Shown here: positions 1 through 64,000 of the stretch, piece after piece
How the letters are laid out: each line of letters opens with the position of its first letter
Position numbering within the stretch: the first letter of the stretch is position 1
DNA from: Lachnoclostridium sp. An76
GTDB lineage: Bacteria; Bacillota; Clostridia; Lachnospirales; Lachnospiraceae
NCBI RefSeq assembly: GCF_002161355.1
Contig: NZ_NFHL01000001.1
Coordinates: 310,001 to 374,000, forward strand
Direction of reading: 5' to 3'
DNA length: 64,000 bases
Notes under the pieces: model-generated
What the model was told of the DNA's origin: nothing
Database searches by the model: none
What the model saw: the letters and a program-made list of their open reading frames with translations, nothing else
Translations under genes and position numbers: made by a program

Positions 1-1325
1 TCCGGAGAAAAACAAACGTCGGAGAGAGAAGTCCCTTCATCAGTCAGCTCCATATTCTCTGTCTGTGCCAGAATACTGCCAGTGGAAGAAGAATAGAAAC
101 TGATCTTTTCATCTTCTTCCACTTCCCCGTCTGCTTTATACTGTTCATACACAGCTATCATTTCCCCGTCTGCCGAGACTGCTTTTTCAGCGGAGGAAAT
201 CTGTTCATAGTCAATACGCTGCTTCTCTGCTCCCGTCTTTGTATCAAGAAGAACCATTTCCGAAAAGCTGTCACAAAAAACCTTGCTGCCGTTTTCAGGA
301 AGAAAGAGCACTCCCTGTTTTCCTTCCACATCCTCCAGCATATGCTCCCATAAGCAGCCGCCGTTTTTTCCATTGTATCCTCTCACGAATCCGAATTCAT
401 CAACAGTGACAGCCAGACTGCCGTCTGAAGACACGACCATATCGGTAATCGGTGTATCCTGATGGATCATGCAGTCCACGCGCATTGCGCTGTCACAGTA
501 TGCATAGAGGGCATTGCTCAGGGCATACTCAGCCCCAGCAGACGGCGGACGACTATCATCTTTCCCCTGCGGCAGTGCTGCCAGTGCGCTTTCCACCGCA
601 GAATATCGATCCCCGTCCGCAAGGTACTGCTCACTTAGCAGAGCAAGCGCATAGGACTCATTTTCCTGTGAACGCCGGTACTGTTCCTCTATGTCCGCAT
701 TCTTTTTCACAAGCATTCCTGCAAATGCAGCAGCGATCACTGCGGTTCCGCCCAGCACAACTGATATTCTCTGCTGACGGTATCTTCTCTCGCGCTGCCA
801 CAGAGCATCATATGGACATCTCAGTATTGCTGCTGCAAGACGGATAAATTCATTTTGTAATTTTCGCAGGACAGCCGCCGCATTATCCCCTGAAATATTT
901 GCCGCAAGCGGCTCCACCTCCCGCACTGATCCATCATCCGGATTGCGCTGGTGTGTCAGCAGATCTGGAAAAGACTCTTCCGGCGTCCCATCCGCAAGTA
1001 CGGCAAGAATATGGCTTCCGTCATGATGCTCCCGGAAATACTCGATCTCTCTTCTTACCCACATGGACTTTGGCGTCTCCGGTGTACAGATTACGATCAA
1101 AAAATCAGATCTGTCCAGGGCGGTATAAATATCGGAATTAAGATCACTGGAAATAGGCAGTTCATCCTCATCACGGAACACTTTTCCAAGCCTCTTCTCT
1201 CCATTTTTCCGTAACCGCACCGGTACGCGGTAATGTTCCAGCAGCCGATGCAGTCTTTTCGCAACCGCAGCGTCAAGTTTCTTATGCCTGTAGCTGATAA
1301 ATGCAATATAACGGTCCTCTGTCAT
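1..1325 (-). CDS. TIR-domain membrane protein with C-terminal repeat region (partial, 3' end outside window)
   Basis: The frame is open from an ATG at 1325 to the left edge (about 441 residues visible). Residues 4-130 form a TIR domain: YIAFISYRH near the start, then VFRDEDELP, and SMWVRRE at 87-93, whose Glu93 aligns with the catalytic glutamate of NAD-cleaving TIR domains. A hydrophobic segment follows at about 185-203 (VVLGGTAVIAAAFAGMLV). Next comes a helical stretch with a YALALLSEQYLADGD motif like a repeat helix, then residues resembling beta-propeller blades (VSSDGSLAVTV). The gene starts 22 bases after the stop of a larger paralogue with the same layout and is the last visible gene of the operon. 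It could be an NADase effector or a scaffold; the sequence does not decide. The C-terminus is not visible. Confidence 0.85.
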   Translation of the reverse strand, partial: MTEDRYIAFISYRHKKLDAAVAKRLHRLLEHYRVPVRLRKNGEKRLGKVFRDEDELPISSDLNSDIYTALDRSDFLIVICTPETPKSMWVRREIEYFREHHDGSHILAVLADGTPEESFPDLLTHQRNPDDGSVREVEPLAANISGDNAAAVLRKLQNEFIRLAAAILRCPYDALWQRERRYRQQRISVVLGGTAVIAAAFAGMLVKKNADIEEQYRRSQENESYALALLSEQYLADGDRYSAVESALAALPQGKDDSRPPSAGAEYALSNALYAYCDSAMRVDCMIHQDTPITDMVVSSDGSLAVTVDEFGFVRGYNGKNGGCLWEHMLEDVEGKQGVLFLPENGSKVFCDSFSEMVLLDTKTGAEKQRIDYEQISSAEKAVSADGEMIAVYEQYKADGEVEEDEKISFYSSSTGSILAQTENMELTDEGTSLSDVCFSP

Positions 1326-1347
1326 GATCCTTTCTCTCTCCTGTCAT

Positions 1348-4300
1348 TCAGCCATCCGTTCTCACAGTCATTTTCCCGGAAAATCCTGTGTCTGCCGGCA
1401 GATTGAGCCTGATTACCACTCCGTCCCGCATGACTTCGATCCATCTGTCCTGCTCCTGATCCAACAGTCTGGAAAAATGGTTTTCTCCTGCGATCCGTTT
1501 TCCCCTCACTCCAATGATCAGGTCTTTGACCTGAAGTCCGGCTGCCTGTGCCTCTGTTGTCACCGCAGTAACTTCAATCCCGCAGTCCGCAGAAATATTC
1601 TCAAGGAATTCATTCAATACAGTTTCATCAATCTGCTCCCGCCAGGAAAGCGCGCCCGCAGAAGTCATCCAGCCAGTAACTGTGCTTTCGATCACATTCT
1701 CCTGCGCGCCAATCTCTATTAATTCTGCAATTGTTTCATCTGCCTTTGCAGCCGCATTTTCCGCATCTCCAGAAAGCAGAGACTGAGTGATCTCTGCCCA
1801 GGCGGTCACTGTACTCATATAGGGAAATTGTCCCGCTAAAAGAAGATCATCCATATACTCCGAGGTTCCGCTCTCGAAAAGATCCGCCGTAACAAGCATC
1901 TCCAACGCCGAACAGTATTCCATCAGTTCATCCGAAGCCTCCAGATTATAGGGATCATCAACGATCCTTTCAACCACACTGAAATCCACATCATCCAGAG
2001 AGGCAGAACCCAGACTTCGGTACGCCTTTACAAGTGCTTCATCCGCCAGTAAAGTCTGGTCAAAAGTATCAAGGAAATTTGTATTCAGCTCAGTATAGAT
2101 AGGCTCCCCCTCTTCTGCTTCCAGCAGGCATTGCTCTAAAAGGGTGATATATGCCTCCAGGCAGGGCATCAGCCTCTCTTCCATCGCTCCCATCGCTGCA
2201 ATCCGGCAGTCTCTGTAAAAGTAATCCATCTCGATTACAGTAAAATCCTGCGTACCGTCCAGCATTTCCTGCCAGAGGCTGTCACACCTTGAAAACCATT
2301 CTTCTGTGCCATAATCCTCTGCTTCATGAAGTTCCGCAGCTCGCTCTGTAAATGTACCGCTTTCGGCGCCTGCTTCCTGATCATCATCTGGATCCTGCTC
2401 TTCCTGGATTTCCCGTACTGTCCATCCGGCAAAGTTCTCATCCCAGCTTCCCATAGTAAATCCGGAAGGTCCCGGATCTTTGCAGATGATCACGTTTTCT
2501 CTCTCCAGGTCTAAACAGCACAGTTCTCTGAGGAACTGCATCGCTGTTTCATCTGCCGCTGGCATCCGGATCTGCCGTGAGGCCTGTATATCCCCGCAGC
2601 TCCACAGAAGCGCTCCGTTCTCATCAAATGCTAACGTATCAATAACATCCTGTTCTTCAAAAGAAGCTGTCAGGATCCCATTCTCCAGATCATAAAGCTC
2701 TATGCTCCCCTTTTCTGAAAATGCGCCCTGTCCTGCTTCCTCCAAGATCGTGGTGACAGCCACAGCGAGATATGTCCCTTCTCTATCCGAACAGATCAGT
2801 TCTGTTTTCCCCGTATGTTCGGGGAGGATCTCCCAAACCGGAACGTCTGTACCGTCATAAACAAGCAAGTTTCCTTCCCCTGTCCCGATTACCGTAAGCC
2901 CCGGCTCAAACCAAAAGGATGCCGCCGGAATCCCGCGGATATCAAGCTCCTCCGGCATTCCAAGCGTTCCTTCGCCCGTATCCACAGCCGCACAGACAAG
3001 GAAGGGCTGATAACGGTTATACACATATACCTGTTTTTGCTGAGGAGACCATACCATTTCTCCTGCCACCGGGTCAGCGATCTCAACGGTATCTGCTGTC
3101 TCTCCGTCCTCGTCCAGAAGACAGAGGCTGCCATACTCAAGCACCAGAGACATTCCGTTCTCCATAATGACAGGACTGCTCACATTTCCTTCTGTTCCCA
3201 TATTGTCCTGACGCGCAGAGCCGTTTCCTGTATACGCAGAGTCCAGAGACGCGTACTGATATTCAGACACAGTTCCCGCTCCGTTATCTATGAGAATTCT
3301 TTCCCCTTCGGAAAACGCCGCAGACGCGACAGAAGAGACACATATCGGAGCAGCTTCCTGCTTCCCGTTCTCCCAGTTCCAATACCGGACATTCTCCCTG
3401 TCCCACACGATGACCCGAGAGCTGTCCTCAGGATGGAATACGGCTCCCCGAATTGCTTCTCCAGAACGTTCCTTCGAAGCAAACACACAGTTTCCTTCCA
3501 TATCATAAACCTGAAAATAGCTCCCCGGATTTCTGTAATCCAAAGCATACATATTACTGTAAGCCAACAGAAAAAACCGATTATCCAGGCTTACCGCAGC
3601 ATCAGACAATCCATAAAAAAGCTGCCGGACAGATGCCCGCAGAGTAAGATCTTCTGTTTCATAAACTGCCGCGTGTGCGCCCGTACTCGCTATTAGTACA
3701 GAGCCATCTTCAGAAAGCCATATCCTGGTTGAAAGAGAAATAGATCCTTTCCCCGCATCTTCCGGAAAGACATCTGCCAGATCCGCCCTGGCTGTCTCCA
3801 GTGCTTCTCCCTCCTCTGTGAGTTCATAGATATGTATAAGACCTCCATATGCCACAGCTGCCCGATTTCCCGCATACATGACAGCTGATACGTCATAAAT
3901 CTCAAGGTCATATTCATCCGGTTCACATCCCCGGCTATATTCTGAAGGCTTTTCCGTCCGATAAGATTTTCCGGACGCAGAATCATAAAAGGTAAGAGTA
4001 TCCCCCGACAAAAATGTCTGAAAAACGCCGCCATGCTCAGACAGTAATGTCCCACGGCCGGGATCAGGATCTTCCCGGGAAATTATCTGGTCTTCCCGGA
4101 GTGTTCCATCTACTTCCCCTGACTTTACCGGCCAAAGATACTCCTGCAGAAGGAGCGCCGCCCCGGCAGACGCGGAATCTGCTCCCGGATCTGCCGACAG
4201 CGCTTCCGTATAGTAGAGCAGCGCATGCTGGATATCACCTTCCAGCGCATATTCACCGGCCTCACGGATATATTCCCCGGCGAGCATCTCCCGGTAATTC

Positions 4301-5016
4301 CCCTCTGACACCCACGTCCTATATGCAAAGACAGATACGATCATAAGAACTGACAGGATAATCGCCGCGCTTCCTCCCGCCGCTGCCATTATCCTGCGCC
4401 GCCGCCTTTTCTGATGCCGCTGATAGAGTCCGTCAAAACTGCAGCCGAGAAGAGGCGCGGCAATCCTTAAAAATTCCATACGGAGCTTTTTCAGGCTCTC
4501 CTTCCTGCTTTTTGCCCGCACATCTGCACTCAGAGGCTCTATCCTCACCCATTCTTCCTGCGTAAGGGTCTCGGCGGACACTTCTGTCCGCTTCCGCTCC
4601 CAGAGCAGTTCCACCGGAAATACTTCTGAAGGTTCCCCCGAGACAAGCAGCGGGAGAATATGATCCGTGTGCCCGTGGTGAGCCTCTTTGAACATACGGA
4701 TCTCCTCCATACACCACAGAGAATTTTTCGTCTCTTCCGAACAGACTACGATCAGGTAGCGGGAATCCAGAAGCGCCTGCCGTATGTCACTTCCCAGATC
4801 TCCGCTTGTCGGCAGTTCACTCTGATCCCGGAACACTCTTTTTATCCTGTTTCTCTTCAGGCCGGTCAGGTTCTTCGGCGGACGGTATGTCTCCAGAAGT
4901 GACTGCAGTTTTACCGCCACTGCCATATCAAGGGGCAGATGGCGGTAAGATATAAATGCATCGTATCTGTATTCTCTTTCTGTCCTCTCATCCATACTGT
5001 CTACCTCATCTTTCAT
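1348..5016 (-). CDS. TIR-transmembrane-beta-propeller-like protein with C-terminal PDZ-like domain
   Basis: This is a 1222-residue protein. Residues 16-140 are a TIR domain (YDAFISYRH, VFRDQSELP); SLWCMEE at 99-105 closely matches the S-x-W-C-x-x-E signature of NAD-cleaving TIR domains. A very basic stretch (KRRRRR) precedes one transmembrane helix at about 207-234. A short TPR-like segment (EYALEGDIQHALLYYTEAL) and a long region of propeller-like beta repeats follow. An acidic helical part leads to a PDZ-like end at about 1150-1210 (AAGLQVKDLIIGVRGKRIAG). The ATG at 5016 overlaps the RyR gene stop as ATGA. An ATG at 4995 has better Shine-Dalgarno spacing (GAGGT, 8 bases) and may be the true start, giving 1215 residues. 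By layout the TIR is cytosolic and the rest may be outside the membrane; that topology is inferred. Confidence 0.85.
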   Translation of the reverse strand: MKDEVDSMDERTEREYRYDAFISYRHLPLDMAVAVKLQSLLETYRPPKNLTGLKRNRIKRVFRDQSELPTSGDLGSDIRQALLDSRYLIVVCSEETKNSLWCMEEIRMFKEAHHGHTDHILPLLVSGEPSEVFPVELLWERKRTEVSAETLTQEEWVRIEPLSADVRAKSRKESLKKLRMEFLRIAAPLLGCSFDGLYQRHQKRRRRRIMAAAGGSAAIILSVLMIVSVFAYRTWVSEGNYREMLAGEYIREAGEYALEGDIQHALLYYTEALSADPGADSASAGAALLLQEYLWPVKSGEVDGTLREDQIISREDPDPGRGTLLSEHGGVFQTFLSGDTLTFYDSASGKSYRTEKPSEYSRGCEPDEYDLEIYDVSAVMYAGNRAAVAYGGLIHIYELTEEGEALETARADLADVFPEDAGKGSISLSTRIWLSEDGSVLIASTGAHAAVYETEDLTLRASVRQLFYGLSDAAVSLDNRFFLLAYSNMYALDYRNPGSYFQVYDMEGNCVFASKERSGEAIRGAVFHPEDSSRVIVWDRENVRYWNWENGKQEAAPICVSSVASAAFSEGERILIDNGAGTVSEYQYASLDSAYTGNGSARQDNMGTEGNVSSPVIMENGMSLVLEYGSLCLLDEDGETADTVEIADPVAGEMVWSPQQKQVYVYNRYQPFLVCAAVDTGEGTLGMPEELDIRGIPAASFWFEPGLTVIGTGEGNLLVYDGTDVPVWEILPEHTGKTELICSDREGTYLAVAVTTILEEAGQGAFSEKGSIELYDLENGILTASFEEQDVIDTLAFDENGALLWSCGDIQASRQIRMPAADETAMQFLRELCCLDLERENVIICKDPGPSGFTMGSWDENFAGWTVREIQEEQDPDDDQEAGAESGTFTERAAELHEAEDYGTEEWFSRCDSLWQEMLDGTQDFTVIEMDYFYRDCRIAAMGAMEERLMPCLEAYITLLEQCLLEAEEGEPIYTELNTNFLDTFDQTLLADEALVKAYRSLGSASLDDVDFSVVERIVDDPYNLEASDELMEYCSALEMLVTADLFESGTSEYMDDLLLAGQFPYMSTVTAWAEITQSLLSGDAENAAAKADETIAELIEIGAQENVIESTVTGWMTSAGALSWREQIDETVLNEFLENISADCGIEVTAVTTEAQAAGLQVKDLIIGVRGKRIAGENHFSRLLDQEQDRWIEVMRDGVVIRLNLPADTGFSGKMTVRTDG

Positions 5017-5279
5017 TCCTTCTCGATCCGGTATCCCAGGCGGATCAGGCTGCGGATCACCTGCAGGGCTGTTTCCCTGTCCACCTGTTTTTCCAGTTCT
5101 GTCAGATCTCCATAAGGGATCAGCGATGGATGTGTCTTATCCGTCCTGTCATATATACTTCCGTATCTCCACCCCTGCCGCAACCGCTCCTGTGCCCATG
5201 CGTTATGTACATTTTCTGCGATCTGTTCCAGATCTTTCCACATATTATCACTAAGCTTCTCCGTCTCTTTTTCCACCAT
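5013..5279 (-). CDS. Stand-alone RyR-domain protein
   Basis: This 88-residue protein is essentially one RyR domain (the ryanodine-receptor repeat family, Pfam RyR). Visible hallmarks are VHNAWAQERLRQGWRYG at about 27-43, then a Thr-His-Pro-x-Leu-x-Pro-Tyr segment, LEKQVDRETA, and a terminal LIRLGY. In ryanodine receptors and bacterial homologues this fold is thought to bind small ligands; the ligand here is unknown. The start at 5279 has GGGAG six bases upstream. Its stop overlaps the start of the large TIR gene, which implies translational coupling. A second, diverged RyR domain ends the membrane protein at the head of the same operon, so the domain is used twice in this locus. It may be a sensor or adaptor for the TIR proteins; that is inference. 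Confidence 0.85.
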   Translation of the reverse strand: MVEKETEKLSDNMWKDLEQIAENVHNAWAQERLRQGWRYGSIYDRTDKTHPSLIPYGDLTELEKQVDRETALQVIRSLIRLGYRIEKE

Positions 5280-5322
5280 ACATCTCCCGCCACATCAGAT
5301 ATCTGTCATGGTCTTTCCCGGC

Positions 5323-5856
5323 TCACTGTACCGGACTGCCGCATGAACTGCAGAACCGCGCTCCGGCGGAAAGCTTTGCTCCGCATGAAGTACAGAATGT
5401 TCCCGGTTCCGCTGATCCGCCTTGCGGATTCTGAGAAATATCCGCAGCAGATACCTTCTCCTTTTCTTCTCTGCGGATCTCCTCTTCCAACATCCCGATC
5501 ACCTTCTCATCAAGTTTTGACTGTTCCACCATCCCGCCAATCTGCGTCAGTATTACCGGCCACGCCACAAAGAGTGTGATCATAGTAGGTATCACCTGCT
5601 GTCCGAACATTCCGACCTTCGCTGACACGCTGACGCCTCCGTGCATCTGAGTCAGCTCTACGTTCAGCGCAGTCTTCATTCCAAGTACCGATTTGAAGAT
5701 CCCGCCCTTTGTTACACTAAAATAATCCCCCACAGCGCCGCTCTCTTTGGTAAACGTGTATCCTTCTCCGGCAAGTCTGGTTCCCACATTCTCTATGATT
5801 TCAGAAAAATCCGTAAGCTCTGTGGAAATAAATTTTGTTGTATTAAAAGTGCCCAT
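5323..5856 (-). CDS. Zinc-ribbon protein of unknown function
   Basis: This is a 177-residue protein. The last 25 residues form a double-CxxC zinc ribbon (FCTSCGAKL then RFCSSCGSP). The N-terminal 110 residues look like an alpha/beta domain beginning MGTFNTTKFISTEL, with a hydrophobic stretch at about 86-106 (IPTMITLFVAWPVILTQIGGM) that could lie in or near a membrane. A charged helix with EEEIRREEKEK connects the two parts. GGAGG lies eight bases before the ATG at 5856, and the preceding small gene stops only three bases upstream, so the two are co-translated. I do not recognise the N-terminal family. The zinc ribbon resembles the one on the M48 peptidase encoded two genes upstream, suggesting a shared interaction mode. 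Confidence 0.75.
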   Translation of the reverse strand: MGTFNTTKFISTELTDFSEIIENVGTRLAGEGYTFTKESGAVGDYFSVTKGGIFKSVLGMKTALNVELTQMHGGVSVSAKVGMFGQQVIPTMITLFVAWPVILTQIGGMVEQSKLDEKVIGMLEEEIRREEKEKVSAADISQNPQGGSAEPGTFCTSCGAKLSAGARFCSSCGSPVQ

Positions 5857-5859
5857 CCT

Positions 5860-6117
5860 TCATCCCTCCTGCTCTTCTCTGAATGCATTCATCTCGTACA
5901 GTACCGCCAGTTCACACAGCGCGTCCGTCATCAGTTTTTCCTCTTCATCGGACAGGCGCTCCTCAAGTTCTTTTAAAAGTGCGAGTACCAGTTCCGCCTG
6001 TTCCTTCATCTCCGTGTCTGTCACCTTCCCATCTTCCATGGCTTTTTTGAAAGTCGGTCTCTCCTGTACGATCTCGTCAAGTTTCAGATATCCTGTCTGC
6101 CCGTCAAATAATCTCAT
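5860..6117 (-). CDS. Small 85-residue helical protein
   Basis: The protein begins MRLFDGQTGYLKLDE and is otherwise rich in Glu, Lys and Leu, predicted mostly helical. It has no signal peptide, transmembrane segment or cysteine motif. A longer reading from 6201 is possible, but the ATG at 6117 is preferred because it overlaps the stop of the upstream M48 gene as ATGA, the coupling used elsewhere in this operon. I do not recognise the family. Its size, lack of obvious catalytic residues and position between a peptidase and a zinc-ribbon protein would suit a small accessory or regulatory subunit; that is inference. Confidence 0.65.
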   Translation of the reverse strand: MRLFDGQTGYLKLDEIVQERPTFKKAMEDGKVTDTEMKEQAELVLALLKELEERLSDEEEKLMTDALCELAVLYEMNAFREEQEG

Positions 6118-7034
6118 GATTGCTCCTTTCCCCGCAGTCTGTGTCCGCAGTATCTGCAGAATTCCCATTCTTCCATTGTTTCCCGCCCGCATCCGGGGCA
6201 CAGCCCTTTCCGGGTTACCAGCCTGGATCCGCGCTCATACTTGTAATCCATGATGCTTTTAAATAAGTCTGATCCGCACCATTCTCTGACTTCCAGGGCA
6301 CGGACAGACAGAAACGGATGGCTCTGGCTCATCAGCGCATAATACTGAAGCATCTTGTTCCACCCGGAATCGTTCATAAAATCCCGATATTCCTCTGCCT
6401 GCTCCATATACAGATCCATATCGATCCTTTTCGCCAGTTCCGCGCTTCCCGACGCCAGAAGCGCCATCACTTCAGCCACTGTCTCATAACCGTCCATACA
6501 GATAGCGGCAGCCCGGTCACAGCTCAGCTCACTGCACCTCTGCCAGTGAAAAAAGGCAAGCTGAAGACCTGCTGTGAGCAGATTTCCTCCCAGTACCGCA
6601 CTGCCTGCTCCAAGCACTACATCTGCCATCGTATGATAGAGCACATGTCTGCAGGCAATATGCCCGCACTCATGGGCAATCACTGCAGTCAGCTGTTTCT
6701 CATCCATCAGTTCGATCAGACCTGATGTGACCGTGATGGAAATGATGCTGTCCCCCATCGTATAGGCATTTGCTACCGGATTGAGTTCCAGGTAGAACTC
6801 CGGCTCAGCAATCCCCAGTGTCTCGCACAGCGGCGGTAAGAGACGGTAAAGTTCCGGAAGCTGCCTGTCCGTGATCCGGACCTTATTTGACATATTCATA
6901 CCCTGGATCATATTCTCGCTGAACGCCTTCATAAATGCCTTCAGCACTGCTGAAAATCCCGGGATCTGCTGCAGTTCCCGCAGGGCTTTACGATCCTGCG
7001 GATGATAATAGTCTTTTGGATTAACCACTCTCAT
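6114..7034 (-). CDS. M48-family zinc metallopeptidase with C-terminal zinc ribbon
   Basis: This is a 306-residue protein. HECGH at 121-125 is the HExxH zinc-binding motif of gluzincin peptidases, and Glu169 in SELSCDR is the likely third ligand, as in M48 (Ste24/HtpX-like) enzymes. Unlike HtpX it has no N-terminal transmembrane helices, so it is probably cytosolic or peripherally membrane-bound; a weakly hydrophobic stretch lies near 136-162. The C-terminus is a CxxC-CxxC zinc ribbon (LCPGCGRE and FCRYCGHR). The ATG at 7034 is chosen over a GTG at 7040 because AGGAGG sits seven bases upstream of it. The gene overlaps the preceding membrane-protein gene by 14 bases. In this TIR/RyR context it may process or activate a partner; no substrate can be read from sequence. 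Confidence 0.88.
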   Translation of the reverse strand: MRVVNPKDYYHPQDRKALRELQQIPGFSAVLKAFMKAFSENMIQGMNMSNKVRITDRQLPELYRLLPPLCETLGIAEPEFYLELNPVANAYTMGDSIISITVTSGLIELMDEKQLTAVIAHECGHIACRHVLYHTMADVVLGAGSAVLGGNLLTAGLQLAFFHWQRCSELSCDRAAAICMDGYETVAEVMALLASGSAELAKRIDMDLYMEQAEEYRDFMNDSGWNKMLQYYALMSQSHPFLSVRALEVREWCGSDLFKSIMDYKYERGSRLVTRKGLCPGCGRETMEEWEFCRYCGHRLRGKEQS

Positions 7035-8943
7035 TCTCACGCCTCCTTCTTTTTAATGCGTAACCGGCTTCCCCTGCGATCTTCTCCAGCGAACAGACAA
7101 AAATCCGGTCCAGATATTGGTAATCAATTCCGTAAAAACCGCTTACTTCCGGCAGCTTCTCCCAGGGGACCAGACATGCGTGACGCCTTGTTATTATGTC
7201 TTTATTCTTTCCCGCCGGCAGTTCTTCCGGTCTTGCACTCTTCCATCCTTCAGTGACCAGATATGCCTGCCATCTTCTATGCTCGCCAATAGATAGATTC
7301 TCCATCAGCCTTTTATCAGCCGCTGCCACTTTCTCATAACTTCCGTCCGGTCTTCCCGGTATCAGGTCGAATCCTGCACATCTCGCCTTCCACCGGATAT
7401 TCAAAGCCAGTGCCCTGCTTGACATTTTTTCATAAACTCCTGCCTGACTCCACAGGATATGTACATCTCCGTCTACGCCGTAAAATCTCTGATAGTACAT
7501 ATGAACTGATCTGGCGATAGCATCCAACTTTTCCCCGATCAGGACATCATAACTGCAGACCTGTTCACGGCAGCCGAATACCACCACCCCGGAGCGCTCA
7601 AGCACACACCGATCCACCCCTGCGCTCTCTGCTTTTACAAACATTGTAAGGCTTTTACCGTTTCTTTCGAGAAATTCAGCAGTCTTAAGCGCAGATCCCA
7701 CATTTTCATCCATATATTTTCCAATGAAAAAGACAGCGTGAGGACATTCCTTTTCATCCAGAAGATAATGATAATAATCCTCTGAGCCCGGCTCTATACC
7801 GGTCAGGTCCATCTCCGCGGCAAGGGAAAGCATAGGATTTGCCCGAAAAAAGAAGGCAGTCTCTTTCCGCATTTCTTCTGCTGTTCCCAAAAACTGGATC
7901 CGCAGGCGGAGACCGGCAGCCTGGACACCGCAGATCAAATACCTGCACAGCACCTCGTTTGCTGCGGAGTATCCTGCGATAGCAAGACGAAGTTCGCTGT
8001 CAATCCTGCCTTCTGCACATCTCTCATCAGGAAAAATCTTCAGGAAATCCGGTGACAGCAGAAGCCCCCTTGCCGCCAGCTCCTCCGGCTGCGTCCAGTG
8101 GACATCTGATTTTCTGTATACCTCGTCCTCTGATATCTTCCCGCTCTTTTCGTTTTCGTAAAAGGCATAGAGATGAAGCCGATCCGTTTTTTCAGCTTCT
8201 TCGCAGAGACGCCGGACCAATAACTCATTTTTCCATCGTTCCTGCTTCATGCAGAGTACATGTGTCTCCCCTTTACATTTTTGTGCCGCCCGTATGAGGA
8301 AGCGCAGGCTTCTCTCCGGATTAAATACGATTTTGAACGCTCCCGACTGGAAGGCTTCATTCTCCAGATCCCGGCGTTCTTTTTCTTCCCGATATTCCTC
8401 ATCCCTTATACTTAAAAGAAACAGCGTGCCGCTGGGATCTTTTCTATGGATATCCGACACCAGTTCCACAGTATCCCGGTTAAGTCCGTAGAAAAAATAG
8501 AGATTTTTCCGCGTTCCGACTGCCTTTATGAATATCAGCCGGATCCTGCCGAGGATTCCCCCGCCGATGTTTGCCAGTACCATCGCTGCCAACATGACCA
8601 TCGCTGCGAACATCACAATACCATAGATCATGCGGTACAGTTCATTCATGTAAAGAGATCCTGTCTCTCCGATGTCAAGCTCCATCACCATGATCCTGCC
8701 TGAACTGAATAATGCAAGAAATGCACTTCCAATAGCATGGAGCAGACTGCTCCCGCCAGATATATTCCCAAAGAAATATCCTGTGAAGTAAACCGTAAAT
8801 CCCATGACAAGGAGTCCCATGAACAGGGTAAGTCCATATTTACGGAACCAGAGATTATGTCTGGAAATAAAATAGAGCACCCCCGCCAGGATGAAAAACC
8901 CCATAAGCCAGATGATCAGAAAAATCAGGATATTCATCGGCAT
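7021..8943 (-). CDS. Membrane protein with RCK/TrkA-like Rossmann regions and C-terminal RyR domain
   Basis: This is a 640-residue protein, first gene of the seven-gene operon. The N-terminal 140 residues hold three or four hydrophobic helices (ILIFLIIWLMGFFILAGVLYF; LFMGLLVMGFTVYFTGYFF; a helix near 62-78; IYGIVMFAAMVMLAAMVLA) with a spacing reminiscent of a small ion channel. Two Rossmann-like segments follow: NLYFFYGLNRDTVELV near 150 and LAIAGYSAANEVL near 330, like TrkA-N/RCK units. The last 70 residues resemble a RyR domain (SIGEHRRWQAYLVTEGW, then HACLVPWEKLP). A start at 8991 is possible, but the ATG at 8943 has AGGAGG ten bases upstream. A ligand-gated channel or membrane sensor is plausible; no selectivity filter is recognisable, so transport is unproven. 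Confidence 0.8.
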   Translation of the reverse strand: MPMNILIFLIIWLMGFFILAGVLYFISRHNLWFRKYGLTLFMGLLVMGFTVYFTGYFFGNISGGSSLLHAIGSAFLALFSSGRIMVMELDIGETGSLYMNELYRMIYGIVMFAAMVMLAAMVLANIGGGILGRIRLIFIKAVGTRKNLYFFYGLNRDTVELVSDIHRKDPSGTLFLLSIRDEEYREEKERRDLENEAFQSGAFKIVFNPERSLRFLIRAAQKCKGETHVLCMKQERWKNELLVRRLCEEAEKTDRLHLYAFYENEKSGKISEDEVYRKSDVHWTQPEELAARGLLLSPDFLKIFPDERCAEGRIDSELRLAIAGYSAANEVLCRYLICGVQAAGLRLRIQFLGTAEEMRKETAFFFRANPMLSLAAEMDLTGIEPGSEDYYHYLLDEKECPHAVFFIGKYMDENVGSALKTAEFLERNGKSLTMFVKAESAGVDRCVLERSGVVVFGCREQVCSYDVLIGEKLDAIARSVHMYYQRFYGVDGDVHILWSQAGVYEKMSSRALALNIRWKARCAGFDLIPGRPDGSYEKVAAADKRLMENLSIGEHRRWQAYLVTEGWKSARPEELPAGKNKDIITRRHACLVPWEKLPEVSGFYGIDYQYLDRIFVCSLEKIAGEAGYALKRRRRENESG

Positions 8944-9097
8944 ACCGTTTCTCCCTCCTTCTGTCACTCTCTGATTTTGTTCATTTTTCACATATTTTCT
9001 TTTTCAGTTTATCTTAATTATGTATCTTTGTATACAGCATCTCTGCATTTCCTATAAAATTTAGGAATCTGCAAAAAAAATACCGGGGATCGATTTC

Positions 9098-9585
9098 TCA
9101 TCTCCGTCTCCGAAACACCACCACTCCGCACACCATCAGCACGATCCCCGCACCCAGGATCCAGTATTTTGTCTCGTAGTCCGTCAGCATACCGAAGGGG
9201 TAAAGCTTTTTCATATATCTGTACCCCGCGCTTATGCCTGCCACATAGTATCCAAGCGGGATCATGTATCCCACGATGAGATTGTCGCTGACTGCGTAGG
9301 CAAAGCCCCCAGGCCTCCAAAGGCGATGACCTCTGCCATTGTCCCGAAATAATATTTCACCGGCTCCATCTCGCAGTCTCCCGCTCTCATCACCAACAGG
9401 AATATCAGGGTGAGGAGAGCCGAGAAAAGAAGGCTGAGCAGGATCCCCACCAGCGCCACATAAGTCTCCAGCACCTTTGCGCTCTGCGATGCATCCAGAT
9501 TGGAGATGCCAAGCACAAGGGGAGACACCGCGAGCAGCAGGGCGCTGAGCAGGAGATGCTGCCATGCATTATGCCTGAACTGCAC
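9098..9585 (-). pseudogene. Frameshifted ABC-2-type permease remnant
   Basis: Two overlapping frames make one broken membrane protein. The first frame (from a GTG at 9585) reads a start like ABC-2 permease subunits (MQFRHNAWQHLLL, with hydrophobic helices) and runs to FGGLGALP. The reading then must shift into the frame ending at 9098 (GGFAYAVSDNLIVGYMIPLG to VFRRRR). The shift coincides with a run of five C at 9306-9310; one more base there would restore the frame. The coding length, about 160 residues, is short for a permease and the middle appears missing, so decay by deletion is likely as well. No good start codon with a ribosome site is visible; a CTG at 9600 sits where an ATG would fit after AGGA. 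A sequencing error at the homopolymer is possible for the shift alone. Confidence 0.7.
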
Positions 9586-9630
9586 GTTTGTGATTTCCAG
9601 ATATAAATCCTATTTTCCTTCTACAAAGAT

Positions 9631-10683
9631 TTAAGACTTTCCGCAGAAAAATGAAACACTCACAAAAGCCCCTCCGTCCATGCCGTTGGCCACATTCAGG
9701 ACGCCTCCGTGCCTTTCGGCGATCACACGGCAGATATGCAGCCCGATGCCGAAATGCCCGCTTTTATATCCGTTTCCGTATCCGCTGCCTTGTCCTCCGC
9801 CGTCTGCCGCCGCTTCCCGGCTCCCGCGGAAATACGGTTCCGTGACTGACTTTCTTTTTCATCGAACCCCGGCCCGTCGTCATGTACATACAGGAAAAGC
9901 ATTTCTGTCTCTCTCTTATGATCCAGTGTGATCTCCACTCTGCTTTTCGCATAGCGCAGTGCATTGGAAAGCAGATTTTCCAGCACTTCCAGGAACAGCG
10001 ATCCATCCAGCCATAACGAGTCTTCTGCCGTATCTTTCTGATCCCCGTGCATGTCTTTTCCTTCCCCGCACAGGATCTGGATATCCCCGCAGCACCGTCA
10101 GAGGGGTGCGCATATCATGGGCAAACGCGGCATTGATCTCTTTCTGATCCTCGATCCTCCGCCACAACTCTTCCCGGTCCGCGACCACTTCTCTGCGCAT
10201 CCGTTCAAAGGTCCGGCACAGCTCTCCCATCTCGTCCCTGCTGTCATAGGAAATCTCAAAATCCAGATTCTTTCTCCCCATCTCCGCCGCGCCGTTTTTC
10301 AGGATCTCGCACGGACGCCTGAGCCGCATCCTGTAAAAGAGGACAGCCGCACAGACTGCCCCGCAGCCGGTAAGGATCCACGGCGCTGCATTTGACAGGA
10401 GCTGCAAAAGCCGGATCTCCACGCGCTCTCCATCAGAAAGCAGGTACATCGCCGCCTCTGTCCCGGAATAATAGATATTCCCGGCGATCCTCTCCCTGTA
10501 TACATCCACTCCGTAAGGGTACAGGATCTCATTGCACCGGCTGATGCAGAGCTGCTGTATGAGCCAGGAGCAGACAAACGCAGCAAAAAAGGCCAGCAGC
10601 AAATATGCTGCCAGCGCCCATTTTACAGAAAGATCCTGTATCCGATGCCTGATCTGTCCTATCTTTTCGTCGATCCAATCCAC
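9631..10683 (-). pseudogene. Broken sensor histidine kinase
   Basis: The pieces lie in three frames but in correct order. From a GTG near 10683 the first frame encodes a transmembrane helix (WALAAYLLLAFFAAFVCSWL), an extracellular loop, a second helix, a HAMP-like linker and the phospho-acceptor box AAFAHDMRTPLTVLRGY. After about 10100 the frame shifts; the second frame carries the N box (LENLLSNALRYA) and the G1 box (HDDGPGFDE). Near 9851-9859, in A/T runs, it shifts again; the third frame carries GHFGIGLHICRVIAERHGG and ends at TAA 9631-9633. The second dimerisation helix also seems missing at the first break. A functional kinase is unlikely. It follows a deleted response regulator and precedes a broken permease, so the whole sensing/transport locus is degenerating. 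Confidence 0.8.
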
Positions 10684-10967
10684 TGATACCCCACTCCCCA
10701 TACCGTGCGGATCACTTCCTGATCCGTATATTCTGCGATCTTATTCCTGATCCGGCGGACATGCTCTGCCACGATCGAACTGTCGCCGGATGCGTCATAT
10801 CCCCGGACGTTTTCATAGATCCTCATATCCGGACCGCACCGGATCCTGTCAAGCGCCTCCATCCCGCCTCCGGCTGTGATCACCTCATATCCCTGGAGCT
10901 CAAAATAATCCTTCAAAAGAAGTACGATCCCTTCCTCATCATCCGCGACCAGAATCCTCTGTCCCAT
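10659..10967 (-). pseudogene. OmpR-type response regulator with large internal deletion
   Basis: The frame is intact but encodes only 102 residues, where OmpR-family regulators have about 220-240. Residues 1-47 are the start of a receiver domain (RILVADDEEGIVLLLKDYF, with the acidic pocket DDEE). After GPD the text jumps directly to the end of a winged-helix DNA-binding domain (RIYENVRGYDASGDSSIV to GVGYQWIG). The phospho-acceptor aspartate, the rest of the receiver and the first half of the winged helix are gone, roughly 110-130 residues. AGAAGGGA lies before the ATG at 10967. It overlaps the kinase remnant by 25 bases, the normal arrangement for such pairs. It probably cannot be phosphorylated; residual DNA binding is doubtful. 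Confidence 0.75.
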
Positions 10968-11086
10968 ATCGCATCCCTTCTCTTCCTGCCTTTTTTGAAA
11001 GAATATTTTACCAGGCAATTTCCTATATTTTTCCTATGATACTGAAATTCTTTTCAGATCCTCTGTTTCAGACCAGGATCCAGCCC

Positions 11087-12133
11087 TCACGCCCTGGCAC
11101 GGCTTCTCTTATCCCCTATCCGGACGGCGATCACTGTGACCAGGCTCACCACGAGCAGGAAATAGAAATTGATCCCCCGGCTCACCAGCATGGACGGGAT
11201 CAGGTACATCCCGGTAAATACATGGGCGAACACCGCCTGGTACATCAGCTCTGTGATCCCCTGCGCTCCGGGCAGCGGAAGCATATCCACCGCGATGTAC
11301 ACCGACGCCTGGAGAAGGATCACCTTCATGGCGGAAGTCCCCTCCAGCCCGAATCCAAGGTATACCATATAAGTGAGCACAAACACGCTGCACCTCTGCA
11401 GGAATGTCACAAAAATGATAAACGCCAGCTTCCCTTTATGCGCTTTCAGCCAGGTCACTGCATTCCCGTAGCTGTCGATAAATTCCCGGATCTTCCCTTC
11501 CCGCTTGTCTGAGGGTTTCCATATTTTCATGCGGATCAGAAGCCCTTCAAAGAGCATGGCTGCCTTTAAGATCACTTTCGGGAACAGCATGACTCCCAGG
11601 ATAATGATCACAAGGATCACATTCAGCGACAGTCCCAGGAGATAAAGCGGAAAATATTTCCCCATTTCTCCGGTAAGGGGATGAAACCATAAGAGCAGGA
11701 TCCCGAATCCCATGACTACCAGCACGAATTTGTACGCCACTGCCACGGTCATGAGCACGACCGTGCTGTCAGAGCCCCGGTTCCCATCCTTATTCATGTA
11801 GTAAAGCTGTACGGGCTGGCCGCCGGAAGCGGACGGAGTGATCCCCGAATAGAAAAACCCGATGAAGGAGTACTGGATGCACCGGAACAGGGAACTGCCT
11901 TTCCCGCCGCTCTTATGTGCTTTCATAGACCGCAGGAGATACCAGATCATATAGCCTTCCGCGCACACGAAAAACACCGCAAGCCCCACCGCCGGGATCA
12001 GGTACAGCGGCGACATCTCTGCCACGGCATGAGCGATCTCCGACAGGTTTCGCCCGCTGAAGAGCGCATAAAAAGTCATCAGCATGATCACAAGGAAGAG
12101 CCCGATCTGAAGAGCCCTTTTTCTGGCACTCAT
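11087..12133 (-). CDS. Lysylphosphatidylglycerol-synthase transmembrane (YbhN/AglD2-like) flippase-domain protein
   Basis: This 348-residue integral membrane protein has about eight hydrophobic helices and the family hallmarks FFYSGITPSASGGQPVQLYY near 100 and MLPLPGAQGITE near 290. It belongs to the LPG_synthase_TM superfamily, which covers the flippase half of MprF and stand-alone YbhN-type proteins; these are thought to move lipids or lipid-linked sugars across the membrane. There is no C-terminal aminoacyl-transferase domain, so it does not make lysyl-phosphatidylglycerol itself. The start at 12133 overlaps the stop of the upstream gene as ATGA. With a GT2 glycosyltransferase and a papain-fold protein upstream, it may serve an envelope glycolipid pathway; the substrate is unknown. 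Confidence 0.88.
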   Translation of the reverse strand: MSARKRALQIGLFLVIMLMTFYALFSGRNLSEIAHAVAEMSPLYLIPAVGLAVFFVCAEGYMIWYLLRSMKAHKSGGKGSSLFRCIQYSFIGFFYSGITPSASGGQPVQLYYMNKDGNRGSDSTVVLMTVAVAYKFVLVVMGFGILLLWFHPLTGEMGKYFPLYLLGLSLNVILVIIILGVMLFPKVILKAAMLFEGLLIRMKIWKPSDKREGKIREFIDSYGNAVTWLKAHKGKLAFIIFVTFLQRCSVFVLTYMVYLGFGLEGTSAMKVILLQASVYIAVDMLPLPGAQGITELMYQAVFAHVFTGMYLIPSMLVSRGINFYFLLVVSLVTVIAVRIGDKRSRARA

Positions 12134-12777
12134 GTTCTGTCCCCCCTATTCCGCATATTCTGATATGCGGGCTTTATATACGCTGTACCGGCAAATGCCG
12201 GACGGGCGAGATGGAATACCGGGAGTCTTTTCAGTTCCGGCTCCTTCCTTACCGCATCCGCCAGTTCTCTTAAGCTTCCCTCAAATATCTTCTGCTTATC
12301 CCTGTACTCGTAGAAATCCTTCGGCGTGACGAGAGAAAAATGTTTCCCCCATCTGCAGACGCCCGCCTCTTCCAGAAGCCTGGCGATGTAGGAAGAACAG
12401 GTATAGTGATCCTTCTGGTAAAACGGCCTGTTCATCAGGATGAACGGCAGTCCCAGCACTGCGTAGTGATATCGGAACCTTCTTTTCATGGCTTTCCTTA
12501 ACTCGTTCTCTATATATTTTTTCTGCTCTGCCGTGCACTCCATGCTGCACACCATATAATCCGCATCCGGGAATGCCCGCAGGATCTTCCTCTTATCTTC
12601 CTTCTCGAAGCCCGCGATCAGCGGGATGGAAGGGTGTCTCCGCCCGATGCTGTACGCCTCTTCAAGATAAGGATCCAGTCCCACTGCCACATGGATATAT
12701 TTCTGCCGGATGGTCCTGCGGATGATCCCCGCGAAAAAACCCGGGGTATCGACAAAGGCGATATAGATCTGTGCCAT
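12130..12777 (-). CDS. Permuted NlpC/P60 (YiiX/YebB-like) cysteine-hydrolase-fold protein
   Basis: This 215-residue protein has no clear signal peptide. It has the permuted papain-like order, with a histidine in YIHVAVGLD at about 28 preceding a cysteine in YTCSSYIARLLEEAG at about 127. That order and spacing fit the YiiX/YebB-like NlpC/P60 group, but the assignment rests on a few motifs. If active it would cleave an amide or thioester bond; the substrate is unknown. The ribosome site (GGGAGG) is 11-12 bases before the ATG. Its stop overlaps the start of the flippase-like gene, so the two are co-translated. The GT2 glycosyltransferase gene lies just upstream, separated by a short tandem repeat. 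Confidence 0.65.
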   Translation of the reverse strand: MAQIYIAFVDTPGFFAGIIRRTIRQKYIHVAVGLDPYLEEAYSIGRRHPSIPLIAGFEKEDKRKILRAFPDADYMVCSMECTAEQKKYIENELRKAMKRRFRYHYAVLGLPFILMNRPFYQKDHYTCSSYIARLLEEAGVCRWGKHFSLVTPKDFYEYRDKQKIFEGSLRELADAVRKEPELKRLPVFHLARPAFAGTAYIKPAYQNMRNRGDRT

Positions 12778-12812
12778 AAGTATGTATGCCTCCCTCTTCT
12801 GTATCTATCTTT

Positions 12813-12921
12813 CTGCCGGAACTGACAGCTCTTCCTGCCGGACTGACAGCTCCTCTGACTGGGACTGACAGCTCCTCCTACTGGAACTGACAGATCTTCC
12901 TACTGGAACTGATAGATCTTC
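12813..12921 (-). repeat. Five tandem copies of a 22-bp unit seeded by the 3' end of the glycosyltransferase gene
   Basis: Copies lie at 12900-12921, 12878-12899, 12856-12877, 12835-12855 (21 bases) and 12813-12834. On the minus strand the unit is GAAGATCTATCAGTTCCAG followed by TAG; copy 1 encodes the last residues of the glycosyltransferase (KIYQFQ, stop). Later copies diverge gradually and copies 3-5 lose the stop. The pattern fits slippage duplication of a coding end into the 3' flank. Confidence 0.9.
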
Positions 12922-13940
12922 CGGGCGAACCGGTAACCTCCGACCGTCAGTTTGCCTCCCAGTTTCCCCGGCAGGTATGTCAGGCCGCTCAGTGTAGAGT
13001 ATCTCAGCCGGTAATAAAGCGCTGCATTGTATGCTTTGATACTGTTCCACATGTCTTTTCTCTTCTGCTCCGCCTCCGCTGTCCTGATCAGGAGAAGATG
13101 GATGGATGAAATAGACAGCATGACAGAGATATTCCGGGTCATATAGACCGCCAGTTTCGGATACTTCTCCTTCACAGCCTGAAGATCCACGCTTTTTGCC
13201 ACCAGATCTGTCACACGGATCTGCTGGTCGATCCGTTTCATGAGCACTTTTTCATTGACTGACTGGTCCTCGCGCCCAAGATAATAGTGGTACAGATCCA
13301 GATCCATATAACAGATGCTCTCCACATACGGAAGCGGCTGATAAGAAAACAGATTGTCAACATAAAACGTATGCTCGGGCAGCTTCACGCCGGATCTTCT
13401 CAGGACGTCCGTGCGGAACATCAGCGAGTGCATGATCAGGTACTGGGACGGCTTAAACCGCCCGATATCATTCCATGTGCACATTTCTTCCTTCGGGAAG
13501 ATATTCCGGTAATCCATCACGCGGCTCTTCCCCTCATCCAGATGGTCGTACACATAATTACATACAAAAAGATCCGGTATCTCCTGCCCGGAATCCCTGT
13601 TTCCGTCCGCGCAGAAATCTTTTATCTTCTTAAGGAGTTTCAGGTACGCCTCCCTATCCAGCCAGTCATCGGAATCCACCACTTTATAATAGATCCCCCG
13701 CGCCAGTTCCAGACCTTTGTTTACCCCGGAGCCGTGGCCGCCGTTTTCCTTATGAACCGCCCGCACGATGTCAGGATACTTTAGCTGATATTCATCCGCG
13801 ATCTCAGCCGTCCTGTCCGTGGAGCCGTCATTGACGAGGATGATCTCCACATCCCTTCCTCCTTCCAGGAGCGTATCCACGCACCGCCTCATATAATTTT
13901 CCGAATTGTAACACGGAACTGCAAATGTAATGTATTTCAC
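12900..13940 (-). CDS. Glycosyltransferase family 2 protein
   Basis: This 346-residue protein has a GT-A fold at the N-terminus: FAVPCYNSENYMRRCVDTLL, then IILVNDGSTDRT, and the metal-binding VVDSDDWLD near 90, the DxD equivalent. It transfers a sugar from a nucleotide donor to an acceptor, most often a cell-surface polymer or lipid; donor and acceptor cannot be told. There is no membrane helix, so it is cytosolic. It heads a three-gene group with the papain-fold protein and the flippase-like membrane protein. Its stop codon lies in the first copy of a 22-bp tandem repeat. Upstream, a 10-bp direct repeat at 14038-14070 may be a regulator site. Confidence 0.92.
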   Translation of the reverse strand: MKYITFAVPCYNSENYMRRCVDTLLEGGRDVEIILVNDGSTDRTAEIADEYQLKYPDIVRAVHKENGGHGSGVNKGLELARGIYYKVVDSDDWLDREAYLKLLKKIKDFCADGNRDSGQEIPDLFVCNYVYDHLDEGKSRVMDYRNIFPKEEMCTWNDIGRFKPSQYLIMHSLMFRTDVLRRSGVKLPEHTFYVDNLFSYQPLPYVESICYMDLDLYHYYLGREDQSVNEKVLMKRIDQQIRVTDLVAKSVDLQAVKEKYPKLAVYMTRNISVMLSISSIHLLLIRTAEAEQKRKDMWNSIKAYNAALYYRLRYSTLSGLTYLPGKLGGKLTVGGYRFARKIYQFQ

Positions 13941-14037
13941 AGATAAGCCCTCCTCTTTCCTTTATCTCCTTGTATCTGTCCGCGGAAGCACTCTCCCGCA
14001 GTAACTCCTGTCTTTACGGTCTTATTGTAAAAAAGCC

Positions 14038-14071
14038 TTCTTAAGATAACCGCAAGTTAATTCTTAAGATT
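14038..14071. promoter_or_regulatory. Direct repeat TTCTTAAGAT x2, possible regulator site
   Basis: TTCTTAAGAT occurs at 14038-14047 and 14061-14070, 23 bases apart, each containing the palindrome TCTTAAGA. The site lies upstream of the glycosyltransferase gene in an AT-rich gap. Two direct repeats about two helical turns apart suit a dimeric OmpR-type regulator, but no regulator can be named. Confidence 0.35.
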
Positions 14072-14107
14072 TTGAAAAGATTTGTGAAATAATGTAAAAA
14101 GAGAGAG

Positions 14108-14263
14108 CTATCTGTTAAATCTGAGCAGGGCTCTGTCTGCCGCGGACCAGAGTCCGGATATCACAAACATCAGCGCTCCGATCGGCACTATGATCATCAC
14201 CAGAAGCGCAAGAAGGACCCAGCTTAGCGCCCTGCACATCCGTCTGTCTTTTTTCTGCTTCAT
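14108..14263 (-). CDS. 51-residue single-pass membrane protein
   Basis: This short gene has a strong ribosome site (GGAGGAAATAGAAA before the ATG at 14263) and ends with TAG at 14108. The product starts MKQKKDRRMCRALSW and then has one hydrophobic helix (VLLALLVMIIVPIGALMFVI) followed by a short amphipathic tail ending in RFNR. The basic N-terminus favours an inside location. I do not recognise a family. The strong initiation site and clean hydrophobic profile make it a credible gene despite its size. It is divergent from the acidic membrane-protein gene at 14489. Confidence 0.6.
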   Translation of the reverse strand: MKQKKDRRMCRALSWVLLALLVMIIVPIGALMFVISGLWSAADRALLRFNR

Positions 14264-14426
14264 TTTCTATTTCCTCCTACTGTCAGTGAATCTCTGTTTC
14301 CTGTCTGCATATTTATGGTAACAGAATCCGTAAGGATGCTTCCATTCAGACAGCTTACAATTCTCCCTGACTGGCTTACACTTTTGTAAGATGTATAAAA
14401 TCTTTTTGAAATTTTGAAATGAAACC

Positions 14427-14455
14427 TTGTACTGAATAAGAAAAAGTTATAACAT
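14427..14455 (+). promoter_or_regulatory. Probable sigma-A promoter for the 14489 gene
   Basis: TTGTAC at 14427-14432 is followed by TATAAC at 14448-14453 (15-base spacer) or TAACAT at 14450-14455 (17-base spacer), about 35 bases before the ATG. Confidence 0.5.
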
Positions 14456-14488
14456 AAGGGAAGTTTTTTCGGAAAGCGAGGAAAGAAC

Positions 14489-15259
14489 ATGAAACATGAA
14501 ACAGATTTTTCAGATATATTTGATGATGATTTTGAAGTGACTTATGAAGACGGCTGGGAGGATGTCCCTGACTCATACAGCAGCAGGCGCAGTCCGGCCC
14601 GCCGCGCAGATCACGGGACATTCCGCCGCGAAAATGAGAACAGCTATGAGGCGGACAGCATATACGAGGACCGCTATGGAGATGACAGCTCATATGAGGA
14701 CAGGGATGAGGAAGCTCCCCTCTCCGCCCGGCGGAGGAGCAGAAGAGGTGTGCCACTCGCAGCCCCCATCCGCAGAGGAGGCCGGGCACTGTCCCGCGCC
14801 GCTGCCGCCCTCATCCGCTGTCTTACCGCGGTCCTGTTCCTGGCGACAGCAGCCTATGTGACCTATACATTCTGGAGGGCAAGCACGCCCTATGGTGATA
14901 TCCTGGAGTCTGTCCGCACACGGAAGATCTCCATGACACTGGCAGCCTATCTCTGTGTGGCAGCGATCTTCCTGCTCTTTGAATTTATTGCGCTGCTCTG
15001 GTCCATGACAAGAGTGCGCGTGAGGGATGAACTGGGATATCGAAAAGAAGATACCGGACGGGGGCTTGTCTCCTTTCTGCTTGTTTTTGCCTCGTCCTAT
15101 CTCGCTTTTCTTCTGTACCGTTTCCTGCCGGAGACACCGGAGATCCTGTACGGACTGAAAGGCGCGCTGGAAGTCTACGGCTCTATGCACAATATGCTCT
15201 TCGGATTCTGCGCCGCTGGTGTAGTATCCTGCCTTGTGCGCAGATATTTCTCGCATTAG
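14489..15259 (+). CDS. Membrane protein with acidic low-complexity N-terminus, unknown function
   Basis: This 256-residue protein has about 75 N-terminal residues that are strongly acidic and tyrosine-rich with repeated YED-type motifs (YEDGWED, IYEDRYGDD, SYEDRDEE). A basic patch (ARRRSRRG) comes next. Four hydrophobic helices follow: LIRCLTAVLFLATAAYVTY, LAAYLCVAAIFLLFEFIALL, LVSFLLVFASSYLAFLLY and MLFGFCAAGVVSCLV. The ribosome site is GAGGAAAG. It is one of only five plus-strand genes here (four intact others: rqcH, prs, tmcAL). I do not recognise a family; the layered charge suggests a cytosolic acidic tail on a four-helix membrane core. Confidence 0.8.
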   Translation: MKHETDFSDIFDDDFEVTYEDGWEDVPDSYSSRRSPARRADHGTFRRENENSYEADSIYEDRYGDDSSYEDRDEEAPLSARRRSRRGVPLAAPIRRGGRALSRAAAALIRCLTAVLFLATAAYVTYTFWRASTPYGDILESVRTRKISMTLAAYLCVAAIFLLFEFIALLWSMTRVRVRDELGYRKEDTGRGLVSFLLVFASSYLAFLLYRFLPETPEILYGLKGALEVYGSMHNMLFGFCAAGVVSCLVRRYFSH

Positions 15260-15273
15260 ATCTCGCACACTAG

Positions 15274-15310
15274 TACTTGTCAGGTTAAACGTTAATACTT
15301 GTCAGATTAA
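15274..15310. repeat. 15-bp direct repeats beside the recombinase gene
   Basis: TACTTGTCAGGTTAA at 15274-15288 and TACTTGTCAGATTAA at 15296-15310 differ at one base and are 22 bases apart. They fill the gap between the stop of the plus-strand membrane-protein gene and the stop of the recombinase gene. They could be recombinase binding sites or a chance duplication. Confidence 0.6.
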
Positions 15311-15320
15311 TGGCAGTGCA

Positions 15321-16274
15321 TCACCGCGGGCTCTCGATCCGTATCTTCACCAGCTCATCCGCCTTTCTTCTAAGGTTTCCCCGGTAACTTACCCCTTTGT
15401 ATCTACGGATCTGCTGCTGCGTCCGCCCCATCTGCTCTGCCACCTGCCCCGGAGTCGCCCCATAGGAAAACAGGTTAAACGCGCAGCAGTTCCTTACCGC
15501 CTCAGCACTGTACTGGCTGATCCCGGCTTTCTGACAGTATTTTTTCATCATACGGCTGATGTACATCGTATTCAGCCGTCTTCCGCTCCTGTTATAGAAA
15601 AGGCTTGGATGCACTTCCCTCTGATCCAGATACTCCATCAGTATCGCCCACGCATCCGGAGGGATATAGCACGGCTCTCTCCTCTCCGGGATCAGGACGT
15701 ATCCATCCTCCCCGTACAGTACGAGATCATCTGGGCCGTTCAGCTCTGTGATCTCCGTAGAGGAAAGCCCGGCCCGGTACATAAGGGTCAGCATCGTATA
15801 AGCTGCCAGGTCGTCTGCCGCAGCTTTCAGAAGAGCGTCCATATCCTCCACGGGAATGGATCTTGCAAGTCCTTTTTCCTTTTCCATATTTTTGAGATAG
15901 GGGTAAAACCAGTCCCTGTACACCGCGTCATGCCCGGCCTCTTCTTCCGCAAATTTAAAAAAGGAATGAAGCTCCCGGAACTTCTTTGTCACAGTAAGCG
16001 GGCTTATTTTCCCACTCTCCGCCCGCTCTTTCATATAGGCATAATAGCGGTCTGCGTCCCCTTTCTCCGTATCTTCGGCTTTTTTCCCGCAGAAACGGCA
16101 GAATTCCATGATATCCGACCAGTATGACGCTTCCGTAGTGTGGCTCTTAAATCTTTTCCTGAACATTTCCCACAGATTTTTATTGACAAATTCTTCAGGT
16201 ACGTTTTGGCTCATCCGGCCTGCCTCCCCTGCCTTGTGCGAAATATTTTTTGATTTGTTATTAGTATTATTCAT
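15321..16274 (-). CDS. Tyrosine-recombinase-family protein lacking both conserved histidines
   Basis: This 317-residue protein has a SAM-like N-terminal core-binding domain (about 35-140) and a C-terminal catalytic-domain fold. The first arginine region is recognisable (LMYRAGLSSTEITEL). Box II reads AEAVRNCCAFNLFSYGATPG, with the second arginine but glutamate where the H of HxLR is expected. The usual LGH reads MGR, followed by the tyrosine region QQIRRYKG. Thus the arginines and tyrosine remain while both histidines are replaced. It may be a weak recombinase or a DNA-binding regulator. No integrated element, attachment site or excisionase gene is visible next to it. It lies tail-to-tail with the 14489 gene. 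Confidence 0.85.
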   Translation of the reverse strand: MNNTNNKSKNISHKAGEAGRMSQNVPEEFVNKNLWEMFRKRFKSHTTEASYWSDIMEFCRFCGKKAEDTEKGDADRYYAYMKERAESGKISPLTVTKKFRELHSFFKFAEEEAGHDAVYRDWFYPYLKNMEKEKGLARSIPVEDMDALLKAAADDLAAYTMLTLMYRAGLSSTEITELNGPDDLVLYGEDGYVLIPERREPCYIPPDAWAILMEYLDQREVHPSLFYNRSGRRLNTMYISRMMKKYCQKAGISQYSAEAVRNCCAFNLFSYGATPGQVAEQMGRTQQQIRRYKGVSYRGNLRRKADELVKIRIESPR

Positions 16275-16351
16275 ACTATAACATTTAGTTCTGTATTTAT
16301 CAACTGTTATCTGGTCATTACCGGGAAATTTCTCCCTGTTATGAACGAAAA

Positions 16352-16395
16352 GACCTTACTGATCCTCAGCTTTATTTCTGAAGATCAGTAAGGCC
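16352..16395 (-). terminator. Terminator of the ECF S-component gene
   Basis: An 18-base near-perfect stem (GACCTTACTGATCCTCAG with CTGAAGATCAGTAAGGCC, one mismatch and one wobble) with an 8-base loop. It is followed on the minus strand by TTTT. It lies 20 bases after the stop of the S-component gene. Confidence 0.85.
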
Positions 16396-16415
16396 TTTAT
16401 ATGATCCGATCATTT

Positions 16416-16976
16416 TTACTCAGCAGCTTCTTCTTTCCTGTGCGTGTGGAAATGTACAAGCCCTGTCCTGCCGAGCGCCACCATAACTGTCGGGATCAGG
16501 ACCAGCTGTATGATGATCCCGGGCACTGCGTTAAAAAACGCGCCTGCCAGGAACATTTTCATCGTAAAGGTACCTCCGGACACTCCAAGCAGGATCATCT
16601 GCGCTGCTGCCCACACGATGCGCCCTGCTATCATGGCTCCGATCAGAGCACGGTAAAGGGAAATGATACATTTCCATCGCGAAAACGAGTATATCAGCCC
16701 GATCACCAGCCCGTAAGTCATGAGTTCAAATGCCATGGCGGTCCCTGTGGGGAAAAGTACCGGCATCCCGAAGACCAGATACCGCACCAGAGGAAGGATG
16801 AAACCGAGCACTGCCCCATACTGCCATCCGCAGATCAGCCCGCACAGGAGCACCGGGATATGCATCGGAAGCATCATATTCCCGACCTGGGGGATCTGAC
16901 CTGTCAAAAACGGCAGGACCATCCCGATCGCCAGGAACATGGCGGACAGGGTCAGTTTTTTTGTCGTCTTTCCCAT
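16416..16976 (-). CDS. ECF transporter S component, substrate unknown
   Basis: This 186-residue hydrophobic protein has five or six transmembrane helices. The segment MHIPVLLCGLICGWQYGAVL near 38-57, followed by a loop with FPTGTAMAFELMTYG, matches substrate-binding (S) subunits of group II ECF transporters. These rely on a shared EcfA-EcfA'-EcfT module encoded elsewhere; none is in this window. The C-terminus is charged with histidines (HFHTHRKEEAAE). No riboswitch can fit in the 73-base gap upstream, so there is no regulatory clue to the vitamin or metal imported. Downstream it ends at a strong terminator. Confidence 0.85.
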   Translation of the reverse strand: MGKTTKKLTLSAMFLAIGMVLPFLTGQIPQVGNMMLPMHIPVLLCGLICGWQYGAVLGFILPLVRYLVFGMPVLFPTGTAMAFELMTYGLVIGLIYSFSRWKCIISLYRALIGAMIAGRIVWAAAQMILLGVSGGTFTMKMFLAGAFFNAVPGIIIQLVLIPTVMVALGRTGLVHFHTHRKEEAAE

Positions 16977-17049
16977 ATTGCTTTTCTCTCCTTTTTATCA
17001 GATTTTCTGTTATCTGCGCGGCGCCGCCCTTTTCATCCCGCGCAGCGCC

Positions 17050-17280
17050 CTACTCATCAAATTCAAGCACTGCAATGTGGAACTGCGGAGTCTCTTTTAA
17101 TTCCTTCACAGTCCCCCTTCTTGTCTTAAGGCGCTCCGCCTGTTTGAAATTCGCGCTCATACCGAGAGCATGCTCGATCATATAATAGTAAGATGACGGC
17201 AGGACGCCTTCCGTCACATTTACTTCCATCCCGGGCTTGAGCGCCTCTGTATCCTCGATCGTAAATTCCATCTCTCTCAT
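17050..17280 (-). CDS. Conserved-looking small protein, unknown function
   Basis: This 76-residue protein is acidic, with no membrane segment or signal. It contains LKPGMEVNVTEGVLPSSYYY and an alternating pattern suggesting a small beta-barrel-like fold with a helix, ending VLEFDE. The gene lies between the flavodoxin-like and ECF S-component genes on the same strand, with gaps of 88 and 73 bases, so it may share a transcript with either. I do not recognise the family. The first three codons (MREM) offer two possible ATG starts. Confidence 0.6.
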   Translation of the reverse strand: MREMEFTIEDTEALKPGMEVNVTEGVLPSSYYYMIEHALGMSANFKQAERLKTRRGTVKELKETPQFHIAVLEFDE

Positions 17281-17368
17281 TGCTGTTTCCTCTTATAATT
17301 CGATCACAAACTGATCTTCCTCATATCCTGTCTCTCCTTTCATCTTTCATGCAGGCTGCCGGATCTGC

Positions 17369-17986
17369 CTACCGTATGAAATTCGTCTTGCACGCCGGCT
17401 CTTTCTCCGGCAGCCCGTACGCTTCCTTCCCAAGCGCGATGCTCTTCATCAGGAACGTCATATTTTTGGCAAGTGTCCTCATCATCTGGAGCCCTTCCAG
17501 ATCCTGTTCCGCCTCGCCCTGCGCCGCTCCGTGGATGCCGTTCCAGTACTGCCCGGACGCCACCGGCATGCCTGAGATCGTAAAATACTTGTTCAGCTCG
17601 TCATAGGTAGCTGTCAGGCCGCCTCTTCTCGCCGCCGCCACACAGGCTCCCACTTTCATCGTTTTGTCAAAATGAGTGCTGTAAAACAGCCGGTCCAGGA
17701 ACGCTGACAGAGTCGCATTGGCGGACGCGTAATACACCGGGCTTCCCAGCACGATCCCATCGCACTCTTCAAACTTCGGGGCAGCCTCATTCACCGCATC
17801 CTCAAAGACGCATTTCCCGTTTTTGGCGCAGGAGCCGCACGCAATGCATCCTCTCACAGCCTGGTTCCCGATATGCAGGATCTCTGTCTCGATCCCTTCC
17901 TGCTCAAATACTTTCTCCATCTCATGCAGGGCAATATAAGTATTGCCTTTCGCATGAGGGCTTCCGTTGACCAATAATACCTTCAT
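17369..17986 (-). CDS. Flavodoxin-family / NADPH-dependent FMN reductase-like protein
   Basis: This 205-residue protein begins MKVLLVNGSPHAKGNT, the phosphate-binding loop of flavodoxin-like FMN reductases, and carries GSPVYYASANATLSAFLDRL near 81-100, the second flavin-binding loop. CIACGSCAKNGKC near 47-59 is the cysteine cluster typical of the iron-sulfur flavoprotein branch; here the spacing is C-x2-C-x2-C-x5-C. It probably moves electrons from a reduced carrier via FMN. The physiological partner is unknown. The gene appears to stand alone, with a hairpin 40-75 bases upstream separating it from the GGGtGRT gene. Confidence 0.88.
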   Translation of the reverse strand: MKVLLVNGSPHAKGNTYIALHEMEKVFEQEGIETEILHIGNQAVRGCIACGSCAKNGKCVFEDAVNEAAPKFEECDGIVLGSPVYYASANATLSAFLDRLFYSTHFDKTMKVGACVAAARRGGLTATYDELNKYFTISGMPVASGQYWNGIHGAAQGEAEQDLEGLQMMRTLAKNMTFLMKSIALGKEAYGLPEKEPACKTNFIR

Positions 17987-18026
17987 GTCTGATCTCTCCC
18001 TGCTTTCTTTTTACGGTTAGAACGAA

Positions 18027-18061
18027 AGGAGTGACCCGCACTGATATGCAGAGCCACTCCT
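18027..18061 (-). terminator. Hairpin after the GGGtGRT gene
   Basis: AGGAGTG (18027-18033) pairs with CACTCCT (18055-18061), with a long loop, followed on the minus strand by TTTCGTTC. It is a weak candidate terminator 40 bases after the stop. Confidence 0.45.
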
Positions 18062-18102
18062 GTTCCATTTAATTTCTATCTGTTTCTTCCGTACAGTTCC
18101 TC

Positions 18103-19113
18103 TTAGAACTTGCCTGCCTTTGCCGCTTCCTCAATGGAAACTGCAACAGCAACAGTCATACCGACCATCGGGTTGTTTCCTGCACCGATCAGACCCATCA
18201 TCTCAACGTGAGCCGGTACGGATGAGGATCCTGCAAACTGTGCGTCAGAGTGCATACGGCCCATTGTATCTGTCATACCGTAGGAAGCCGGTCCTGCTGC
18301 CATGTTGTCCGGGTGGAGCGTACGTCCTGTGCCGCCGCCTGATGCAACAGAGAAGTATTTCTTTCCTGCCTCTACGCATTCTTTCTTGTATGTACCTGCA
18401 ACCGGGTGCTGGAAACGTGTCGGGTTCGTGGAGTTACCTGTGATGGAAACGTCAACGCCTTCCTTCCACATGATGGCAACGCCTTCACGTACATCGTTTG
18501 CTCCGTAGCAGTTTACTTTGGAGCGGAGTCCGTCAGAGTAAGCTGTGCGGGATACTTCTTTCAGCTCTCCTGTATAGTAGTCATACTCTGTCTGAACGTA
18601 TGTAAATCCGTTGATCCTGGAGATGATCTTTGCAGCGTCTTTTCCAAGACCGTTCAGGATAACACGGAGCGGTTTCTTGCGGACTTTGTTCGCCTTCTCA
18701 GCGATACCGATCGCACCCTCTGCCGCTGCGAATGACTCATGTCCTGCCAGGAAGCAGAAGCAGTCTGTGGACTCTTCCAGGAGCATCTTTCCGAGGTTTC
18801 CGTGTCCAAGACCTACTTTACGCTGGTCAGCAACAGATCCCGGGATACAGAAAGCCTGAAGGCCTTCTCCGATCGCTGCCGCCGCGTCTGCCGCGTTCCT
18901 GCACTCTTTCTTGATCGCGATCGCTGCGCCTGTGATGTATGCCCAGCATGCGTTCTCAAAGCAGATCGGCTGAATGCCTTTGATCTGGTTGTAAACATCC
19001 AGTCCGGCATCCTTTGTGATCTTCTCAGCCTCTTCAAGAGAAGCGATGCCATAGCTGTTTAAAACTTCATTGATTTTATCAATTCTTCTTTCATATGATT
19101 CAAATAAAGCCAT
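18103..19113 (-). CDS. GGGtGRT protein
   Basis: This 336-residue protein belongs to the family named after its glycine-rich motif, visible as SGGGTGRTLHPDNMAAGPAS near 253-272. Length and the conserved N-terminus (MALFESYERRIDKINEVL) match the family. Its biochemical role is not established to my knowledge. It has cysteines (CFENACWAYITG, CFCFLAGHESF) that could bind a metal or cluster. The gene directly follows a NifU-like iron-sulfur scaffold gene 64 bases upstream, a pairing common in anaerobic Firmicutes, which points to iron-sulfur or redox metabolism. The ribosome site is AGGAGG-like (plus strand tcctcctg just beyond the ATG). Confidence 0.9.
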   Translation of the reverse strand: MALFESYERRIDKINEVLNSYGIASLEEAEKITKDAGLDVYNQIKGIQPICFENACWAYITGAAIAIKKECRNAADAAAAIGEGLQAFCIPGSVADQRKVGLGHGNLGKMLLEESTDCFCFLAGHESFAAAEGAIGIAEKANKVRKKPLRVILNGLGKDAAKIISRINGFTYVQTEYDYYTGELKEVSRTAYSDGLRSKVNCYGANDVREGVAIMWKEGVDVSITGNSTNPTRFQHPVAGTYKKECVEAGKKYFSVASGGGTGRTLHPDNMAAGPASYGMTDTMGRMHSDAQFAGSSSVPAHVEMMGLIGAGNNPMVGMTVAVAVSIEEAAKAGKF

Positions 19114-19177
19114 TTATATATCCTCCTGATTTATTTACCTTTGTTGAGATTACTAAAAGCGCCGTTCCGCCTGTGTA

Positions 19178-19870
19178 TTACTCTTTGCGCGGATCGATGA
19201 TCTTCGCTGCATCGTCAACACGGCCGTACTGTCCTTTTGCCTTCTCCCATGCATCATTCGGTGTATCGCCGTTCTTGATGAAGTCTGTCATTTTTCCGAG
19301 GTTTACGAACTGGTATCCGATGATCTCATCATTCTCATCCAGAGCGATACCTGTTACATATCCCTCAGCCATCTCAAGGTAACGAGGACCTTTTGCAAGT
19401 GTGCCGTACATTGTACCTACCTGAGAGCGGAGTCCCTTTCCAAGGTCTTCCAGACCAGCGCCGATCGCAAGTCCGTCCTCGGAGAATGCGCTCTGTGTCC
19501 TTCCGTATACGATCTGAAGGAAGAGCTCTCTCATTGCTGTATTGATCGCATCACAGACAAGGTCTGTGTTCAGTGCCTCTAAGATCGTCTTGCCCGGAAG
19601 GATCTCAGATGCCATCGCTGCGGAATGAGTCATTCCTGAACATCCAAGTGTCTCTACCAGTGCTTCCTGGATAACGCCCTCTTTTACGTTCAGTGTCAGT
19701 TTGCATGCTCCCTGCTGCGGTGCACACCAGCCAACGCCGTGTGTAAAACCGGAAATGTCCTTGATCTCCTTAGCCTGTACCCATTTCGCTTCTTCCGGGA
19801 TCGGAGCCGGTCCGTGATTCGCGCCCTGAGCCACCGGACACATCATTTCTACTTCATGTGAATAAATCAT
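19178..19870 (-). CDS. Iron-sulfur cluster assembly scaffold (NifU-like) protein
   Basis: This 230-residue protein is larger than the 120-150 residues of IscU/SufU but has the same core. Cysteines occur in GWCAPQQGACKLTLNV near 48-63 and in VETLGCSGMTHSAAMASEIL near 72-91, the IscU-type cluster-binding loop. It likely builds or carries Fe-S clusters for anaerobic enzymes. It is followed by the GGGtGRT gene, so the two form a probable operon. A long 5' region of about 200 bases with a hairpin precedes it. The extra C-terminal 100 residues have no clear family signature. Confidence 0.88.
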   Translation of the reverse strand: MIYSHEVEMMCPVAQGANHGPAPIPEEAKWVQAKEIKDISGFTHGVGWCAPQQGACKLTLNVKEGVIQEALVETLGCSGMTHSAAMASEILPGKTILEALNTDLVCDAINTAMRELFLQIVYGRTQSAFSEDGLAIGAGLEDLGKGLRSQVGTMYGTLAKGPRYLEMAEGYVTGIALDENDEIIGYQFVNLGKMTDFIKNGDTPNDAWEKAKGQYGRVDDAAKIIDPRKE

Positions 19871-19936
19871 GTTAAAACTCCTTTCAATATGTATGATTTT
19901 CTTCTACATACAGCACATGATTCCGCACAAAAACCA

Positions 19937-19972
19937 ACAGTCCTGTTCATAAACCGCTGAAACACGGACTGT
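19937..19972 (-). terminator. Hairpin with T-run upstream of the NifU-like gene
   Basis: ACAGTCC (19937-19943) pairs with GGACTGT (19966-19972); on the minus strand it is followed by TGGTTTTT. It may end transcription from the VOC gene, or act in the leader of the NifU-like gene if that promoter (a TTGACG near 20055-20060) lies upstream. Confidence 0.45.
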
Positions 19973-20073
19973 CTGTGCGGCACAGATCCTCCGCGCCTGC
20001 CGCGGGAAATCCATCTGTACCATATATGAGTTATTTTCGCATAATTTACATTATTCGTCAATCGCAACTGCTA

Positions 20074-20430
20074 CTATTTTTTTACAAGATGCACCGCGAA
20101 CCCGCCGATCTCGTCTTTCAGGTAGATCGCCGTTGTTTTTCCGTCTTTTACCTTTGCGGAATCCATGTTGAACTCAACGCCCTGGCTCTTTAAATACTCT
20201 ACCGCTTTGTCCACATCCGTGGTCCCCACCGCAATGTGGCCGTGCTTCCCGAGATACGGCGTCTTCATCGCCTCAACCTCTGTCCCGGCGAACACGGAGC
20301 TGTTGCCCACTTTCTTCGTAAACCCGAAGATCTCCTCGAATTTCTGTGCCACGGAACATGCCTCGTCTTCGTTCTCACAGTTGATCCCGACATGCTTTAA
20401 CACAAATCCCAACTCTTCTAACTGACTCAT
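20074..20430 (-). CDS. VOC-family protein resembling the C-terminal domain of KDPG aldolases
   Basis: This 118-residue single VOC (glyoxalase/bleomycin-resistance fold) domain begins LGFVLKHVGINCENEDEACS and contains VGNSSVFAGTEVEAMKTPY and GGFAVHLVKK. This pattern is close to the VOC domain that many Lachnospiraceae carry at the C-terminus of the bifunctional 2-keto-3-deoxy-6-phosphogluconate/4-hydroxy-2-oxoglutarate aldolase. Here it stands alone: no aldolase domain or gene is adjacent. His and Glu positions compatible with metal binding are present (HVGIN, HGHIAVG). Function could be a lyase or epimerase subunit; that cannot be settled. It is the last gene before a hairpin. Confidence 0.8.
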   Translation of the reverse strand: MSQLEELGFVLKHVGINCENEDEACSVAQKFEEIFGFTKKVGNSSVFAGTEVEAMKTPYLGKHGHIAVGTTDVDKAVEYLKSQGVEFNMDSAKVKDGKTTAIYLKDEIGGFAVHLVKK

Positions 20431-20458
20431 TTCTTATTACCTCCTCGTTGTAACTCTT

Positions 20459-20530
20459 CTGCCCTGAGGCAGTTTTATGCAAAACAGGATGGGACTCCCG
20501 TTCGTGCCTGTTTCCTGCATTTTAAATCTG
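20459..20530 (-). terminator. Two hairpins after pgsA
   Basis: ATGCAAAACAGG (20477-20488) pairs with CCTGTTTCCTGCAT (20517-20530) with one bulge or mismatch, and a compact CTGCC-CTGA-GGCAG hairpin lies at 20459-20472. On the minus strand the first stem ends in TTTTGC. They probably separate the pgsA operon from the VOC gene. Confidence 0.4.
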
Positions 20531-20534
20531 CGCC

Positions 20535-21077
20535 CTACATCCCGCCCTGTGTGAGCACCTGGCGGTTCTTCCACACATAGTCGATCAGAGAGATGACCGT
20601 CAGTGCGACAGCGGCCCAGATCAGGATCGTGCCGATCAGGTCAAACACACCGCCGGGATCCGCGATGAGCACGATGATCATCGCCATCTGGAACACGGTC
20701 TTGAACTTGCCCCACCAGCTCGCCGCGATCACAATGCCCGCGTCAGAAGCCACGAGACGGAATCCGCTGATGATAAACTCTCTGGCTATGATCACGATGA
20801 CAATAGCCGCGTCCAGCTTCCCCGAAGGGATCAGGCAGATCATGGCGGAGCAGACGAGCAGCTTGTCCGCCAGCGGATCCATAAACTTGCCGAAATTCGT
20901 CACCAGATGATACCTCCTGGCGATCTTCCCGTCCAGCATATCCGTCAGGCTGGCGATCACAAAAAGCGCCAGCGCGATCCACTTATTCGCCGCGCCTCCC
21001 ACATCCGTGAGCATGAAAAACACAAAAAACGGTACCATGATAATTCTCAAAACTGTCAGCTTGTTTGGTAGATTCAT
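20535..21077 (-). CDS. pgsA: CDP-diacylglycerol-glycerol-3-phosphate 3-phosphatidyltransferase
   Basis: This 180-residue integral membrane enzyme makes phosphatidylglycerophosphate, the first committed step to phosphatidylglycerol. The CDP-alcohol phosphotransferase signature D-G-x2-A-R-x8-G-x3-D-x3-D is complete in DMLDGKIARR and NFGKFMDPLADK near 46-72. About five hydrophobic helices surround it. Length is typical. The start overlaps the rimO stop by four bases, so rimO and pgsA are translationally coupled. The order rpoZ-rimO-pgsA is a common Clostridia arrangement. Confidence 0.96.
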   Translation of the reverse strand: MNLPNKLTVLRIIMVPFFVFFMLTDVGGAANKWIALALFVIASLTDMLDGKIARRYHLVTNFGKFMDPLADKLLVCSAMICLIPSGKLDAAIVIVIIAREFIISGFRLVASDAGIVIAASWWGKFKTVFQMAMIIVLIADPGGVFDLIGTILIWAAVALTVISLIDYVWKNRQVLTQGGM

Positions 21078-22396
21078 AATAATTCTCCTATCAGATCATA
21101 ATCCACTGCCCCTGTCACCTTCACCCGCGCGAAGTCTCCTGAGAGCAGTTCCTCGTCCGTATTGATAAAGATCAGTCCGTCTACATTCGGGGCGTCCCTG
21201 TAAGTCCTCCCCACATAAGCATTCTCATCCGCCACTTTCCCTTCGATCATCACCAGCACTTCCCTGCCGACCATGTCCTGGGCATTGTCAAAGGCGATGT
21301 CCTGCTGGAGCTCCATGAGCTCTGCCTGGCGCGCCTCCTTGACCTCCTCGTCGATCTGGTCCGGCATCACGGCAGCCGGGGTATCTTCTTCCGGCGAATA
21401 AGTGAACACGCCCAGACGGTCAAATTCCATCTCATCCACAAAATCCATCAGCTCCTCATGCTGTTCTTTCGTCTCTCCCGGGAACCCGGTGATGAGCGTG
21501 GTCCGCAGGCAGATATCCGGGATCTCTCTCCTTAATTTCCCGATGATATCCACGAGCTCCTGTTTGGACGTCCTGCGCCCCATTCTCTTCAGGATCTCAT
21601 CATTTGCGTGCTGGATCGGCAGGTCCAGATAATGGCAGACCTTTGGTTCCTCCTTCATAACCTGTATGAGCTCGTCCGTGATCTCCTCCGGATAGCAGTA
21701 AAGGATGCGGATCCACCGGATACCGCTGATCTTCGCGAGCTCCCTGAGCAGCACATGGAGCGACTTTTCCCCGTACAGGTCCTTCCCGTAGAGGGTGGTC
21801 TCCTGAGCGACAAGGATCAGCTCTTTCACTCCCTGCTCCGCCAGTCCTTCCGCTTCTTTTACCAGACGCTCCATGGGAACGCTGCGGAAATTTCCCCGGA
21901 TCTTCGGGATGATGCAGTAGGTACAGTGCTTATCGCATCCCTCCGCAATCTTGAGATAGGCAAAATGCCCTCCTGTCGTTACGAGCCGCTTTGTGTCCGG
22001 AAGCGGGAGCGCGTCGATATCTGAGAGCATCACTTCCTGTTTCCCGGCAAGAGCGGCGTCCACAGCGTCCAGGATCTTATCGTAAGCAGTGGTGCCCAGC
22101 ACCTCGTCCACCTCGGGGATCTCGTCCAGGATCTCCTGCCGGTACCTCTGGGCGAGGCATCCGGTCACGATGAGCGCTTTTGCCCGGCCGGATTTTTTAT
22201 ATTCTGCCATCTCAAGGATATTCTGGATGCTCTCCTCCTTGGCGTCGTGGATGAAGCAGCACGTATTGATCACAATGATATCCGCCTGTGTCTCATCGTC
22301 TGTCATCTCATAGCCGCGGGACGCCAGAAGCCCCAGCATGACTTCCGTGTCAACGAGATTTTTGTCGCAGCCAAGGGAGATAAATAGTATCTTCAT
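21074..22396 (-). CDS. rimO: Ribosomal protein S12 methylthiotransferase
   Basis: This 440-residue radical-SAM enzyme adds a methylthio group to an aspartate of ribosomal protein S12. The N-terminal methylthiotransferase domain starts MKILFISLGCDKNLVDTEVM; its three cluster-binding cysteines are C10, C46 or C47 (in NTCCF) and C80 (TGCLAQRY). The radical-SAM motif C-x3-C-x2-C is CDKHCTYC near 152-159. A C-terminal TRAM domain (about 370-440) ends the protein. The RimO-type SLGCDKNLVDTE start separates it from MiaB and MtaB. It overlaps pgsA by four bases and lies 75 bases from rpoZ. Confidence 0.96.
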   Translation of the reverse strand: MKILFISLGCDKNLVDTEVMLGLLASRGYEMTDDETQADIIVINTCCFIHDAKEESIQNILEMAEYKKSGRAKALIVTGCLAQRYRQEILDEIPEVDEVLGTTAYDKILDAVDAALAGKQEVMLSDIDALPLPDTKRLVTTGGHFAYLKIAEGCDKHCTYCIIPKIRGNFRSVPMERLVKEAEGLAEQGVKELILVAQETTLYGKDLYGEKSLHVLLRELAKISGIRWIRILYCYPEEITDELIQVMKEEPKVCHYLDLPIQHANDEILKRMGRRTSKQELVDIIGKLRREIPDICLRTTLITGFPGETKEQHEELMDFVDEMEFDRLGVFTYSPEEDTPAAVMPDQIDEEVKEARQAELMELQQDIAFDNAQDMVGREVLVMIEGKVADENAYVGRTYRDAPNVDGLIFINTDEELLSGDFARVKVTGAVDYDLIGELL

Positions 22397-22471
22397 AGTG
22401 TGATAAATTCCTCCGTTTTCAGTCTGTCAGAAAAAAGGCAGATACCACATGTGCATCTGCCCGCTGTTTTC

Positions 22472-22717
22472 TTACTCTTCTTCTGCATTCTCAGCCATGA
22501 TCTTCAATTTGCCTTCGTTGAGCTCCTCAATGGCGATGGAGAGTGGTTTCTCTCCCTCTTTCGCGTCAACGAGCGGAAGGTCGCCGGCGATCAGCTGGCG
22601 CGCGCGTTTGGAAGTTGCCATCACGATCGAATAACGGCTGTTTACGATCTTGGATTCCCCTTCTTCCACATCTTTGTTGACCACTTTCATCAAATCCGTA
22701 TAAGATGGATGCAGCAT
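22472..22717 (-). CDS. rpoZ: RNA polymerase omega subunit
   Basis: This 81-residue protein matches omega subunits: MLHPSYTDLM at the start, then SRYSIVMATSKRARQL at about 27-42, the conserved helix that binds the beta-prime C-terminus, and KPLSIAIEELNEGKL. It helps assemble RNA polymerase. It lies two bases after gmk, the standard gmk-rpoZ pairing of Firmicutes, so it belongs to the yicC-gmk-rpoZ operon. Confidence 0.95.
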   Translation of the reverse strand: MLHPSYTDLMKVVNKDVEEGESKIVNSRYSIVMATSKRARQLIAGDLPLVDAKEGEKPLSIAIEELNEGKLKIMAENAEEE

Positions 22718-22719
22718 AT

Positions 22720-23355
22720 TTAATCTTCTCCTTTCAATCTCTCCAGATCTTCTTTTATCTCTTTCATAAATGCTTCATTCCGGAAGCTTCTGTGGTGTTC
22801 TCCCCGGATGATCTCGTGCATTTCCTCCACGCAGGTCTCCAGGTCATCGTTGACGATCAGATAATCGTAACTGTCCATACCTTCCGCCTCTTCACAGGCA
22901 CGGTCCAGCCTGGACTTGATCACGTCCATTGTCTCTGTCCCTCTGCCCACGAGGCGTTCTTTCAGCTCTGTGGCGCTGGGCGGCGTGACAAACAAAAGCA
23001 GGGTATCCGGGAAAGCCTTTTTGACTTTCAGGGCGCCCTGGATCTCGATCTCCAGGATCACGTCCTTCCCCTCATCCAGCTTCTGCTCCACATACTCCCG
23101 CGGAGTGCCATAGTAATTTTCCACGTATCTAGCATACTCTATCAGTTCCTCTTTGGCAATCATTTTTTCAAATTCCTCTTTGGAAATGAAAAAATATTCC
23201 CGCCCGTGTTCCTCGCCTTCCCTCGGCGAGCGCGTTGTCGCTGAGATGGACAGGGCATATGTATCCGGGTATCTGGAGAGCAGCTCCTTCATCAGCGTCC
23301 CCTTCCCGGATCCGGAAAAACCGGAAACAACGATCAAAATTCCTTTTTTGTTCAT
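22720..23355 (-). CDS. gmk: Guanylate kinase
   Basis: This 211-residue enzyme phosphorylates GMP to GDP. The P-loop is SGFSGSGKGTLMKEL near 11-25, and the GMP-binding region includes TRSPREGEEHGREYFF and YGTPREYVEQ. A frame extension to a GTG at 23379 exists, but the ATG at 23355 follows GGGAGGGG at good spacing and gives the usual length. It lies 20 bases after yicC. Many Clostridia have remA (DUF370) between yicC and gmk; it is absent here. Confidence 0.96.
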   Translation of the reverse strand: MNKKGILIVVSGFSGSGKGTLMKELLSRYPDTYALSISATTRSPREGEEHGREYFFISKEEFEKMIAKEELIEYARYVENYYGTPREYVEQKLDEGKDVILEIEIQGALKVKKAFPDTLLLFVTPPSATELKERLVGRGTETMDVIKSRLDRACEEAEGMDSYDYLIVNDDLETCVEEMHEIIRGEHHRSFRNEAFMKEIKEDLERLKGED

Positions 23356-23375
23356 GACTCTTTCCCCTCCCGCTG

Positions 23376-24254
23376 TCACTCGATATTCTGGATCTGCTCA
23401 CGGATCTTCTCGATCTCTGTCTTCAGGGTAATGGCGTGGTTGGACACCTCCAGGTCATTTGCCTTGGATAGGATGGTGTTTGCCTCCCGGTTCATCTCCT
23501 GGGCGATAAAGTCCAGCTTGCGCCCGATCCCTTCCTTCTCTTCCAGCGTCGCCCTCATATGCTGGATATGGCTCTTCAGCCGGACGACTTCCTCATCCGT
23601 GCAGATCTTGTCCGCGAACAGGATCACCTCCGCCGCGATCCGGCTGTCCTCGATCTGGGTATCCGCCAGGAGCTCTTTCATCTTCTCTTCCAGCTTCGCC
23701 CGGTATTCCGCCACGATCTGCGGTGAGCGCTCCTCCACGAAGACGATCTCTGTCTCCAGGAAATCCAGTTTGGAGAGGATATCTTTTTTCAGGTTCTCAC
23801 CCTCTGCCTTCCTCGTCTCCACAAACTGCCCGAAGGCACCTTCCAGAGCTTCCTTCAGGCCATTCCACAATTCCTCTTCATCCTCGCTCTGCTCCTCCAT
23901 GGTAAACACTTCGGGATAGCGGGAAAGCGTGGAGACACGGACGTCATTTTCGAGTCCGAACTCCTCTTCCATCTGACGGAGATATCTCAGGTACTCCGCC
24001 GCGAGGGCCGCGTTATACTTTACGGATACCTGGGACTGGGAGAGATCTTCATAAGTAATGAAAATATCCACCTTTCCCCTGTTTGCGTATGATTTTAAAA
24101 GTGTCCGGATCGCGGTCTCGAAGAAATTCAGCTTCTTTGGCATCCGGATATTCACATCAAGATAGCGGTGGTTCACACTCTTTAACTCTACTGTAAATTT
24201 TCTGGATCCTTTCTGTATCTCACATCTGCCGAATCCGGTCATGCTCTTGATCAT
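23376..24254 (-). CDS. yicC: YicC-family endoribonuclease
   Basis: This 292-residue protein begins MIKSMTGFGRCE and carries VELKSVNHRYLDVNIRMP near 22-39, both YicC N-terminal hallmarks. The C-terminal DUF1732 part ends with FIAQEMNREANTILSKAND and ITLKTEIEKIREQIQNIE. YicC proteins are reported to be ring-shaped endoribonucleases acting in RNA turnover. It heads the yicC-gmk-rpoZ-rimO-pgsA run. A perfect-stem hairpin (24294-24319) lies 40 bases upstream. Confidence 0.94.
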   Translation of the reverse strand: MIKSMTGFGRCEIQKGSRKFTVELKSVNHRYLDVNIRMPKKLNFFETAIRTLLKSYANRGKVDIFITYEDLSQSQVSVKYNAALAAEYLRYLRQMEEEFGLENDVRVSTLSRYPEVFTMEEQSEDEEELWNGLKEALEGAFGQFVETRKAEGENLKKDILSKLDFLETEIVFVEERSPQIVAEYRAKLEEKMKELLADTQIEDSRIAAEVILFADKICTDEEVVRLKSHIQHMRATLEEKEGIGRKLDFIAQEMNREANTILSKANDLEVSNHAITLKTEIEKIREQIQNIE

Positions 24255-24293
24255 GTTCTCATCCTCTGTTATCTGATTTTCAGTTCCTTTAAA

Positions 24294-24319
24294 ACCTGCT
24301 GCTGCAGTCAGCAGCAGGT
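24294..24319 (-). terminator. Perfect 11-bp stem-loop upstream of yicC
   Basis: ACCTGCTGCTG-CAGT-CAGCAGCAGGT, followed on the minus strand by TTTT after the stem. It may be a second terminator for the upstream surface-protein gene or a leader hairpin for yicC. Confidence 0.5.
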
Positions 24320-24431
24320 CAAACTGTGAGTTCCATTATACTCCCGGCAGGCATACAGGGTCAACCATTTTCGAAAGAGGATATTTTCGAAAAATCCCGG
24401 CTGGATACTGTTCACACCTAACCGCCGCCTG

Positions 24432-24483
24432 AAAAAAACTGCGGCAGGCCGCATTCCTGCTTCCGCATTCTGCGCCTGCCGCA
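24432..24483 (-). terminator. Rho-independent terminator of the surface-protein gene
   Basis: TGCGGCAGGC (24440-24449) pairs perfectly with GCCTGCCGCA (24474-24483), with a 24-base loop. A run of seven T follows on the minus strand (24432-24438). It lies 26 bases after the stop. Confidence 0.88.
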
Positions 24484-24508
24484 AATTTTGTATTACACTG
24501 TCATATTT

Positions 24509-27500
24509 TTACCAGATCACATTTTTCTTTCTTTTCAGTATGATCAGCGCTGCGCCTGCTGCCGCTGACACAGCCAGGACTCCCGCACCTGTACCGAGCG
24601 GAGCGCTTTCACCTGTCCTTGGCGCATTCTTTCTATCGGAACTGTCACTGCCCTTGTCCGGCGTCCCTGTGTTTTTGTCCGGATCCGCGCCCGTATTCTT
24701 TTGCCAGGAAAGCTCAGCCTTCACAGCGTCAGCGGTCGTATACTCGACGGATACCCTGCCGTTTTCAAGAAGGACCGCAGCTGCCGACGCGCTGCCTTTT
24801 GCTGTCTCGGCAGTCAGTTCCGTCTTCACGCCGGTCTGCGTCAGGCCGAATACATTTTCCTCTTCAAATGCCACCGTCAGCTTTCCGGGAAGCTTCACTG
24901 CATTTACGAACGCCACGCAGATTTTTCTGTCCACGGTATAGATCTCAAGCTTTACGCCGAAATCCGATACATCTGTGATCTCTTTCCCGTTGAGCGTGAT
25001 CACTGCGCCTTCCGTTGTCGTGATCACCAGATCCACGTCTTTCCCTGACGCCGCCGCCAGTATCTCACTGCTGATCACCGGGTTTTCTCCCTCGGCTGTG
25101 ATCGGAACCCTGCCGCCTTCCGGCGCGTTCTGGATCATCTCGATCACTGCGGCGTCCGTTCCCGGAGTTTCTTCTGCCAGCACAACAACCGTCCGCTCTG
25201 CCACAGCTGTATTTCCTGCCTTATCGCTTACCTGGTAAGTCAGCGTATAAGTTCCCTCTCTCGAGGTGTCCACAGAACCCATCACCTGTACAGCCCCGGT
25301 GAGATCTCCGTCTTTGCCGTCCACCGCGGTCACTCCTTCCATCGGGTCAAACACATCGCCCACATGGATCTCTGTCTTTTCCGGAAGCGTGATCACCGGT
25401 GCGGTCCGGTCTTTCTTTACTGTCACATAGTTCACGTTTGTCCTGGAAAGCCCGCCGTACTCGTCCGTTACTTCCGCATACCAGCCGAACGTGCCATCCT
25501 GCGCGTCTTTCATTGTATATTCCGCGCGTTCCCCGCTGTCCACGCCTTCTGCGGCTCCGATCAGCTCATCGCCGTATACATTGACGTCAAGGGAAGATAC
25601 CTCCAGCGTCTTCTTTGCCGGCACGATCCCCAGATCAGCGAAGCTGACCGTGAAGTCTTCTTCTCCCGCGATCGAAGTATCCGCTCCCGCCACGGTGTCC
25701 TTTGCGTTATAATCATTGAGCTCCGGCGAATAGGTGCGGAAATGGATCTGCTGTCCCTCTATATCAAAGTGCATCAGGCGGATATACCCCATGCCGCCCT
25801 CTGTCAGTCCCTGGTAGTCGAACAGCATCTCATAGACTTTTCTGTCATTTACTCCGTCCTTATTGTCGTCAAATTCTTTGACCACCGTCTGCGCGTTGTG
25901 ATAATGCCCGGAAAATACCATGCACACATTCGGGTTCACAGACACGACTTCGTTGTACACTCTCTGAGGCTCTTCCCCGAGACCGCCGCTTGCCAGCAGG
26001 TATTCATGGAAATTCAGGATTGCTTTTCTCTCCGGGTACTGCGCAAGCACATCGTTCATCCACCGGATCTCTTCATCGCCGATGCCCCATCCCATGTAGA
26101 CCATGATAAAATCAATGCCGCCCACAGAGATCAGGTCGTAATGCCCTTTATTGTCCTTGTAGCTTCCTTCATACCACGGATCAGACGCATACCGCCACTC
26201 TCCGAAATATTTGCTGAAGTTATTGTAATCTTCTGTCTTATGTCCCACATCATGGTTGCCGGCAAGGACCCCGTACGGGAATCCTGCCTCATCGAGCATC
26301 CTGTACGCCGCGTCCGCGTTCTCCCACTGGGAGGCCATAGGCTCATCATCGATCAGGTCTCCGTTGTGGAAGAGATACTGGATATTCATCCTGCCTCTGT
26401 TGGAGATCAGCCAGTCATGGATCGCAAGCTGGGACTCGTACTTTCCGATCGCCTCCGGATTGTCAGGCGTATCCTCGTTATAATACTGCGTATCACTTTC
26501 GATCGCAAATGTGAAATCATAAGTGCCGCGGTCCTGATCACTCTCATTGGATGTCGGCGTCGTCTCATAAACCGGAGTCAGCGCAGGCGTTCCCGGCGCA
26601 TACTGGGTCGGAGTATATCCCTCGCCCGCCTGTACCATGACCTGTACCTTCTGTCCGGACAGATGATCCTTCAGAGGGATCAGGGCTGCAAGCTCTGCTG
26701 CGCCTTCTTCTTCGGACCGCTCTGCCGCGGTCTCCTCCCACACTCCTGTGACAGTGTTATAGACGTACATCTTTGTCTTCGCGCTGTTCGTCTGTCCTTC
26801 CCATTTCACCTCGATCGAAGCATTCTCGCTGACATTTTCCCCAACTGTGATGTCGAACTGCTCATAAGGGAATCCGTTGGCGTCCGTGCCGTCAAACACA
26901 TTCTGGTTTGATCCGGCCTGGCTGCTGATCCCGCTGCTCACGGCAATATTGCTGTCTCCCAGCACATAGCGCTCTCCGTATTTAAAAGCCACATCCATGG
27001 TATCGGAAGTGGGGTCTGTGACCCGGACGGAGAAGACCGGATCCTCTTCCACCGTGCTTCCGGGCTCCGGAGTGATGTCCATTCCAATCTCAGCGTCCTC
27101 TGCCGGCGTAGTAAACACGACCGTTTTTGTACTTGTATTTCCTTTTGTGTCTCTCGCGGTCAGGACAAGCTCATGTCCGCCCGCCTCCATCTCCAGGCTG
27201 CGCGCCTCATACGGGAGTTCGATGTACCCGCCGTCGAGCTGCGCCGTAAGGCTCTGAAGTCCTGCCACGGCATCCGAAGCTTCCGCTTCAATCGTAAATG
27301 TCCCGTGGTACTCCTGCTCCAGCATATTTGTCGTGATCTCCGGCGCCGTATTGTCAATACGGAAGGACACGGTCTTTTCATCCTGCCCTTTCAGGACCGT
27401 CAGCGTATGGCTTCCGTCTGCATATGCCGCCGTGTCGATCGTAAAACGGATGCTGCTGAAAGTCTCCTCCCGCGGTGTGAACACAGCCTTTAAGATCTCT

Positions 27501-29842
27501 GTCTTTCCACTGGAATCTCCCATATTGATGACCTCTTCCGGATCTTCATACCCGTCCGCGCGCAGCGTCGTGCCGTCAGGCATGATCAGGCGGATGTTCT
27601 TCACGACAAAATCATCGTTATTTTCCTCATTGTGCTCCAGCGCGTTGGCCTTGTTGCCCGCATGGATATCGATCTGTATCGTCTCGCCCTTTGTAAACCA
27701 GGACGGATCCACGTCATAGCTCACTGTCGCCCAGTTCTCATATGTACCGTCGTCAAAAATACCGAGCACATGGTCTCCGATCGCCACCGCATTCTTAAAG
27801 AATACATCTGTCTGGCTCACGTCAAAAACAATCTTCGCGCTTTTCTCGACAGACGGGACTCCGCCTTCCAGGGCCGTTCCGTCCAGAGTCACACTCTCAC
27901 CTGTGACAATAAGATCCTGCTGTCCTACGAGGATGTCGCCGTCCGCCACATTCAGCCGGATTTCTTCCTGTTCTCCGCTGACAGAAACCGTAGTCCCTGT
28001 CTCTGTGCGGACAGTCTGGAAGCCGTCGCTGACCTCAAAGTAATACTCATAGCTTTTCTTTCCGGTCAGGTCAATGGCAGCGATCACTTTCTCAAACGTA
28101 TCTTCTTCTGTACCTCTTGTCAGGTTATAGATCTCGTATTCTTCCGAAGTATTGTCTTTGAATGCCAGCTTGACGGTCTTGATCGACGTCCCGTCGGCCA
28201 CGGCATTCACACGGAACGCCAGCCCGTTCTCATTTTCAAACTGCGCGGGCGTCTGGTCTGTCACTGACGGCGCGGTCTGCGGCACGGTCAGTTCCGCTCC
28301 CTCCGGACGGTCCTCTTCCTTCACAACACCCGGATCCGGATCCGCCTGATTGTCGGCGATAGCGCTCGTCATTGTACTGCTGCTGAACATGTATTTGATG
28401 GATTTGTCCGCATAGGTGTCGTCCACGCCGGCTTCCATATTGTAGGAGACGAAATCAACTTCATCCCCCACACTTGTCGTCACGCGGAGCGCCCTGGGGC
28501 TTCCGTTTGCCATTCCTCCGGAATGGATCTCGAACAGATTCTCTCCCATCACAAGGGATGTCCCGAACTTCTCATTGAACTGTTCCGCTGTATAGCTGTC
28601 ATTCGGGCCGTTTTTGATCCAGAATACGGCCGCAGCCTTGGATCCCACCCAGATATCGTCGTCAATGCTTCCCCACAAGACGTCGCTTGCGTCTCCCTGG
28701 TCCGGGTAATTATAGTAGATCTTATAGTCTTTCAGGTTGATCCTCTGGTCAGAGTTGTTATACAGCTCAATAAATTCATAACCGTCGGATCCGTCCACAT
28801 TGGAGGAATCCGGCATGATCTCCGTAATAAGCACAGCCGGAAGGCTGCTCTTGTCCACATCTGTCCTCCCAATTGCGACAGCGCTCTCCTGTGTGGCAGC
28901 CACAGAGATCCCGTCTGTCAGTTCCGCGTAAAATGTAAAGCCCGTCCAGTCGCCTGTCTGGTCGTACGGAAGTTCGAATACAAGCTTATCCCCGCTGTAT
29001 TTCAGGTCATAAGCCGCGTATTCCTCTGTTTTGTCGGGTTTGAGATATATTTTTGCGTCTGTCACTGTATTCGCGCTGTTGGGTATGATCTCCAGCGTCC
29101 ACGCCTCGCCTTTATGCTGAACCTCCGCGAAGGAAAGCTCCGGGTCAATGCTGCTCTGGGCGAACGCATAGACTCCCTCAGGCTTTTGCTCTTCCGTCAT
29201 GCTGCCCGGCGTCAGAGCGCTGTCATAGGCGATGCGCACCATTTCCACATCAGCCGGATTATAGGCAAATGTGATACCTTTGTTTGCCTTTACTTCTTTT
29301 ATATCCCCATCATTGTACCGCACCCGGTTTAATTCGATGCCCGTGTTTGTACATATGGACATCTGGCGCTCCTTGCTGTTATGCATTCCGTCACTGTGCA
29401 CTGTAGCAAGATCCTTACCGATCTCAAAACTCTGCTCTGCGCCGGTCTTCTCCGTATAATACCTGTTAAAATCATCCGCCGTCAGTTCCCGGTTTCCATC
29501 GTTAATGATCCAGAGCAGAAGGGACTGCCCGGACTCTATAACGATCCCATCCTGGTCCGGCTCCCATAGATCCGTCACATTATAAATGATCTGGTACTGA
29601 TCCAGGCTTACCGCCCGGTCGCTTACATTGGTGATCTCAAAATATTCGTATGCATCCGCTCCGTTCTCGTTATCCGTATCCGGCACGAGCTCTGTGAGCA
29701 TCAGCGGGGTGCCCGGCGCTGTTTCCGCCGCCGGAGCCGCCTGCAGCCCCGCCGCACGGACCGGGGACGCAAAAGCTCCGGCTGCGACAGCTGTTCCCAG
29801 GACCGCGGCAAGACATCTGCGGTACAATTCTTTTCTTTTCAT
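24509..29842 (-). CDS. Large sortase-anchored surface protein with lamin-tail domains and a calcineurin-like phosphoesterase
   Basis: This is a 1777-residue protein. A signal peptide at about 1-31 ends at VRAAG. Two lamin-tail-like (LTD) domains occur near 47-165 (LMLTELVPDTDNEN) and 337-470 (VLITEIMPDSSNVDGSDGYE). Several Ig-like or beta-sandwich segments fill the middle. A metallophosphoesterase domain lies near 1105-1340: SDTQYY, HNGDLIDD, GVLAGNHDVGH and FSGHYHN, the metal-ligand blocks of the calcineurin superfamily. A DUF5011/Ig-like domain follows near 1478-1555. The end has NAPRTGE at 1739-1745, a hydrophobic helix and a basic tail: a sortase signal with Ala replacing Leu of LPxTG. 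It may hydrolyse phosphoesters outside the cell, possibly nucleotides or phospholipids; the substrate is unknown. It appears monocistronic. Confidence 0.92.
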   Translation of the reverse strand: MKRKELYRRCLAAVLGTAVAAGAFASPVRAAGLQAAPAAETAPGTPLMLTELVPDTDNENGADAYEYFEITNVSDRAVSLDQYQIIYNVTDLWEPDQDGIVIESGQSLLLWIINDGNRELTADDFNRYYTEKTGAEQSFEIGKDLATVHSDGMHNSKERQMSICTNTGIELNRVRYNDGDIKEVKANKGITFAYNPADVEMVRIAYDSALTPGSMTEEQKPEGVYAFAQSSIDPELSFAEVQHKGEAWTLEIIPNSANTVTDAKIYLKPDKTEEYAAYDLKYSGDKLVFELPYDQTGDWTGFTFYAELTDGISVAATQESAVAIGRTDVDKSSLPAVLITEIMPDSSNVDGSDGYEFIELYNNSDQRINLKDYKIYYNYPDQGDASDVLWGSIDDDIWVGSKAAAVFWIKNGPNDSYTAEQFNEKFGTSLVMGENLFEIHSGGMANGSPRALRVTTSVGDEVDFVSYNMEAGVDDTYADKSIKYMFSSSTMTSAIADNQADPDPGVVKEEDRPEGAELTVPQTAPSVTDQTPAQFENENGLAFRVNAVADGTSIKTVKLAFKDNTSEEYEIYNLTRGTEEDTFEKVIAAIDLTGKKSYEYYFEVSDGFQTVRTETGTTVSVSGEQEEIRLNVADGDILVGQQDLIVTGESVTLDGTALEGGVPSVEKSAKIVFDVSQTDVFFKNAVAIGDHVLGIFDDGTYENWATVSYDVDPSWFTKGETIQIDIHAGNKANALEHNEENNDDFVVKNIRLIMPDGTTLRADGYEDPEEVINMGDSSGKTEILKAVFTPREETFSSIRFTIDTAAYADGSHTLTVLKGQDEKTVSFRIDNTAPEITTNMLEQEYHGTFTIEAEASDAVAGLQSLTAQLDGGYIELPYEARSLEMEAGGHELVLTARDTKGNTSTKTVVFTTPAEDAEIGMDITPEPGSTVEEDPVFSVRVTDPTSDTMDVAFKYGERYVLGDSNIAVSSGISSQAGSNQNVFDGTDANGFPYEQFDITVGENVSENASIEVKWEGQTNSAKTKMYVYNTVTGVWEETAAERSEEEGAAELAALIPLKDHLSGQKVQVMVQAGEGYTPTQYAPGTPALTPVYETTPTSNESDQDRGTYDFTFAIESDTQYYNEDTPDNPEAIGKYESQLAIHDWLISNRGRMNIQYLFHNGDLIDDEPMASQWENADAAYRMLDEAGFPYGVLAGNHDVGHKTEDYNNFSKYFGEWRYASDPWYEGSYKDNKGHYDLISVGGIDFIMVYMGWGIGDEEIRWMNDVLAQYPERKAILNFHEYLLASGGLGEEPQRVYNEVVSVNPNVCMVFSGHYHNAQTVVKEFDDNKDGVNDRKVYEMLFDYQGLTEGGMGYIRLMHFDIEGQQIHFRTYSPELNDYNAKDTVAGADTSIAGEEDFTVSFADLGIVPAKKTLEVSSLDVNVYGDELIGAAEGVDSGERAEYTMKDAQDGTFGWYAEVTDEYGGLSRTNVNYVTVKKDRTAPVITLPEKTEIHVGDVFDPMEGVTAVDGKDGDLTGAVQVMGSVDTSREGTYTLTYQVSDKAGNTAVAERTVVVLAEETPGTDAAVIEMIQNAPEGGRVPITAEGENPVISSEILAAASGKDVDLVITTTEGAVITLNGKEITDVSDFGVKLEIYTVDRKICVAFVNAVKLPGKLTVAFEEENVFGLTQTGVKTELTAETAKGSASAAAVLLENGRVSVEYTTADAVKAELSWQKNTGADPDKNTGTPDKGSDSSDRKNAPRTGESAPLGTGAGVLAVSAAAGAALIILKRKKNVIW

Positions 29843-30040
29843 CTCAGTTTCTCCCTGTTTAAAAAATAATACGAGACTCAGACCGGTCCTTGCTTATCTT
29901 GCCGCTCCGAGCCCCTGACAGCAGTTACTATGCAAAACTATAGCGGAATTGAGCACTCTCTGCATCAAGCGCAGGTTAATATTTGTAAAAACAGTGTTAA
30001 AAATCGAAACCGTAATGAGGACTTTTTTCGGGGGATAAAC

Positions 30041-30177
30041 CGTGGTATAATGATTGCACGTTCGTGCAATCCGAAGCGGCTTCTCCGCTTCGCCCGCTGC
30101 GCGGCGCTTCCTTTCCTGCGCACGTGGTATAATGATTGCTCGTTCATGCAATCCGAAGCGGCTTCTCCGCTTCGCCC
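30041..30177 (+). repeat. Tandem 55-bp module with duplicated extended -10 promoter and hairpin, upstream of rqcH
   Basis: Copies at 30041-30095 and 30123-30177 (period 82) are identical except for two bases. Each starts with TGGTATAAT, an extended -10 element, and includes the hairpin GAAGCGG-CTTCT-CCGCTTC. If both promoters fire, transcripts start near 30060 and 30140 and share a hairpin leader. No good -35 is visible, as expected for extended -10 promoters. This is the content of the 379-base gap between the surface-protein gene and rqcH, together with an AT-rich stretch at 29930-30030. Confidence 0.75.
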
Positions 30178-30221
30178 TGCTGCGCAGGGTTGATCTGTGA
30201 TATGAAATGAGGATTTAATCT

Positions 30222-31955
30222 ATGGCATTTGACGGAATCGTCGTGGCAGACCTTGTCCACGAATTAAGAAAAGAATTATTAAACGGAAGGATCGCCCGCA
30301 TCGTCCAGCCTGAGCCGGACGAGCTTTTGATCACTGTCAAGACGCAGGAAGGGCAGAAGCGCCTGCTGATCTGTGCGGACGCTTCTCTCCCCCTGGTGTA
30401 TCTGACGGACACGAATAAGCCGGCACCCATGTCCGCGCCCAACTTCTGCATGCTCCTCAGGAAGCATATCGGGAGCGGACGCATCACAGATATCTCGCAG
30501 CCGAAACTGGAGCGCATCATCCGGTTTACCATCGAACACCTCAACGAGCTCGGTGACCTCTGCCGGAAGCTCCTGATCGTGGAGATCATGGGAAAACACA
30601 GCAACATCATCTTCTGTACTGAAGATGGGAAGATCATTGACAGCATCAAGCATGTCTCCGCCCAGATGAGTTCTGTGCGCGAAGTTCTCCCGGGAAGGGA
30701 GTACTTTATCCCGGACACCATGCACAAGGCTGACCCGCTGACCGTATCCAGGGCAGACTTTTCCGCCCTGCTGACAGGAAAGCCTGTCCCTGTCTCAAAA
30801 GCGCTTTACACAAGCTTTACCGGCATCAGCCCGGTCACCGCGGAAGAGATCTGCTTCCTCGCAGGGCTGGATTCTTCCGTCCCTGCAAAAGAATACTCAG
30901 AAGACGTCCTCTTCCATCTGTACACCCAGTTTGAGATCTACCTCTCAGCGGTAAAGGAAGAGGCCTTTTCCCCTGCCATCTACTATGACGGCCGTGAGCC
31001 CAGGGAGTTCTCAGCGCTCCCCCTCTCTCACTTTTCCGGATATACAAAGCAGGAATACCCGTCCATATCCGAAGTGCTCCGGACATACTATTCGACCCGA
31101 AGCCAGCTCACCCGCATCCGCCAGAAATCAGCGGACCTGCGCCACATCGTGCAGACCGCGCTGGAGCGGAACCGGAAAAAATACGATCTCCAGCTCCGCC
31201 AGCTCAAAGACACCGAAGGGCGGGATAAATATAAGATATACGGAGAACTCATCAACACCTACGGCTACAACGTAGCTGAAGGCGCCAGACAGATGGAAGC
31301 GCTCAACTACTATACAAACGAAATGGTCACCATCCCTCTGGATCCGACAAAGACGCCCCAGGAAAACGCCCAGCGCTATTTTGCAAAATATAACAAGCAG
31401 AAAAGGACTTTTGAGGCGTTGTCCGAATTATGCCGGGAGACAAAGGACGATATCACTTATCTGGAATCCATCCAGACATCCCTTGACATTGCCCTTACAG
31501 AAGACGACCTCGCAGGGATCAAAGAAGAGCTCGCCGGATCCGGATATATCAAACGGAAAACCGTCCGCAAAAAAGTGAAGGTCAAAAACACGCCTCTCCA
31601 CTATATTTCCAGCGACGGCTATCATATCTATGTGGGGAAAAACAATCTCCAGAATGAAGAGCTGACCTTTCACTTTGCCTCCGGGGATGACTGGTGGTTC
31701 CACGCAAAGCAGGCTCCCGGCTCCCATGTCATCGTGAAGACAAACGGAGAAGAACTGCCGGACCGCACATTCGAAGAAGCCGGACGCCTGGCGGCATACT
31801 ACTCCAGCATGAGAGGCAGCGAAAAAGTCGAGATCGACTATGTGGAGAAAAAACATGTAAAAAAACCAAAGGGCGGCAAACCCGGGTTCGTGGTGTATTA
31901 CACCAACTACTCCCTCGTCATCGACAGCGATATCTCCGGACTGCAGGAAGTCTAA
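30222..31955 (+). CDS. rqcH: Rqc2 homologue RqcH (NFACT family)
   Basis: This 577-residue protein rescues stalled 50S subunits and adds C-terminal alanine tails to the nascent chain. The NFACT-N domain covers about 1-210 (MAFDGIVVADLVHELRKELL, and MLLRKHIGSGRI, conserved in the family). A helix-hairpin-helix and coiled-coil middle follows (ARNRKKYDLQLRQLKD-like, about 290-430), then the NFACT-R domain near 455-560 with DDWWFHAKQAPGSHVIVKT. Older annotations call it fibronectin-binding protein. The two extended -10 promoters just upstream probably drive it. Its TAA stop is the first base region of a long palindromic repeat element. Confidence 0.95.
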   Translation: MAFDGIVVADLVHELRKELLNGRIARIVQPEPDELLITVKTQEGQKRLLICADASLPLVYLTDTNKPAPMSAPNFCMLLRKHIGSGRITDISQPKLERIIRFTIEHLNELGDLCRKLLIVEIMGKHSNIIFCTEDGKIIDSIKHVSAQMSSVREVLPGREYFIPDTMHKADPLTVSRADFSALLTGKPVPVSKALYTSFTGISPVTAEEICFLAGLDSSVPAKEYSEDVLFHLYTQFEIYLSAVKEEAFSPAIYYDGREPREFSALPLSHFSGYTKQEYPSISEVLRTYYSTRSQLTRIRQKSADLRHIVQTALERNRKKYDLQLRQLKDTEGRDKYKIYGELINTYGYNVAEGARQMEALNYYTNEMVTIPLDPTKTPQENAQRYFAKYNKQKRTFEALSELCRETKDDITYLESIQTSLDIALTEDDLAGIKEELAGSGYIKRKTVRKKVKVKNTPLHYISSDGYHIYVGKNNLQNEELTFHFASGDDWWFHAKQAPGSHVIVKTNGEELPDRTFEEAGRLAAYYSSMRGSEKVEIDYVEKKHVKKPKGGKPGFVVYYTNYSLVIDSDISGLQEV

Positions 31956-32487
31956 ATCTGGATTTGCCGGGGAGCCTTCCTTGTAAATATAACGTCCGAA
32001 AACCGTCGATATAATCGAGAACGTTTTCACGGCGGGCAGGGATATGGCTCAGGTTCCGGTTCCGTAATCTGGGAAAGACATAAAAAGAATGGGATACGGC
32101 TAAGGACAATTCCAAAGCGGAAGATTCGCCTGCGGCTCAGGCATCCGCTTTGAAATTAACGCCGCATCCCATTCTTTTAAGTCTTTCCAACAGATTACTC
32201 CAAGTCACCGTCGCCATATCCCTGCCCGCCGCGAAAGACACATCAAAGGGGCGGTTTTCTACGTTCATCCGATCGGAAGATCCCCGCAGTCAAATGCGGG
32301 ATTTCGAAAGGCAGGTGAGAGGGGAGCTTTAACGGCAAAACAAGAAATTTTACCAATCGGAAGGGACCGTGGACTTCCGGGGGAGTCCTTCTGTCTTGAG
32401 CTAAACCAGAAAACAGCGGAGCGCCTTTTCGAAAGCGCCTCAGCGCGGGGAGATGGCTGGCAGCGGCTCCCCCGCAAATCCAGATTT
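31954..32487. repeat. Long nested palindromic element, copy 1 (rqcH/spoIVA)
   Basis: The ends are inverted repeats (AAATCTGGATTTGCCGGGGA and its counterpart GCAAATCCAGATTT). Inside are further nested arms: GGCAGGGATATGGC with GCCATATCCCTGCC, AATCTGGGAAAGAC with GTCTTTCCAACAGATT, AAAGAATGGGAT with ATCCCATTCTTTT, and a core CAAAGCGGA with TCCGCTTTG. It fills the whole 531-base gap and begins and ends at the two stop codons. Bases from about 31975 to 32280 match copy 2 in the opposite orientation. The last 190 bases (32290-32470) are not shared with copy 2. Open frames inside are artefacts of the palindrome. Confidence 0.9.
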
Positions 32488-33959
32488 CATATGATGATGC
32501 ACACCATCCCCCCATTGGAGTCGTTCACGATCTTCTGCATAGAATCCTGCAGTTTTACCTGGCTTTCATCGTTGATCATGGCAATTTTATTTTTCATTCC
32601 GTCCATAACGAGGTCTTCCACGGATTTCCCGAAGATATTCGTTCCCCACACCCCTTCCGGTGTCTCGCTCTCTTTCCTGATATACTGTACCAGGTCTTCC
32701 GCCTGCTGTTCGCTCCCGACGATGGGGGCGATCTCTGTCTCGATATTCGCGCGGATCATATGGATCGAGGGTGCTTCGGAGCGGATCTTTACCCCGTACT
32801 TGCTTCCCTGCTTGATGATCACAGGCTCTTCCAGCCGGATATCCTCCCTGGACGGGCTGACCACGCCGTATCCTTTCATTTTTACGTCCGTGAACGCGTC
32901 TTTGAGGCGGCTCAGTTCATCTCTCATCGAAGCCAGTTCTTTTACCGTGGAGATCAGCTCATATTCGCCTTTGATATCCGCGCCGGTAAGTTCGCTGAGT
33001 ACTTCATAATAATATTTCTGCTCAAATCCCACCCGGATCCGGACCTTTCCCGTGTCCATTTCGATCTGGTCCACCTGGATGCTGTCTATGTACGGACTGT
33101 CAGCCTCCAGGGTACGGGAAGCAATGCTGCGCACGTCATCCATCTCCTCCATTACCGCGCGGACACAGTTTAAAAGATCCTGTTTGATCCTGTGCTCCCT
33201 GGACAGCATCTCCACCCATTTTGGCACATAGAATTCCACCTCCGTGATCGGGAACTCAAAGAGCACCTGCCTCATGATCTCATGGATGTCTTCTGTTTTC
33301 AGCTGTTCGCAGTTGACCGGGACCACGGACGCGCCGTATTTCTTTTCCATCTCTTCCTTTAATGCTTTTGCCTCATCCGTATATGGCTTCTGGCAGTTCA
33401 GAAGGATCAGGAACGGCTTCCCGATGGACTGGAGTTCTTTGATTGTTTTCTCCTCCGCCAGTATATAATTTTCTCTCGGGAGACCGGTCACACTGCCGTC
33501 TGTGGTCACGACAAATCCGATCGTCGCATGATCGTGGATGACCTTCTGCGTGCCGATCGCAGCTGCTTTCGTAAAAGGGATCTCATATTCAAACCAGGGC
33601 GTCCTTACCTGGCGCTCTTCCTCATTTTCCGTGTGCCCTGACGCGCCCTCCACCATATAACCCACGCAGTCGATCAGACGGATCCTGACTTCCACATCCT
33701 CTGACAGCTTTACTGCCGCCGCTTCTTTGGGCACGAATTTGGGCTCTGTGGTCATGATCGTCGTGCCGGAGGCGGACTGGGGAAGCTCATCCTGTGTCCT
33801 TGCCCTTGCATGTTCATCGGTCATATTCGGGAGGACAAGCAGGTCCATGAAGCGCTTGATGAACGTGGATTTGCCTGTCCGCACCGGACCGACAACTCCG
33901 ATATAGATTTCTCCGTTTGTGCGTGCTTTCATATCTCTGTATACCTGAAATGGATCCAT
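32487..33959 (-). CDS. spoIVA: Stage IV sporulation protein A
   Basis: This 490-residue ATPase polymerises on the forespore surface as the base layer of the spore coat. The Walker A motif is GPVRTGKSTF near 24-33. SASGTTIMTTEPKFVPKEA, typical of the family, follows near 62-80. The C-terminus ends GGMVCIII, close to the conserved amphipathic end. The ATG at 33959 has AGGGGG eight bases upstream and gives the usual length; the longer frame from 34001 is less likely. It shows that the organism carries the sporulation programme. A sigma-E-like promoter lies just upstream. Confidence 0.97.
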   Translation of the reverse strand: MDPFQVYRDMKARTNGEIYIGVVGPVRTGKSTFIKRFMDLLVLPNMTDEHARARTQDELPQSASGTTIMTTEPKFVPKEAAAVKLSEDVEVRIRLIDCVGYMVEGASGHTENEEERQVRTPWFEYEIPFTKAAAIGTQKVIHDHATIGFVVTTDGSVTGLPRENYILAEEKTIKELQSIGKPFLILLNCQKPYTDEAKALKEEMEKKYGASVVPVNCEQLKTEDIHEIMRQVLFEFPITEVEFYVPKWVEMLSREHRIKQDLLNCVRAVMEEMDDVRSIASRTLEADSPYIDSIQVDQIEMDTGKVRIRVGFEQKYYYEVLSELTGADIKGEYELISTVKELASMRDELSRLKDAFTDVKMKGYGVVSPSREDIRLEEPVIIKQGSKYGVKIRSEAPSIHMIRANIETEIAPIVGSEQQAEDLVQYIRKESETPEGVWGTNIFGKSVEDLVMDGMKNKIAMINDESQVKLQDSMQKIVNDSNGGMVCIII

Positions 33960-33986
33960 AAAAATACCCCCTTGTTCTGCTGTTAC

Positions 33987-34015
33987 AATGTATGCAGACA
34001 CAAAAGGGGGTATGA
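33987..34015 (-). promoter_or_regulatory. Candidate sigma-E promoter of spoIVA
   Basis: On the minus strand TCATACC (34009-34015) is followed after 14 bases by CATACATT (33987-33994), close to sigma-E -35 and -10 consensus. The start of spoIVA lies about 28 bases downstream. Confidence 0.55.
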
Positions 34016-34026
34016 CTTTTTCTTCC

Positions 34027-34064
34027 CGTACAGGGATTTCCGTTCCGTACAGAGATTTCCGTTC
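34027..34064. repeat. 19-bp tandem duplication between gpsA and spoIVA
   Basis: CGTACAGGGATTTCCGTTC at 34027-34045 and CGTACAGAGATTTCCGTTC at 34046-34064 differ at one base. They lie just upstream of the spoIVA promoter and after the gpsA stop. Confidence 0.8.
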
Positions 34065-34091
34065 CGTATCAATAAAGGTTGCTCTACCTGA

Positions 34092-35114
34092 TCAGGACTC
34101 CTGCTCGTCCCATGTGAGGGAGCGGTTCTCACTGCGGGACTCTCTCTGCATCAGGTCATCCACAGCCTGAGCCGGGGATTTCCCTTCGAAGAGGACCTTG
34201 TTCACTTCCTCCACGATCGGCATGGACACATCATATTTCTTTGCAAGCTTTGCCGCTGCCTTGGCGGAATACACGCCTTCCACCACCATCTGGACCTCGT
34301 CCATCGCTTCCTGGACAGATTTGCCCTGTCCGATCAGATAGCCGGCTTTTCGGTTGCGGCTGTGTACGCTGGCACAGGTCACGATCAGGTCTCCGATGCC
34401 GGTCAGGCCGGTAAAGCTCTCGATCTTTCCGCCCATCTTTACTCCCAGCCTGGAGATCTCCGCGATCCCTCTGGTAATGAGCGCTGCTTTTGTATTGTCC
34501 CCATAGCCCAGGCCGTCAGCGATGCCTGCTGCCAGAGCGATCACATTTTTCAGGGATCCGCCGAGCTCGATCCCGAGGATATCGGGGCTTGTATACACGC
34601 GGAACACACGGCTGATAAACATGGACTGGAGATACTCTGCAGTTTTCCGTGTCTTCGCGCCGATCACACACGTCGTCGGCAGCTTGCGCCCCACTTCCTC
34701 TGCATGGCTCGGCCCGGAGAGGACAGCCACATCCGCCTGAGGGATCTCTTCCTCGATCTGACGGGAAAGCGTCATGAGGGTAGATTCCTCGATCCCCTTT
34801 GCCACATCCACAATGATCTGCCCGTCTGCCACATAGGGCTTCATCTTCCGCGCAGTTTCCCGCGTGAAGGGAGACGGGACTGCTAATACGAGAAAATCCT
34901 TTCCCCGTACCGCTGTCTCCAGATCCCCGGTAATGACCATATCCTCTGCCAGCTTCACGCCCGGCAGCTTCAGCTCATGTTCTCTCTTTTCGTCCAGCAT
35001 CTTCACTTCATTCCCGTCGATCGACCAGATCGTCACCTGATGACCGTTATCGTGAAGAAGGACTGACAGCGCCGTGCCCCAGCTTCCGGCGCCAAGCACA
35101 CCTACCTTTGCCAT
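34092..35114 (-). CDS. gpsA: NAD(P)H-dependent glycerol-3-phosphate dehydrogenase
   Basis: This 340-residue enzyme reduces dihydroxyacetone phosphate to sn-glycerol-3-phosphate for phospholipid synthesis. The Rossmann loop is VGVLGAGSWGTALSVLL near 3-19. Catalytic-region motifs are visible: GSLKNVIALAAGIADGLGYG near 186-205, with the catalytic lysine in LKN, and NTKAALITRGIAEISRLG. Length is standard. It is followed in transcription by spoIVA and preceded by plsY and der, a conserved Clostridia order (der-plsY-gpsA-spoIVA). Confidence 0.97.
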   Translation of the reverse strand: MAKVGVLGAGSWGTALSVLLHDNGHQVTIWSIDGNEVKMLDEKREHELKLPGVKLAEDMVITGDLETAVRGKDFLVLAVPSPFTRETARKMKPYVADGQIIVDVAKGIEESTLMTLSRQIEEEIPQADVAVLSGPSHAEEVGRKLPTTCVIGAKTRKTAEYLQSMFISRVFRVYTSPDILGIELGGSLKNVIALAAGIADGLGYGDNTKAALITRGIAEISRLGVKMGGKIESFTGLTGIGDLIVTCASVHSRNRKAGYLIGQGKSVQEAMDEVQMVVEGVYSAKAAAKLAKKYDVSMPIVEEVNKVLFEGKSPAQAVDDLMQRESRSENRSLTWDEQES

Positions 35115-35135
35115 GATATATTGCTCCTTTCCCTG

Positions 35136-35792
35136 TTATTCTTTTTTCTTTGCCCCGAATTTATTCTCCGTACCTTTTGCCAGCCGCCCCAGATTTGCCC
35201 TGTGCCTGAACCATGCCAGCGCAGTCAGGAAGAACAGCACTGCATAGAGCTCATAACATCTGGCAGCGTCCATCCGGAACCACCCCATCTGCCCGATGAT
35301 GACCATCTCGATCAGAAAGGCCGTATAAGCTGCAAGGGAACCGACGGATATGTATCTGGTCACCGCAACCGGGACGAGGAAGAACGCCAGGGTGACCGGG
35401 ATCAGCAGTAGGCTCGCCGGCAGATCCCAGAAACTGTTGACGACTACAAGCCCCGCCATCACAGCGATCCCCTTCCCGCCTTTGAAATTCATATAAAACG
35501 GGAAATTATGCCCGAGAGTCACCCCCGCGCCCGCATACATGGCGAGCAGAGGCAGCATATCGCTCCCCCGGTACATAAAATACGTGATCAGGAACGCTGC
35601 CACACATTTCAGCACATCCCCGAAAAACGTCATGGCGCCAGCCTTCCAGCCAAGCACTCTGAGGGCATTTGTCGTCCCTGCATTTCCGCTGCCCTTTTTC
35701 CTGATATCCATATGGTTCATCTTTCCGACAAGATAGCCGGTCTGAAACAGGCCGCACACATACCCCACCGCAAGACAGATCAATCGTTCCAT
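35136..35792 (-). CDS. plsY: Acyl-phosphate:glycerol-3-phosphate acyltransferase
   Basis: This 218-residue membrane enzyme acylates the 1-position of glycerol-3-phosphate with acyl-phosphate made by PlsX. Five to seven hydrophobic helices are visible. The conserved loops are KKGSGNAGTTNALRVLG near 32-48, GHNFPFYMNFKGGKGIA near 94-110 and the C-terminal RHRANLGRLAKGTE. It lies between der and gpsA, which supplies its substrate; plsX is at 47.6 kb in this window. Confidence 0.96.
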   Translation of the reverse strand: MERLICLAVGYVCGLFQTGYLVGKMNHMDIRKKGSGNAGTTNALRVLGWKAGAMTFFGDVLKCVAAFLITYFMYRGSDMLPLLAMYAGAGVTLGHNFPFYMNFKGGKGIAVMAGLVVVNSFWDLPASLLLIPVTLAFFLVPVAVTRYISVGSLAAYTAFLIEMVIIGQMGWFRMDAARCYELYAVLFFLTALAWFRHRANLGRLAKGTENKFGAKKKE

Positions 35793-35796
35793 AACT

Positions 35797-37125
35797 TTAC
35801 TGCTCCTTTTCCTTTCTCTCCCTGATAAAGAACTTCAGTGAAGTCCCGCGGAAGCCGAATGCTTCCCGGATCTTATTCTCCAGGTATCTCGTGTATGAAA
35901 AATGCATCAGTTCTTTGTCATTTACAAAGATCACAAACGTCGGCGGCTTCACGGAAACCTGGGTGATATAGTAAAGTTTCAGCCTCTTTCCCTTGTCTGA
36001 CGGGGGCTGCTGCATTGCCACTGCCTCTGTCATGATCTCATTGAGCACTCCCGTAGCGATGCGCAGCGTCTGGTTCTCGATGACCATATCGATCATGTCA
36101 TAGAGTTTCGCAAGCCTCTGTCCGGTCAGGGCAGACACATACATGATCTCTGCATACGGCATGAAAGAAAGCACCTGGCGGATATCACTCTCATACTCCC
36201 GCATGGTGCGGTCATTCTTCTCGATGGCATCCCACTTATTTACGACGATGATAATGCCCTTGCCTCTCTCATGCGCGATCCCCGCGATCTTCGCGTCCTG
36301 TTCCGTCACCCCTTCCGTGGCGTCGATGACCATGAGGACAACATCCGCCCTCTCCACAGCAGTGACAGTACGGATAATGCTGTACCGCTCCAGCTCTTCT
36401 TTGATCTTGTTCTTTCTGCGCAGCCCGGCAGTGTCAATGAAGATATATTCTTTCCCGTTGTGCACGATCTCCGTGTCAATAGCGTCTCGCGTTGTTCCTG
36501 CCACATCAGAGACAATGACCCGGTTCTCTCCCAGGAGGCGGTTGACGATCGAGGATTTGCCCACATTCGGTTTTCCCACGATGGCGATCCGGGGCCTGTC
36601 ATCCTCCTCTTCCTGCGCACTCCCCTCCGGGAAATACCCTGACACGATATCGAGCATATCTCCGAGTCCAAGCCTGGATGCCGCGGATACCGGCACCGGA
36701 TCCCCGATGCCCAGATTATAGAACTCGTACACATCCGGCATAAACTTATCGAAATTATCTACTTTATTCACTACAAGGACAACCGGCTTCCCGGACCTTC
36801 TCAGCATATCCGCCACTTTTGAATCCGCGTCCACAAGTCCCTGCCTCACATCGGTGATAAATATGATCACATCCGCTGTGTCAATAGCGATCTGCGCCTG
36901 CTCCCTCATCTGCGAAAGGATGATATCCTTGCTGTCCGGCTCAATGCCTCCTGTGTCGATCAGTGTGAATTCTTTGTCCAGCCACGTTACATCCGCATAG
37001 ATCCTGTCCCGGGTCACTCCCGGCGTATCTTTCACGATGGCGATCTTTTCTCCTGCCAGTACGTTAAAGAGGGTTGACTTTCCCACGTTCGGACGTCCCA
37101 CGATGGCCACTACTGGTTTGCTCAT
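35797..37125 (-). CDS. der: Ribosome-assembly GTPase Der (EngA)
   Basis: This 442-residue protein has two tandem GTPase domains, the mark of Der. The first P-loop is GRPNVGKSTLFN near 10-21 with DTGG and NKVD; the second is GKPNVGKSSIVN near 185-196 with DTAG and NKWD. The C-terminal KH-like domain ends FRGTSLKFFIRERKEKEQ. It is needed for 50S subunit maturation. It lies four bases before plsY and 47 bases after the DUF512 gene. Confidence 0.98.
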   Translation of the reverse strand: MSKPVVAIVGRPNVGKSTLFNVLAGEKIAIVKDTPGVTRDRIYADVTWLDKEFTLIDTGGIEPDSKDIILSQMREQAQIAIDTADVIIFITDVRQGLVDADSKVADMLRRSGKPVVLVVNKVDNFDKFMPDVYEFYNLGIGDPVPVSAASRLGLGDMLDIVSGYFPEGSAQEEEDDRPRIAIVGKPNVGKSSIVNRLLGENRVIVSDVAGTTRDAIDTEIVHNGKEYIFIDTAGLRRKNKIKEELERYSIIRTVTAVERADVVLMVIDATEGVTEQDAKIAGIAHERGKGIIIVVNKWDAIEKNDRTMREYESDIRQVLSFMPYAEIMYVSALTGQRLAKLYDMIDMVIENQTLRIATGVLNEIMTEAVAMQQPPSDKGKRLKLYYITQVSVKPPTFVIFVNDKELMHFSYTRYLENKIREAFGFRGTSLKFFIRERKEKEQ

Positions 37126-37172
37126 TTTATTCAGCCTTTCTCTTCTAAAATTACTCTTGAAATAGGATCGAC

Positions 37173-38519
37173 CTACAGACTATCCCCGTTCACAGGCTGT
37201 TTCCTGTCTGTGCACAATATACTGTCGATCAGATCCTGCCCGCTTGATTTTACAATATGGACCGGGACTTGTAAAGCATCAGATACCTGTTCCACGGTGA
37301 AGTCATCCAGGAACACATCCTCGTCTGTCTTCAGCATATTACAGGGAATAAGAAGCCGGCTCCCCAGCTCCATGCCCTTTAACTGTGCCATAAGGTCCTG
37401 TCCCGTGATCAGCCCGGATACGGTGATCCTCTCCCCGAAGAAATCATTGCGGATGCAGTATACATGGATGTGTACATCCGGGAATTTCTCCGTGATCTTC
37501 TCTGCCATCTTACAGAGATACGGATAAGCCAGTTTCCCGGTCGCGATGGAAAGCTCTTCCGCCCTGCCGTCACCTTCGAGGGCTTCATACCCCTCTGAGA
37601 ACTCCTGGAAAAGGAGTCTGAGCATCCCGACACCGTTTTCCAGCTGGAGATACCCGTCATACCGCTCCTCCCCGGGCACCTCCTCTCCCGCCAGGAGATA
37701 CCACTCATCTCCTGCGTGGATAAAGTGGAGTCCGTATTCCTGGTAAATCTTTTCCTGCCATCTGTGGATGACGCCCAGGACTTCTTTTGCGTCTTCCTTT
37801 GTAAACGGCTCCAGAGGGTACAGCCCGCTGCGGAATTTCGTAAGTCCCACCGGAACGACGGACACACTCTTCAGGAGCGGGAGATAGGAAGTCAGGTCCC
37901 GGATCGAGCGCTCCAGCTCTTCCCCGTCGTTTACCCCTTTGCAAAGAACGATCTGACCGTTCATCTCGATCCCGCCCTGGTAGAGCATGTCCACCTTCTT
38001 AAGCGCATCGCCCGCAAAACGGTTGTGCAGCATCCGGCACCGGAGCTCCGGGTTCGTCGTCTGGAAGGAGATATTGATCGGCTCCAGCCGGTAGCGGATG
38101 ATCCTCTCGATATCATGATCGCTCATATTCGTGAGCGTCACATAATTCCCCTGGAGAAAGGACAGCCGTGAATCATCATCCTTGAAATACAGAGTATCCC
38201 TCATCCCCTCGGGCATCTGGTCAATAAAGCAGAAGATACACTTATTACAGCAGGAGCGGTACTCGTCCATGAGCCCCTGCCCGAACCGGATCCCCAGGTC
38301 CTCGTCCGCCTCTTTCTCGATCTCCAGCTCCCACTGTTCCCCGTCCGGCTTCTCGATGAGGAGAACGATTTCTTCATCCTCCGTGTAAAACTGATAATCA
38401 AAGATATCCTCGATCTCATGCCCGTCGACCGCAAGGAGCCTGTCCCCTGCCCCGATCTCCAGCTCTTCCGCAATACTGCCCGGCACTACGCCGGACACGA
38501 TATGTTCATGTTTCTTCAT
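37173..38519 (-). CDS. DUF512-family protein (PDZ plus radical-SAM-like)
   Basis: This 448-residue protein opens with a PDZ-like domain (SGVVPGSIAEELEIGAGDRL near 10-29). The cysteine cluster CCNKCIFCFIDQMPEGMR near 90-107 looks like a radical-SAM iron-sulfur site. The body reads as DUF512 (GLTKFRSGLYPLEPFTKEDA). It is a conserved Firmicutes protein whose reaction is not established to my knowledge. A TTG at 38528 would add three residues, but the ATG at 38519 is better spaced from AAGGAG. It lies directly upstream of der in the operon, a conserved neighbourhood in Clostridia. Confidence 0.9.
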   Translation of the reverse strand: MKKHEHIVSGVVPGSIAEELEIGAGDRLLAVDGHEIEDIFDYQFYTEDEEIVLLIEKPDGEQWELEIEKEADEDLGIRFGQGLMDEYRSCCNKCIFCFIDQMPEGMRDTLYFKDDDSRLSFLQGNYVTLTNMSDHDIERIIRYRLEPINISFQTTNPELRCRMLHNRFAGDALKKVDMLYQGGIEMNGQIVLCKGVNDGEELERSIRDLTSYLPLLKSVSVVPVGLTKFRSGLYPLEPFTKEDAKEVLGVIHRWQEKIYQEYGLHFIHAGDEWYLLAGEEVPGEERYDGYLQLENGVGMLRLLFQEFSEGYEALEGDGRAEELSIATGKLAYPYLCKMAEKITEKFPDVHIHVYCIRNDFFGERITVSGLITGQDLMAQLKGMELGSRLLIPCNMLKTDEDVFLDDFTVEQVSDALQVPVHIVKSSGQDLIDSILCTDRKQPVNGDSL

Positions 38520-38647
38520 ATATCCCAAGACTCCTTATCCCCGTCTCTTTATGCGGAGAAAGAGGCAAAACCTCCCCTCTCTCCCCAGTCTTATCCAGTA
38601 TAGCATAATTCCCGCTCCCCGCAAAGCATACATTTTATACGGTGAAC

Positions 38648-38676
38648 TTGAATTTCACGGAAAAAGATGGTATAAA
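38648..38676 (+). promoter_or_regulatory. Promoter of prs
   Basis: TTGAAT (38648-38653), a 17-base spacer ending TGG and TATAAA (38671-38676) form a good sigma-A promoter, 45 bases before the ATG. Confidence 0.8.
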
Positions 38677-38721
38677 TGATATGTAAATTTTTGATCATCT
38701 TTTTATCAACAGGAGAAAAAC

Positions 38722-39903
38722 ATGTCTAATATCGAACTCTTAGAAAAAACTCTTCCGGTTGCCCCGCTTAAGATCGTTGCGATGGAGAGCTGCCGGGAAC
38801 TGGGGCAGAAGGTCAATGATTACATCGTTTCCTTCCGCGAGAACACGATCAGCGAAGCATCCGAATCGTCCCTGTATGTCAATTACAGATCCAACAATTA
38901 CCTGGTGGACTGCTGCTGTCCCCGATTCGGGACAGGTGAGGCAAAAGGTGTCCTCAGGGAGACGATCCGCGGCACGGACCTGTTCATCATGACAGATGTG
39001 TGCAACTACAGCCTGACTTACAGTGTGAGCGGGCATTTAAACCATATGTCGCCGGATGACCATTTCCAGGACCTGAAAAGGATCATCTCCGCCGCTACGG
39101 GGAAGGCACACCGGATCAATGTGATCATGCCGTTCCTGTATGAGAGCCGCCAGCACAAGCGCACAAAGAGGGAGTCCCTTGACTGCGCCCTTGCGCTCCA
39201 GGAGCTGACAGATATGGGAGTTACCAATATCATCACATTTGACGCTCACGACCCGCGCGTCCAGAACTCGATCCCGCTGAGCGGATTCGACAGTTTCAAT
39301 CCGCCGTATCAGTTCATGAAAGCGCTCTTCCGCGCTGTCCCTGACCTGATCCCGGACAAAGACCACCTTATGATCATCAGCCCGGACGAGGGGGCGATGC
39401 ACCGCGCGGTGTACTTCTCAAACGTCCTCGGCGTGGATATGGGAATGTTCTATAAAAGGCGCGATTACTCCACGATCATAAACGGAAAGAATCCCATCGT
39501 TGCCCACGAGTTCCTCGGGGATGACGTACAGGGCAAGGATGTCATCATTGTCGATGATATGATCTCCTCGGGCGGAAGCATGCTGGATGTCGCAAAGCAG
39601 CTGAAAAGCCGCAATGTGGGACGCGTCTTCGTGTGTACGACTTTCGGGCTGTTCACAGACGGCCTGGAAAAATTCGACGAATACTATGAAAAAGGATACA
39701 TCAGTAAAGTCATTACCACAAACCTGACTTATCTTCCGCCGGAGCTCTACGAAAAACCATACTTCGTACAGGCGGATATGAGCAAATTCCTGGCGCTCAT
39801 CATTGATTCCCTGAATCATGACGTCACGATCGGAGCGGTACTGAACCCGACAGATAAGATCCATGCACTGCTCGAAAAACGGGCGCGGGGCGAGAAGATA
39901 TAA
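38722..39903 (+). CDS. prs: Ribose-phosphate pyrophosphokinase
   Basis: This 393-residue enzyme makes PRPP for nucleotide, histidine and tryptophan synthesis. FDAHDPRVQNSIP near 173-185 and the PRPP loop VIIVDDMISSGGSMLDVAK near 274-292 are the catalytic signatures. It is longer than the classical 315-residue enzyme, as in a clade common to Lachnospiraceae, with an insert in the N-terminal half. It has its own promoter and is convergent with the DUF1653 gene across a long palindromic repeat that starts within its TAA. Confidence 0.96.
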   Translation: MSNIELLEKTLPVAPLKIVAMESCRELGQKVNDYIVSFRENTISEASESSLYVNYRSNNYLVDCCCPRFGTGEAKGVLRETIRGTDLFIMTDVCNYSLTYSVSGHLNHMSPDDHFQDLKRIISAATGKAHRINVIMPFLYESRQHKRTKRESLDCALALQELTDMGVTNIITFDAHDPRVQNSIPLSGFDSFNPPYQFMKALFRAVPDLIPDKDHLMIISPDEGAMHRAVYFSNVLGVDMGMFYKRRDYSTIINGKNPIVAHEFLGDDVQGKDVIIVDDMISSGGSMLDVAKQLKSRNVGRVFVCTTFGLFTDGLEKFDEYYEKGYISKVITTNLTYLPPELYEKPYFVQADMSKFLALIIDSLNHDVTIGAVLNPTDKIHALLEKRARGEKI

Positions 39904-40258
39904 ATCTGTATTTAAGGGGGAGCCTTCCGATCAGATGCATGTAGAAAACCGACCCTTTGACGCGCCTTTCGCGGCGGACGGGGATATGGCGACGGTGACT
40001 TGGAGTAATCTGATGGAAAGACTTAAAGGGAGGAAGCGTGGCGTTAATTGTCCGGCGGATGCCTGAGGCGGAGCCGAATCTTCCGCCGGACAATTGCTTT
40101 TAGCCATGCTTTCTCCCTTTTACGTCTTTCCCGGATTACTGAACCGGAACCTGAGCCATATCCCCGTCCGCCGCGGAAACATCCTCAATCAGATTAACGG
40201 TTTTCGGACGTTATATCCACAAGGAAGGCTCCCCCCCCACACACACAAATACAGATTT
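39902..40258. repeat. Long nested palindromic element, copy 2 (prs/DUF1653)
   Basis: The ends are inverted (AAATCTGTATTT and AAATACAGATTT); nested arms include GGGGGAGCCTTCC with GGAAGGCTCCCCC, CGCGGCGGACGGGGATATGG with CCATATCCCCGTCCGCCGCG, and GTAATCTGATGGAAAGAC with GTCTTTCCCGGATTAC. The core is AATTGTCCGGCGGA with TCCGCCGGACAATT. It is the same sequence as copy 1 in reverse: its left half matches the complement of 32185-32280 and its right half the complement of 31970-32075. It spans stop to stop. Confidence 0.92.
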
Positions 40259-40753
40259 CTACCGTAATCTGTGTCCTTCATATTTCATTTTTGTCCTCAG
40301 GAACCGCATCAGCGCTGCCAGCCTCTCTTCCACAGATTCCCCGTTCTCTGCGAATTCCAGGCTCTCCGCCGCTGCCGTGAGGAACCGCCCGTCGATCTCG
40401 GTCTGATGGCGCTGAAGGAACTGCAGGCGGTCTCCGTTATCCTCCAGCTCCAGGAATTTCAGGATAAGGGCAGTGGTGCTCCCCTGGCGCCTCAGCTCTG
40501 CCGCAGGGCCCTCTCTGAGATCCCGGCACAGTTCAAAACGGTATTTCTGTTCTGCCTGCGGATATCTCCCGGTATCCAGAGGGCTCAGAAAAGCCTCCAG
40601 AGCGCTTGCATAGACTTTATGCGCCCCTTCCGCAGTCTCGAAGATGACCATATCTTCCCCTGTCTCCGTACAAGTCGCGATATGCAGGATTTTGTACTTT
40701 CTCCCTTTAAAATGTCTGTAAATATCCCCCGCCCTTGGAATCCTTCTCTCCAT
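40259..40753 (-). CDS. DUF1653-domain protein
   Basis: This 164-residue protein has an N-terminal DUF1653 domain: PRAGDIYRHFKGRKYKILHI and FETAEGAHKVYASAL (residues 6-60), a small beta fold found alone or fused in many bacteria, of unknown role. The C-terminal 100 residues are helical and charged with no recognised motif. The ATG at 40753 has AAGGAG six bases upstream; longer readings to 40843 overlap ilvA and are less likely. It is the last gene of the smc-ftsY-ilvA direction and is convergent with prs. Confidence 0.85.
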   Translation of the reverse strand: MERRIPRAGDIYRHFKGRKYKILHIATCTETGEDMVIFETAEGAHKVYASALEAFLSPLDTGRYPQAEQKYRFELCRDLREGPAAELRRQGSTTALILKFLELEDNGDRLQFLQRHQTEIDGRFLTAAAESLEFAENGESVEERLAALMRFLRTKMKYEGHRLR

Positions 40754-40826
40754 ACACAGCTCCTTTCCTGTATTGAACAAGTTTTCATCCCTGAGGATCC
40801 TGTCTTTTCCCCGGGGATCTCCCGGA

Positions 40827-42041
40827 TCAGTACAGCTTCGCACTGATCAGTTTCGGACGGAATCCTTTCTTTTCCAGTGCGTCCAGTATCCTGTTCTTAT
40901 GCTCAGTTCCGAACGCCTCCATCGTGATCCTCAGCTCCACGGCTGCATTTCTGTTTGTGCTCACGAACTGGTTATGCTCCAGCTTGATGACATTGCCCTG
41001 CTCGTCCGCGATGGTCTTCGCGACCTGCACCAGCTCGCCCGGCTTATCCGGGAGAAGGACGGATACGGAGAAGATCCGGTCTCTCTGGATCAGTCCGTGC
41101 TGGACGATCGATGACATGGTGATCACATCCATGTTTCCTCCGCTTAAGATGCAGACAACTTTTTTCCCTTTGCAGTCAAGCTGCTTCAGCGCCGCCACGG
41201 AGAGAAGACCGGAATTTTCCACGATCATCTTATGGTTTTCCACCATATCCAGGAACGCGCCGATTAGCTCATCATCCTCCACTAACAGGATATCGTCTAC
41301 ATTTTCCTGCACATAGGGGAGTACCAGATCCCCCACTGCCTTGACAGCGGTCCCGTCTGCGATCGTGTTTGCGCTCTCAAGTTCCACCACTTCTCCTGCA
41401 TGCACAGCTGCGGTCATGCTGGCTGCCTCCGCGGGCTCCACTCCGATCACTTTGATCTTCGGATTGAGCATTTTCGTCAGGGTCGATACCCCGGAGATGA
41501 GGCCGCCGCCCCCGATCGGGATCAGGATATAATCCACTGTGGGAAGCTCCTGGACGATCTCCATGGCGATGGTTCCCTGTCCTGTTGCCACGTCCAGGTC
41601 ATTAAAAGGATGGACGAACGTATACCCTTCTTTTTCCGCCAGCTGGCAGGCATACTCATAAGCATCGTCATACACATCTCCATAGAGCACTACTTCCGCG
41701 CCGTAGCTCTTTGTCCGGTTCACCTTGATCAGAGGCGTGACCGTCGGCATGACGATGACAGCCTTACATCCGAACTGCTTCGCCGCGAATGCGACTCCCT
41801 GGGCATGGTTCCCCGCTGACGCAGTGATCAGGCCTTTTTTTCTCTCTTCCTCGGTGAGGGTGCTGATCTTATAATAGGCGCCCCGGATCTTATACGCGCC
41901 TGTGTGCTGCATATTCTCAGGTTTCAGATAGACCTTCGCCCCGCTGGCTTCGCTGAGATAATCGCTGTATATCAGCTTCGTGGGGTTCGTCACTTTCTTC
42001 ACCAGTTCACTTGCTTCCTCAAATTTTTCCAAAGTCATCAT
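40827..42041 (-). CDS. ilvA: Threonine ammonia-lyase
   Basis: This 404-residue PLP enzyme converts threonine to 2-oxobutyrate and ammonia. AYKIRGAYYKI near 49-59 holds the PLP lysine, SAGNHAQGVAFAA the substrate loop, and PIGGGGLISG the phosphate cradle. The C-terminal 75 residues are one ACT domain (SVLLPDKPGELVQVAKTI), as in the catabolic or short-form enzymes with a single ACT domain. The ATG at 42041 (adjacent to another at 42038) follows AAGGAAG; a TTG at 42065 is less likely. Whether it serves isoleucine synthesis or threonine catabolism cannot be told; tdcB is an alternative symbol. Confidence 0.94.
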   Translation of the reverse strand: MMTLEKFEEASELVKKVTNPTKLIYSDYLSEASGAKVYLKPENMQHTGAYKIRGAYYKISTLTEEERKKGLITASAGNHAQGVAFAAKQFGCKAVIVMPTVTPLIKVNRTKSYGAEVVLYGDVYDDAYEYACQLAEKEGYTFVHPFNDLDVATGQGTIAMEIVQELPTVDYILIPIGGGGLISGVSTLTKMLNPKIKVIGVEPAEAASMTAAVHAGEVVELESANTIADGTAVKAVGDLVLPYVQENVDDILLVEDDELIGAFLDMVENHKMIVENSGLLSVAALKQLDCKGKKVVCILSGGNMDVITMSSIVQHGLIQRDRIFSVSVLLPDKPGELVQVAKTIADEQGNVIKLEHNQFVSTNRNAAVELRITMEAFGTEHKNRILDALEKKGFRPKLISAKLY

Positions 42042-42076
42042 TTTCGCTTCCTTCTTTCTGGTCAATGGCCAAGCCT

Positions 42077-43027
42077 TTATTCCTCTGTTTCCCGTGCGTC
42101 TTCCTCCCGATAGAACAGTGCGTTTACGAATTCATCTGCATCGAACTTCTGGAGATCGTCAATGGTCTCCCCCACTCCGATATATTTTACCGGGATCCCC
42201 AGTTCCGCCTGTATGGCAACCGCGATGCCGCCCTTTGCCGTTCCGTCCATCTTCGTCAGGATGACGCCTGTGATATCTGTCGCCTCGTTAAATTCTTTCG
42301 CCTGTGCGAGCGCATTCTGCCCGGTCGTAGCGTCCAGCACGACCAGAGTCTCCCGGAATGCCTCCGGGTACTCCCTGTCGATCACCCGGTTGATCTTTTT
42401 CAGCTCTTCCATCAGGTTCTTCTTATTGTGGAGCCGGCCGGCCGTATCGCACAGAAGGACATCCGCTTTGCGCGCCTTTGCGGCAGCCACAGCGTCATAG
42501 ATCACAGACGCCGGATCCGCGCCTTCCTGTCCGCCGATCATGTCCACACCCGCGCGGTTCGCCCACTCCTTCAGCTGTTCGCCTGCGGCGGCGCGGAAAG
42601 TATCCGCAGCGGCGATCACCACTTTCTTCCCCTGGTCTTTCAGTTTGCCCGCAAGCTTTCCGATGGTGGTTGTCTTGCCCACTCCGTTCACGCCGATCAC
42701 GAATACGACTGACGTGCGGTCTTCAAATTCATACGCTGTCTCGCCGACGTCCATCTGCTCTTTGATGCTGTCGATCAGCAGCTGCCTGCACTCAATGGGC
42801 TCTTTCAGATGCTGCGCGCGTACCTTTTCCCTCAGGTCGTCCAGGATCTCCATAGTCGCGTGGACTCCCAGGTCACCCATGATCAGCGTTTCTTCCAGTT
42901 CCTCGTAGAAGTCCTCGTCAATCCTGGAAAATCCGTGGAAAATACTGTCCATCCCGGATACGATATTGTCCCTTGTCTTGGTCAGGCCTGCGACAAGACG
43001 TTTAAAAAAACCTTGTTTTTCTCCCAT
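42077..43027 (-). CDS. ftsY: Signal recognition particle receptor FtsY
   Basis: This 316-residue GTPase receives the SRP-ribosome complex at the membrane. The short N-terminal A region leads to the N domain; GVNGVGKTTTIGKLAG near 113-128 is the P-loop, followed by DTFRAAAGEQL, DTAGRLHNKKNLMEEL, TKMDGTAKGG and GVGETIDDLQKFD, all in SRP-GTPase order. It lies 35 bases after smc, in the rnc-smc-ftsY cluster typical of Firmicutes. Confidence 0.98.
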   Translation of the reverse strand: MGEKQGFFKRLVAGLTKTRDNIVSGMDSIFHGFSRIDEDFYEELEETLIMGDLGVHATMEILDDLREKVRAQHLKEPIECRQLLIDSIKEQMDVGETAYEFEDRTSVVFVIGVNGVGKTTTIGKLAGKLKDQGKKVVIAAADTFRAAAGEQLKEWANRAGVDMIGGQEGADPASVIYDAVAAAKARKADVLLCDTAGRLHNKKNLMEELKKINRVIDREYPEAFRETLVVLDATTGQNALAQAKEFNEATDITGVILTKMDGTAKGGIAVAIQAELGIPVKYIGVGETIDDLQKFDADEFVNALFYREEDARETEE

Positions 43028-43062
43028 TCTGATCTCTCTCCCGATTTTTATTTTTCCAGTTT

Positions 43063-46000
43063 TTATTTATCCAGTTCGTTTTCCAGCAGATCCACAGACA
43101 CGAGCGTGGACACTCCTTTTTCCTGCATGGTGATCCCGTACAGGCGGTCCGCCGCTGTCATCGTCCCTCTTCTGTGGGTGATGACGATGAACTGGGTATT
43201 CTCTGTCAGTTTATGCAGATACTGCGCGAACCTGGTCACATTATTGTCATCCAGAGCCGCCTCGATCTCATCCAGAAGACAGAAAGGAGACGGCTTTAAG
43301 TTCTGGATCGCAAACAGAAGGGCGATCGCGGTCAGAGCCTTCTCTCCTCCCGAGAGCTGCATCATGTTCTGCAGCTTCTTTCCCGGCGGCTGGGCGATGA
43401 TACGGATGCCCGCCTCCAGGATATCCTCGTCCTCCATCAGCTCCAGCGTCCCTTTTCCTCCGCCGAAGAGCTGTTTAAACACACTGTTGAACTCTTCGGC
43501 GATCCGGGCGAACTGCTCGGCGAACTGCTTCCTCATGGCAGCGTCCAGCTCCTCGATGATCTGCACGAGTGTTGCCTCCGCCTCGACCAGGTCGTCATGC
43601 TGTCCTTTCAGGAACTCATATCTCTCAGACACATTTTTATAATCCTCAATGGCATTTACATTCACAGTGCCAAGTTTGCGGATCTCATTTTTCAGTGTCT
43701 GGATCTGCCGTTTCATGTATGCAAGGTCTGTCAGGTTCTTATCCCTTAACTCCATGGCGTGATTATATGTAAGCTCATATTCCTCCCACATATAATTCAT
43801 CTGCTTCTCCGAAGCGGCTTCGTATGATTCTCTCTGGCTGTTCAGGCGGAAACATTCCTTATCCAGGGCCGAGATATGCTTTGCCAGTTCTTCCCTCATC
43901 CGGATAAACTCTTTGTGCTTCTGGTTCAGGCCCTCTCTCTTCTCTGTCTGCTCCCTGATTTCTTTCCCGATCTCATCGAACAGCTCTTTGGAATCCTCGA
44001 TCGTACGCTTAAGTTCTCTTATCTTCTCTTCTTTTTCCCGGATCTCTTCTGAGGCATGATCCTTGTTGGAATCCAGTTCCCTTAATTCCGCCTCGAACTT
44101 CCCTGTCTCCTCATCGATACGGGAAATATTTTCCAGGATAAATACATTCTGCTGCTCCAGTGCGGCAAGTGCGAGGTGGACTTCCTCCGACTTTTTCAAC
44201 TGGAGGCTCTCCGCCTGCTTCTCCTCATCCAGGGTCTTCTGCAGTTCTTCGATCCTCGCGTTTAAATCCTGCTCCAGGTTCTCCGATGTCTCCAGCTCCA
44301 TCTGGATCGACTCTTCATTGTCCCGGATCTGCTGCAGTTCTTCCTCCAATCTCTTCTGCTCAGAGGCATACCCGTCCAGGCGCTGTTTTCCTTCTTCCAT
44401 GCGGACGCGCGTCTGTTCCACATTCATCTTCGCAGTATTCTCGAGCACTGACGCCTTTCTGAGTTCCTGCTGGATCTCATCGATCGCGTTATAGCATGTC
44501 CCGCGCTCCGCTTTTACCCGGCTGACGTCCTTTTCCATGGCGTCCATATCTGACTTGAGCATGGCCACCGTCTTCTCAAATTCCTCGATCTCCCTGCGTC
44601 TGCTCAGCAGGTTGCCGGAATTCTTAAACGCGCCTCCTGTCATGGATCCGCCCGGATTGATCAGCTCTCCTTCCAGAGTGACAAGCCGCAGTGTCTGCCG
44701 GTATTTCCTGGCAATAGCGATCCCGTCGTCAATGGTCCGCACTACGATCGTCCTTCCAAGGAGCTGAGCCGCGAGCCCTTCAAACTGAGGCTCCACATGG
44801 ACCAGAGTATTGGCTAGCCCGATCACGCCCTTCTCCCTCAGCGCCTCTTCATTCTTAAGCCCATAACTGCCCTTCATACTGGTAAGGGGAAGGAAGGTGG
44901 CGCGTCCGTACTTGTTTTTCTTCAGGAAGGCGATCATCCGCTTTGCCGTATCTTCATTGTCCGTGACAATATTCTGGATGCTCCCGCCCAGCGCAGTCTC
45001 AATGGCGATTTCATATTCTTTCTCCACTTTGATGATATCCGCCACAACGCCGATGAGGCCTTTTTCCCTGTCCTTGTTGGACATTACCCGGCGGATACTA
45101 TTGCCGTAGCCGTCATAGCGCTCTGTAATATTTTTCAGCGATTCCAGGCGGGAAGATTCCCTGTGATAAGCGGTCTGGCCGATCCGCAGTTTTTCCTGTT
45201 TTTCATTCAGCTCTTTCTGGAGCCTGGCGATGGTCTGCTCAGTCTCAGAGATCCTCTGGTTATATCCGGCGATCGTTTCCTGTACGCTGCTCAGTTCTTC
45301 TTCATACTGTCTGAGGAGTCCTGCCTGTCTCTCCTGCTCTGAGGACACTTCCAGGATACTCCGCGACAGAGCTGCCCTGCGCGCGGCGATCTGCTCTCTC
45401 GTCGTGTCATAGTGCTGGATCTTCGCTTTTGTGGAAGCCCGGTTCCCGAGGATATCCATGATCTCCTGCTTTCTGCCCTCGATCTCCGCGGTATGCTCCG
45501 CGATCCGGCTCTGGACCTCGATCAGCTTTTGCTTTGCCTCACTGTCCTGGGCGGAAGCCTGATCCAGCTTTTCCTGTACCTCCTGCTTTTCCTGTTCAAG
45601 AGAAGCTTTCTGCTCCTGTCTTGTCTCGATCTCGATGCGGACCGCATTCGAACGGTTGTCATAGTGCTCGTCATTCATGCGGACCGCATTGATCTGCTCC
45701 TTCAAGACATTGATCTGTCCCTCGAGCTGCTGTTTCAGGAGGTTTGTCTCATTGAGCTGGTTTTTCGCCGTCTCAATGGCAAGGTCGATCTGCTCGACCT
45801 CTTCCTCGATCGCCTCATACTCGGCCTTCATCTCTTCGTAGCGCCGGTTGGAATCCTCCATCTCGGATGAGGCGATCCCATACTTCTCTTCCACCTCTTT
45901 CATCCGCTCCCGGATCCGCTCTTCCTCGAGAAGGAACATGTTGATATCATATGTCTTTAATTCTTCTTTTTTCTTAAGATATTCCTTTGCGGTCTCAGAC

Positions 46001-46623
46001 TGCTTTTCCAGAGGCCCGAGCTGCTTTTCCAGCTCCTGGAGGATGTCATTGACCCTGGTCAGGTTCATCCTCTCCTCTTCCAATTTTTTGACCGAGAGAT
46101 TCTTCCTGCGCTTAAACTTGACGATACCTGCGGCCTCGTCAAAAAGTTCCCTTCTTTCCTCCGGCTTTCCGCTTAAGATCTTATCGATCTGCCCCTGGCC
46201 GATAATGGAATATCCTTCCTTCCCGATCCCGGTGTCGTAGAACATCTCATTGATATCCTTCAGGCGGCATGCCGCTCCGTTGATCAGGTACTCGCTCTCT
46301 CCGGACCGGTACAATTTGCGGGTCACTGTGACTTCCTCGTAATCAACCGGGAGCTTGTGGTCCGAGTTGTCCAGGGTGATCGCGACGGATGCATAGCTTA
46401 ATGGCTTCCTGTTTTCCGTACCGGAGAAGATCACATCCTGCATGCTTCCTCCGCGCAGCTGCTTCACTCTCTGCTCGCCCAGGACCCAGCGCACGGCGTC
46501 AGCCACATTGCTCTTTCCGCTTCCGTTAGGGCCTACGATGCCGGTGATCCCGTTGTGGAAATCGAATCTTATCTTATTTGCAAAGGATTTAAATCCCTGT
46601 ACTTCAATGTTTTTTAAATACAT
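43063..46623 (-). CDS. smc: Chromosome segregation protein SMC
   Basis: This 1186-residue protein is full length. The Walker A site is VGPNGSGKSNVADAVRWVL near 31-49. Long coiled coils flank the hinge at about 510-640 (LIGVVADIIKVEKEYE, then GRATFLPLTSM). The C-terminal head carries the signature LSGGEKALTAIALLFAIQ and Walker B CLLDEIEAALDDNN. With ScpA and ScpB, encoded elsewhere, it forms the condensin that organises the chromosome. It is 12 bases after rnc. Confidence 0.98.
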   Translation of the reverse strand: MYLKNIEVQGFKSFANKIRFDFHNGITGIVGPNGSGKSNVADAVRWVLGEQRVKQLRGGSMQDVIFSGTENRKPLSYASVAITLDNSDHKLPVDYEEVTVTRKLYRSGESEYLINGAACRLKDINEMFYDTGIGKEGYSIIGQGQIDKILSGKPEERRELFDEAAGIVKFKRRKNLSVKKLEEERMNLTRVNDILQELEKQLGPLEKQSETAKEYLKKKEELKTYDINMFLLEEERIRERMKEVEEKYGIASSEMEDSNRRYEEMKAEYEAIEEEVEQIDLAIETAKNQLNETNLLKQQLEGQINVLKEQINAVRMNDEHYDNRSNAVRIEIETRQEQKASLEQEKQEVQEKLDQASAQDSEAKQKLIEVQSRIAEHTAEIEGRKQEIMDILGNRASTKAKIQHYDTTREQIAARRAALSRSILEVSSEQERQAGLLRQYEEELSSVQETIAGYNQRISETEQTIARLQKELNEKQEKLRIGQTAYHRESSRLESLKNITERYDGYGNSIRRVMSNKDREKGLIGVVADIIKVEKEYEIAIETALGGSIQNIVTDNEDTAKRMIAFLKKNKYGRATFLPLTSMKGSYGLKNEEALREKGVIGLANTLVHVEPQFEGLAAQLLGRTIVVRTIDDGIAIARKYRQTLRLVTLEGELINPGGSMTGGAFKNSGNLLSRRREIEEFEKTVAMLKSDMDAMEKDVSRVKAERGTCYNAIDEIQQELRKASVLENTAKMNVEQTRVRMEEGKQRLDGYASEQKRLEEELQQIRDNEESIQMELETSENLEQDLNARIEELQKTLDEEKQAESLQLKKSEEVHLALAALEQQNVFILENISRIDEETGKFEAELRELDSNKDHASEEIREKEEKIRELKRTIEDSKELFDEIGKEIREQTEKREGLNQKHKEFIRMREELAKHISALDKECFRLNSQRESYEAASEKQMNYMWEEYELTYNHAMELRDKNLTDLAYMKRQIQTLKNEIRKLGTVNVNAIEDYKNVSERYEFLKGQHDDLVEAEATLVQIIEELDAAMRKQFAEQFARIAEEFNSVFKQLFGGGKGTLELMEDEDILEAGIRIIAQPPGKKLQNMMQLSGGEKALTAIALLFAIQNLKPSPFCLLDEIEAALDDNNVTRFAQYLHKLTENTQFIVITHRRGTMTAADRLYGITMQEKGVSTLVSVDLLENELDK

Positions 46624-46635
46624 ACAACACCTGCC

Positions 46636-47325
46636 CTATCTTTGTCTCCGGAGGCGCAGGATCGCCTCATACGCAGCCTGCTGCTCTGACGCTTTCTTAC
46701 TCCTGCCCGCACCTTTTCCTGACACCTTGTCCCCGATCAGGACTTCCGTGTGGAAGGACTTATTGTGGTCAGGCCCCTCTGTCCCGACAAGCCGGTAGGT
46801 GATCTCTCCCATCTTTTCCGCCTGCACCATCTCCTGGAGGATAGTTTTACTATCATAAAAGAGCTTTTTATCTTCCAGGTCTGTCAGCACAAATCTGTGG
46901 ATAAACTCTTTTGCACTAGTAAAACCACCATCCAGATACACCGCTCCGATCAGCGCCTCCATAGCGTCTGACGTAACGGAATCCCTCATCCTTCCGCCTG
47001 TCGCCTCCTCACCTTTTCCCAGGAGAAGATAACTTCCCAGGTCAATGTCTCTTGCACAGAGCGCCAGGGACGGCTCGCATACCATGCTTGCCCTCGTCTT
47101 TGTCAGTTCTCCCTCCGGCATCTTCGGCGATCCTTTAAAAAGGAACTCGCTCGATACCAGTTCCAGCACCGCGTCGCCCAGAAATTCCAGCCGCTCATTG
47201 CACTGGTATTTCGGCAGATGGCGTTCATTCGTGTAGGAACTGTGCATCATAGCCCGCTCAAGAAGCGAGAAATCCCGGAATTTATAACCGATCTTCTGTT
47301 CCAGTTCTCTTAATCTTTTATTCAT
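46636..47325 (-). CDS. rnc: Ribonuclease III
   Basis: This 229-residue double-strand-specific RNase matures rRNA and other transcripts. The signature NERLEFLGDAVLELVSSEF near 43-61 and DAMEALIGAVYLDGG near 119-133 hold the acidic metal ligands. A double-stranded RNA-binding domain ends the protein (GKGAGRSKKASEQQAAYEAI). It lies between the acpP terminator and smc; the terminator suggests it has some promoter of its own or receives read-through. Confidence 0.97.
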   Translation of the reverse strand: MNKRLRELEQKIGYKFRDFSLLERAMMHSSYTNERHLPKYQCNERLEFLGDAVLELVSSEFLFKGSPKMPEGELTKTRASMVCEPSLALCARDIDLGSYLLLGKGEEATGGRMRDSVTSDAMEALIGAVYLDGGFTSAKEFIHRFVLTDLEDKKLFYDSKTILQEMVQAEKMGEITYRLVGTEGPDHNKSFHTEVLIGDKVSGKGAGRSKKASEQQAAYEAILRLRRQR

Positions 47326-47348
47326 CTGTTCATTCCTCTATGAAAACG

Positions 47349-47370
47349 AAAAAGCCCACAGGGGCTTTTT
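47349..47370 (-). terminator. Terminator after acpP
   Basis: AAAAAGCCC-ACAG-GGGCTTTTT is a perfect 9-bp stem with flanking T-run, 19 bases after the acpP stop. Confidence 0.9.
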
Positions 47371-47388
47371 CATTCAATGATCCTTTGG

Positions 47389-47619
47389 TTATTCCACTGC
47401 TTTTTTGATCTGGTCTACCGCATCCTGCACTGTTACGATCTTCTCTGCCTCTTCATTGTCGATCTCGATATCAAACTCTTCCTCGATCCCCATGATGATC
47501 TGGAAAATGTCCAGTGAATCCGCGCCCAGATCGTCTACAAATGTAGTCTCCGGCCTGATCTCATCTTTCTGTACATTGAGGACATCCGCGATGATCTCCT
47601 GAAGTTTTTCAAATTCCAT
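47389..47619 (-). CDS. acpP: Acyl carrier protein
   Basis: This 76-residue acidic protein has the phosphopantetheine site DDLGADSLDIFQII, with the modified serine at about 36. It carries acyl chains in fatty-acid synthesis. The ATG at 47619 follows AAGGAGG at eight bases; upstream in-frame starts to 47646 overlap the plsX end and are less likely. plsX is directly upstream, linking it to phospholipid synthesis. Confidence 0.97.
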   Translation of the reverse strand: MEFEKLQEIIADVLNVQKDEIRPETTFVDDLGADSLDIFQIIMGIEEEFDIEIDNEEAEKIVTVQDAVDQIKKAVE

Positions 47620-47638
47620 AACTAACTCCTCCTTAACT

Positions 47639-48670
47639 TCATTCACTTGCTTTTTCTTCGTCCTGCGTCTCCTGGATAGCTGCTTTTATCTTTTCATTTA
47701 TTTTCTGCTCTTTAAATGTGACGCACTGGATAATCGAATTACACACCTCTTTGGAAGTGGAACTTCCGTGTGTCTTCACGACCAGCCCTTTGAGCCCGAG
47801 CATCGGCGCGCCGCCGTATTCGCTGGCGTCAAAGTCTTTCATTGTCGCTTTCAGGGCGGGCTTTACGAGAAGCGCCCCGATCTTGCTGCGCAGGCTTGAC
47901 ATCATACCTGATTTGATCTTCTTTATCAGGGTTCCGCCCACGCCTTCGTAGAGTTTAAGGATCACATTTCCCACAAAAGCTTCGCATACGATCACATCTA
48001 CATTGCCGTAGGGGATCTCCCTCGCTTCCACGCTTCCGACGAAATTAATATCCTTACAAGCTTTCAGGAGCGGGAATGTCTCTTTGACAAGTGCGTTTCC
48101 TTTTTCTTCCTCCGCACCGATATTTACGATGCCCACCGTGGGATTCTTTTTCCCCATGACGCTCTCCATATAGATGGATCCCATCTTGGCAAACTGGACA
48201 AGGTGGGAAGGCCTGGCGTCTACATTAGCCCCGCAGTCGATCAGCAGGGACACGCCTTTCAGTGTGGGAAACAGCGGAGCAAGCGGCGGTCTCTCCACGC
48301 CTTTGATCCTGCCCACGAGCACCTGGCCTCCAACAAGAACCGCGCCCGTACTTCCGGCTGAAACGAAAGCGTCTGCCTCTCCGTCCTTCACAAGCTTCAT
48401 CGCGACTACGATAGAGGAATCCTTCTTCCCGCGGATCGCCTTCACCGGCGGCTCCGCTGTCTCGATCACCTCTGTCGCGTTTATGATCCGGATCTGTCCG
48501 GCAGGGTAAGTATACTTTGCCAGCTCTTCCTTTATCACGTTTTCCCGGCCTGTCAGCAGCACCTGGATATCCTTCCTCTGCTGAACCGCCTCTACAGCAC
48601 CCTTCACGATCTCGGCCGGCGCGTTATCGCCGCCCATCGCATCGAGCGCTACTCTCGTAATATCAGACAT
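47639..48670 (-). CDS. plsX: Phosphate acyltransferase
   Basis: This 343-residue enzyme makes acyl-phosphate from acyl-ACP for PlsY. It begins MSDITRVALDAMGGDNAPAE, the family start; a longer frame to 48730 exists but AGGAGGAAGG lies before the ATG at 48670. The conserved GADAFVSAGSTGAVLVGG and LLIDCGANVDARPSHLVQFA (approximately 85-150) are visible. It is 19 bases before acpP. A strong terminator separates it from rpmF. Confidence 0.97.
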   Translation of the reverse strand: MSDITRVALDAMGGDNAPAEIVKGAVEAVQQRKDIQVLLTGRENVIKEELAKYTYPAGQIRIINATEVIETAEPPVKAIRGKKDSSIVVAMKLVKDGEADAFVSAGSTGAVLVGGQVLVGRIKGVERPPLAPLFPTLKGVSLLIDCGANVDARPSHLVQFAKMGSIYMESVMGKKNPTVGIVNIGAEEEKGNALVKETFPLLKACKDINFVGSVEAREIPYGNVDVIVCEAFVGNVILKLYEGVGGTLIKKIKSGMMSSLRSKIGALLVKPALKATMKDFDASEYGGAPMLGLKGLVVKTHGSSTSKEVCNSIIQCVTFKEQKINEKIKAAIQETQDEEKASE

Positions 48671-48727
48671 TTTCCTTCCTCCTAACGCTACTGAAAATAT
48701 TCTACTGGAAAACATTATAAAAATCAA

Positions 48728-48761
48728 CAAAAAAAAGACGCAAAACGCAAAGTTTTTACGT
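48728..48761 (-). terminator. Terminator after rpmF
   Basis: GACGCAAAAC (48736-48745) pairs with GTTTTTACGTC (48751-48761), with one extra T, followed on the minus strand by a T8 run (48728-48735). Confidence 0.88.
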
Positions 48762-48780
48762 CCTTTTTCCTTATTAAAAA

Positions 48781-48960
48781 TCAGTCAACGGAAATGATCT
48801 CACGCTTGTTGTATGAGCCGCAGGCCTTGCATACACGGTGAGGCATCATGAGCTCGCCGCACTTGCTGCATTTCACAAGGTTCGGAGCGCTCATCTTCCA
48901 GTTAGCTCTTCTCTTATCTCTTCTTGCTTTTGAAGATTTATTCTTTGGACAGATTGACAT
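48781..48960 (-). CDS. rpmF: 50S ribosomal protein L32
   Basis: This 59-residue protein begins MSICPKNKSSKARRDKRRAN, the usual L32 start, and has two CxxC pairs (CSKC at 31-34 and CKAC at 44-47), so it is the zinc-binding form. A zinc-free paralogue for zinc starvation is not in this window. It follows yceD by three bases, the conserved yceD-rpmF pairing. Confidence 0.97.
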   Translation of the reverse strand: MSICPKNKSSKARRDKRRANWKMSAPNLVKCSKCGELMMPHRVCKACGSYNKREIISVD

Positions 48961-48963
48961 AGG

Positions 48964-49491
48964 TTACACCTCCTTAAAATTCTTAAATAAGTCACGGACA
49001 ACTGACATCCTAGGATCAAGTCCCGGTTCTTCACAGTCGCAGGACCCCGTATTCAGGTTCTGGCCGCATACCTTGCACAGACCTTTACAGTCTTCCCTGC
49101 AAAGTACTTTTTCAGGCCATCCCGACAAAATCTCATTATAGAGCAATTTGTCCACGTCAAGATGATATCCGTCTATAAAGTTTGATTCATCCAGCTCCTC
49201 TGTCAGTTCTGCGTCGGAGAGACCTACGTCCACATGCTTTGTACTGTCCAGTACAAACTCATGCCTGACATCTTCCAGGCACCTGTCACACGGGATCACT
49301 GCCACAAGTCTGGCCGCCGCATGGATCAGCAGCTCCTTCCCTTTGACATGCTCTACCCTGACACGGACCGGCCCGCTGCTCACGACAGGATATTCCCCGG
49401 ACTTCATCCGGATCGTCTCCATTGTGAACGGCACAGTCTCTTCAACTGTCTTATGCTGGTCTGACAAAACGTCTGATAGGTTAATTAACAT
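48964..49491 (-). CDS. yceD: DUF177 (YceD-family) protein
   Basis: This 175-residue protein has the YceD/DUF177 hallmarks: CDRCLEDV near 88-95 and, at the C-terminus, CREDCKGLCKVCGQNLN followed by CDCEEP, a cysteine-rich cluster. Bacterial YceD and plant DUF177A have been linked to large-subunit rRNA processing. It is translated just before rpmF. A near-consensus promoter (49520-49547) lies upstream. Confidence 0.93.
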   Translation of the reverse strand: MLINLSDVLSDQHKTVEETVPFTMETIRMKSGEYPVVSSGPVRVRVEHVKGKELLIHAAARLVAVIPCDRCLEDVRHEFVLDSTKHVDVGLSDAELTEELDESNFIDGYHLDVDKLLYNEILSGWPEKVLCREDCKGLCKVCGQNLNTGSCDCEEPGLDPRMSVVRDLFKNFKEV

Positions 49492-49519
49492 AGTTATTAC
49501 TCCTATTCATACCTTGTCT

Positions 49520-49547
49520 ATTATATCATGGAAATCCTGTTTGTCAA
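49520..49547 (-). promoter_or_regulatory. Promoter of yceD-rpmF
   Basis: On the minus strand TTGACA (49542-49547), a 16-base spacer and TATAAT (49520-49525): both hexamers are perfect consensus. Confidence 0.9.
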
Positions 49548-49617
49548 CTATGATTTCCAAAATATCTGGCAGCCGGTTTCCCGCCCATTGCGAGTGTCCG
49601 GCAGCACACATAAAGAC

Positions 49618-49654
49618 GGACAGGTTCCGCCCCATTTCTGGGGCATCCCTGTCC
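49618..49654 (-). terminator. Terminator of pta-ackA
   Basis: GGACAGG (49618-49624) pairs with CCTGTCC (49648-49654), enclosing a second stem CCCC/GGGG; on the minus strand GTCTTTAT follows. Confidence 0.75.
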
Positions 49655-49684
49655 TGTCCCAAACCCTGATCCAAGCAGCGCCTC

Positions 49685-50881
49685 TTATTTCAAAAGCGCC
49701 AGTGTCTCTCTTGCGATCGCGAGCTCCTCATTTGTCGGGATCACAAACACTCTTACCTTTGAGCCTGGTTTTGTGAGCTCAGCCTGTGTTCCTCTCAGCC
49801 CGTCATTTTTCTCTTTGTCAAAATCAACTCCGAGATAGCCGAGATAGCTGCACACCTGCTCCCTTACGTAATCATCATTCTCACCGATTCCTGCTGTGAA
49901 CACGATATCGTCCACGCCATTCATTGCAGCCACATAGGAACCGATGTATTTTGCAACTTTATATGAGAATACATCCATTGCGATCTTTGCTTTTTTATCG
50001 CCTGCGTTCATTGCGTCTGTCAGGTCGCGGAAATCGCTTGACAGGCCGCCTGAAAGACCGAACACACCGGACTTTTTGTTGAGGACATTCATCACTCCCG
50101 CAATGTCAAGTCCCTCTTTCTGGGCGATGAACTCCATGATCGCCGGATCGATATCTCCGGAGCGGGTTCCCATCACAAGTCCCTCCAGCGGAGTCAGTCC
50201 CATGGAAGTATCAACGGATTTTCCGTTCATGACAGCTGTCACGCTGGATCCGTTCCCGAGATGGCACACGATCGTCTTGAGATCTTCGTACGGTCTCTCC
50301 ATAACCTCAGCCGCTTTTTTCGATACATAGCTGTGGCTTGTGCCGTGGAAGCCGTAGCGTCTTATTTTATATTTGTCATAGTACTCATACGGAAGGCCGT
50401 ACATGTAAGCCTTCTCCGGCATCGTCTGGTGGAAAGCTGTGTCAAATACTGCGGCCATCGGTGTGCCCGGCATGAGTTTCTCACATGCCTCCACGCCGAT
50501 GAGGTTTGCCGGATTGTGGAGCGGCGCCAGCTCATTGCACTCTGTCACAGCCTTCTTCACTTCATCTGTGATGATGACTGAGGAAGCGAATTTCTCTCCT
50601 CCGTGTACCACGCGGTGTCCGACTGCGCCGATCTCGTGCAGATCTTTCACAACGCCTGTCTCCGGATTTGTCAGCGCCTCGATGACATACTGGATCGCCT
50701 CTGTATGTGTGGGCATCGGCTTGTCCGATTTTTCTTTTTCTCCGCCTTCCGGCTGGTACGTCAGTCTGCCGTCGATCCCGATCCTCTCACAGAGGCCCTT
50801 TGCCAGCACTTCCTCAGACTCTGCATTGATGAGCTGGAATTTCAGTGAAGAGCTTCCACAGTTGATTACTAATACGTTCAT
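49685..50881 (-). CDS. ackA: Acetate kinase
   Basis: This 398-residue enzyme transfers phosphate from acetyl-phosphate to ADP, giving ATP and acetate. It begins MNVLVINCGSSSLKFQLI, the ASKHA-family start; AVGHRVVHGGE near 87-97, FDTAFHQTMP and FHGTSHSYV follow, and CHLGNGSSVTA binds nucleotide. The ATG at 50881 has GGAGG seven bases upstream. It follows pta by 49 bases and ends at a terminator. Confidence 0.98.
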   Translation of the reverse strand: MNVLVINCGSSSLKFQLINAESEEVLAKGLCERIGIDGRLTYQPEGGEKEKSDKPMPTHTEAIQYVIEALTNPETGVVKDLHEIGAVGHRVVHGGEKFASSVIITDEVKKAVTECNELAPLHNPANLIGVEACEKLMPGTPMAAVFDTAFHQTMPEKAYMYGLPYEYYDKYKIRRYGFHGTSHSYVSKKAAEVMERPYEDLKTIVCHLGNGSSVTAVMNGKSVDTSMGLTPLEGLVMGTRSGDIDPAIMEFIAQKEGLDIAGVMNVLNKKSGVFGLSGGLSSDFRDLTDAMNAGDKKAKIAMDVFSYKVAKYIGSYVAAMNGVDDIVFTAGIGENDDYVREQVCSYLGYLGVDFDKEKNDGLRGTQAELTKPGSKVRVFVIPTNEELAIARETLALLK

Positions 50882-50930
50882 TTTCTTTCCTCCCAAACGT
50901 TTTATTATTTTTCAGGATTTCCACCCTGCA

Positions 50931-51929
50931 TTATTCCATTGCCTGAGCCTGCACAGATGTGATCGCTACTACGCCCACGATATCCTCTGCGCTGCATCCG
51001 CGTGACAGGTCGTTGACCGGCGCCGCGATCCCCTGGGTCAGCGGTCCGTAAGCCTCTGCCTTTCCGAGTCTCTGGACCAGCTTATATCCGATATTTCCCG
51101 CATCCAGATCCGGGAAGATCAGTACGTTCGCATGTCCTGCGACTTCGCTGCCCGGCGCCTTGGAAGCGCCCACTTCGGGAACGATCGCCGCGTCAAGCTG
51201 GAGCTCTCCATCCAGTTTCAGATCCGGAGCGAATTCATGCGCAAGGCGTGTCGCCTCAACCACCTTGTCTACATCCGGGTGTTTTGCGCTTCCCTTTGTA
51301 GAGTGGGAAAGCATTGCCACGATCGGCTCTTTTCCTGTCAGAGTCTTAAAGGACTCTGCGGAAGAAAGTGCGATATATGCCAGTTTTTCCGGATCCGGAT
51401 TCTGCTCCAGTCCTGCATCTCCGAAGATAAATGTCCCGTTTGCGCCCATATCACAGTCCGGAACGACCATGAGGAAGAATGCGGAAACAAGCTTTGTGCC
51501 CGGTTTTGTCTTCAGGATCTGAAGGCACGGGCGGAGTGTATCTGCTGTGGAGTGGCATGCCCCGGATACCATCCCGTCTGCATCGCCCATCTTTACCATC
51601 ATAACGCCGTAGTACAGGTAGTTATTGAGAAGGAGCTCTCTCGCCTTCTCCTCTGTCATCCCCTTTTTCTGTCTCAGCTCGACCAGTTTCGCGATATAGC
51701 TCTCTGTCTTATCGCTTGTAGCCGGATCCACGATCGCTGCCCCGGAAATGTCATATGTACCTTTATTCTTCTCGATCTCCTCTTTGCTTCCGACAAGGAT
51801 CAGGTCCGCGATCCCCTCTTTTAAGACTGTCTCCGCAGCCTTATAAGTTCTTTCGTCCTCTGTCTCGGGAAGAACGATCGTCTTCTTATCCGCTTTCGCC
51901 CTTGCCTTGATTTCATCAATAAATCCCAT
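50931..51929 (-). CDS. pta: Phosphate acetyltransferase
   Basis: This 332-residue enzyme converts acetyl-CoA and phosphate to acetyl-phosphate. KKTIVLPETEDERTYKAAE starts the fold; the SGACHSTADTLRPCLQILKT segment near 123-142 and SHSTKGSAKHPDVDKVVEAT near 210-229 are conserved. The ATG at 51929 follows AAGGTGG; 51950 is a possible earlier start. A consensus promoter lies 42 bases upstream. With ackA it makes ATP from acetyl-CoA. Confidence 0.97.
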   Translation of the reverse strand: MGFIDEIKARAKADKKTIVLPETEDERTYKAAETVLKEGIADLILVGSKEEIEKNKGTYDISGAAIVDPATSDKTESYIAKLVELRQKKGMTEEKARELLLNNYLYYGVMMVKMGDADGMVSGACHSTADTLRPCLQILKTKPGTKLVSAFFLMVVPDCDMGANGTFIFGDAGLEQNPDPEKLAYIALSSAESFKTLTGKEPIVAMLSHSTKGSAKHPDVDKVVEATRLAHEFAPDLKLDGELQLDAAIVPEVGASKAPGSEVAGHANVLIFPDLDAGNIGYKLVQRLGKAEAYGPLTQGIAAPVNDLSRGCSAEDIVGVVAITSVQAQAME

Positions 51930-51970
51930 GATTAAAAAGCCACCTTTCATTTTTTATCACATGCGGTTTT

Positions 51971-51999
51971 ATTATAACGCAAAGGTTTTTTGTATACAA
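51971..51999 (-). promoter_or_regulatory. Promoter of pta-ackA
   Basis: On the minus strand TTGTAT (51994-51999), a 17-base spacer and TATAAT (51971-51976). Confidence 0.88.
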
Positions 52000-52078
52000 G
52001 GGATTTTATGTGCATTTTTAAGTACAATCAATTATTTTCTCAGTCTGAGTTTATATGATTGTCACAAAAATAACAATC

Positions 52079-53431
52079 TCATATTTGAAACACTGCTGTA
52101 ACGATATTAAAGTACACGAGGATCGTGCAGGTATCGAGGATCGTCGTGATCAGAGGCGCTGCCATGATCGCCGGGTCAAGCCCGATCTTCTTCGCCACGA
52201 GCGGAAGGATGCAGCCGATACACTTCGCCATCGCCACGACCGCGATCATCGTCACGCCGAGCGCCACGGCGAGCATCAGATTTCTGTCATACATGATGCA
52301 GATCCTGATCCCGTTGACAACAGCAAGGAGAGTGCCCACGATAAGCGCCACTCTGATCTCTTTGAATATCACCTTAAAAATATCCGAAAATTCAATCTCT
52401 CCCACAGCCAGCCCGCGGATGACAAGGGTTGAGCTCTGTGACCCGCAGTTACCGCCCGTCCCCATGAGCATGGGGATGAACGTGATCAGGACAGGCATCG
52501 CTGCCATCGCATTCTCATAATACCCAAGGATCTCCCCTGTCACCGTCGCGGAAAGCATAAGGAGCATGAGCCATGGCGTACGGTTTTTCGCCTGCTGGAA
52601 CACAGAAGTCTCAAAATAGGAATCTTCGTTCGGGCTGACGCCGGCCATGATGCTGATATCTTCTGTCGTCTCATCCTGGAGGACGAGCATCGCATCGTCT
52701 ACAGTAACGATCCCGACCAGGCAGTCCTCATGGTCAATGATGGGGATCGCCACAAGACCGTATTTATTGATCATATTTGCCACGTGCTCCTGGTCGTCCA
52801 GAGTCCTGGCGTAGAGCACATTTTCATCCATGATATCTCCGATCAGGCGGGATTCGCCGGCTGTGAGCAGGTCCTTGACATCCACCATCCCGATCAGCTT
52901 TTTCTTCTCTGTGACGTAACATGTATAGATCGTCTCTTTGTTGATGCCGACCTGACGGATCTTTAAGATCGCATCCGCTACTGTCATCTCCCTGCGCAGG
53001 CTGATGTATTCGATATTCATGATACTGCCCGCACTGTCCTCCGGATACTGGAGGAGGCTGTTGATCTTCTGCCGCGTGTCCTCATCTGTCGCCGCGAGCA
53101 GACGGTCCACCACATTTGCAGGCATCTCTTCCAGGACGTCAACCGTATCGTCAACGTACATCTCTTCCATGACTTCTTCCAGCTCGGAATCCGTCAGTGC
53201 ATTGATCAGGTCCTCGCGCATCTCGCTGTTCATGTCCGTGAACACTTCCGCCGCTTCCTCCTTTGCAAGCAGGCGGAATACAAGAGTGCGCTGTTTCTTG
53301 TCAAGTTCTTCCAGGCATTCCACGATATCCACAGGATGCAATGTCTCCAGCTCTTCTTTTAATTTTTTAAAATCATGTATTTCCAGCAGTTCAATGATCT
53401 GCTCCACATCCAGACGATTTTCCTGATCCAT
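52079..53431 (-). CDS. mgtE: Magnesium transporter MgtE
   Basis: This 450-residue protein has the MgtE layout: an N-terminal helical domain (1-130, with ALTDSELEEVMEEMYVDDTV), two CBS domains (about 135-260) that sense cytosolic Mg2+, and five transmembrane helices. The pore-region sequence PMLMGTGGNCGSQSSTLVIR near 325-344 and DPAIMAAPLITTILDT are conserved. It takes up Mg2+. The 110-base gap to the divergent tmcAL gene is too short for an M-box riboswitch. Confidence 0.96.
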   Translation of the reverse strand: MDQENRLDVEQIIELLEIHDFKKLKEELETLHPVDIVECLEELDKKQRTLVFRLLAKEEAAEVFTDMNSEMREDLINALTDSELEEVMEEMYVDDTVDVLEEMPANVVDRLLAATDEDTRQKINSLLQYPEDSAGSIMNIEYISLRREMTVADAILKIRQVGINKETIYTCYVTEKKKLIGMVDVKDLLTAGESRLIGDIMDENVLYARTLDDQEHVANMINKYGLVAIPIIDHEDCLVGIVTVDDAMLVLQDETTEDISIMAGVSPNEDSYFETSVFQQAKNRTPWLMLLMLSATVTGEILGYYENAMAAMPVLITFIPMLMGTGGNCGSQSSTLVIRGLAVGEIEFSDIFKVIFKEIRVALIVGTLLAVVNGIRICIMYDRNLMLAVALGVTMIAVVAMAKCIGCILPLVAKKIGLDPAIMAAPLITTILDTCTILVYFNIVTAVFQI

Positions 53432-53524
53432 GCCGCACTCTCCTGTCTTTCTCTTCTGTCCGGCATGACGCCGGGCCTTTTTTCTCTGTCTGAGATTTCC
53501 CTGTAAGAATCCATCTTTTTATAG

Positions 53525-53530
53525 TATAAT
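53525..53530 (+). promoter_or_regulatory. -10 element of tmcAL
   Basis: TATAAT at 53525-53530 lies 32 bases before the chosen ATG. The -35 region (TGTAAG at 53502-53507) is weak. Confidence 0.55.
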
Positions 53531-53561
53531 ATGGTAGAAATTGATATACAAGGAGATTCTT

Positions 53562-54851
53562 ATGAAAATTGTCGGCCTGATCACAGAATATAATCCCTTT
53601 CACAATGGACATCTTCACCACATACGCGAAGCGAAGCGGATCACGGGAGCGGATGCCGCCATCGTCATTATGAGCGGCGATTACGTACAGCGCGGCGTCC
53701 CCGCGTTCATGCCCAAGAGACTGCGCACTGAGATGGCGCTGAAATGCGGGGCTTCCGCAGTTTTCGAGCTCCCCGTCTGCTATGCCACAGGCAGCGCGGA
53801 ATACTTTGCCATGGGGGCAGTCTCCCTGCTTGACAGCCTGGGGATCGTGGACGCCGTCTGCTTTGGCAGCGAGTGCAATGACCTGGACGCCCTGTCACAT
53901 GTGGCAGACATCCTCACCCGGGAACCTGACGACTACCGCAGCCTTCTGAAAAAGAGCCTGAAAAAGGGGGCGTCCTTCCCCACCGCCAGGCATGAAGCCA
54001 TGCTGGAGTACACGCGGGTACCTGCATATGCGGCCCTGTTGGATGATCCGAACAACATCCTCGGGATCGAATATCTCAAATCCCTGAAAAGACTGGACAG
54101 CCGCATGGTCCCCTTTACGATCCAGAGAGAGGGGGCACACTACCACGACCAGGCTCTCTCGCCCGGACACCTCAGCTCTGCCTCCGCTATCCGCTCACTA
54201 CTCGCATACTCCGGGTCTTCCCTGCGCACAGACCCGGCCGGAGGCACTTTTGAAAACACCTCCTTCGAGAATATCCTGAGCGAGCTGGAAGACCAGGTGC
54301 CGTCCTGCTGTCTGGAACTTCTCGAAGATTTCCACAGAGTACAGTACCCGGTCTATCAAAACGACCTGTCCCTCATCTTAAAATACAAGCTTCTCAACAA
54401 GACACCCGGCAGCCTGGTCCGTTACCAGGATGTATCCGAAGAGCTGGCGAACCGCATCTGCGCCCAGCTTGACAATTACATGAATTACAAGCAATTTGCC
54501 GAACTCCTGAAGACCAGGGAGATCACGCAGACACGCATTAACCGCGCTCTCCTGCACATCATGCTCGGATTAAAGAAGAGCGAAGTGGCTGAATACATGA
54601 ACAATGGCTTCCACTTCTATGCCCGCCTGCTCGGTTACCGTAAAGACAGCGCAAAACTCATCAGCCGGGTCGCAAAAGAAAGCCCGCTCCCGCTGCTGGC
54701 GAAACTGTCCGAGAGTGGAGAGCTGCCGGCCATCGGGCAGAAAATGCTCCGCAACGATATCCTGGCATCCAATCTGTATATGTCCGTGGTGACCGATAAA
54801 TACAAGACAGCGTTTTTGAACGAATATAGGCAGGGGATCCTAAAAGTGTGA
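53562..54851 (+). CDS. tmcAL: tRNA(Met) cytidine acetate ligase
   Basis: This 429-residue nucleotidyltransferase uses ATP and acetate to acetylate the wobble cytidine of elongator tRNA-Met. The start MKIVGLITEYNPFHNGHLHH carries the HxGH-type nucleotide motif; MSGDYVQRGVPAFMPKRLRTE follows near 37-57. The ATG at 53562 has AAGGAG at six bases; the frame opens earlier at 53541 without a ribosome site. It is divergent from mgtE and convergent with the AlkD-like gene across palindromic element copy 3. Confidence 0.94.
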   Translation: MKIVGLITEYNPFHNGHLHHIREAKRITGADAAIVIMSGDYVQRGVPAFMPKRLRTEMALKCGASAVFELPVCYATGSAEYFAMGAVSLLDSLGIVDAVCFGSECNDLDALSHVADILTREPDDYRSLLKKSLKKGASFPTARHEAMLEYTRVPAYAALLDDPNNILGIEYLKSLKRLDSRMVPFTIQREGAHYHDQALSPGHLSSASAIRSLLAYSGSSLRTDPAGGTFENTSFENILSELEDQVPSCCLELLEDFHRVQYPVYQNDLSLILKYKLLNKTPGSLVRYQDVSEELANRICAQLDNYMNYKQFAELLKTREITQTRINRALLHIMLGLKKSEVAEYMNNGFHFYARLLGYRKDSAKLISRVAKESPLPLLAKLSESGELPAIGQKMLRNDILASNLYMSVVTDKYKTAFLNEYRQGILKV

Positions 54852-54974
54852 AATCTGTATTTGCGGGGGAGCCAGGTGATTGGCGAAACGTCCGAAAACC
54901 TTCGATATATTCAAAGACGTTTTCGCGGCGGACAGGGATATGGCTCTGGTCCCGGTTCCCCCGCAAATACAGTT
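54851..54974. repeat. Palindromic element, copy 3 (tmcAL/alkD)
   Basis: A short form of the same family. The ends CTGTATTTGCGGGGGAGCC and GGTTCCCCCGCAAATACAG are inverted with one mismatch over 19 bases. Inside, CGAAAAC pairs with GTTTTCG around a TTCGATATATTC-like loop, and the GGCGGACAGGGATATGGCTC block matches copies 1 and 2. It begins inside the TGA of tmcAL and ends one base before the TAA of the next gene. Confidence 0.92.
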
Positions 54975-54975
54975 C

Positions 54976-55671
54976 TTATCGTTTTAGTTTTGCCAGTTCT
55001 TCTTTTTCTTCCCTGCTCACCCTGTACGACTCCCGTATTTTCTGGATCGCTTTATTGTGTGTGAAGTCGTCCATATGATTATTTTCTAATAGCCGCCTTG
55101 TCTGTTCCGGGAATTTTACGTAGCAGACCTGGATCGTCCACGCCACTCCCATTTTCGCGTAATACCCGTCATGATGGAGTCCGTCGCATATCCCGAGGAT
55201 CTCATCGATATGTCCTTCATCCACAAAATGGGACATCATGGCAACGATCATAAAACGGAGCCGGAATTCTTCTCTGCTGTCTCTATATGTTTTCAGATAG
55301 TCAAACCAGTAGTCCGGATCCTTTCTCATAAACTTATAACTTGTCACGCAGCTGTCGCAGACCGCCCAGTTTCCGATCCTGGGCACGAATCCATCCAGGT
55401 ATTTTCTGCGCTCTGCAAGATCCATTTTCCCATATCCGATCACAAGCCCCAGGAGCATGATCTCCTCATGGATGGAATCTGCACCGATCTTTTCCTCAGC
55501 CTCTTCGAGATAGGTCCGGTAATCTGCTTTGGTGATTTCCTTTGCAAGTTTTCTCAGGGCAGGGATCCTGATCCCCATGACATGTTCCACTCCCGGGAGA
55601 AGTTTTTGATTAAACTCTTTATAATCTTCCTCTGATAATGCGTATAACTTTTCTCTGATCTCCTCTACCAT
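54976..55671 (-). CDS. AlkD-like DNA alkylation repair protein
   Basis: This 231-residue all-helical HEAT-like repeat protein has the AlkD-family pattern: GVEHVMGIRIPALRKLAKEI near 26-45, LGLVIGYGK, and NWAVCDSCVTSYKFMRKDP near 100-118, where an aspartate of the NWAxCD segment serves as the glycosylase residue in this family. It likely removes N3- and N7-alkylated purines. It stands alone between two terminator-like structures. Confidence 0.92.
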   Translation of the reverse strand: MVEEIREKLYALSEEDYKEFNQKLLPGVEHVMGIRIPALRKLAKEITKADYRTYLEEAEEKIGADSIHEEIMLLGLVIGYGKMDLAERRKYLDGFVPRIGNWAVCDSCVTSYKFMRKDPDYWFDYLKTYRDSREEFRLRFMIVAMMSHFVDEGHIDEILGICDGLHHDGYYAKMGVAWTIQVCYVKFPEQTRRLLENNHMDDFTHNKAIQKIRESYRVSREEKEELAKLKR

Positions 55672-55685
55672 TCCACTCTCCTGCG

Positions 55686-55723
55686 AAAAAGGCTTCCGGC
55701 CTGATCTCCAGGACGGAAGCCTT
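55686..55723 (-). terminator. Terminator of the gltA-nfnA operon
   Basis: AAGGCTTCCG (55689-55698) pairs perfectly with CGGAAGCCTT (55714-55723); on the minus strand TTTTT follows. It lies about 70 bases after the operon's last stop. Confidence 0.88.
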
Positions 55724-55791
55724 CTGTCATCTCGATTACTGTCAGCCGGATTCTGTCCCGGCCGGCCTCTGCTTATTATTTCTTTATTTTA

Positions 55792-57186
55792 TTATTTCTC
55801 TTTATTCTTCAGATATTCGTCAATGCCCTTTGCTCCGGCTTTTCCTGCGCCCATGGCAAGGATGACCGTAGCCGCTCCGGTAACCGCGTCGCCGCCTGCG
55901 AACACGCCTTCTTTTGAAGTCTGTCCGTTCTCCTCATCCGCGACGATACATTTCCTGCGGTTTGTCTCCAGCCCCTTTGTGGTGGAAGAAATCAGCGGGT
56001 TCGGCGATGTTCCAAGAGACATGATGACTGTATCCACTTCGATATCATACTCAGACCCCGGGATCTCTACCGGACGTCTTCTTCCGGATGCATCCGGCTC
56101 GCCAAGCTCCATCTTAATGACAGTCATGCTTGTGATATTTCCGTTTTCATCCACGTTGATCTTTTTCGGATTTGTCAGAAGGTCAAAGATCACGCCTTCC
56201 TCTTTTGCGTGATGTACCTCTTCTACTCTGGCCGGGAGCTCTGCCTCGCTTCTTCTGTACACGATATGTACGTCCGCGCCGAGACGCAACGCCGTCCTGG
56301 CAGCATCCATAGCGACATTTCCTCCGCCCACGACTGCGACTTTCTTTCCTGCAGCGATCGGGGTATCGTAAGAATCGTCAAATGCCTTCATCAGATTGCT
56401 TCTCGTCAGGTATTCATTTGCGGAAAATACTTCATTCGCATTCTCCCCCGGGATGCCCATAAACATCGGAAGGCCTGCTCCCGAACCGATAAACACAGCT
56501 TCAAATCCTTCATCTTCCATGAGCTGGTCAATGGTCGTGGATTTTCCGATCACAACGTTTGTCTCAAATTTAACGCCAAGCTCTTTTACTTTCTCGATCT
56601 CTTTTGCGACAACCTTCTGTTTCGGGAGACGGAACTCCGGGATCCCGTATACAAGCACCCCGCCGAGCTCATGGAGCGCCTCAAATACAGTCACATCGTA
56701 TCCCATCTTCGCCAGGTCGCCCGCACAGGTAAGACCGGACGGGCCGGAACCGATCACAGCCACTTTATGTCCGTTCTTTGTCTCCGCGCCGACAGGCTTG
56801 ATGTCATTCTCAAGTGCATAGTCAGCCACAAATCTCTCCAGTTTTCCGATGGACACCGGCTCGCCCTTAATGCCGCGGATACATTTTCCTTCGCACTGGG
56901 ACTCCTGCGGGCAGACACGTCCGCAGATTGCCGGGAGCGCGCTGGATCTTCCGATCACTTTGTACGCTTCCTCGATATTTCCTTCCTTTACTTCATGGAT
57001 GAACGCCGGGATGTCGATCGAAACCGGACAGCCCTGGATACATTTTGCATTCTTGCAGTTGAGGCATCTCGCTGCCTCTTCCATCGCCTCTTCCAGATCA
57101 TACCCGAGGCAGACCTCATCAAAATTTGTCGCGCGTACTTTGGGATCCTGCTCTCTGACAGGAACTTTCTTTAACATATCAGCCAT
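55792..57186 (-). CDS. gltA: NADPH-dependent glutamate synthase-like subunit (NfnB/GltA type)
   Basis: This is a 464-residue flavoprotein. The N-terminal Fe-S domain has CLNCKNAKCIQGCPVSIDIP near 41-60 and CGRVCPQESQCEGKC near 88-102, giving eight cysteines for two 4Fe-4S clusters. VAVIGSGPSGLTCAGDLAKMG near 147-167 binds FAD and VAVVGGGNVAMDAARTALRLG near 286-306 binds NADP(H). There is no large GltB subunit here; instead an NfnA-type gene precedes it, so it is better viewed as the large subunit of NADH-dependent reduced ferredoxin:NADP oxidoreductase. Its ATG overlaps the nfnA stop by one base (TAATG). Confidence 0.92.
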   Translation of the reverse strand: MADMLKKVPVREQDPKVRATNFDEVCLGYDLEEAMEEAARCLNCKNAKCIQGCPVSIDIPAFIHEVKEGNIEEAYKVIGRSSALPAICGRVCPQESQCEGKCIRGIKGEPVSIGKLERFVADYALENDIKPVGAETKNGHKVAVIGSGPSGLTCAGDLAKMGYDVTVFEALHELGGVLVYGIPEFRLPKQKVVAKEIEKVKELGVKFETNVVIGKSTTIDQLMEDEGFEAVFIGSGAGLPMFMGIPGENANEVFSANEYLTRSNLMKAFDDSYDTPIAAGKKVAVVGGGNVAMDAARTALRLGADVHIVYRRSEAELPARVEEVHHAKEEGVIFDLLTNPKKINVDENGNITSMTVIKMELGEPDASGRRRPVEIPGSEYDIEVDTVIMSLGTSPNPLISSTTKGLETNRRKCIVADEENGQTSKEGVFAGGDAVTGAATVILAMGAGKAGAKGIDEYLKNKEK

Positions 57187-58073
57187 TATTCGTCACCTCC
57201 GCAATGTCCGCATCCGCCGTGGTGCGTATCCCCTTCCTGGAGCTTGAGCATCGCACGGCCTTCCGCTGTCTTGTACATCTGGCTTCTCTTCATCGCCTGG
57301 TCAAAATCCACGAGATGGCCGTCGAATTCCGGGCCGTCCACACAGGCGAATTTGATCTCATCGCCTACCTGGAGACGGCATGCACCGCACATCCCTGTCC
57401 CGTCCACCATGATCGGGTTCATACTGACGATCGTGGGGATCTCCAGTTTCTTCGTAAGCAGACAGACGAACTTCATCATGATCATCGGTCCAATGGCAAC
57501 GCAGACATCGTATTGATTCCCATTATTCACAAGTTCTTCAACCATAGTGGTGACCATACCGGCATGTCCGTATGTACCGTCGTCTGTACACGGATAGTAA
57601 TTGCCGGCGACAGCCTTCATCTCATCCTCAAGGATCAGCATATCCTTTGTCTTCGCGCCCACGATCACATCCGCGTCAATGCCGCGCTCATGCAGCCATT
57701 TTACCTGCGGATACACCGGAGCCGCGCCCACGCCGCCTGCAACGAACAGCATCTTTTTCTTCTTCAGCGCCTCTATATCCTCATGGACAAACTCGGAAGC
57801 ACATCCGAGCGGTCCTGTAAAGTCACGGAAATAATCCCCTTCTTTGAGCGCTCCCATCTTTGTTGTGGAAGCTCCCACTTCCTGCACCACAATGGTGATC
57901 GTCCCTGCCTCTCTGTCATAGTCACAGATGGTCAGGGGGATACGCTCGCCCTTCTCATCTATTTTTACGATAACAAACTGCCCGGGCTCACAGTGCTGTG
58001 CCACACGCGGCGCATGCACATCCATCAGAAAGATCTTGTCCGCCAGTTTTTCTGCTTTCATTATCTGATACAT
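57186..58073 (-). CDS. nfnA: Sulfide/dihydroorotate dehydrogenase-like FAD/NAD-binding protein (NfnA type)
   Basis: This 295-residue protein has the ferredoxin-reductase fold: CEPGQFVIVKIDEKGERIPL near 30-49 binds FAD, MLFVAGGVGAAPVYPQVKWL near 109-128 binds NAD, and VDGTGMCGACRLQVGDEIKFAC near 224-245 holds 2Fe-2S cysteines; the C-terminus is cysteine- and histidine-rich (HHGGCGHCGGDE). With the GltA-like subunit it forms the electron-bifurcating NfnAB complex that couples NADH and reduced ferredoxin to NADP+ reduction. The ATG at 58073 has GAGGAGG upstream. Confidence 0.92.
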   Translation of the reverse strand: MYQIMKAEKLADKIFLMDVHAPRVAQHCEPGQFVIVKIDEKGERIPLTICDYDREAGTITIVVQEVGASTTKMGALKEGDYFRDFTGPLGCASEFVHEDIEALKKKKMLFVAGGVGAAPVYPQVKWLHERGIDADVIVGAKTKDMLILEDEMKAVAGNYYPCTDDGTYGHAGMVTTMVEELVNNGNQYDVCVAIGPMIMMKFVCLLTKKLEIPTIVSMNPIMVDGTGMCGACRLQVGDEIKFACVDGPEFDGHLVDFDQAMKRSQMYKTAEGRAMLKLQEGDTHHGGCGHCGGDE

Positions 58074-58107
58074 GGTCTTCCTCCTCGTCAAAAATCACTC
58101 TTTCACT

Positions 58108-58136
58108 ATAATACGCTAAATTGTGCGGGATGGCAA
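58108..58136 (-). promoter_or_regulatory. Promoter of nfnA-gltA
   Basis: On the minus strand TTGCCA (58131-58136), a 17-base spacer and TATTAT (58108-58113). Confidence 0.82.
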
Positions 58137-58268
58137 GCAAAATAAATAAGACCGACACGGCAGGCCGCCCAGCTTGCAGCCTCACCATCCCGGCCTTATA
58201 TATTTTTCAGATATTACCGATGTAGATATCCGAACATTTTATCTCCATCTGACTTTGCTGTTGGCTTT

Positions 58269-59450
58269 TTAGAAGTCAACCTCTGTTCCGTAATATGTAC
58301 ATGTGAACAGCTTCTCCATTGTAGCCGGATCGATCGCACGCGGGTTGGACCCTGTACATGCGTCTCCTACTGCCAGCTCAGCGATCTTGGAGATCTTTTC
58401 TTTGAATTCGTCCTCATTGATACCAAAGTCTTTCAGTGTCTTCGGGATATTGAGTTTTACATTGAACTCATTGATCTTCTCGACAAGGCTGTTGATGAGA
58501 GCCTTCTCAGATGTTCCCGGAAGCCCCATCCTGCGGGCGATCTCAGCGTAGCGCTTTGCTGCCACCGGATCTTTCGCGTTATACTGGATAACGTACGGAA
58601 GATAGATCGCATTTGCGCATCCGTGCGGGATATGTCCTGTGGAGAATGCTGCCCCTGTCTTGTGCGCCATGGAGTGTACGATACCAAGCAGCGCGTTGGA
58701 GAATGCCATTCCCGCAAGGCACTGTGCGTAGTGCATCTGCTCTCTTGCCTCCATATTGCAGTTGTAGGAAGCCGGCAGGTAATCCAGGACCATCTCGATC
58801 GCCTGGAGCGCCAGCGGGTCTGTGAACGGCCCGTTCAGTGTGGATACATACGCCTCGATCGCGTGTGTCAGAGCATCCATGCCTGTGTAAGCCACCTGTT
58901 TTACCGGGAGCCCTGATACAAGGTCCGGGTCAACGATCGCGACATCGGGTGTGATATTGAAGTCAGCAAGCGGATATTTCACGCCTGTCTGATAGTTTGT
59001 GATCACTGAGAATGCAGTAACCTCTGTCGCTGTACCTGATGTAGACGGGATTGCTGCAAATTTTGCCTTTGTCCTGAGCTCCGGGAAGTTAAACGGTGTG
59101 CACAGCTCCTCGAAAGTTGTTTCCGGGTACTCATAGAACGCCCACATCGCTTTCGCCGCATCGATCGGGGAACCGCCTCCCATAGCTACGATCCAGTCCG
59201 GCTCAAACGCGCGCATCGCTTCCGCGCCTTTCATAACAGTCTCAACTGACGGGTCCGGCTCAACGCCTTCGAATAACTGAACTTCCATGCCTGCTTCTTT
59301 CAGATAGTTCACAGCGCGGTCAAGGAATCCCTGACGCTTCATGGAGCCACCGCCAACGACGAGGATCGCCTTTTTTCCTTTAAGGTTTTTCAACTCTTCA
59401 AGGCATCCTTTTCCATGGTAAATGTCTCTTGGTAAACAAAATCTGCTCAT
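58269..59450 (-). CDS. Iron-containing alcohol dehydrogenase
   Basis: This is a 393-residue group III alcohol dehydrogenase. GGGSPIDAAKAMWAF near 91-105 binds NAD(P), and the metal site is built by the aspartate and histidine of VDPD-YTGMDALTHAIEAY, then GIVHSMAHKTGAAF and HGCANAIYLP. PSTSGTATEVTAFSVITN near 133-150 is conserved. It likely reduces aldehydes during fermentation; substrate preference, such as butanol or propanediol type, cannot be told. The ATG at 59450 follows AAAGGAG at nine bases. A Rex-like site overlaps its promoter, which suggests control by the NADH/NAD ratio. Confidence 0.92.
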   Translation of the reverse strand: MSRFCLPRDIYHGKGCLEELKNLKGKKAILVVGGGSMKRQGFLDRAVNYLKEAGMEVQLFEGVEPDPSVETVMKGAEAMRAFEPDWIVAMGGGSPIDAAKAMWAFYEYPETTFEELCTPFNFPELRTKAKFAAIPSTSGTATEVTAFSVITNYQTGVKYPLADFNITPDVAIVDPDLVSGLPVKQVAYTGMDALTHAIEAYVSTLNGPFTDPLALQAIEMVLDYLPASYNCNMEAREQMHYAQCLAGMAFSNALLGIVHSMAHKTGAAFSTGHIPHGCANAIYLPYVIQYNAKDPVAAKRYAEIARRMGLPGTSEKALINSLVEKINEFNVKLNIPKTLKDFGINEDEFKEKISKIAELAVGDACTGSNPRAIDPATMEKLFTCTYYGTEVDF

Positions 59451-59471
59451 TTCCAGCATCTCCTTTATGTA

Positions 59472-59489
59472 TTGTTATTTTTTTAACGC
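59472..59489. promoter_or_regulatory. Rex-like operator
   Basis: TTGTTATTTTTTTAACGC resembles the Rex consensus TTGTTAA-N4-TTAACAA with three mismatches in the 14 defined positions. It lies just downstream of the -10 element of the alcohol dehydrogenase promoter, where a repressor would block. Confidence 0.45.
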
Positions 59490-59493
59490 AGTC

Positions 59494-59522
59494 ATTATAA
59501 CTCTTTTTTACATGAAAAACAA
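59494..59522 (-). promoter_or_regulatory. Promoter of the alcohol dehydrogenase gene
   Basis: On the minus strand TTGTTT (59517-59522), a 17-base spacer and TATAAT (59494-59499). A perfect 16-bp palindrome, AAATTTAGCTAAATTT at 59536-59551, lies 14 bases upstream of the -35 and may be a second operator. Confidence 0.85.
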
Positions 59523-59557
59523 CCCTGTTATTGTTAAATTTAGCTAAATTTTCGCAT

Positions 59558-59712
59558 CAGTTCAGCCATCGGGCTGCGCGGGAGAGAAAATCATGCTCGC
59601 ATGATTTTTCGAGCGGGCAGTCCGATGAGCTGAGCGCCCGTTTATGAGGAAAACAGCGGCGCAGCCGCAGTAAGCACGCAGTGCGGTTTTCCGAATGGCG
59701 CGGGCTGAACTG
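59558..59712. repeat. 155-bp palindromic element with three-way-junction folding
   Basis: The ends CAGTTCAGCC and GGCTGAACTG are perfect inverted repeats. Two inner hairpins fill it: one closed by ATCGG/CCGAT with AAAATCATGC-TC-GCATGATTTT at its tip, and one with GGAAAAC/GTTTTCC enclosing GCGGC-type pairs. It lies downstream of the 59757 gene and upstream of the alcohol dehydrogenase promoter. It differs in sequence from the three stop-codon elements. Confidence 0.85.
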
Positions 59713-59756
59713 TTACAAATCTTTACCAATAACAGGGCTGTATCCTATTTTTCACG

Positions 59757-61145
59757 TCACTCTGAGAGAGTAATGTAATTCCTCGTAGTGGCTTCTGTCG
59801 TTTTTCCGTTATTATCGTTCACCAGGACCGCCATAAAGATCGTCTGGGCATTCTCCGGCATCATGACCGGACCGGTATACCGGGTCGATGAAGCAGTCGG
59901 AGTTGTACCGTCCATCGTATAGTAAGCCGTATAACCGTCCGGGACCGTGATCGTGATCTGCTGGGGCTGGCTGTACTGCCCCGTAGACGGTGTTACAGCA
60001 GGGGCATCTACGATCGGGAACTGGATCACATATGTGCCGGAAGACACCACGCTGGGGATCCCCCTGGCATTCACAGCGACTGCGCGGATCTCGAACTCAC
60101 CCTCATCCTGCAGCAGGATCGGCTCCGTATATTTTGTGCCGCTCTCTGCCGACGGATCTGAGCCGTCCAGTGTGTAATAAATATCTCCTCCCGTCTCTGA
60201 GGTGAGCGTGATCTCCTGTACTTCTTCAAAGGTTCCCTCTTCCGGGCTGAATTCCGGCGCGGAAGAAATATAGTCTGCCACTGCATCGAGCACTGTCTCG
60301 TCTTCACAATCCTGGAGCAGCTCAGAAATCTTTGCAGCCTGTTCCGTATCCATATAGAAATCGATCGCAGCCTGATATAGTTTCACGTTCGACGGCTGGG
60401 TCTGGATCGCGTCCTGGAACACCTCTTCCGCACTGTCCAGGTCATCCTGGTCGATATAGATCTCCGCCTGTCCGACATAAGCTTCCGGGCGGGATTTATC
60501 CTTTATGATCGCCCGCTCAAAATACCGTTCCGCCGCAGTATAGTCCCGGCTCTGGATCGCATTGTAACCCTTCCGGATCATTCCGGTATACGAATTCTGA
60601 TACACAATGACCACACCGGCAACGATCAGGGCAAGGATCACAAACAGAGTGATCAGAAGATTCCTCCGCTTTCTCTTCGCCGCCTCGAGCCGCTTCTGCT
60701 GCCGCTGCCGCTTTAACTCCGCTGTGTTCTGGCGGGAACGGCGCAGATCATCTGTATTCTGGCGGGAACGGCGCATCTCGCCTGTCCCCTGTCTCGGTTG
60801 CTGGGCGTTTCCGTCAGTCTGCCGCTGCCTGCGCAGCTCGTCTGTGTTCCTGCGCCCCGGGTCTGTCTGCCGTCCCCCGTATCTCCGGTCCTTCCGGATC
60901 CGGTCCATCTCGTCCTGGCTGAGCACGCGGGTCGCGTTTACATTCTGGTCTCTGCCGCCTCTTCTGTACCGTCTGATGTCATCCGTCTGTATCTGCCTGG
61001 TCGCGCCTTCTACAGACCCCTTTACTTCCCTTGCAAGGACATCATCCAGGGGATTATAGTCCGGCACGATCTGGACCTCCGCACCGCACCGGGGACATAC
61101 CATCTGATCATCGGGGATAGCTGCTCCGCAATGTCTGCATATCAT
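59757..61145 (-). CDS. Zinc-ribbon, transmembrane, TPR and chitobiase-C-terminal-domain protein
   Basis: This 462-residue protein starts with a zinc ribbon (C3, C6, C17, C20). A long basic, Gln- and Arg-rich linker contains repeats such as RRSRQNTDDL and RRSRQNTAEL. One transmembrane helix follows near 163-183 (LLITLFVILALIVAGVVIVY), then TPR-like helices (YNAIQSRDYTAAERYFERAI), then two beta-domains like the chitobiase/beta-hexosaminidase C-terminal domain (ITLTSETGGDIYYTLDGSDP and ITITVPDGYTAYYTMDGTTP). The cytosolic zinc ribbon and outside repeats suggest a membrane-spanning scaffold or sensor; function unknown. Its start overlaps the folD stop as ATGA. Confidence 0.88.
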   Translation of the reverse strand: MICRHCGAAIPDDQMVCPRCGAEVQIVPDYNPLDDVLAREVKGSVEGATRQIQTDDIRRYRRGGRDQNVNATRVLSQDEMDRIRKDRRYGGRQTDPGRRNTDELRRQRQTDGNAQQPRQGTGEMRRSRQNTDDLRRSRQNTAELKRQRQQKRLEAAKRKRRNLLITLFVILALIVAGVVIVYQNSYTGMIRKGYNAIQSRDYTAAERYFERAIIKDKSRPEAYVGQAEIYIDQDDLDSAEEVFQDAIQTQPSNVKLYQAAIDFYMDTEQAAKISELLQDCEDETVLDAVADYISSAPEFSPEEGTFEEVQEITLTSETGGDIYYTLDGSDPSAESGTKYTEPILLQDEGEFEIRAVAVNARGIPSVVSSGTYVIQFPIVDAPAVTPSTGQYSQPQQITITVPDGYTAYYTMDGTTPTASSTRYTGPVMMPENAQTIFMAVLVNDNNGKTTEATTRNYITLSE

Positions 61146-61996
61146 GGTCTTTCCTCCTGAGTACGGATCGTCTCCACACAGTTATTCATCAGCATGGCGA
61201 TCGTCATGGGGCCGACTCCTCCCGGCACAGGAGTGATCGCGGATGTAACGGATTCCACATCTGCGAAATCCACATCTCCGCAGAGATGGTTCTGCGCATC
61301 CCTGTGCATGCCCACATCAATGACGACCGCGCCTTCTTTTACATAGTCTTTCGTGATAAACCGCTCTTTCCCGATCGCCACGATCAGGATATCCGCACGG
61401 CGTGTAACCTCTTTCAGATCTCTGGTGCGGGAGTGCGCCACAGTCACGGTCCCGTTTTCACGGAGCAGGAGCGCTGCCATCGGTTTCCCTACGATATTGC
61501 TTCTCCCGATGACCACGCATTCTTTCCCTTCTATGGAGATCCCGGATCTTTTCAAAAGCTGGATGATCCCGGCCGGTGTGCAGGACAGGAACCCTTTCTC
61601 GCCGATCCAGAGCCTTCCCACGCTTACCGGGTGGAACCCATCCACATCTTTGTCCGGCGAAATGGTCCGGATGATCCGGTCCTCATCGATCTGTGCCGGA
61701 AGAGGGAGCTGGACGAGGATCCCGTTTACACTGTCATCCTCATTTAACTCCTCTACCAGGCGGACGAGTTCCTCTTCTGTCGTCTCCTCCGGAAGCTCAT
61801 ACGACCTGGATCCAATGCCGATGTAGGCACACGCCTTTTTCTTATTATTTACATAGACAGAAGAGGCGGGGTCGTTCCCCACCTGGATGACTGCAAGGCA
61901 GGCATGCCTGCCCTTTGCCGCCAGCTCCGTCACTTCTGCTTTTAATTCATCCTTGATCTGCTGTGAAATCTTTTTTCCATCGATTATCTGTGGCAT
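61142..61996 (-). CDS. folD: Methylenetetrahydrofolate dehydrogenase/cyclohydrolase
   Basis: This 284-residue bifunctional enzyme interconverts methylene- and formyl-tetrahydrofolate. The first signature (SSVYVNNKKKACAYIGI, with the catalytic lysine), GILVQLPLPAQID and DVDGFHPVSVGRLW are all present; VVIGRSNIVGKPMAALLL near 166-183 binds NADP; the end has TPVPGGVGPMTIAML. It lies 20 bases after fhs, so the two act in sequence in one-carbon metabolism. Confidence 0.97.
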   Translation of the reverse strand: MPQIIDGKKISQQIKDELKAEVTELAAKGRHACLAVIQVGNDPASSVYVNNKKKACAYIGIGSRSYELPEETTEEELVRLVEELNEDDSVNGILVQLPLPAQIDEDRIIRTISPDKDVDGFHPVSVGRLWIGEKGFLSCTPAGIIQLLKRSGISIEGKECVVIGRSNIVGKPMAALLLRENGTVTVAHSRTRDLKEVTRRADILIVAIGKERFITKDYVKEGAVVIDVGMHRDAQNHLCGDVDFADVESVTSAITPVPGGVGPMTIAMLMNNCVETIRTQEERP

Positions 61997-62016
61997 CTGT
62001 ATCTCCCCTTTATCGT

Positions 62017-63687
62017 TTAAAACAGCCCTGTGATCTTTCCGTCATCTGTCACATCGATCCCGTTCGCCGCAGGTACTTTCGGAAGTCCCGGCATTGTCAT
62101 GATCGCGCCTGTAAGAGCGACCACAAACCCGGCCCCGGCATTTACATACACTTCACGGATATGGATGTCAAACCCTTCCGGCCTTCCCAGTTTCTTCGCA
62201 TCGTCTGACAGAGAATACTGGTTCTTTGCCATACAGACCGGGACATTGCCAAACCCGAGGGATTCGATCTTTGCGATCTGTTTTTCCGCCGCCGGTTCAT
62301 AGACAACGCCTTTTGCTCCGTAGATCTCTTTTGCCACAGTCTCGATCTTCTCTTTGATCGGCAGATCGTCTGCGTAAAGTGTATGGAACTCTGACGCCTT
62401 CCTCTCAAGCGTCTCAAGCACCTTCTCAGCAAGGGCGATACCGCCCTCTCCGCCTTTTTCCCACACTTCCGAAAGTGCAAACTCACACCCGCGCTCTTCG
62501 CAGAACCTGCGGATAAATTCATTTTCCGCCTCTGTATCCGTGACAAAGGAATTCAGAGTTACGATCACAGGGACTCCGTACTTCTGTATATTCTCAATAT
62601 GTTTCTCAAGATTTGCGATCCCTTTTGCAAGGGCGTCCAGATTTTCTTCCGCAAGATCAGCCTTTGCAACGCCTCCATTATACTTCAAAGCGCGCACAGT
62701 TGCAACCAGTACCACGGCATTCGGTTTCAGCCCTGCCATGCGGCACTTGATGTCAAAGAATTTTTCTGCGCCCAGGTCCGCCCCGAATCCGGCTTCCGTG
62801 ATGGCGATATCACTCAGTTTGAGAGCCATCTTCGTCGCCCGCACGCTGTTGCATCCGTGGGCGATATTGGCGAAGGGGCCGCCGTGCACGAGCGCCGGTG
62901 TGTGCTCCAGCGTCTGGATAAGATTCGGTTTCACAGCGTCCTTTAAGAGCGCTGCCATAGCGCCTGTCGCTTTCAGGTCATCCGCTGTCACCGGCTCTCC
63001 GTCGAAGTTGTACGCGACAATGATCTTCCCCAGTCTCTTCTTCAGGTCAGCCAGGTCATCTGCCAGGCAGAGGATCGCCATGATCTCGGATGCGACAGTG
63101 ATCACGAAATGATCCTCTCTTACCATGCCATCCATTTTATTTCCCAGGCCCACGACAATATTCCTGAGGACGCGGTCATTCATATCCAGGCAGCGTTTCC
63201 AGACAACCTGCCTCGGATCGATGCCGAGACTGTTGCCCTGCTGGATATGGTTGTCAAGCATTGCCGCGAGAAGATTGTTTGCAGAGGTGATCGCATGGAA
63301 ATCTCCTGTAAAATGGAGATTGAGGTCCTCCATGGGGACTACCTGCGCGTAGCCGCCGCCGGCAGCGCCGCCCTTGATCCCGAAGCACGGTCCGAGAGAA
63401 GGCTCTCTCAGGGCAAGCATTGCATTTTTCCCGAGCTTTGCCATCGCCTGGCCCAGCCCGATCGAGGTCGTTGTCTTTCCCTCCCCGGCAGGCGTCGGGT
63501 TGATCGCAGTCACAAGGACAAGCTTCCCGTCCTCCCTGTCTTTGATCCGGTCCCAGAGTTCATCGGAAAGCTTTGCCTTATATTTCCCGTAAAACTCCAG
63601 TTCATCTTCCATGATACCCGCACGCGCCGCCACGTCCCGGATATGTTCCATTTTTGCTTCCTGAGCGATCTGAATGTCTGTCTTCAT
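62017..63687 (-). CDS. fhs: Formate-tetrahydrofolate ligase
   Basis: This 556-residue enzyme activates formate onto tetrahydrofolate with [23 protein letters not shown] near 63-82 is the nucleotide loop; [20 protein letters not shown] and [18 protein letters not shown] are conserved. The ATG at 63687 has GAGGAGG upstream; a longer frame to 63723 is not supported. It feeds folD in the methyl branch of one-carbon metabolism. Other acetogenesis genes are not in this window, so acetogenesis cannot be concluded. Confidence 0.98.
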
Positions 63688-63745
63688 TTTTTTCCTCCTC
63701 TGCGCCTTTCTTCTGTGCATCAATTTATCCTATGACGCTGTGTAT

Positions 63746-64000
63746 TTACTGGTTCTGAAGATACTCTTCAAATTCTTCCTTTGTCATCAGTACTTTTCTG
63801 GGCTTTGTGCCCTCCTCCGGGCCTACCACTCCCGCTTCTGCAAGCTGGTCCATGATACGCGCCGCGCGGTTGAACCCGATCTTGAACATCCTCTGGAGCA
63901 TGCCGATGGACGCCTTTTCCTTGTCAATGATCAGTTTCCCCGCATCAACAAAATATGTATCTCTGTCATCGCCGGCTTCGGACGGCGCTGCCGCCCCATC
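63746..64000 (-). CDS. ftsK: FtsK/SpoIIIE DNA translocase, C-terminal gamma domain (partial)
   Basis: Only the last 84 residues are visible, ending TAA at 63746. ASIGMLQRMFKIGFNRAARI and MDQLAEAGVVGPEEGTKPRK are the winged-helix gamma domain that reads KOPS-like polar sequences. The ATPase body lies beyond the right edge. The gene precedes fhs by 58 bases. SpoIIIE is an alternative name in spore formers. Confidence 0.9.
   Translation of the reverse strand, partial: DGAAAPSEAGDDRDTYFVDAGKLIIDKEKASIGMLQRMFKIGFNRAARIMDQLAEAGVVGPEEGTKPRKVLMTKEEFEEYLQNQ

What the first reader, a model, noticed from the sequence alone, without database searches (positions are those of the whole stretch)
1348..5016. 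TIR protein with an apparent extracytoplasmic propeller and PDZ-like C-terminus
The order TIR - basic stretch - one transmembrane helix - TPR-like part - propeller-like repeats - PDZ-like end is unusual. SLWCMEE closely fits the NADase signature. The topology would pass a signal from outside to a cytosolic TIR domain, as in receptor TIRs. The PDZ-like end may contact a peptide or the M48 peptidase's product.
Basis: partly seen in the sequence, partly recalled or inferred. Interest (0 to 1): 0.65.

Follow-up and report, generated by a model that had tools for sequence, protein, structure and literature searches.

The report
TIR receptor paired with ryanodine-receptor domains
A gut bacterium carries a removable gene cassette in which a membrane protein with an internal TIR (NAD-cutting type) domain and a large, probably outside, sensor sits next to genes for ryanodine-receptor domains like one proven to bind TIR-made signals, which suggests a bacterial version of the NAD-signal-to-channel route known from animal cells.

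Summary
The protein is real: window 5016→1348, MINUS strand, 1222 aa. Charge puts the TIR inside and the rest outside (27 of 28 aligned relatives with a TM there).

The gene overlaps by 4 nt an 88-aa ryanodine-receptor (RyR) domain gene. That domain aligns ungapped with phage RyDEP, which binds and cleaves TIR-made 2'/3'cADPR, and keeps its four ligand/catalytic residues. Upstream in the same operon lies a membrane protein with a DMI1/CASTOR-like RCK gating ring and a second RyR domain. RyR genes lie within 4 kb of a TIR gene in 11 of 27 RyR-bearing family genomes and 6 of 9 in a phylum sample (chance: about 0.15 and 0.05 genomes). The operon is a ~10.7-kb cassette missing from a close congener.

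Best explanation: an outside signal activates the TIR; its ADP-ribose-type product is read by the RyR membrane protein and buffered or destroyed by the small RyR protein. Chemistry, gating and trigger are untested.

The parts
1348..5016 (-). TIR1: TIR-TM-TPR-propeller-helical-PDZ protein, 1222 aa
4417..5016 (-). TIR domain, about residues 1-200; Glu105 at 4702-4704
   Evidence: TIR_2 39.5 bits; E105 invariant in 35 of 35 aligned; profile matches plant TIRs, best 3jrn E 1.1e-8, ROQ1 E 2.2e-7
4393..4422 (-). basic stretch, residues 199-208
   Evidence: 7 K/R in the 15 residues before the TM
4324..4392 (-). single transmembrane helix, about residues 209-231
   Evidence: hydropathy scan 209-227; upper bound read from the sequence
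4141..4305 (-). TPR-like helices, residues 238-292
   Evidence: model helices 3-57; TPR_2 17.4 bits (cut-off 27), E 0.0048, in relative L141
2572..4137 (-). WD40-type all-beta region, residues 294-815; first propeller about 288-589; the rest looks like a second, possibly partial, propeller
   Evidence: model; VIA Z 18.9 over 260 residues to 7e2x_B; profile to 2ymu; second part not searched alone
1597..2352 (-). alpha-helical region, residues 889-1140
   Evidence: model helices 654-905
1360..1587 (-). PDZ domain, residues 1144-1219
   Evidence: tail profile to DegQ/DegP/RseP-type PDZs; model
5013..5279 (-). RyR88: stand-alone RyR (R12) domain, overlaps the TIR1 start by 4 nt; H25, W28, H50, D67
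   Evidence: PF02026 87.4 bits, cut-off 27.4; ungapped to RyDEP 72-117, E 8e-11; RyR2 5go9 E 7.4e-46 summed over four repeats
7021..8991 (-). TMRyR: four predicted TM helices, two Rossmann/RCK domains, C-terminal RyR domain, 656 aa
   Evidence: model pLDDT 79.8; MtDMI1 gating ring Z 17.9; RyR motif invariant in A3
7042..7314 (-). RyR domain of TMRyR, about residues 560-650
6114..7040 (-). M48 peptidase with C-terminal zinc-ribbon-like end
   Evidence: Peptidase_M48 64.1 bits, cut-off 20.3
5860..6201 (-). 113-aa protein (start perhaps further in); no family reaches its cut-off; conserved in the operon
5323..5856 (-). 177-aa protein with C-terminal zinc ribbon
   Evidence: Zn_Ribbon_1 36.5 bits, cut-off 25; conserved in the operon
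1..1325 (-). TIR2: second TIR-TM-propeller gene; runs off the window to L004:13868; broken in this assembly, full length (1042-1044 aa) in congeners

Best explanation
TIR1 is a single-pass receptor. Its TPR-propeller-helical-PDZ ectodomain faces outward and its TIR domain lies in the cytosol (topology inferred from charge and TM count). A signal outside the membrane is inferred to bring TIR domains together, and Glu105 then turns NAD+ into an ADP-ribose-type messenger, most likely a cyclic ADPR isomer (inferred from the conserved Glu and from the partner genes). The messenger is read by RyR domains encoded in the same operon. TMRyR, a membrane protein with a DMI1/CASTOR-like double-RCK gating ring and a C-terminal RyR domain, is the inferred effector: the messenger would open or close its pore and so change ion balance. 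The 88-aa RyR protein, which keeps RyDEP's His/Asp catalytic pair, would buffer or hydrolyse the messenger, setting a threshold or switching the signal off. Shown here: the domains, their conservation, the TIR-RyR gene linkage, the kept ligand residues, and the presence or absence of the operon as one cassette. Not shown: NADase activity, messenger identity, channel activity, the trigger, and any anti-phage effect.
For: (1) TIR with the catalytic-type Glu: E105 and W101 invariant in the 35 relatives aligned. (2) RyR88 aligns ungapped with RyDEP 72-117 (37% identity, E 8e-11): H25/H75, W28/W78, H50/H100, D67/D117. RyDEP binds and cleaves 2'/3'cADPR through these residues (PMC13232231; abstract, passages and section 5 read). 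TMRyR keeps the same four. (3) Linkage: TIR_2 within 4 kb of RyR in 11 of 27 RyR-bearing genomes of the family and in 6 of 9 RyR-bearing genomes of a phylum sample, own genome left out; expected by chance about 0.15 and 0.05 genomes (rough). (4) The TIR partner varies while RyR stays: a TIR-TM-propeller, a TIR-AAA/STAND-like-TPR protein (L133; AAA and STAND models just under their cut-offs) and a TIR-LRR protein (L132) each sit beside a RyR gene. (5) Channel character: TMRyR's cytosolic part matches MtDMI1 at Z 17.9, then CASTOR, TrkA, KtrA, GsuK; in L073 the gene ending 2 nt before the TIR has Ion_trans_2 (E 2.7e-13) plus RyR; in Heliobacterium mobile the homologue has TrkA_N plus RyR. (6) Seven closely packed genes on one strand, the same order in G253 and G028, in G250 over two contigs, and in G251 from M48 on, where its contig begins; missing as a block from G234, G235 and (with more) G214. 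(7) In 47 of 112 loci of the wider family the neighbour is a DHH phosphoesterase, also a nucleotide-handling enzyme class, directly upstream within 120 nt in 30 of them; in L200, inside a DHH-rich branch, a TM-RyR gene overlaps the TIR start instead.
Against: Of 112 loci of the wider family 45 gave neither partner within 4 kb; 20 of these have under 4 kb on a side, and at least two are misses of my RyR model (L147, L069), but L145, a PDZ-tailed relative with 8 kb on each side, has no RyR near. 8 of the 20 RyR loci are not tightly coupled (gaps of 162-3118 nt on the same strand, or opposite strand). 16 of 27 RyR genomes of the family have no TIR_2 within 4 kb, and 7 of the 27 have no TIR_2 at all, so RyR has other uses or ligands. 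In the preprint the tested homologues other than RyDEP did not degrade the signals, so cleavage by RyR88 cannot be assumed. D67 is kept in only 21 of 31 RyR segments. TMRyR alone scores below Pfam's RyR cut-off (14.5 of 27.4), matches no Pfam pore family, and its TM part is modelled with low confidence. Three of the 35 aligned proteins show no TM at my threshold (L073, L075, L086). The model gives no role to the M48, 113-aa and zinc-ribbon proteins. PADLOC has no model for it. Plain NADase or other ADPR products fit the TIR sequence equally well.
Confidence: 0.6

Rival explanations
1. TIR1 is a plain NADase whose output is NAD+ loss and growth arrest; the RyR proteins are guards that sense ADPR or NAD state, or protect the cell from accidental firing, and do not act as effectors.
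For: TIR with invariant Glu; many bacterial TIR defences work by NAD depletion (recalled); RyDEP is itself an antagonist, and its homologues sponge the signal (PMC13232231).
Against: A membrane protein with an RCK gating ring and RyR is an odd guard; L073 pairs the TIR with an ion channel bearing RyR; RyR stands beside three different TIR architectures.
Confidence: 0.17
2. The system is an envelope-stress sensor and not a phage-defence system: the propeller-PDZ ectodomain detects damaged wall or misfolded exported protein, and the messenger adjusts ion balance and repair. This is a rival about the trigger and is compatible with the signalling mechanism above.
For: The PDZ is closest to DegQ/DegP/RseP-type PDZs; M48 peptidase in the operon.
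Against: Accessory cassette absent from a close congener, with the protein at 86% or more in only 4 of 58 genomes of the genus, which fits a conflict system better than housekeeping; M48 and PDZ tail are uncoupled.
Confidence: 0.15
3. The RyR domains bind adenine nucleotides such as ATP or NAD as energy sensors, and their position beside TIR genes reflects shared residence in gene islands only.
For: Animal R12 binds adenine ligands (PMC13232231, passages); 16 of 27 RyR genomes show no near TIR_2.
Against: 11 of 20 RyR loci of the wider family have RyR within 120 nt upstream of the TIR on the same strand, 3 of them overlapping it; linkage repeated in other families of the phylum; RyDEP's four residues kept.
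Confidence: 0.12
4. The propeller and PDZ are cytosolic and the protein does not span the membrane as a receptor.
For: WD40 propellers of bacteria can be cytosolic (recalled); a predicted TM helix is not a topology measurement; three of 35 aligned proteins show no TM at my threshold.
Against: Positive-inside bias in 27 of 28 aligned proteins with a TM at residues 170-330; one TM between residues 150 and 620 in 112 of 121 family proteins; the part after the TM has 6% K+R against 18% in the TIR part.
Confidence: 0.08

Closest known systems
Thoeris anti-phage systems (TIR enzyme ThsB plus effector)
   Same: TIR enzyme predicted to make an NAD-derived messenger, encoded beside a predicted receptor of that messenger; ThsB_TIR family over its cut-off; 3 of 10 related TIR domains match NCBIfam's Thoeris type III ThcB4
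   Different: Membrane receptor TIR with an outward ectodomain; RyR/RCK membrane protein in place of the effectors I know of (SLOG, macro; recalled); no PADLOC Thoeris hit at E 0.1; the window's TIR itself matches no NCBIfam model at 0.001
RyDEP and phage RyR-domain sponges (PMC13232231)
   Same: Same R12 domain family and the same four ligand/catalytic residues
   Different: Phage-borne inhibitors of Thoeris; here the domain is encoded in the same operon as the TIR, and also as part of a membrane protein
Animal ryanodine receptors
   Same: RyR88 matches all four RyR repeats of RyR2; RyR domains tied to an ion-channel-like protein
   Different: TMRyR has an RCK gating ring; the sequence match to RyR chains is confined to the R12 domain
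DMI1/CASTOR, GsuK, Slo1, MthK (RCK-gated channels)
   Same: Double-RCK gating ring, Z 17.9 to MtDMI1
   Different: Extra C-terminal RyR domain; the pore of TMRyR itself matches no Pfam family
Toll-like receptors
   Same: Sensor outside, one TM, cytosolic TIR (here inferred)
   Different: TIR at the N-terminus, WD40/PDZ in place of LRR, enzyme-type Glu invariant, nucleotide-binding partners

Membership tests
TIR domain (Pfam TIR_2 / ThsB_TIR) | score over the curated cut-off | tested here: met
   39.5 bits of 28 and 26.7 of 21.2
TIR domain (enzymatic class) | conserved Trp-x-x-x-Glu with the catalytic Glu | tested here: met
   W101 and E105 invariant in the 35 aligned; by a pattern 113 of 121 in the wider set, the 8 misses including kinase-led proteins, Tyr or Met in place of Trp with the acid kept, and pattern faults
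Thoeris | recognised by PADLOC's models | tested here: not met
   no Thoeris model at E 0.1 for six operon proteins; weak TIR matches to PDC-S66 and RT-TIR only; TIR2 not given
Thoeris | recognised by NCBIfam Thoeris models | tested here: inconclusive
   ThcB4 matched by 3 of 10 related TIR domains (best E 7.1e-5), not by the window's
Thoeris | partner protein that binds the TIR product | tested here: inconclusive
   RyR partners keep RyDEP's residues; binding not measured
Thoeris | protects against phage | not testable with these tools
   needs a phage challenge assay
RyR / R12 domain (PF02026), RyR88 | score over cut-off and ligand residues kept | tested here: met
   87.4 bits of 27.4; H, W, H, D kept
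RyR / R12 domain, TMRyR C-terminus | score over the Pfam cut-off | tested here: not met
   14.5 of 27.4 on its own; the profile of 14 homologues does find RyR chains, best E 1.6e-23
RCK-gated ion channel (TMRyR) | RCK gating-ring fold | tested here: met
   MtDMI1 Z 17.9 over 334 residues at 5.5 A
RCK-gated ion channel (TMRyR) | recognisable pore domain | tested here: inconclusive
   four helices of low confidence, no Pfam pore match; the L073 counterpart has Ion_trans_2
WD40 propeller | propeller fold | tested here: met
   (first propeller)
PDZ | PDZ profile match | tested here: met
   tail profile to DegQ E 4e-13; this protein alone is below Pfam's cut-off (12.2 of 27)
Toll-like receptor | LRR ectodomain before the TM and TIR | tested here: not met
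   the ectodomain is TPR/WD40/helical/PDZ and follows the TIR

The most novel reading that the evidence does not exclude
Bacteria have a complete outside-in receptor pathway in which a TIR receptor makes a cyclic ADP-ribose isomer that gates a RyR-bearing RCK cation channel, with a small RyR hydrolase as the off-switch: a prokaryotic counterpart, possibly the source, of the cADPR-to-ryanodine-receptor link in animals. Different sensors (propeller, STAND-TPR, LRR) plug into the same TIR-RyR pair.
Probability: 0.35. Interest if true: 0.92.

Novelty: new variant of a known kind. Interest (0 to 1): 0.75.

Why it matters
The one paper found that ties RyR domains to TIR signals concerns phage inhibitors (PMC13232231). 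This operon offers a host-side counterpart and makes the role of bacterial RyR domains testable with three purified proteins. It would add an ion-channel output and an outside sensor to TIR signalling, and an evolutionary setting for the debated action of cADPR on animal ryanodine receptors. Priority is open: no bacterial TIR-RyR operon appeared in the complete lists (2, 2, 2, 7 and 14 papers, titles and abstract starts seen), nor in the part lists (20 of 138, 15 of 1,230 and 15 of 90), the last of which also sought TIR-TM-propeller proteins. The preprint most likely to overlap (Yirmiya 2025, doi 10.64898/2025.12.03.692087) is not held.

Tried and rejected
PDZ acting on the M48 product: rejected as a general link, since the two are uncoupled across loci. 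Dead TIR scaffold: thought unlikely because E105 does not vary in the 35 aligned. Chance neighbours: rejected by the linkage counts, which assume uniform gene placement and about 1.3 RyR loci per genome, so the P-values are rough. Classic defence island: none seen beside the operon, by eye, with gene names recalled. One origin of the RyR pairing: starred branches force at least 9 label changes (quick tree, no bootstrap; 113 of 121 family rows used, the rest under 400 aa or without a findable TIR start; 24 labelled RyR; L147 and L069 labelled 'none' although searches show RyR-type neighbours). The fold comparison of the whole ectodomain covers mainly the first propeller; helical part, second propeller and PDZ were not searched alone. 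Promoter scan upstream of TMRyR: three sites, none on the minus strand. The 113-aa protein was at first taken for TerB-like; no call supports that name.
Full report
Observation. The open frame at 1348-5016 is real but lies on the minus strand (1222 aa). It carries a TIR domain (TIR_2 39.5 bits, cut-off 28), the SLWCMEE stretch with W101 and E105, a basic stretch and one TM helix at about 209-231 (7 K/R before, 2 after). The window is C1:310001-374000 of a 3.43-Mb genome.

Ectodomain. AlphaFold2 on an alignment of 12 ectodomains gave mean pLDDT 84.9, pTM 0.57: TPR-like helices (residues 238-292), an all-beta region (294-815), helices (889-1140) and a PDZ-like end (1144-1219). The first propeller matches Gbeta chains at Z 18.9 (7e2x_B, 260 residues, 3.9 A) and Tup1 at Z 18.6. 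A profile of 35 family members finds the WD40 protein 2ymu at E 2.1e-59, summed over seven stretches. A profile of eight tails finds DegQ at E 4e-13, DegP and RseP-type PDZs. The tail is rare: nine TIR proteins of the scanned set match it strongly, one more weakly (E 7e-4). The ectodomain evolves much faster than the TIR: phmmer with the propeller or tail finds no match at E 1e-3 in the 963-aa G028 protein, whose TIR it matches at 1e-65.

Topology. Of 35 aligned proteins 28 have a TM between residues 170 and 330, and 27 of these have more K/R before than after it (the other is a tie). Of the other seven, four have their TM further on and three (L073, L075, L086) show none at the threshold. In the wider set 112 of 121 proteins have one TM between residues 150 and 620, eight none, one two. 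This supports TIR inside, sensor outside, but is not a measurement.

Operon. Seven genes run on the minus strand with small gaps or overlaps: TMRyR 8991-7021, M48 peptidase 7040-6114, a 113-aa protein 6201-5860, a zinc-ribbon protein 5856-5323, RyR88 5279-5013, TIR1 5016-1348, and TIR2 from 1325 out of the window. TIR2 is full length in congeners (1042-1044 aa) and broken by a deletion here. The order is the same in G253; in G250 over two contigs; in G251 from M48 on, where the contig begins; and in G028 of another genus, whose second TIR frame is short (268 aa). Of 58 genomes of the genus 10 match the query, but only four, the own one included, have the protein at 86% or more; the other six match in the TIR part. 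G234, with flanks up to 97.6% identical, and G235 have both flanks but lack the stretch from about window -1591 to 9095 (about 1 kb of unmatched sequence stands there instead); G214 lacks that and more, up to 11,125. None of the three has a TIR1 match. So the operon comes and goes as one cassette of about 10.7 kb.

RyR domains. RyR88 scores 87.4 bits with PF02026 (cut-off 27.4) and matches all four RyR repeats of RyR2. BLASTP against RyDEP (gp78 of phage DyoEdafos, MN234187.1) gives an ungapped 46-residue match, 37% identity, E 8e-11, pairing H25/H75, W28/W78, H50/H100 and D67/D117. In the preprint PMC13232231 (abstract, passages, section 5 and the first part of the reference list seen) H75 and D117 are the catalytic pair and W78 and H100 contact the ligand; of eight homologues tested six formed stable complexes with the signals, and the tested ones other than RyDEP did not degrade them. 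Over 31 RyR segments used here, H, W, H and D are kept in 30, 30, 26 and 21.

TMRyR. AlphaFold2 gave mean pLDDT 79.8: four low-confidence TM helices, two Rossmann domains and the RyR end. VIA-align puts MtDMI1 first (Z 17.9, 334 residues, 5.5 A), then CASTOR, TrkH-TrkA, KtrA, GsuK and Slo1. In the 14-row alignment E570, H571, R573 and W574 of the RyR motif are four of seven invariant columns. In L073 the gene ending 2 nt before the TIR gene has Ion_trans_2 and RyR. In Heliobacterium mobile DSM 6151 (L188) the counterpart has TrkA_N and RyR, and the 20-kb locus also holds matches to the M48, 113-aa, zinc-ribbon and RyR88 proteins and four TIR-family frames.

Linkage. Of 200 family genomes 27 have RyR. 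Of these 27, 20 have TIR_2; RyR and TIR matches lie within 1.2 kb in 9 (G000, G028, G058, G087, G088, G098, G154, G176, G178) and within 4 kb in 11 (also G013, G035). Not near: G021 (10 kb), G004, G012, G049, G092, G111, G155, G160, G165; no TIR_2: G010, G050, G057, G130, G151, G175, G192. Of 398 phylum genomes 10 have RyR, one being the own genome; of the other nine, six have TIR_2 within 4 kb (G501, G353, G548, G632, G564, G380), G398 does not, and G467 and G587 have no TIR_2. Chance would give about 0.15 and 0.05 genomes (a rough model). The TIR partners differ: TIR with AAA/STAND-like and TPR parts in L133 (its RyR neighbour scores 26.5 of 27.4), TIR-LRR beside a RelA/SpoT-RyR protein in L132. 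The pairing, more than the sensor, is the constant.

The DHH branch. In the wider TIR-TM-propeller family (112 loci, duplicates removed), RyR lies within 4 kb in 20, a DHH-family phosphoesterase in 47, neither in 45. Of the 47 DHH genes 30 lie upstream on the same strand within 120 nt (16 of them touching or overlapping the TIR), 7 downstream within 200 nt, 4 further off, 6 on the other strand; of the 20 RyR loci 11 lie upstream within 120 nt, 1 downstream within 200 nt, 7 further off, 1 on the other strand. The RyR count is low: L147 (a gene overlapping the TIR stop, akin to the RyR protein of L084, E 2e-32) and L069 (52% identical to the L129 RyR protein) were missed. Of the 45 with neither, 20 have under 4 kb on a side. 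DHH: PF01368 E 1.5e-14 in L070. In a quick tree of 113 TIR domains the labels are clustered (DHH 16 changes against 36.5 in shuffles; RyR 16 against 22.0); TIR1 falls in a set of 22 rows, 11 RyR and 11 with neither. L200, inside a DHH-rich branch, has a TM-RyR gene overlapping its TIR start. I read this as two nucleotide-handling partners exchanging in one slot; it is an inference.

Conclusion. The finding is confirmed and gains its meaning from its neighbours: a receptor-like TIR with a RyR-based reading system. The enzymatic product, binding, channel activity and trigger are untested. It works like a Thoeris-type messenger system; it is not filed as Thoeris, because PADLOC's models do not recognise it and phage protection was not testable.

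Noticed in passing
L070, L071, L076, L078, L085, L086, L089 and 40 more loci: A ~505-aa DHH-family phosphoesterase neighbours TIR-TM-propeller genes in 47 of 112 loci, within 120 nt upstream in 30. The one paper holding all of the terms TIR domain, DHH, phosphoesterase and defense is a jumbo-phage survey, seen as a listing.
   Followed up: partly
L090:5172-8831, L093:8687-13000: Kinase-led relatives: a protein kinase domain precedes the TIR in L090; L093 has kinase and propeller matches but no Pfam TIR at 0.001, although my family model matched it.
   Followed up: partly
L132:7391-11532: A RelA/SpoT protein with a C-terminal RyR domain meets a TIR-LRR gene: a possible link between alarmone synthesis and TIR signalling.
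   Followed up: partly
L125:13900-17913, L127, L194: Proteins of 1182-1344 aa with a RyR-like match (a protein kinase domain found in the L125 one) lie about 2 kb downstream of TIR-TM-propeller genes.
   Followed up: partly
L125:8071-8664, L128:8900-9448: A 180-200-aa protein without a Pfam match over cut-off sits directly upstream of the genus paralogues; a likeness to the end of the DHH partners is weak (one of nine, best-domain E 0.005).
   Followed up: partly
window 9018-10822: ABC/two-component-like genes beside the operon look broken, with sharp deletions against G234, G235 and G253 at two joints; real decay or an assembly fault.
   Followed up: partly
G000:C21, L006:2032-9249: Another TIR gene in the same genome (190 aa) lies in a separate cluster with proteins of 955, 426, 492 and 314 aa that I did not identify.
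   Followed up: no
L188 (Heliobacterium mobile DSM 6151): A named organism carries matches to TMRyR, M48, 113-aa, zinc-ribbon and RyR88 proteins with four TIR-family frames in 20 kb; a good experimental source.
   Followed up: partly
phage records: 189 of 50,697 phage records hold a RyR88-like stretch (E up to 1e-3), among Salmonella, Pseudomonas, Arthrobacter and Aeromonas phages; most of those listed are annotated as hypothetical proteins (60 of 189 listed).
   Followed up: no
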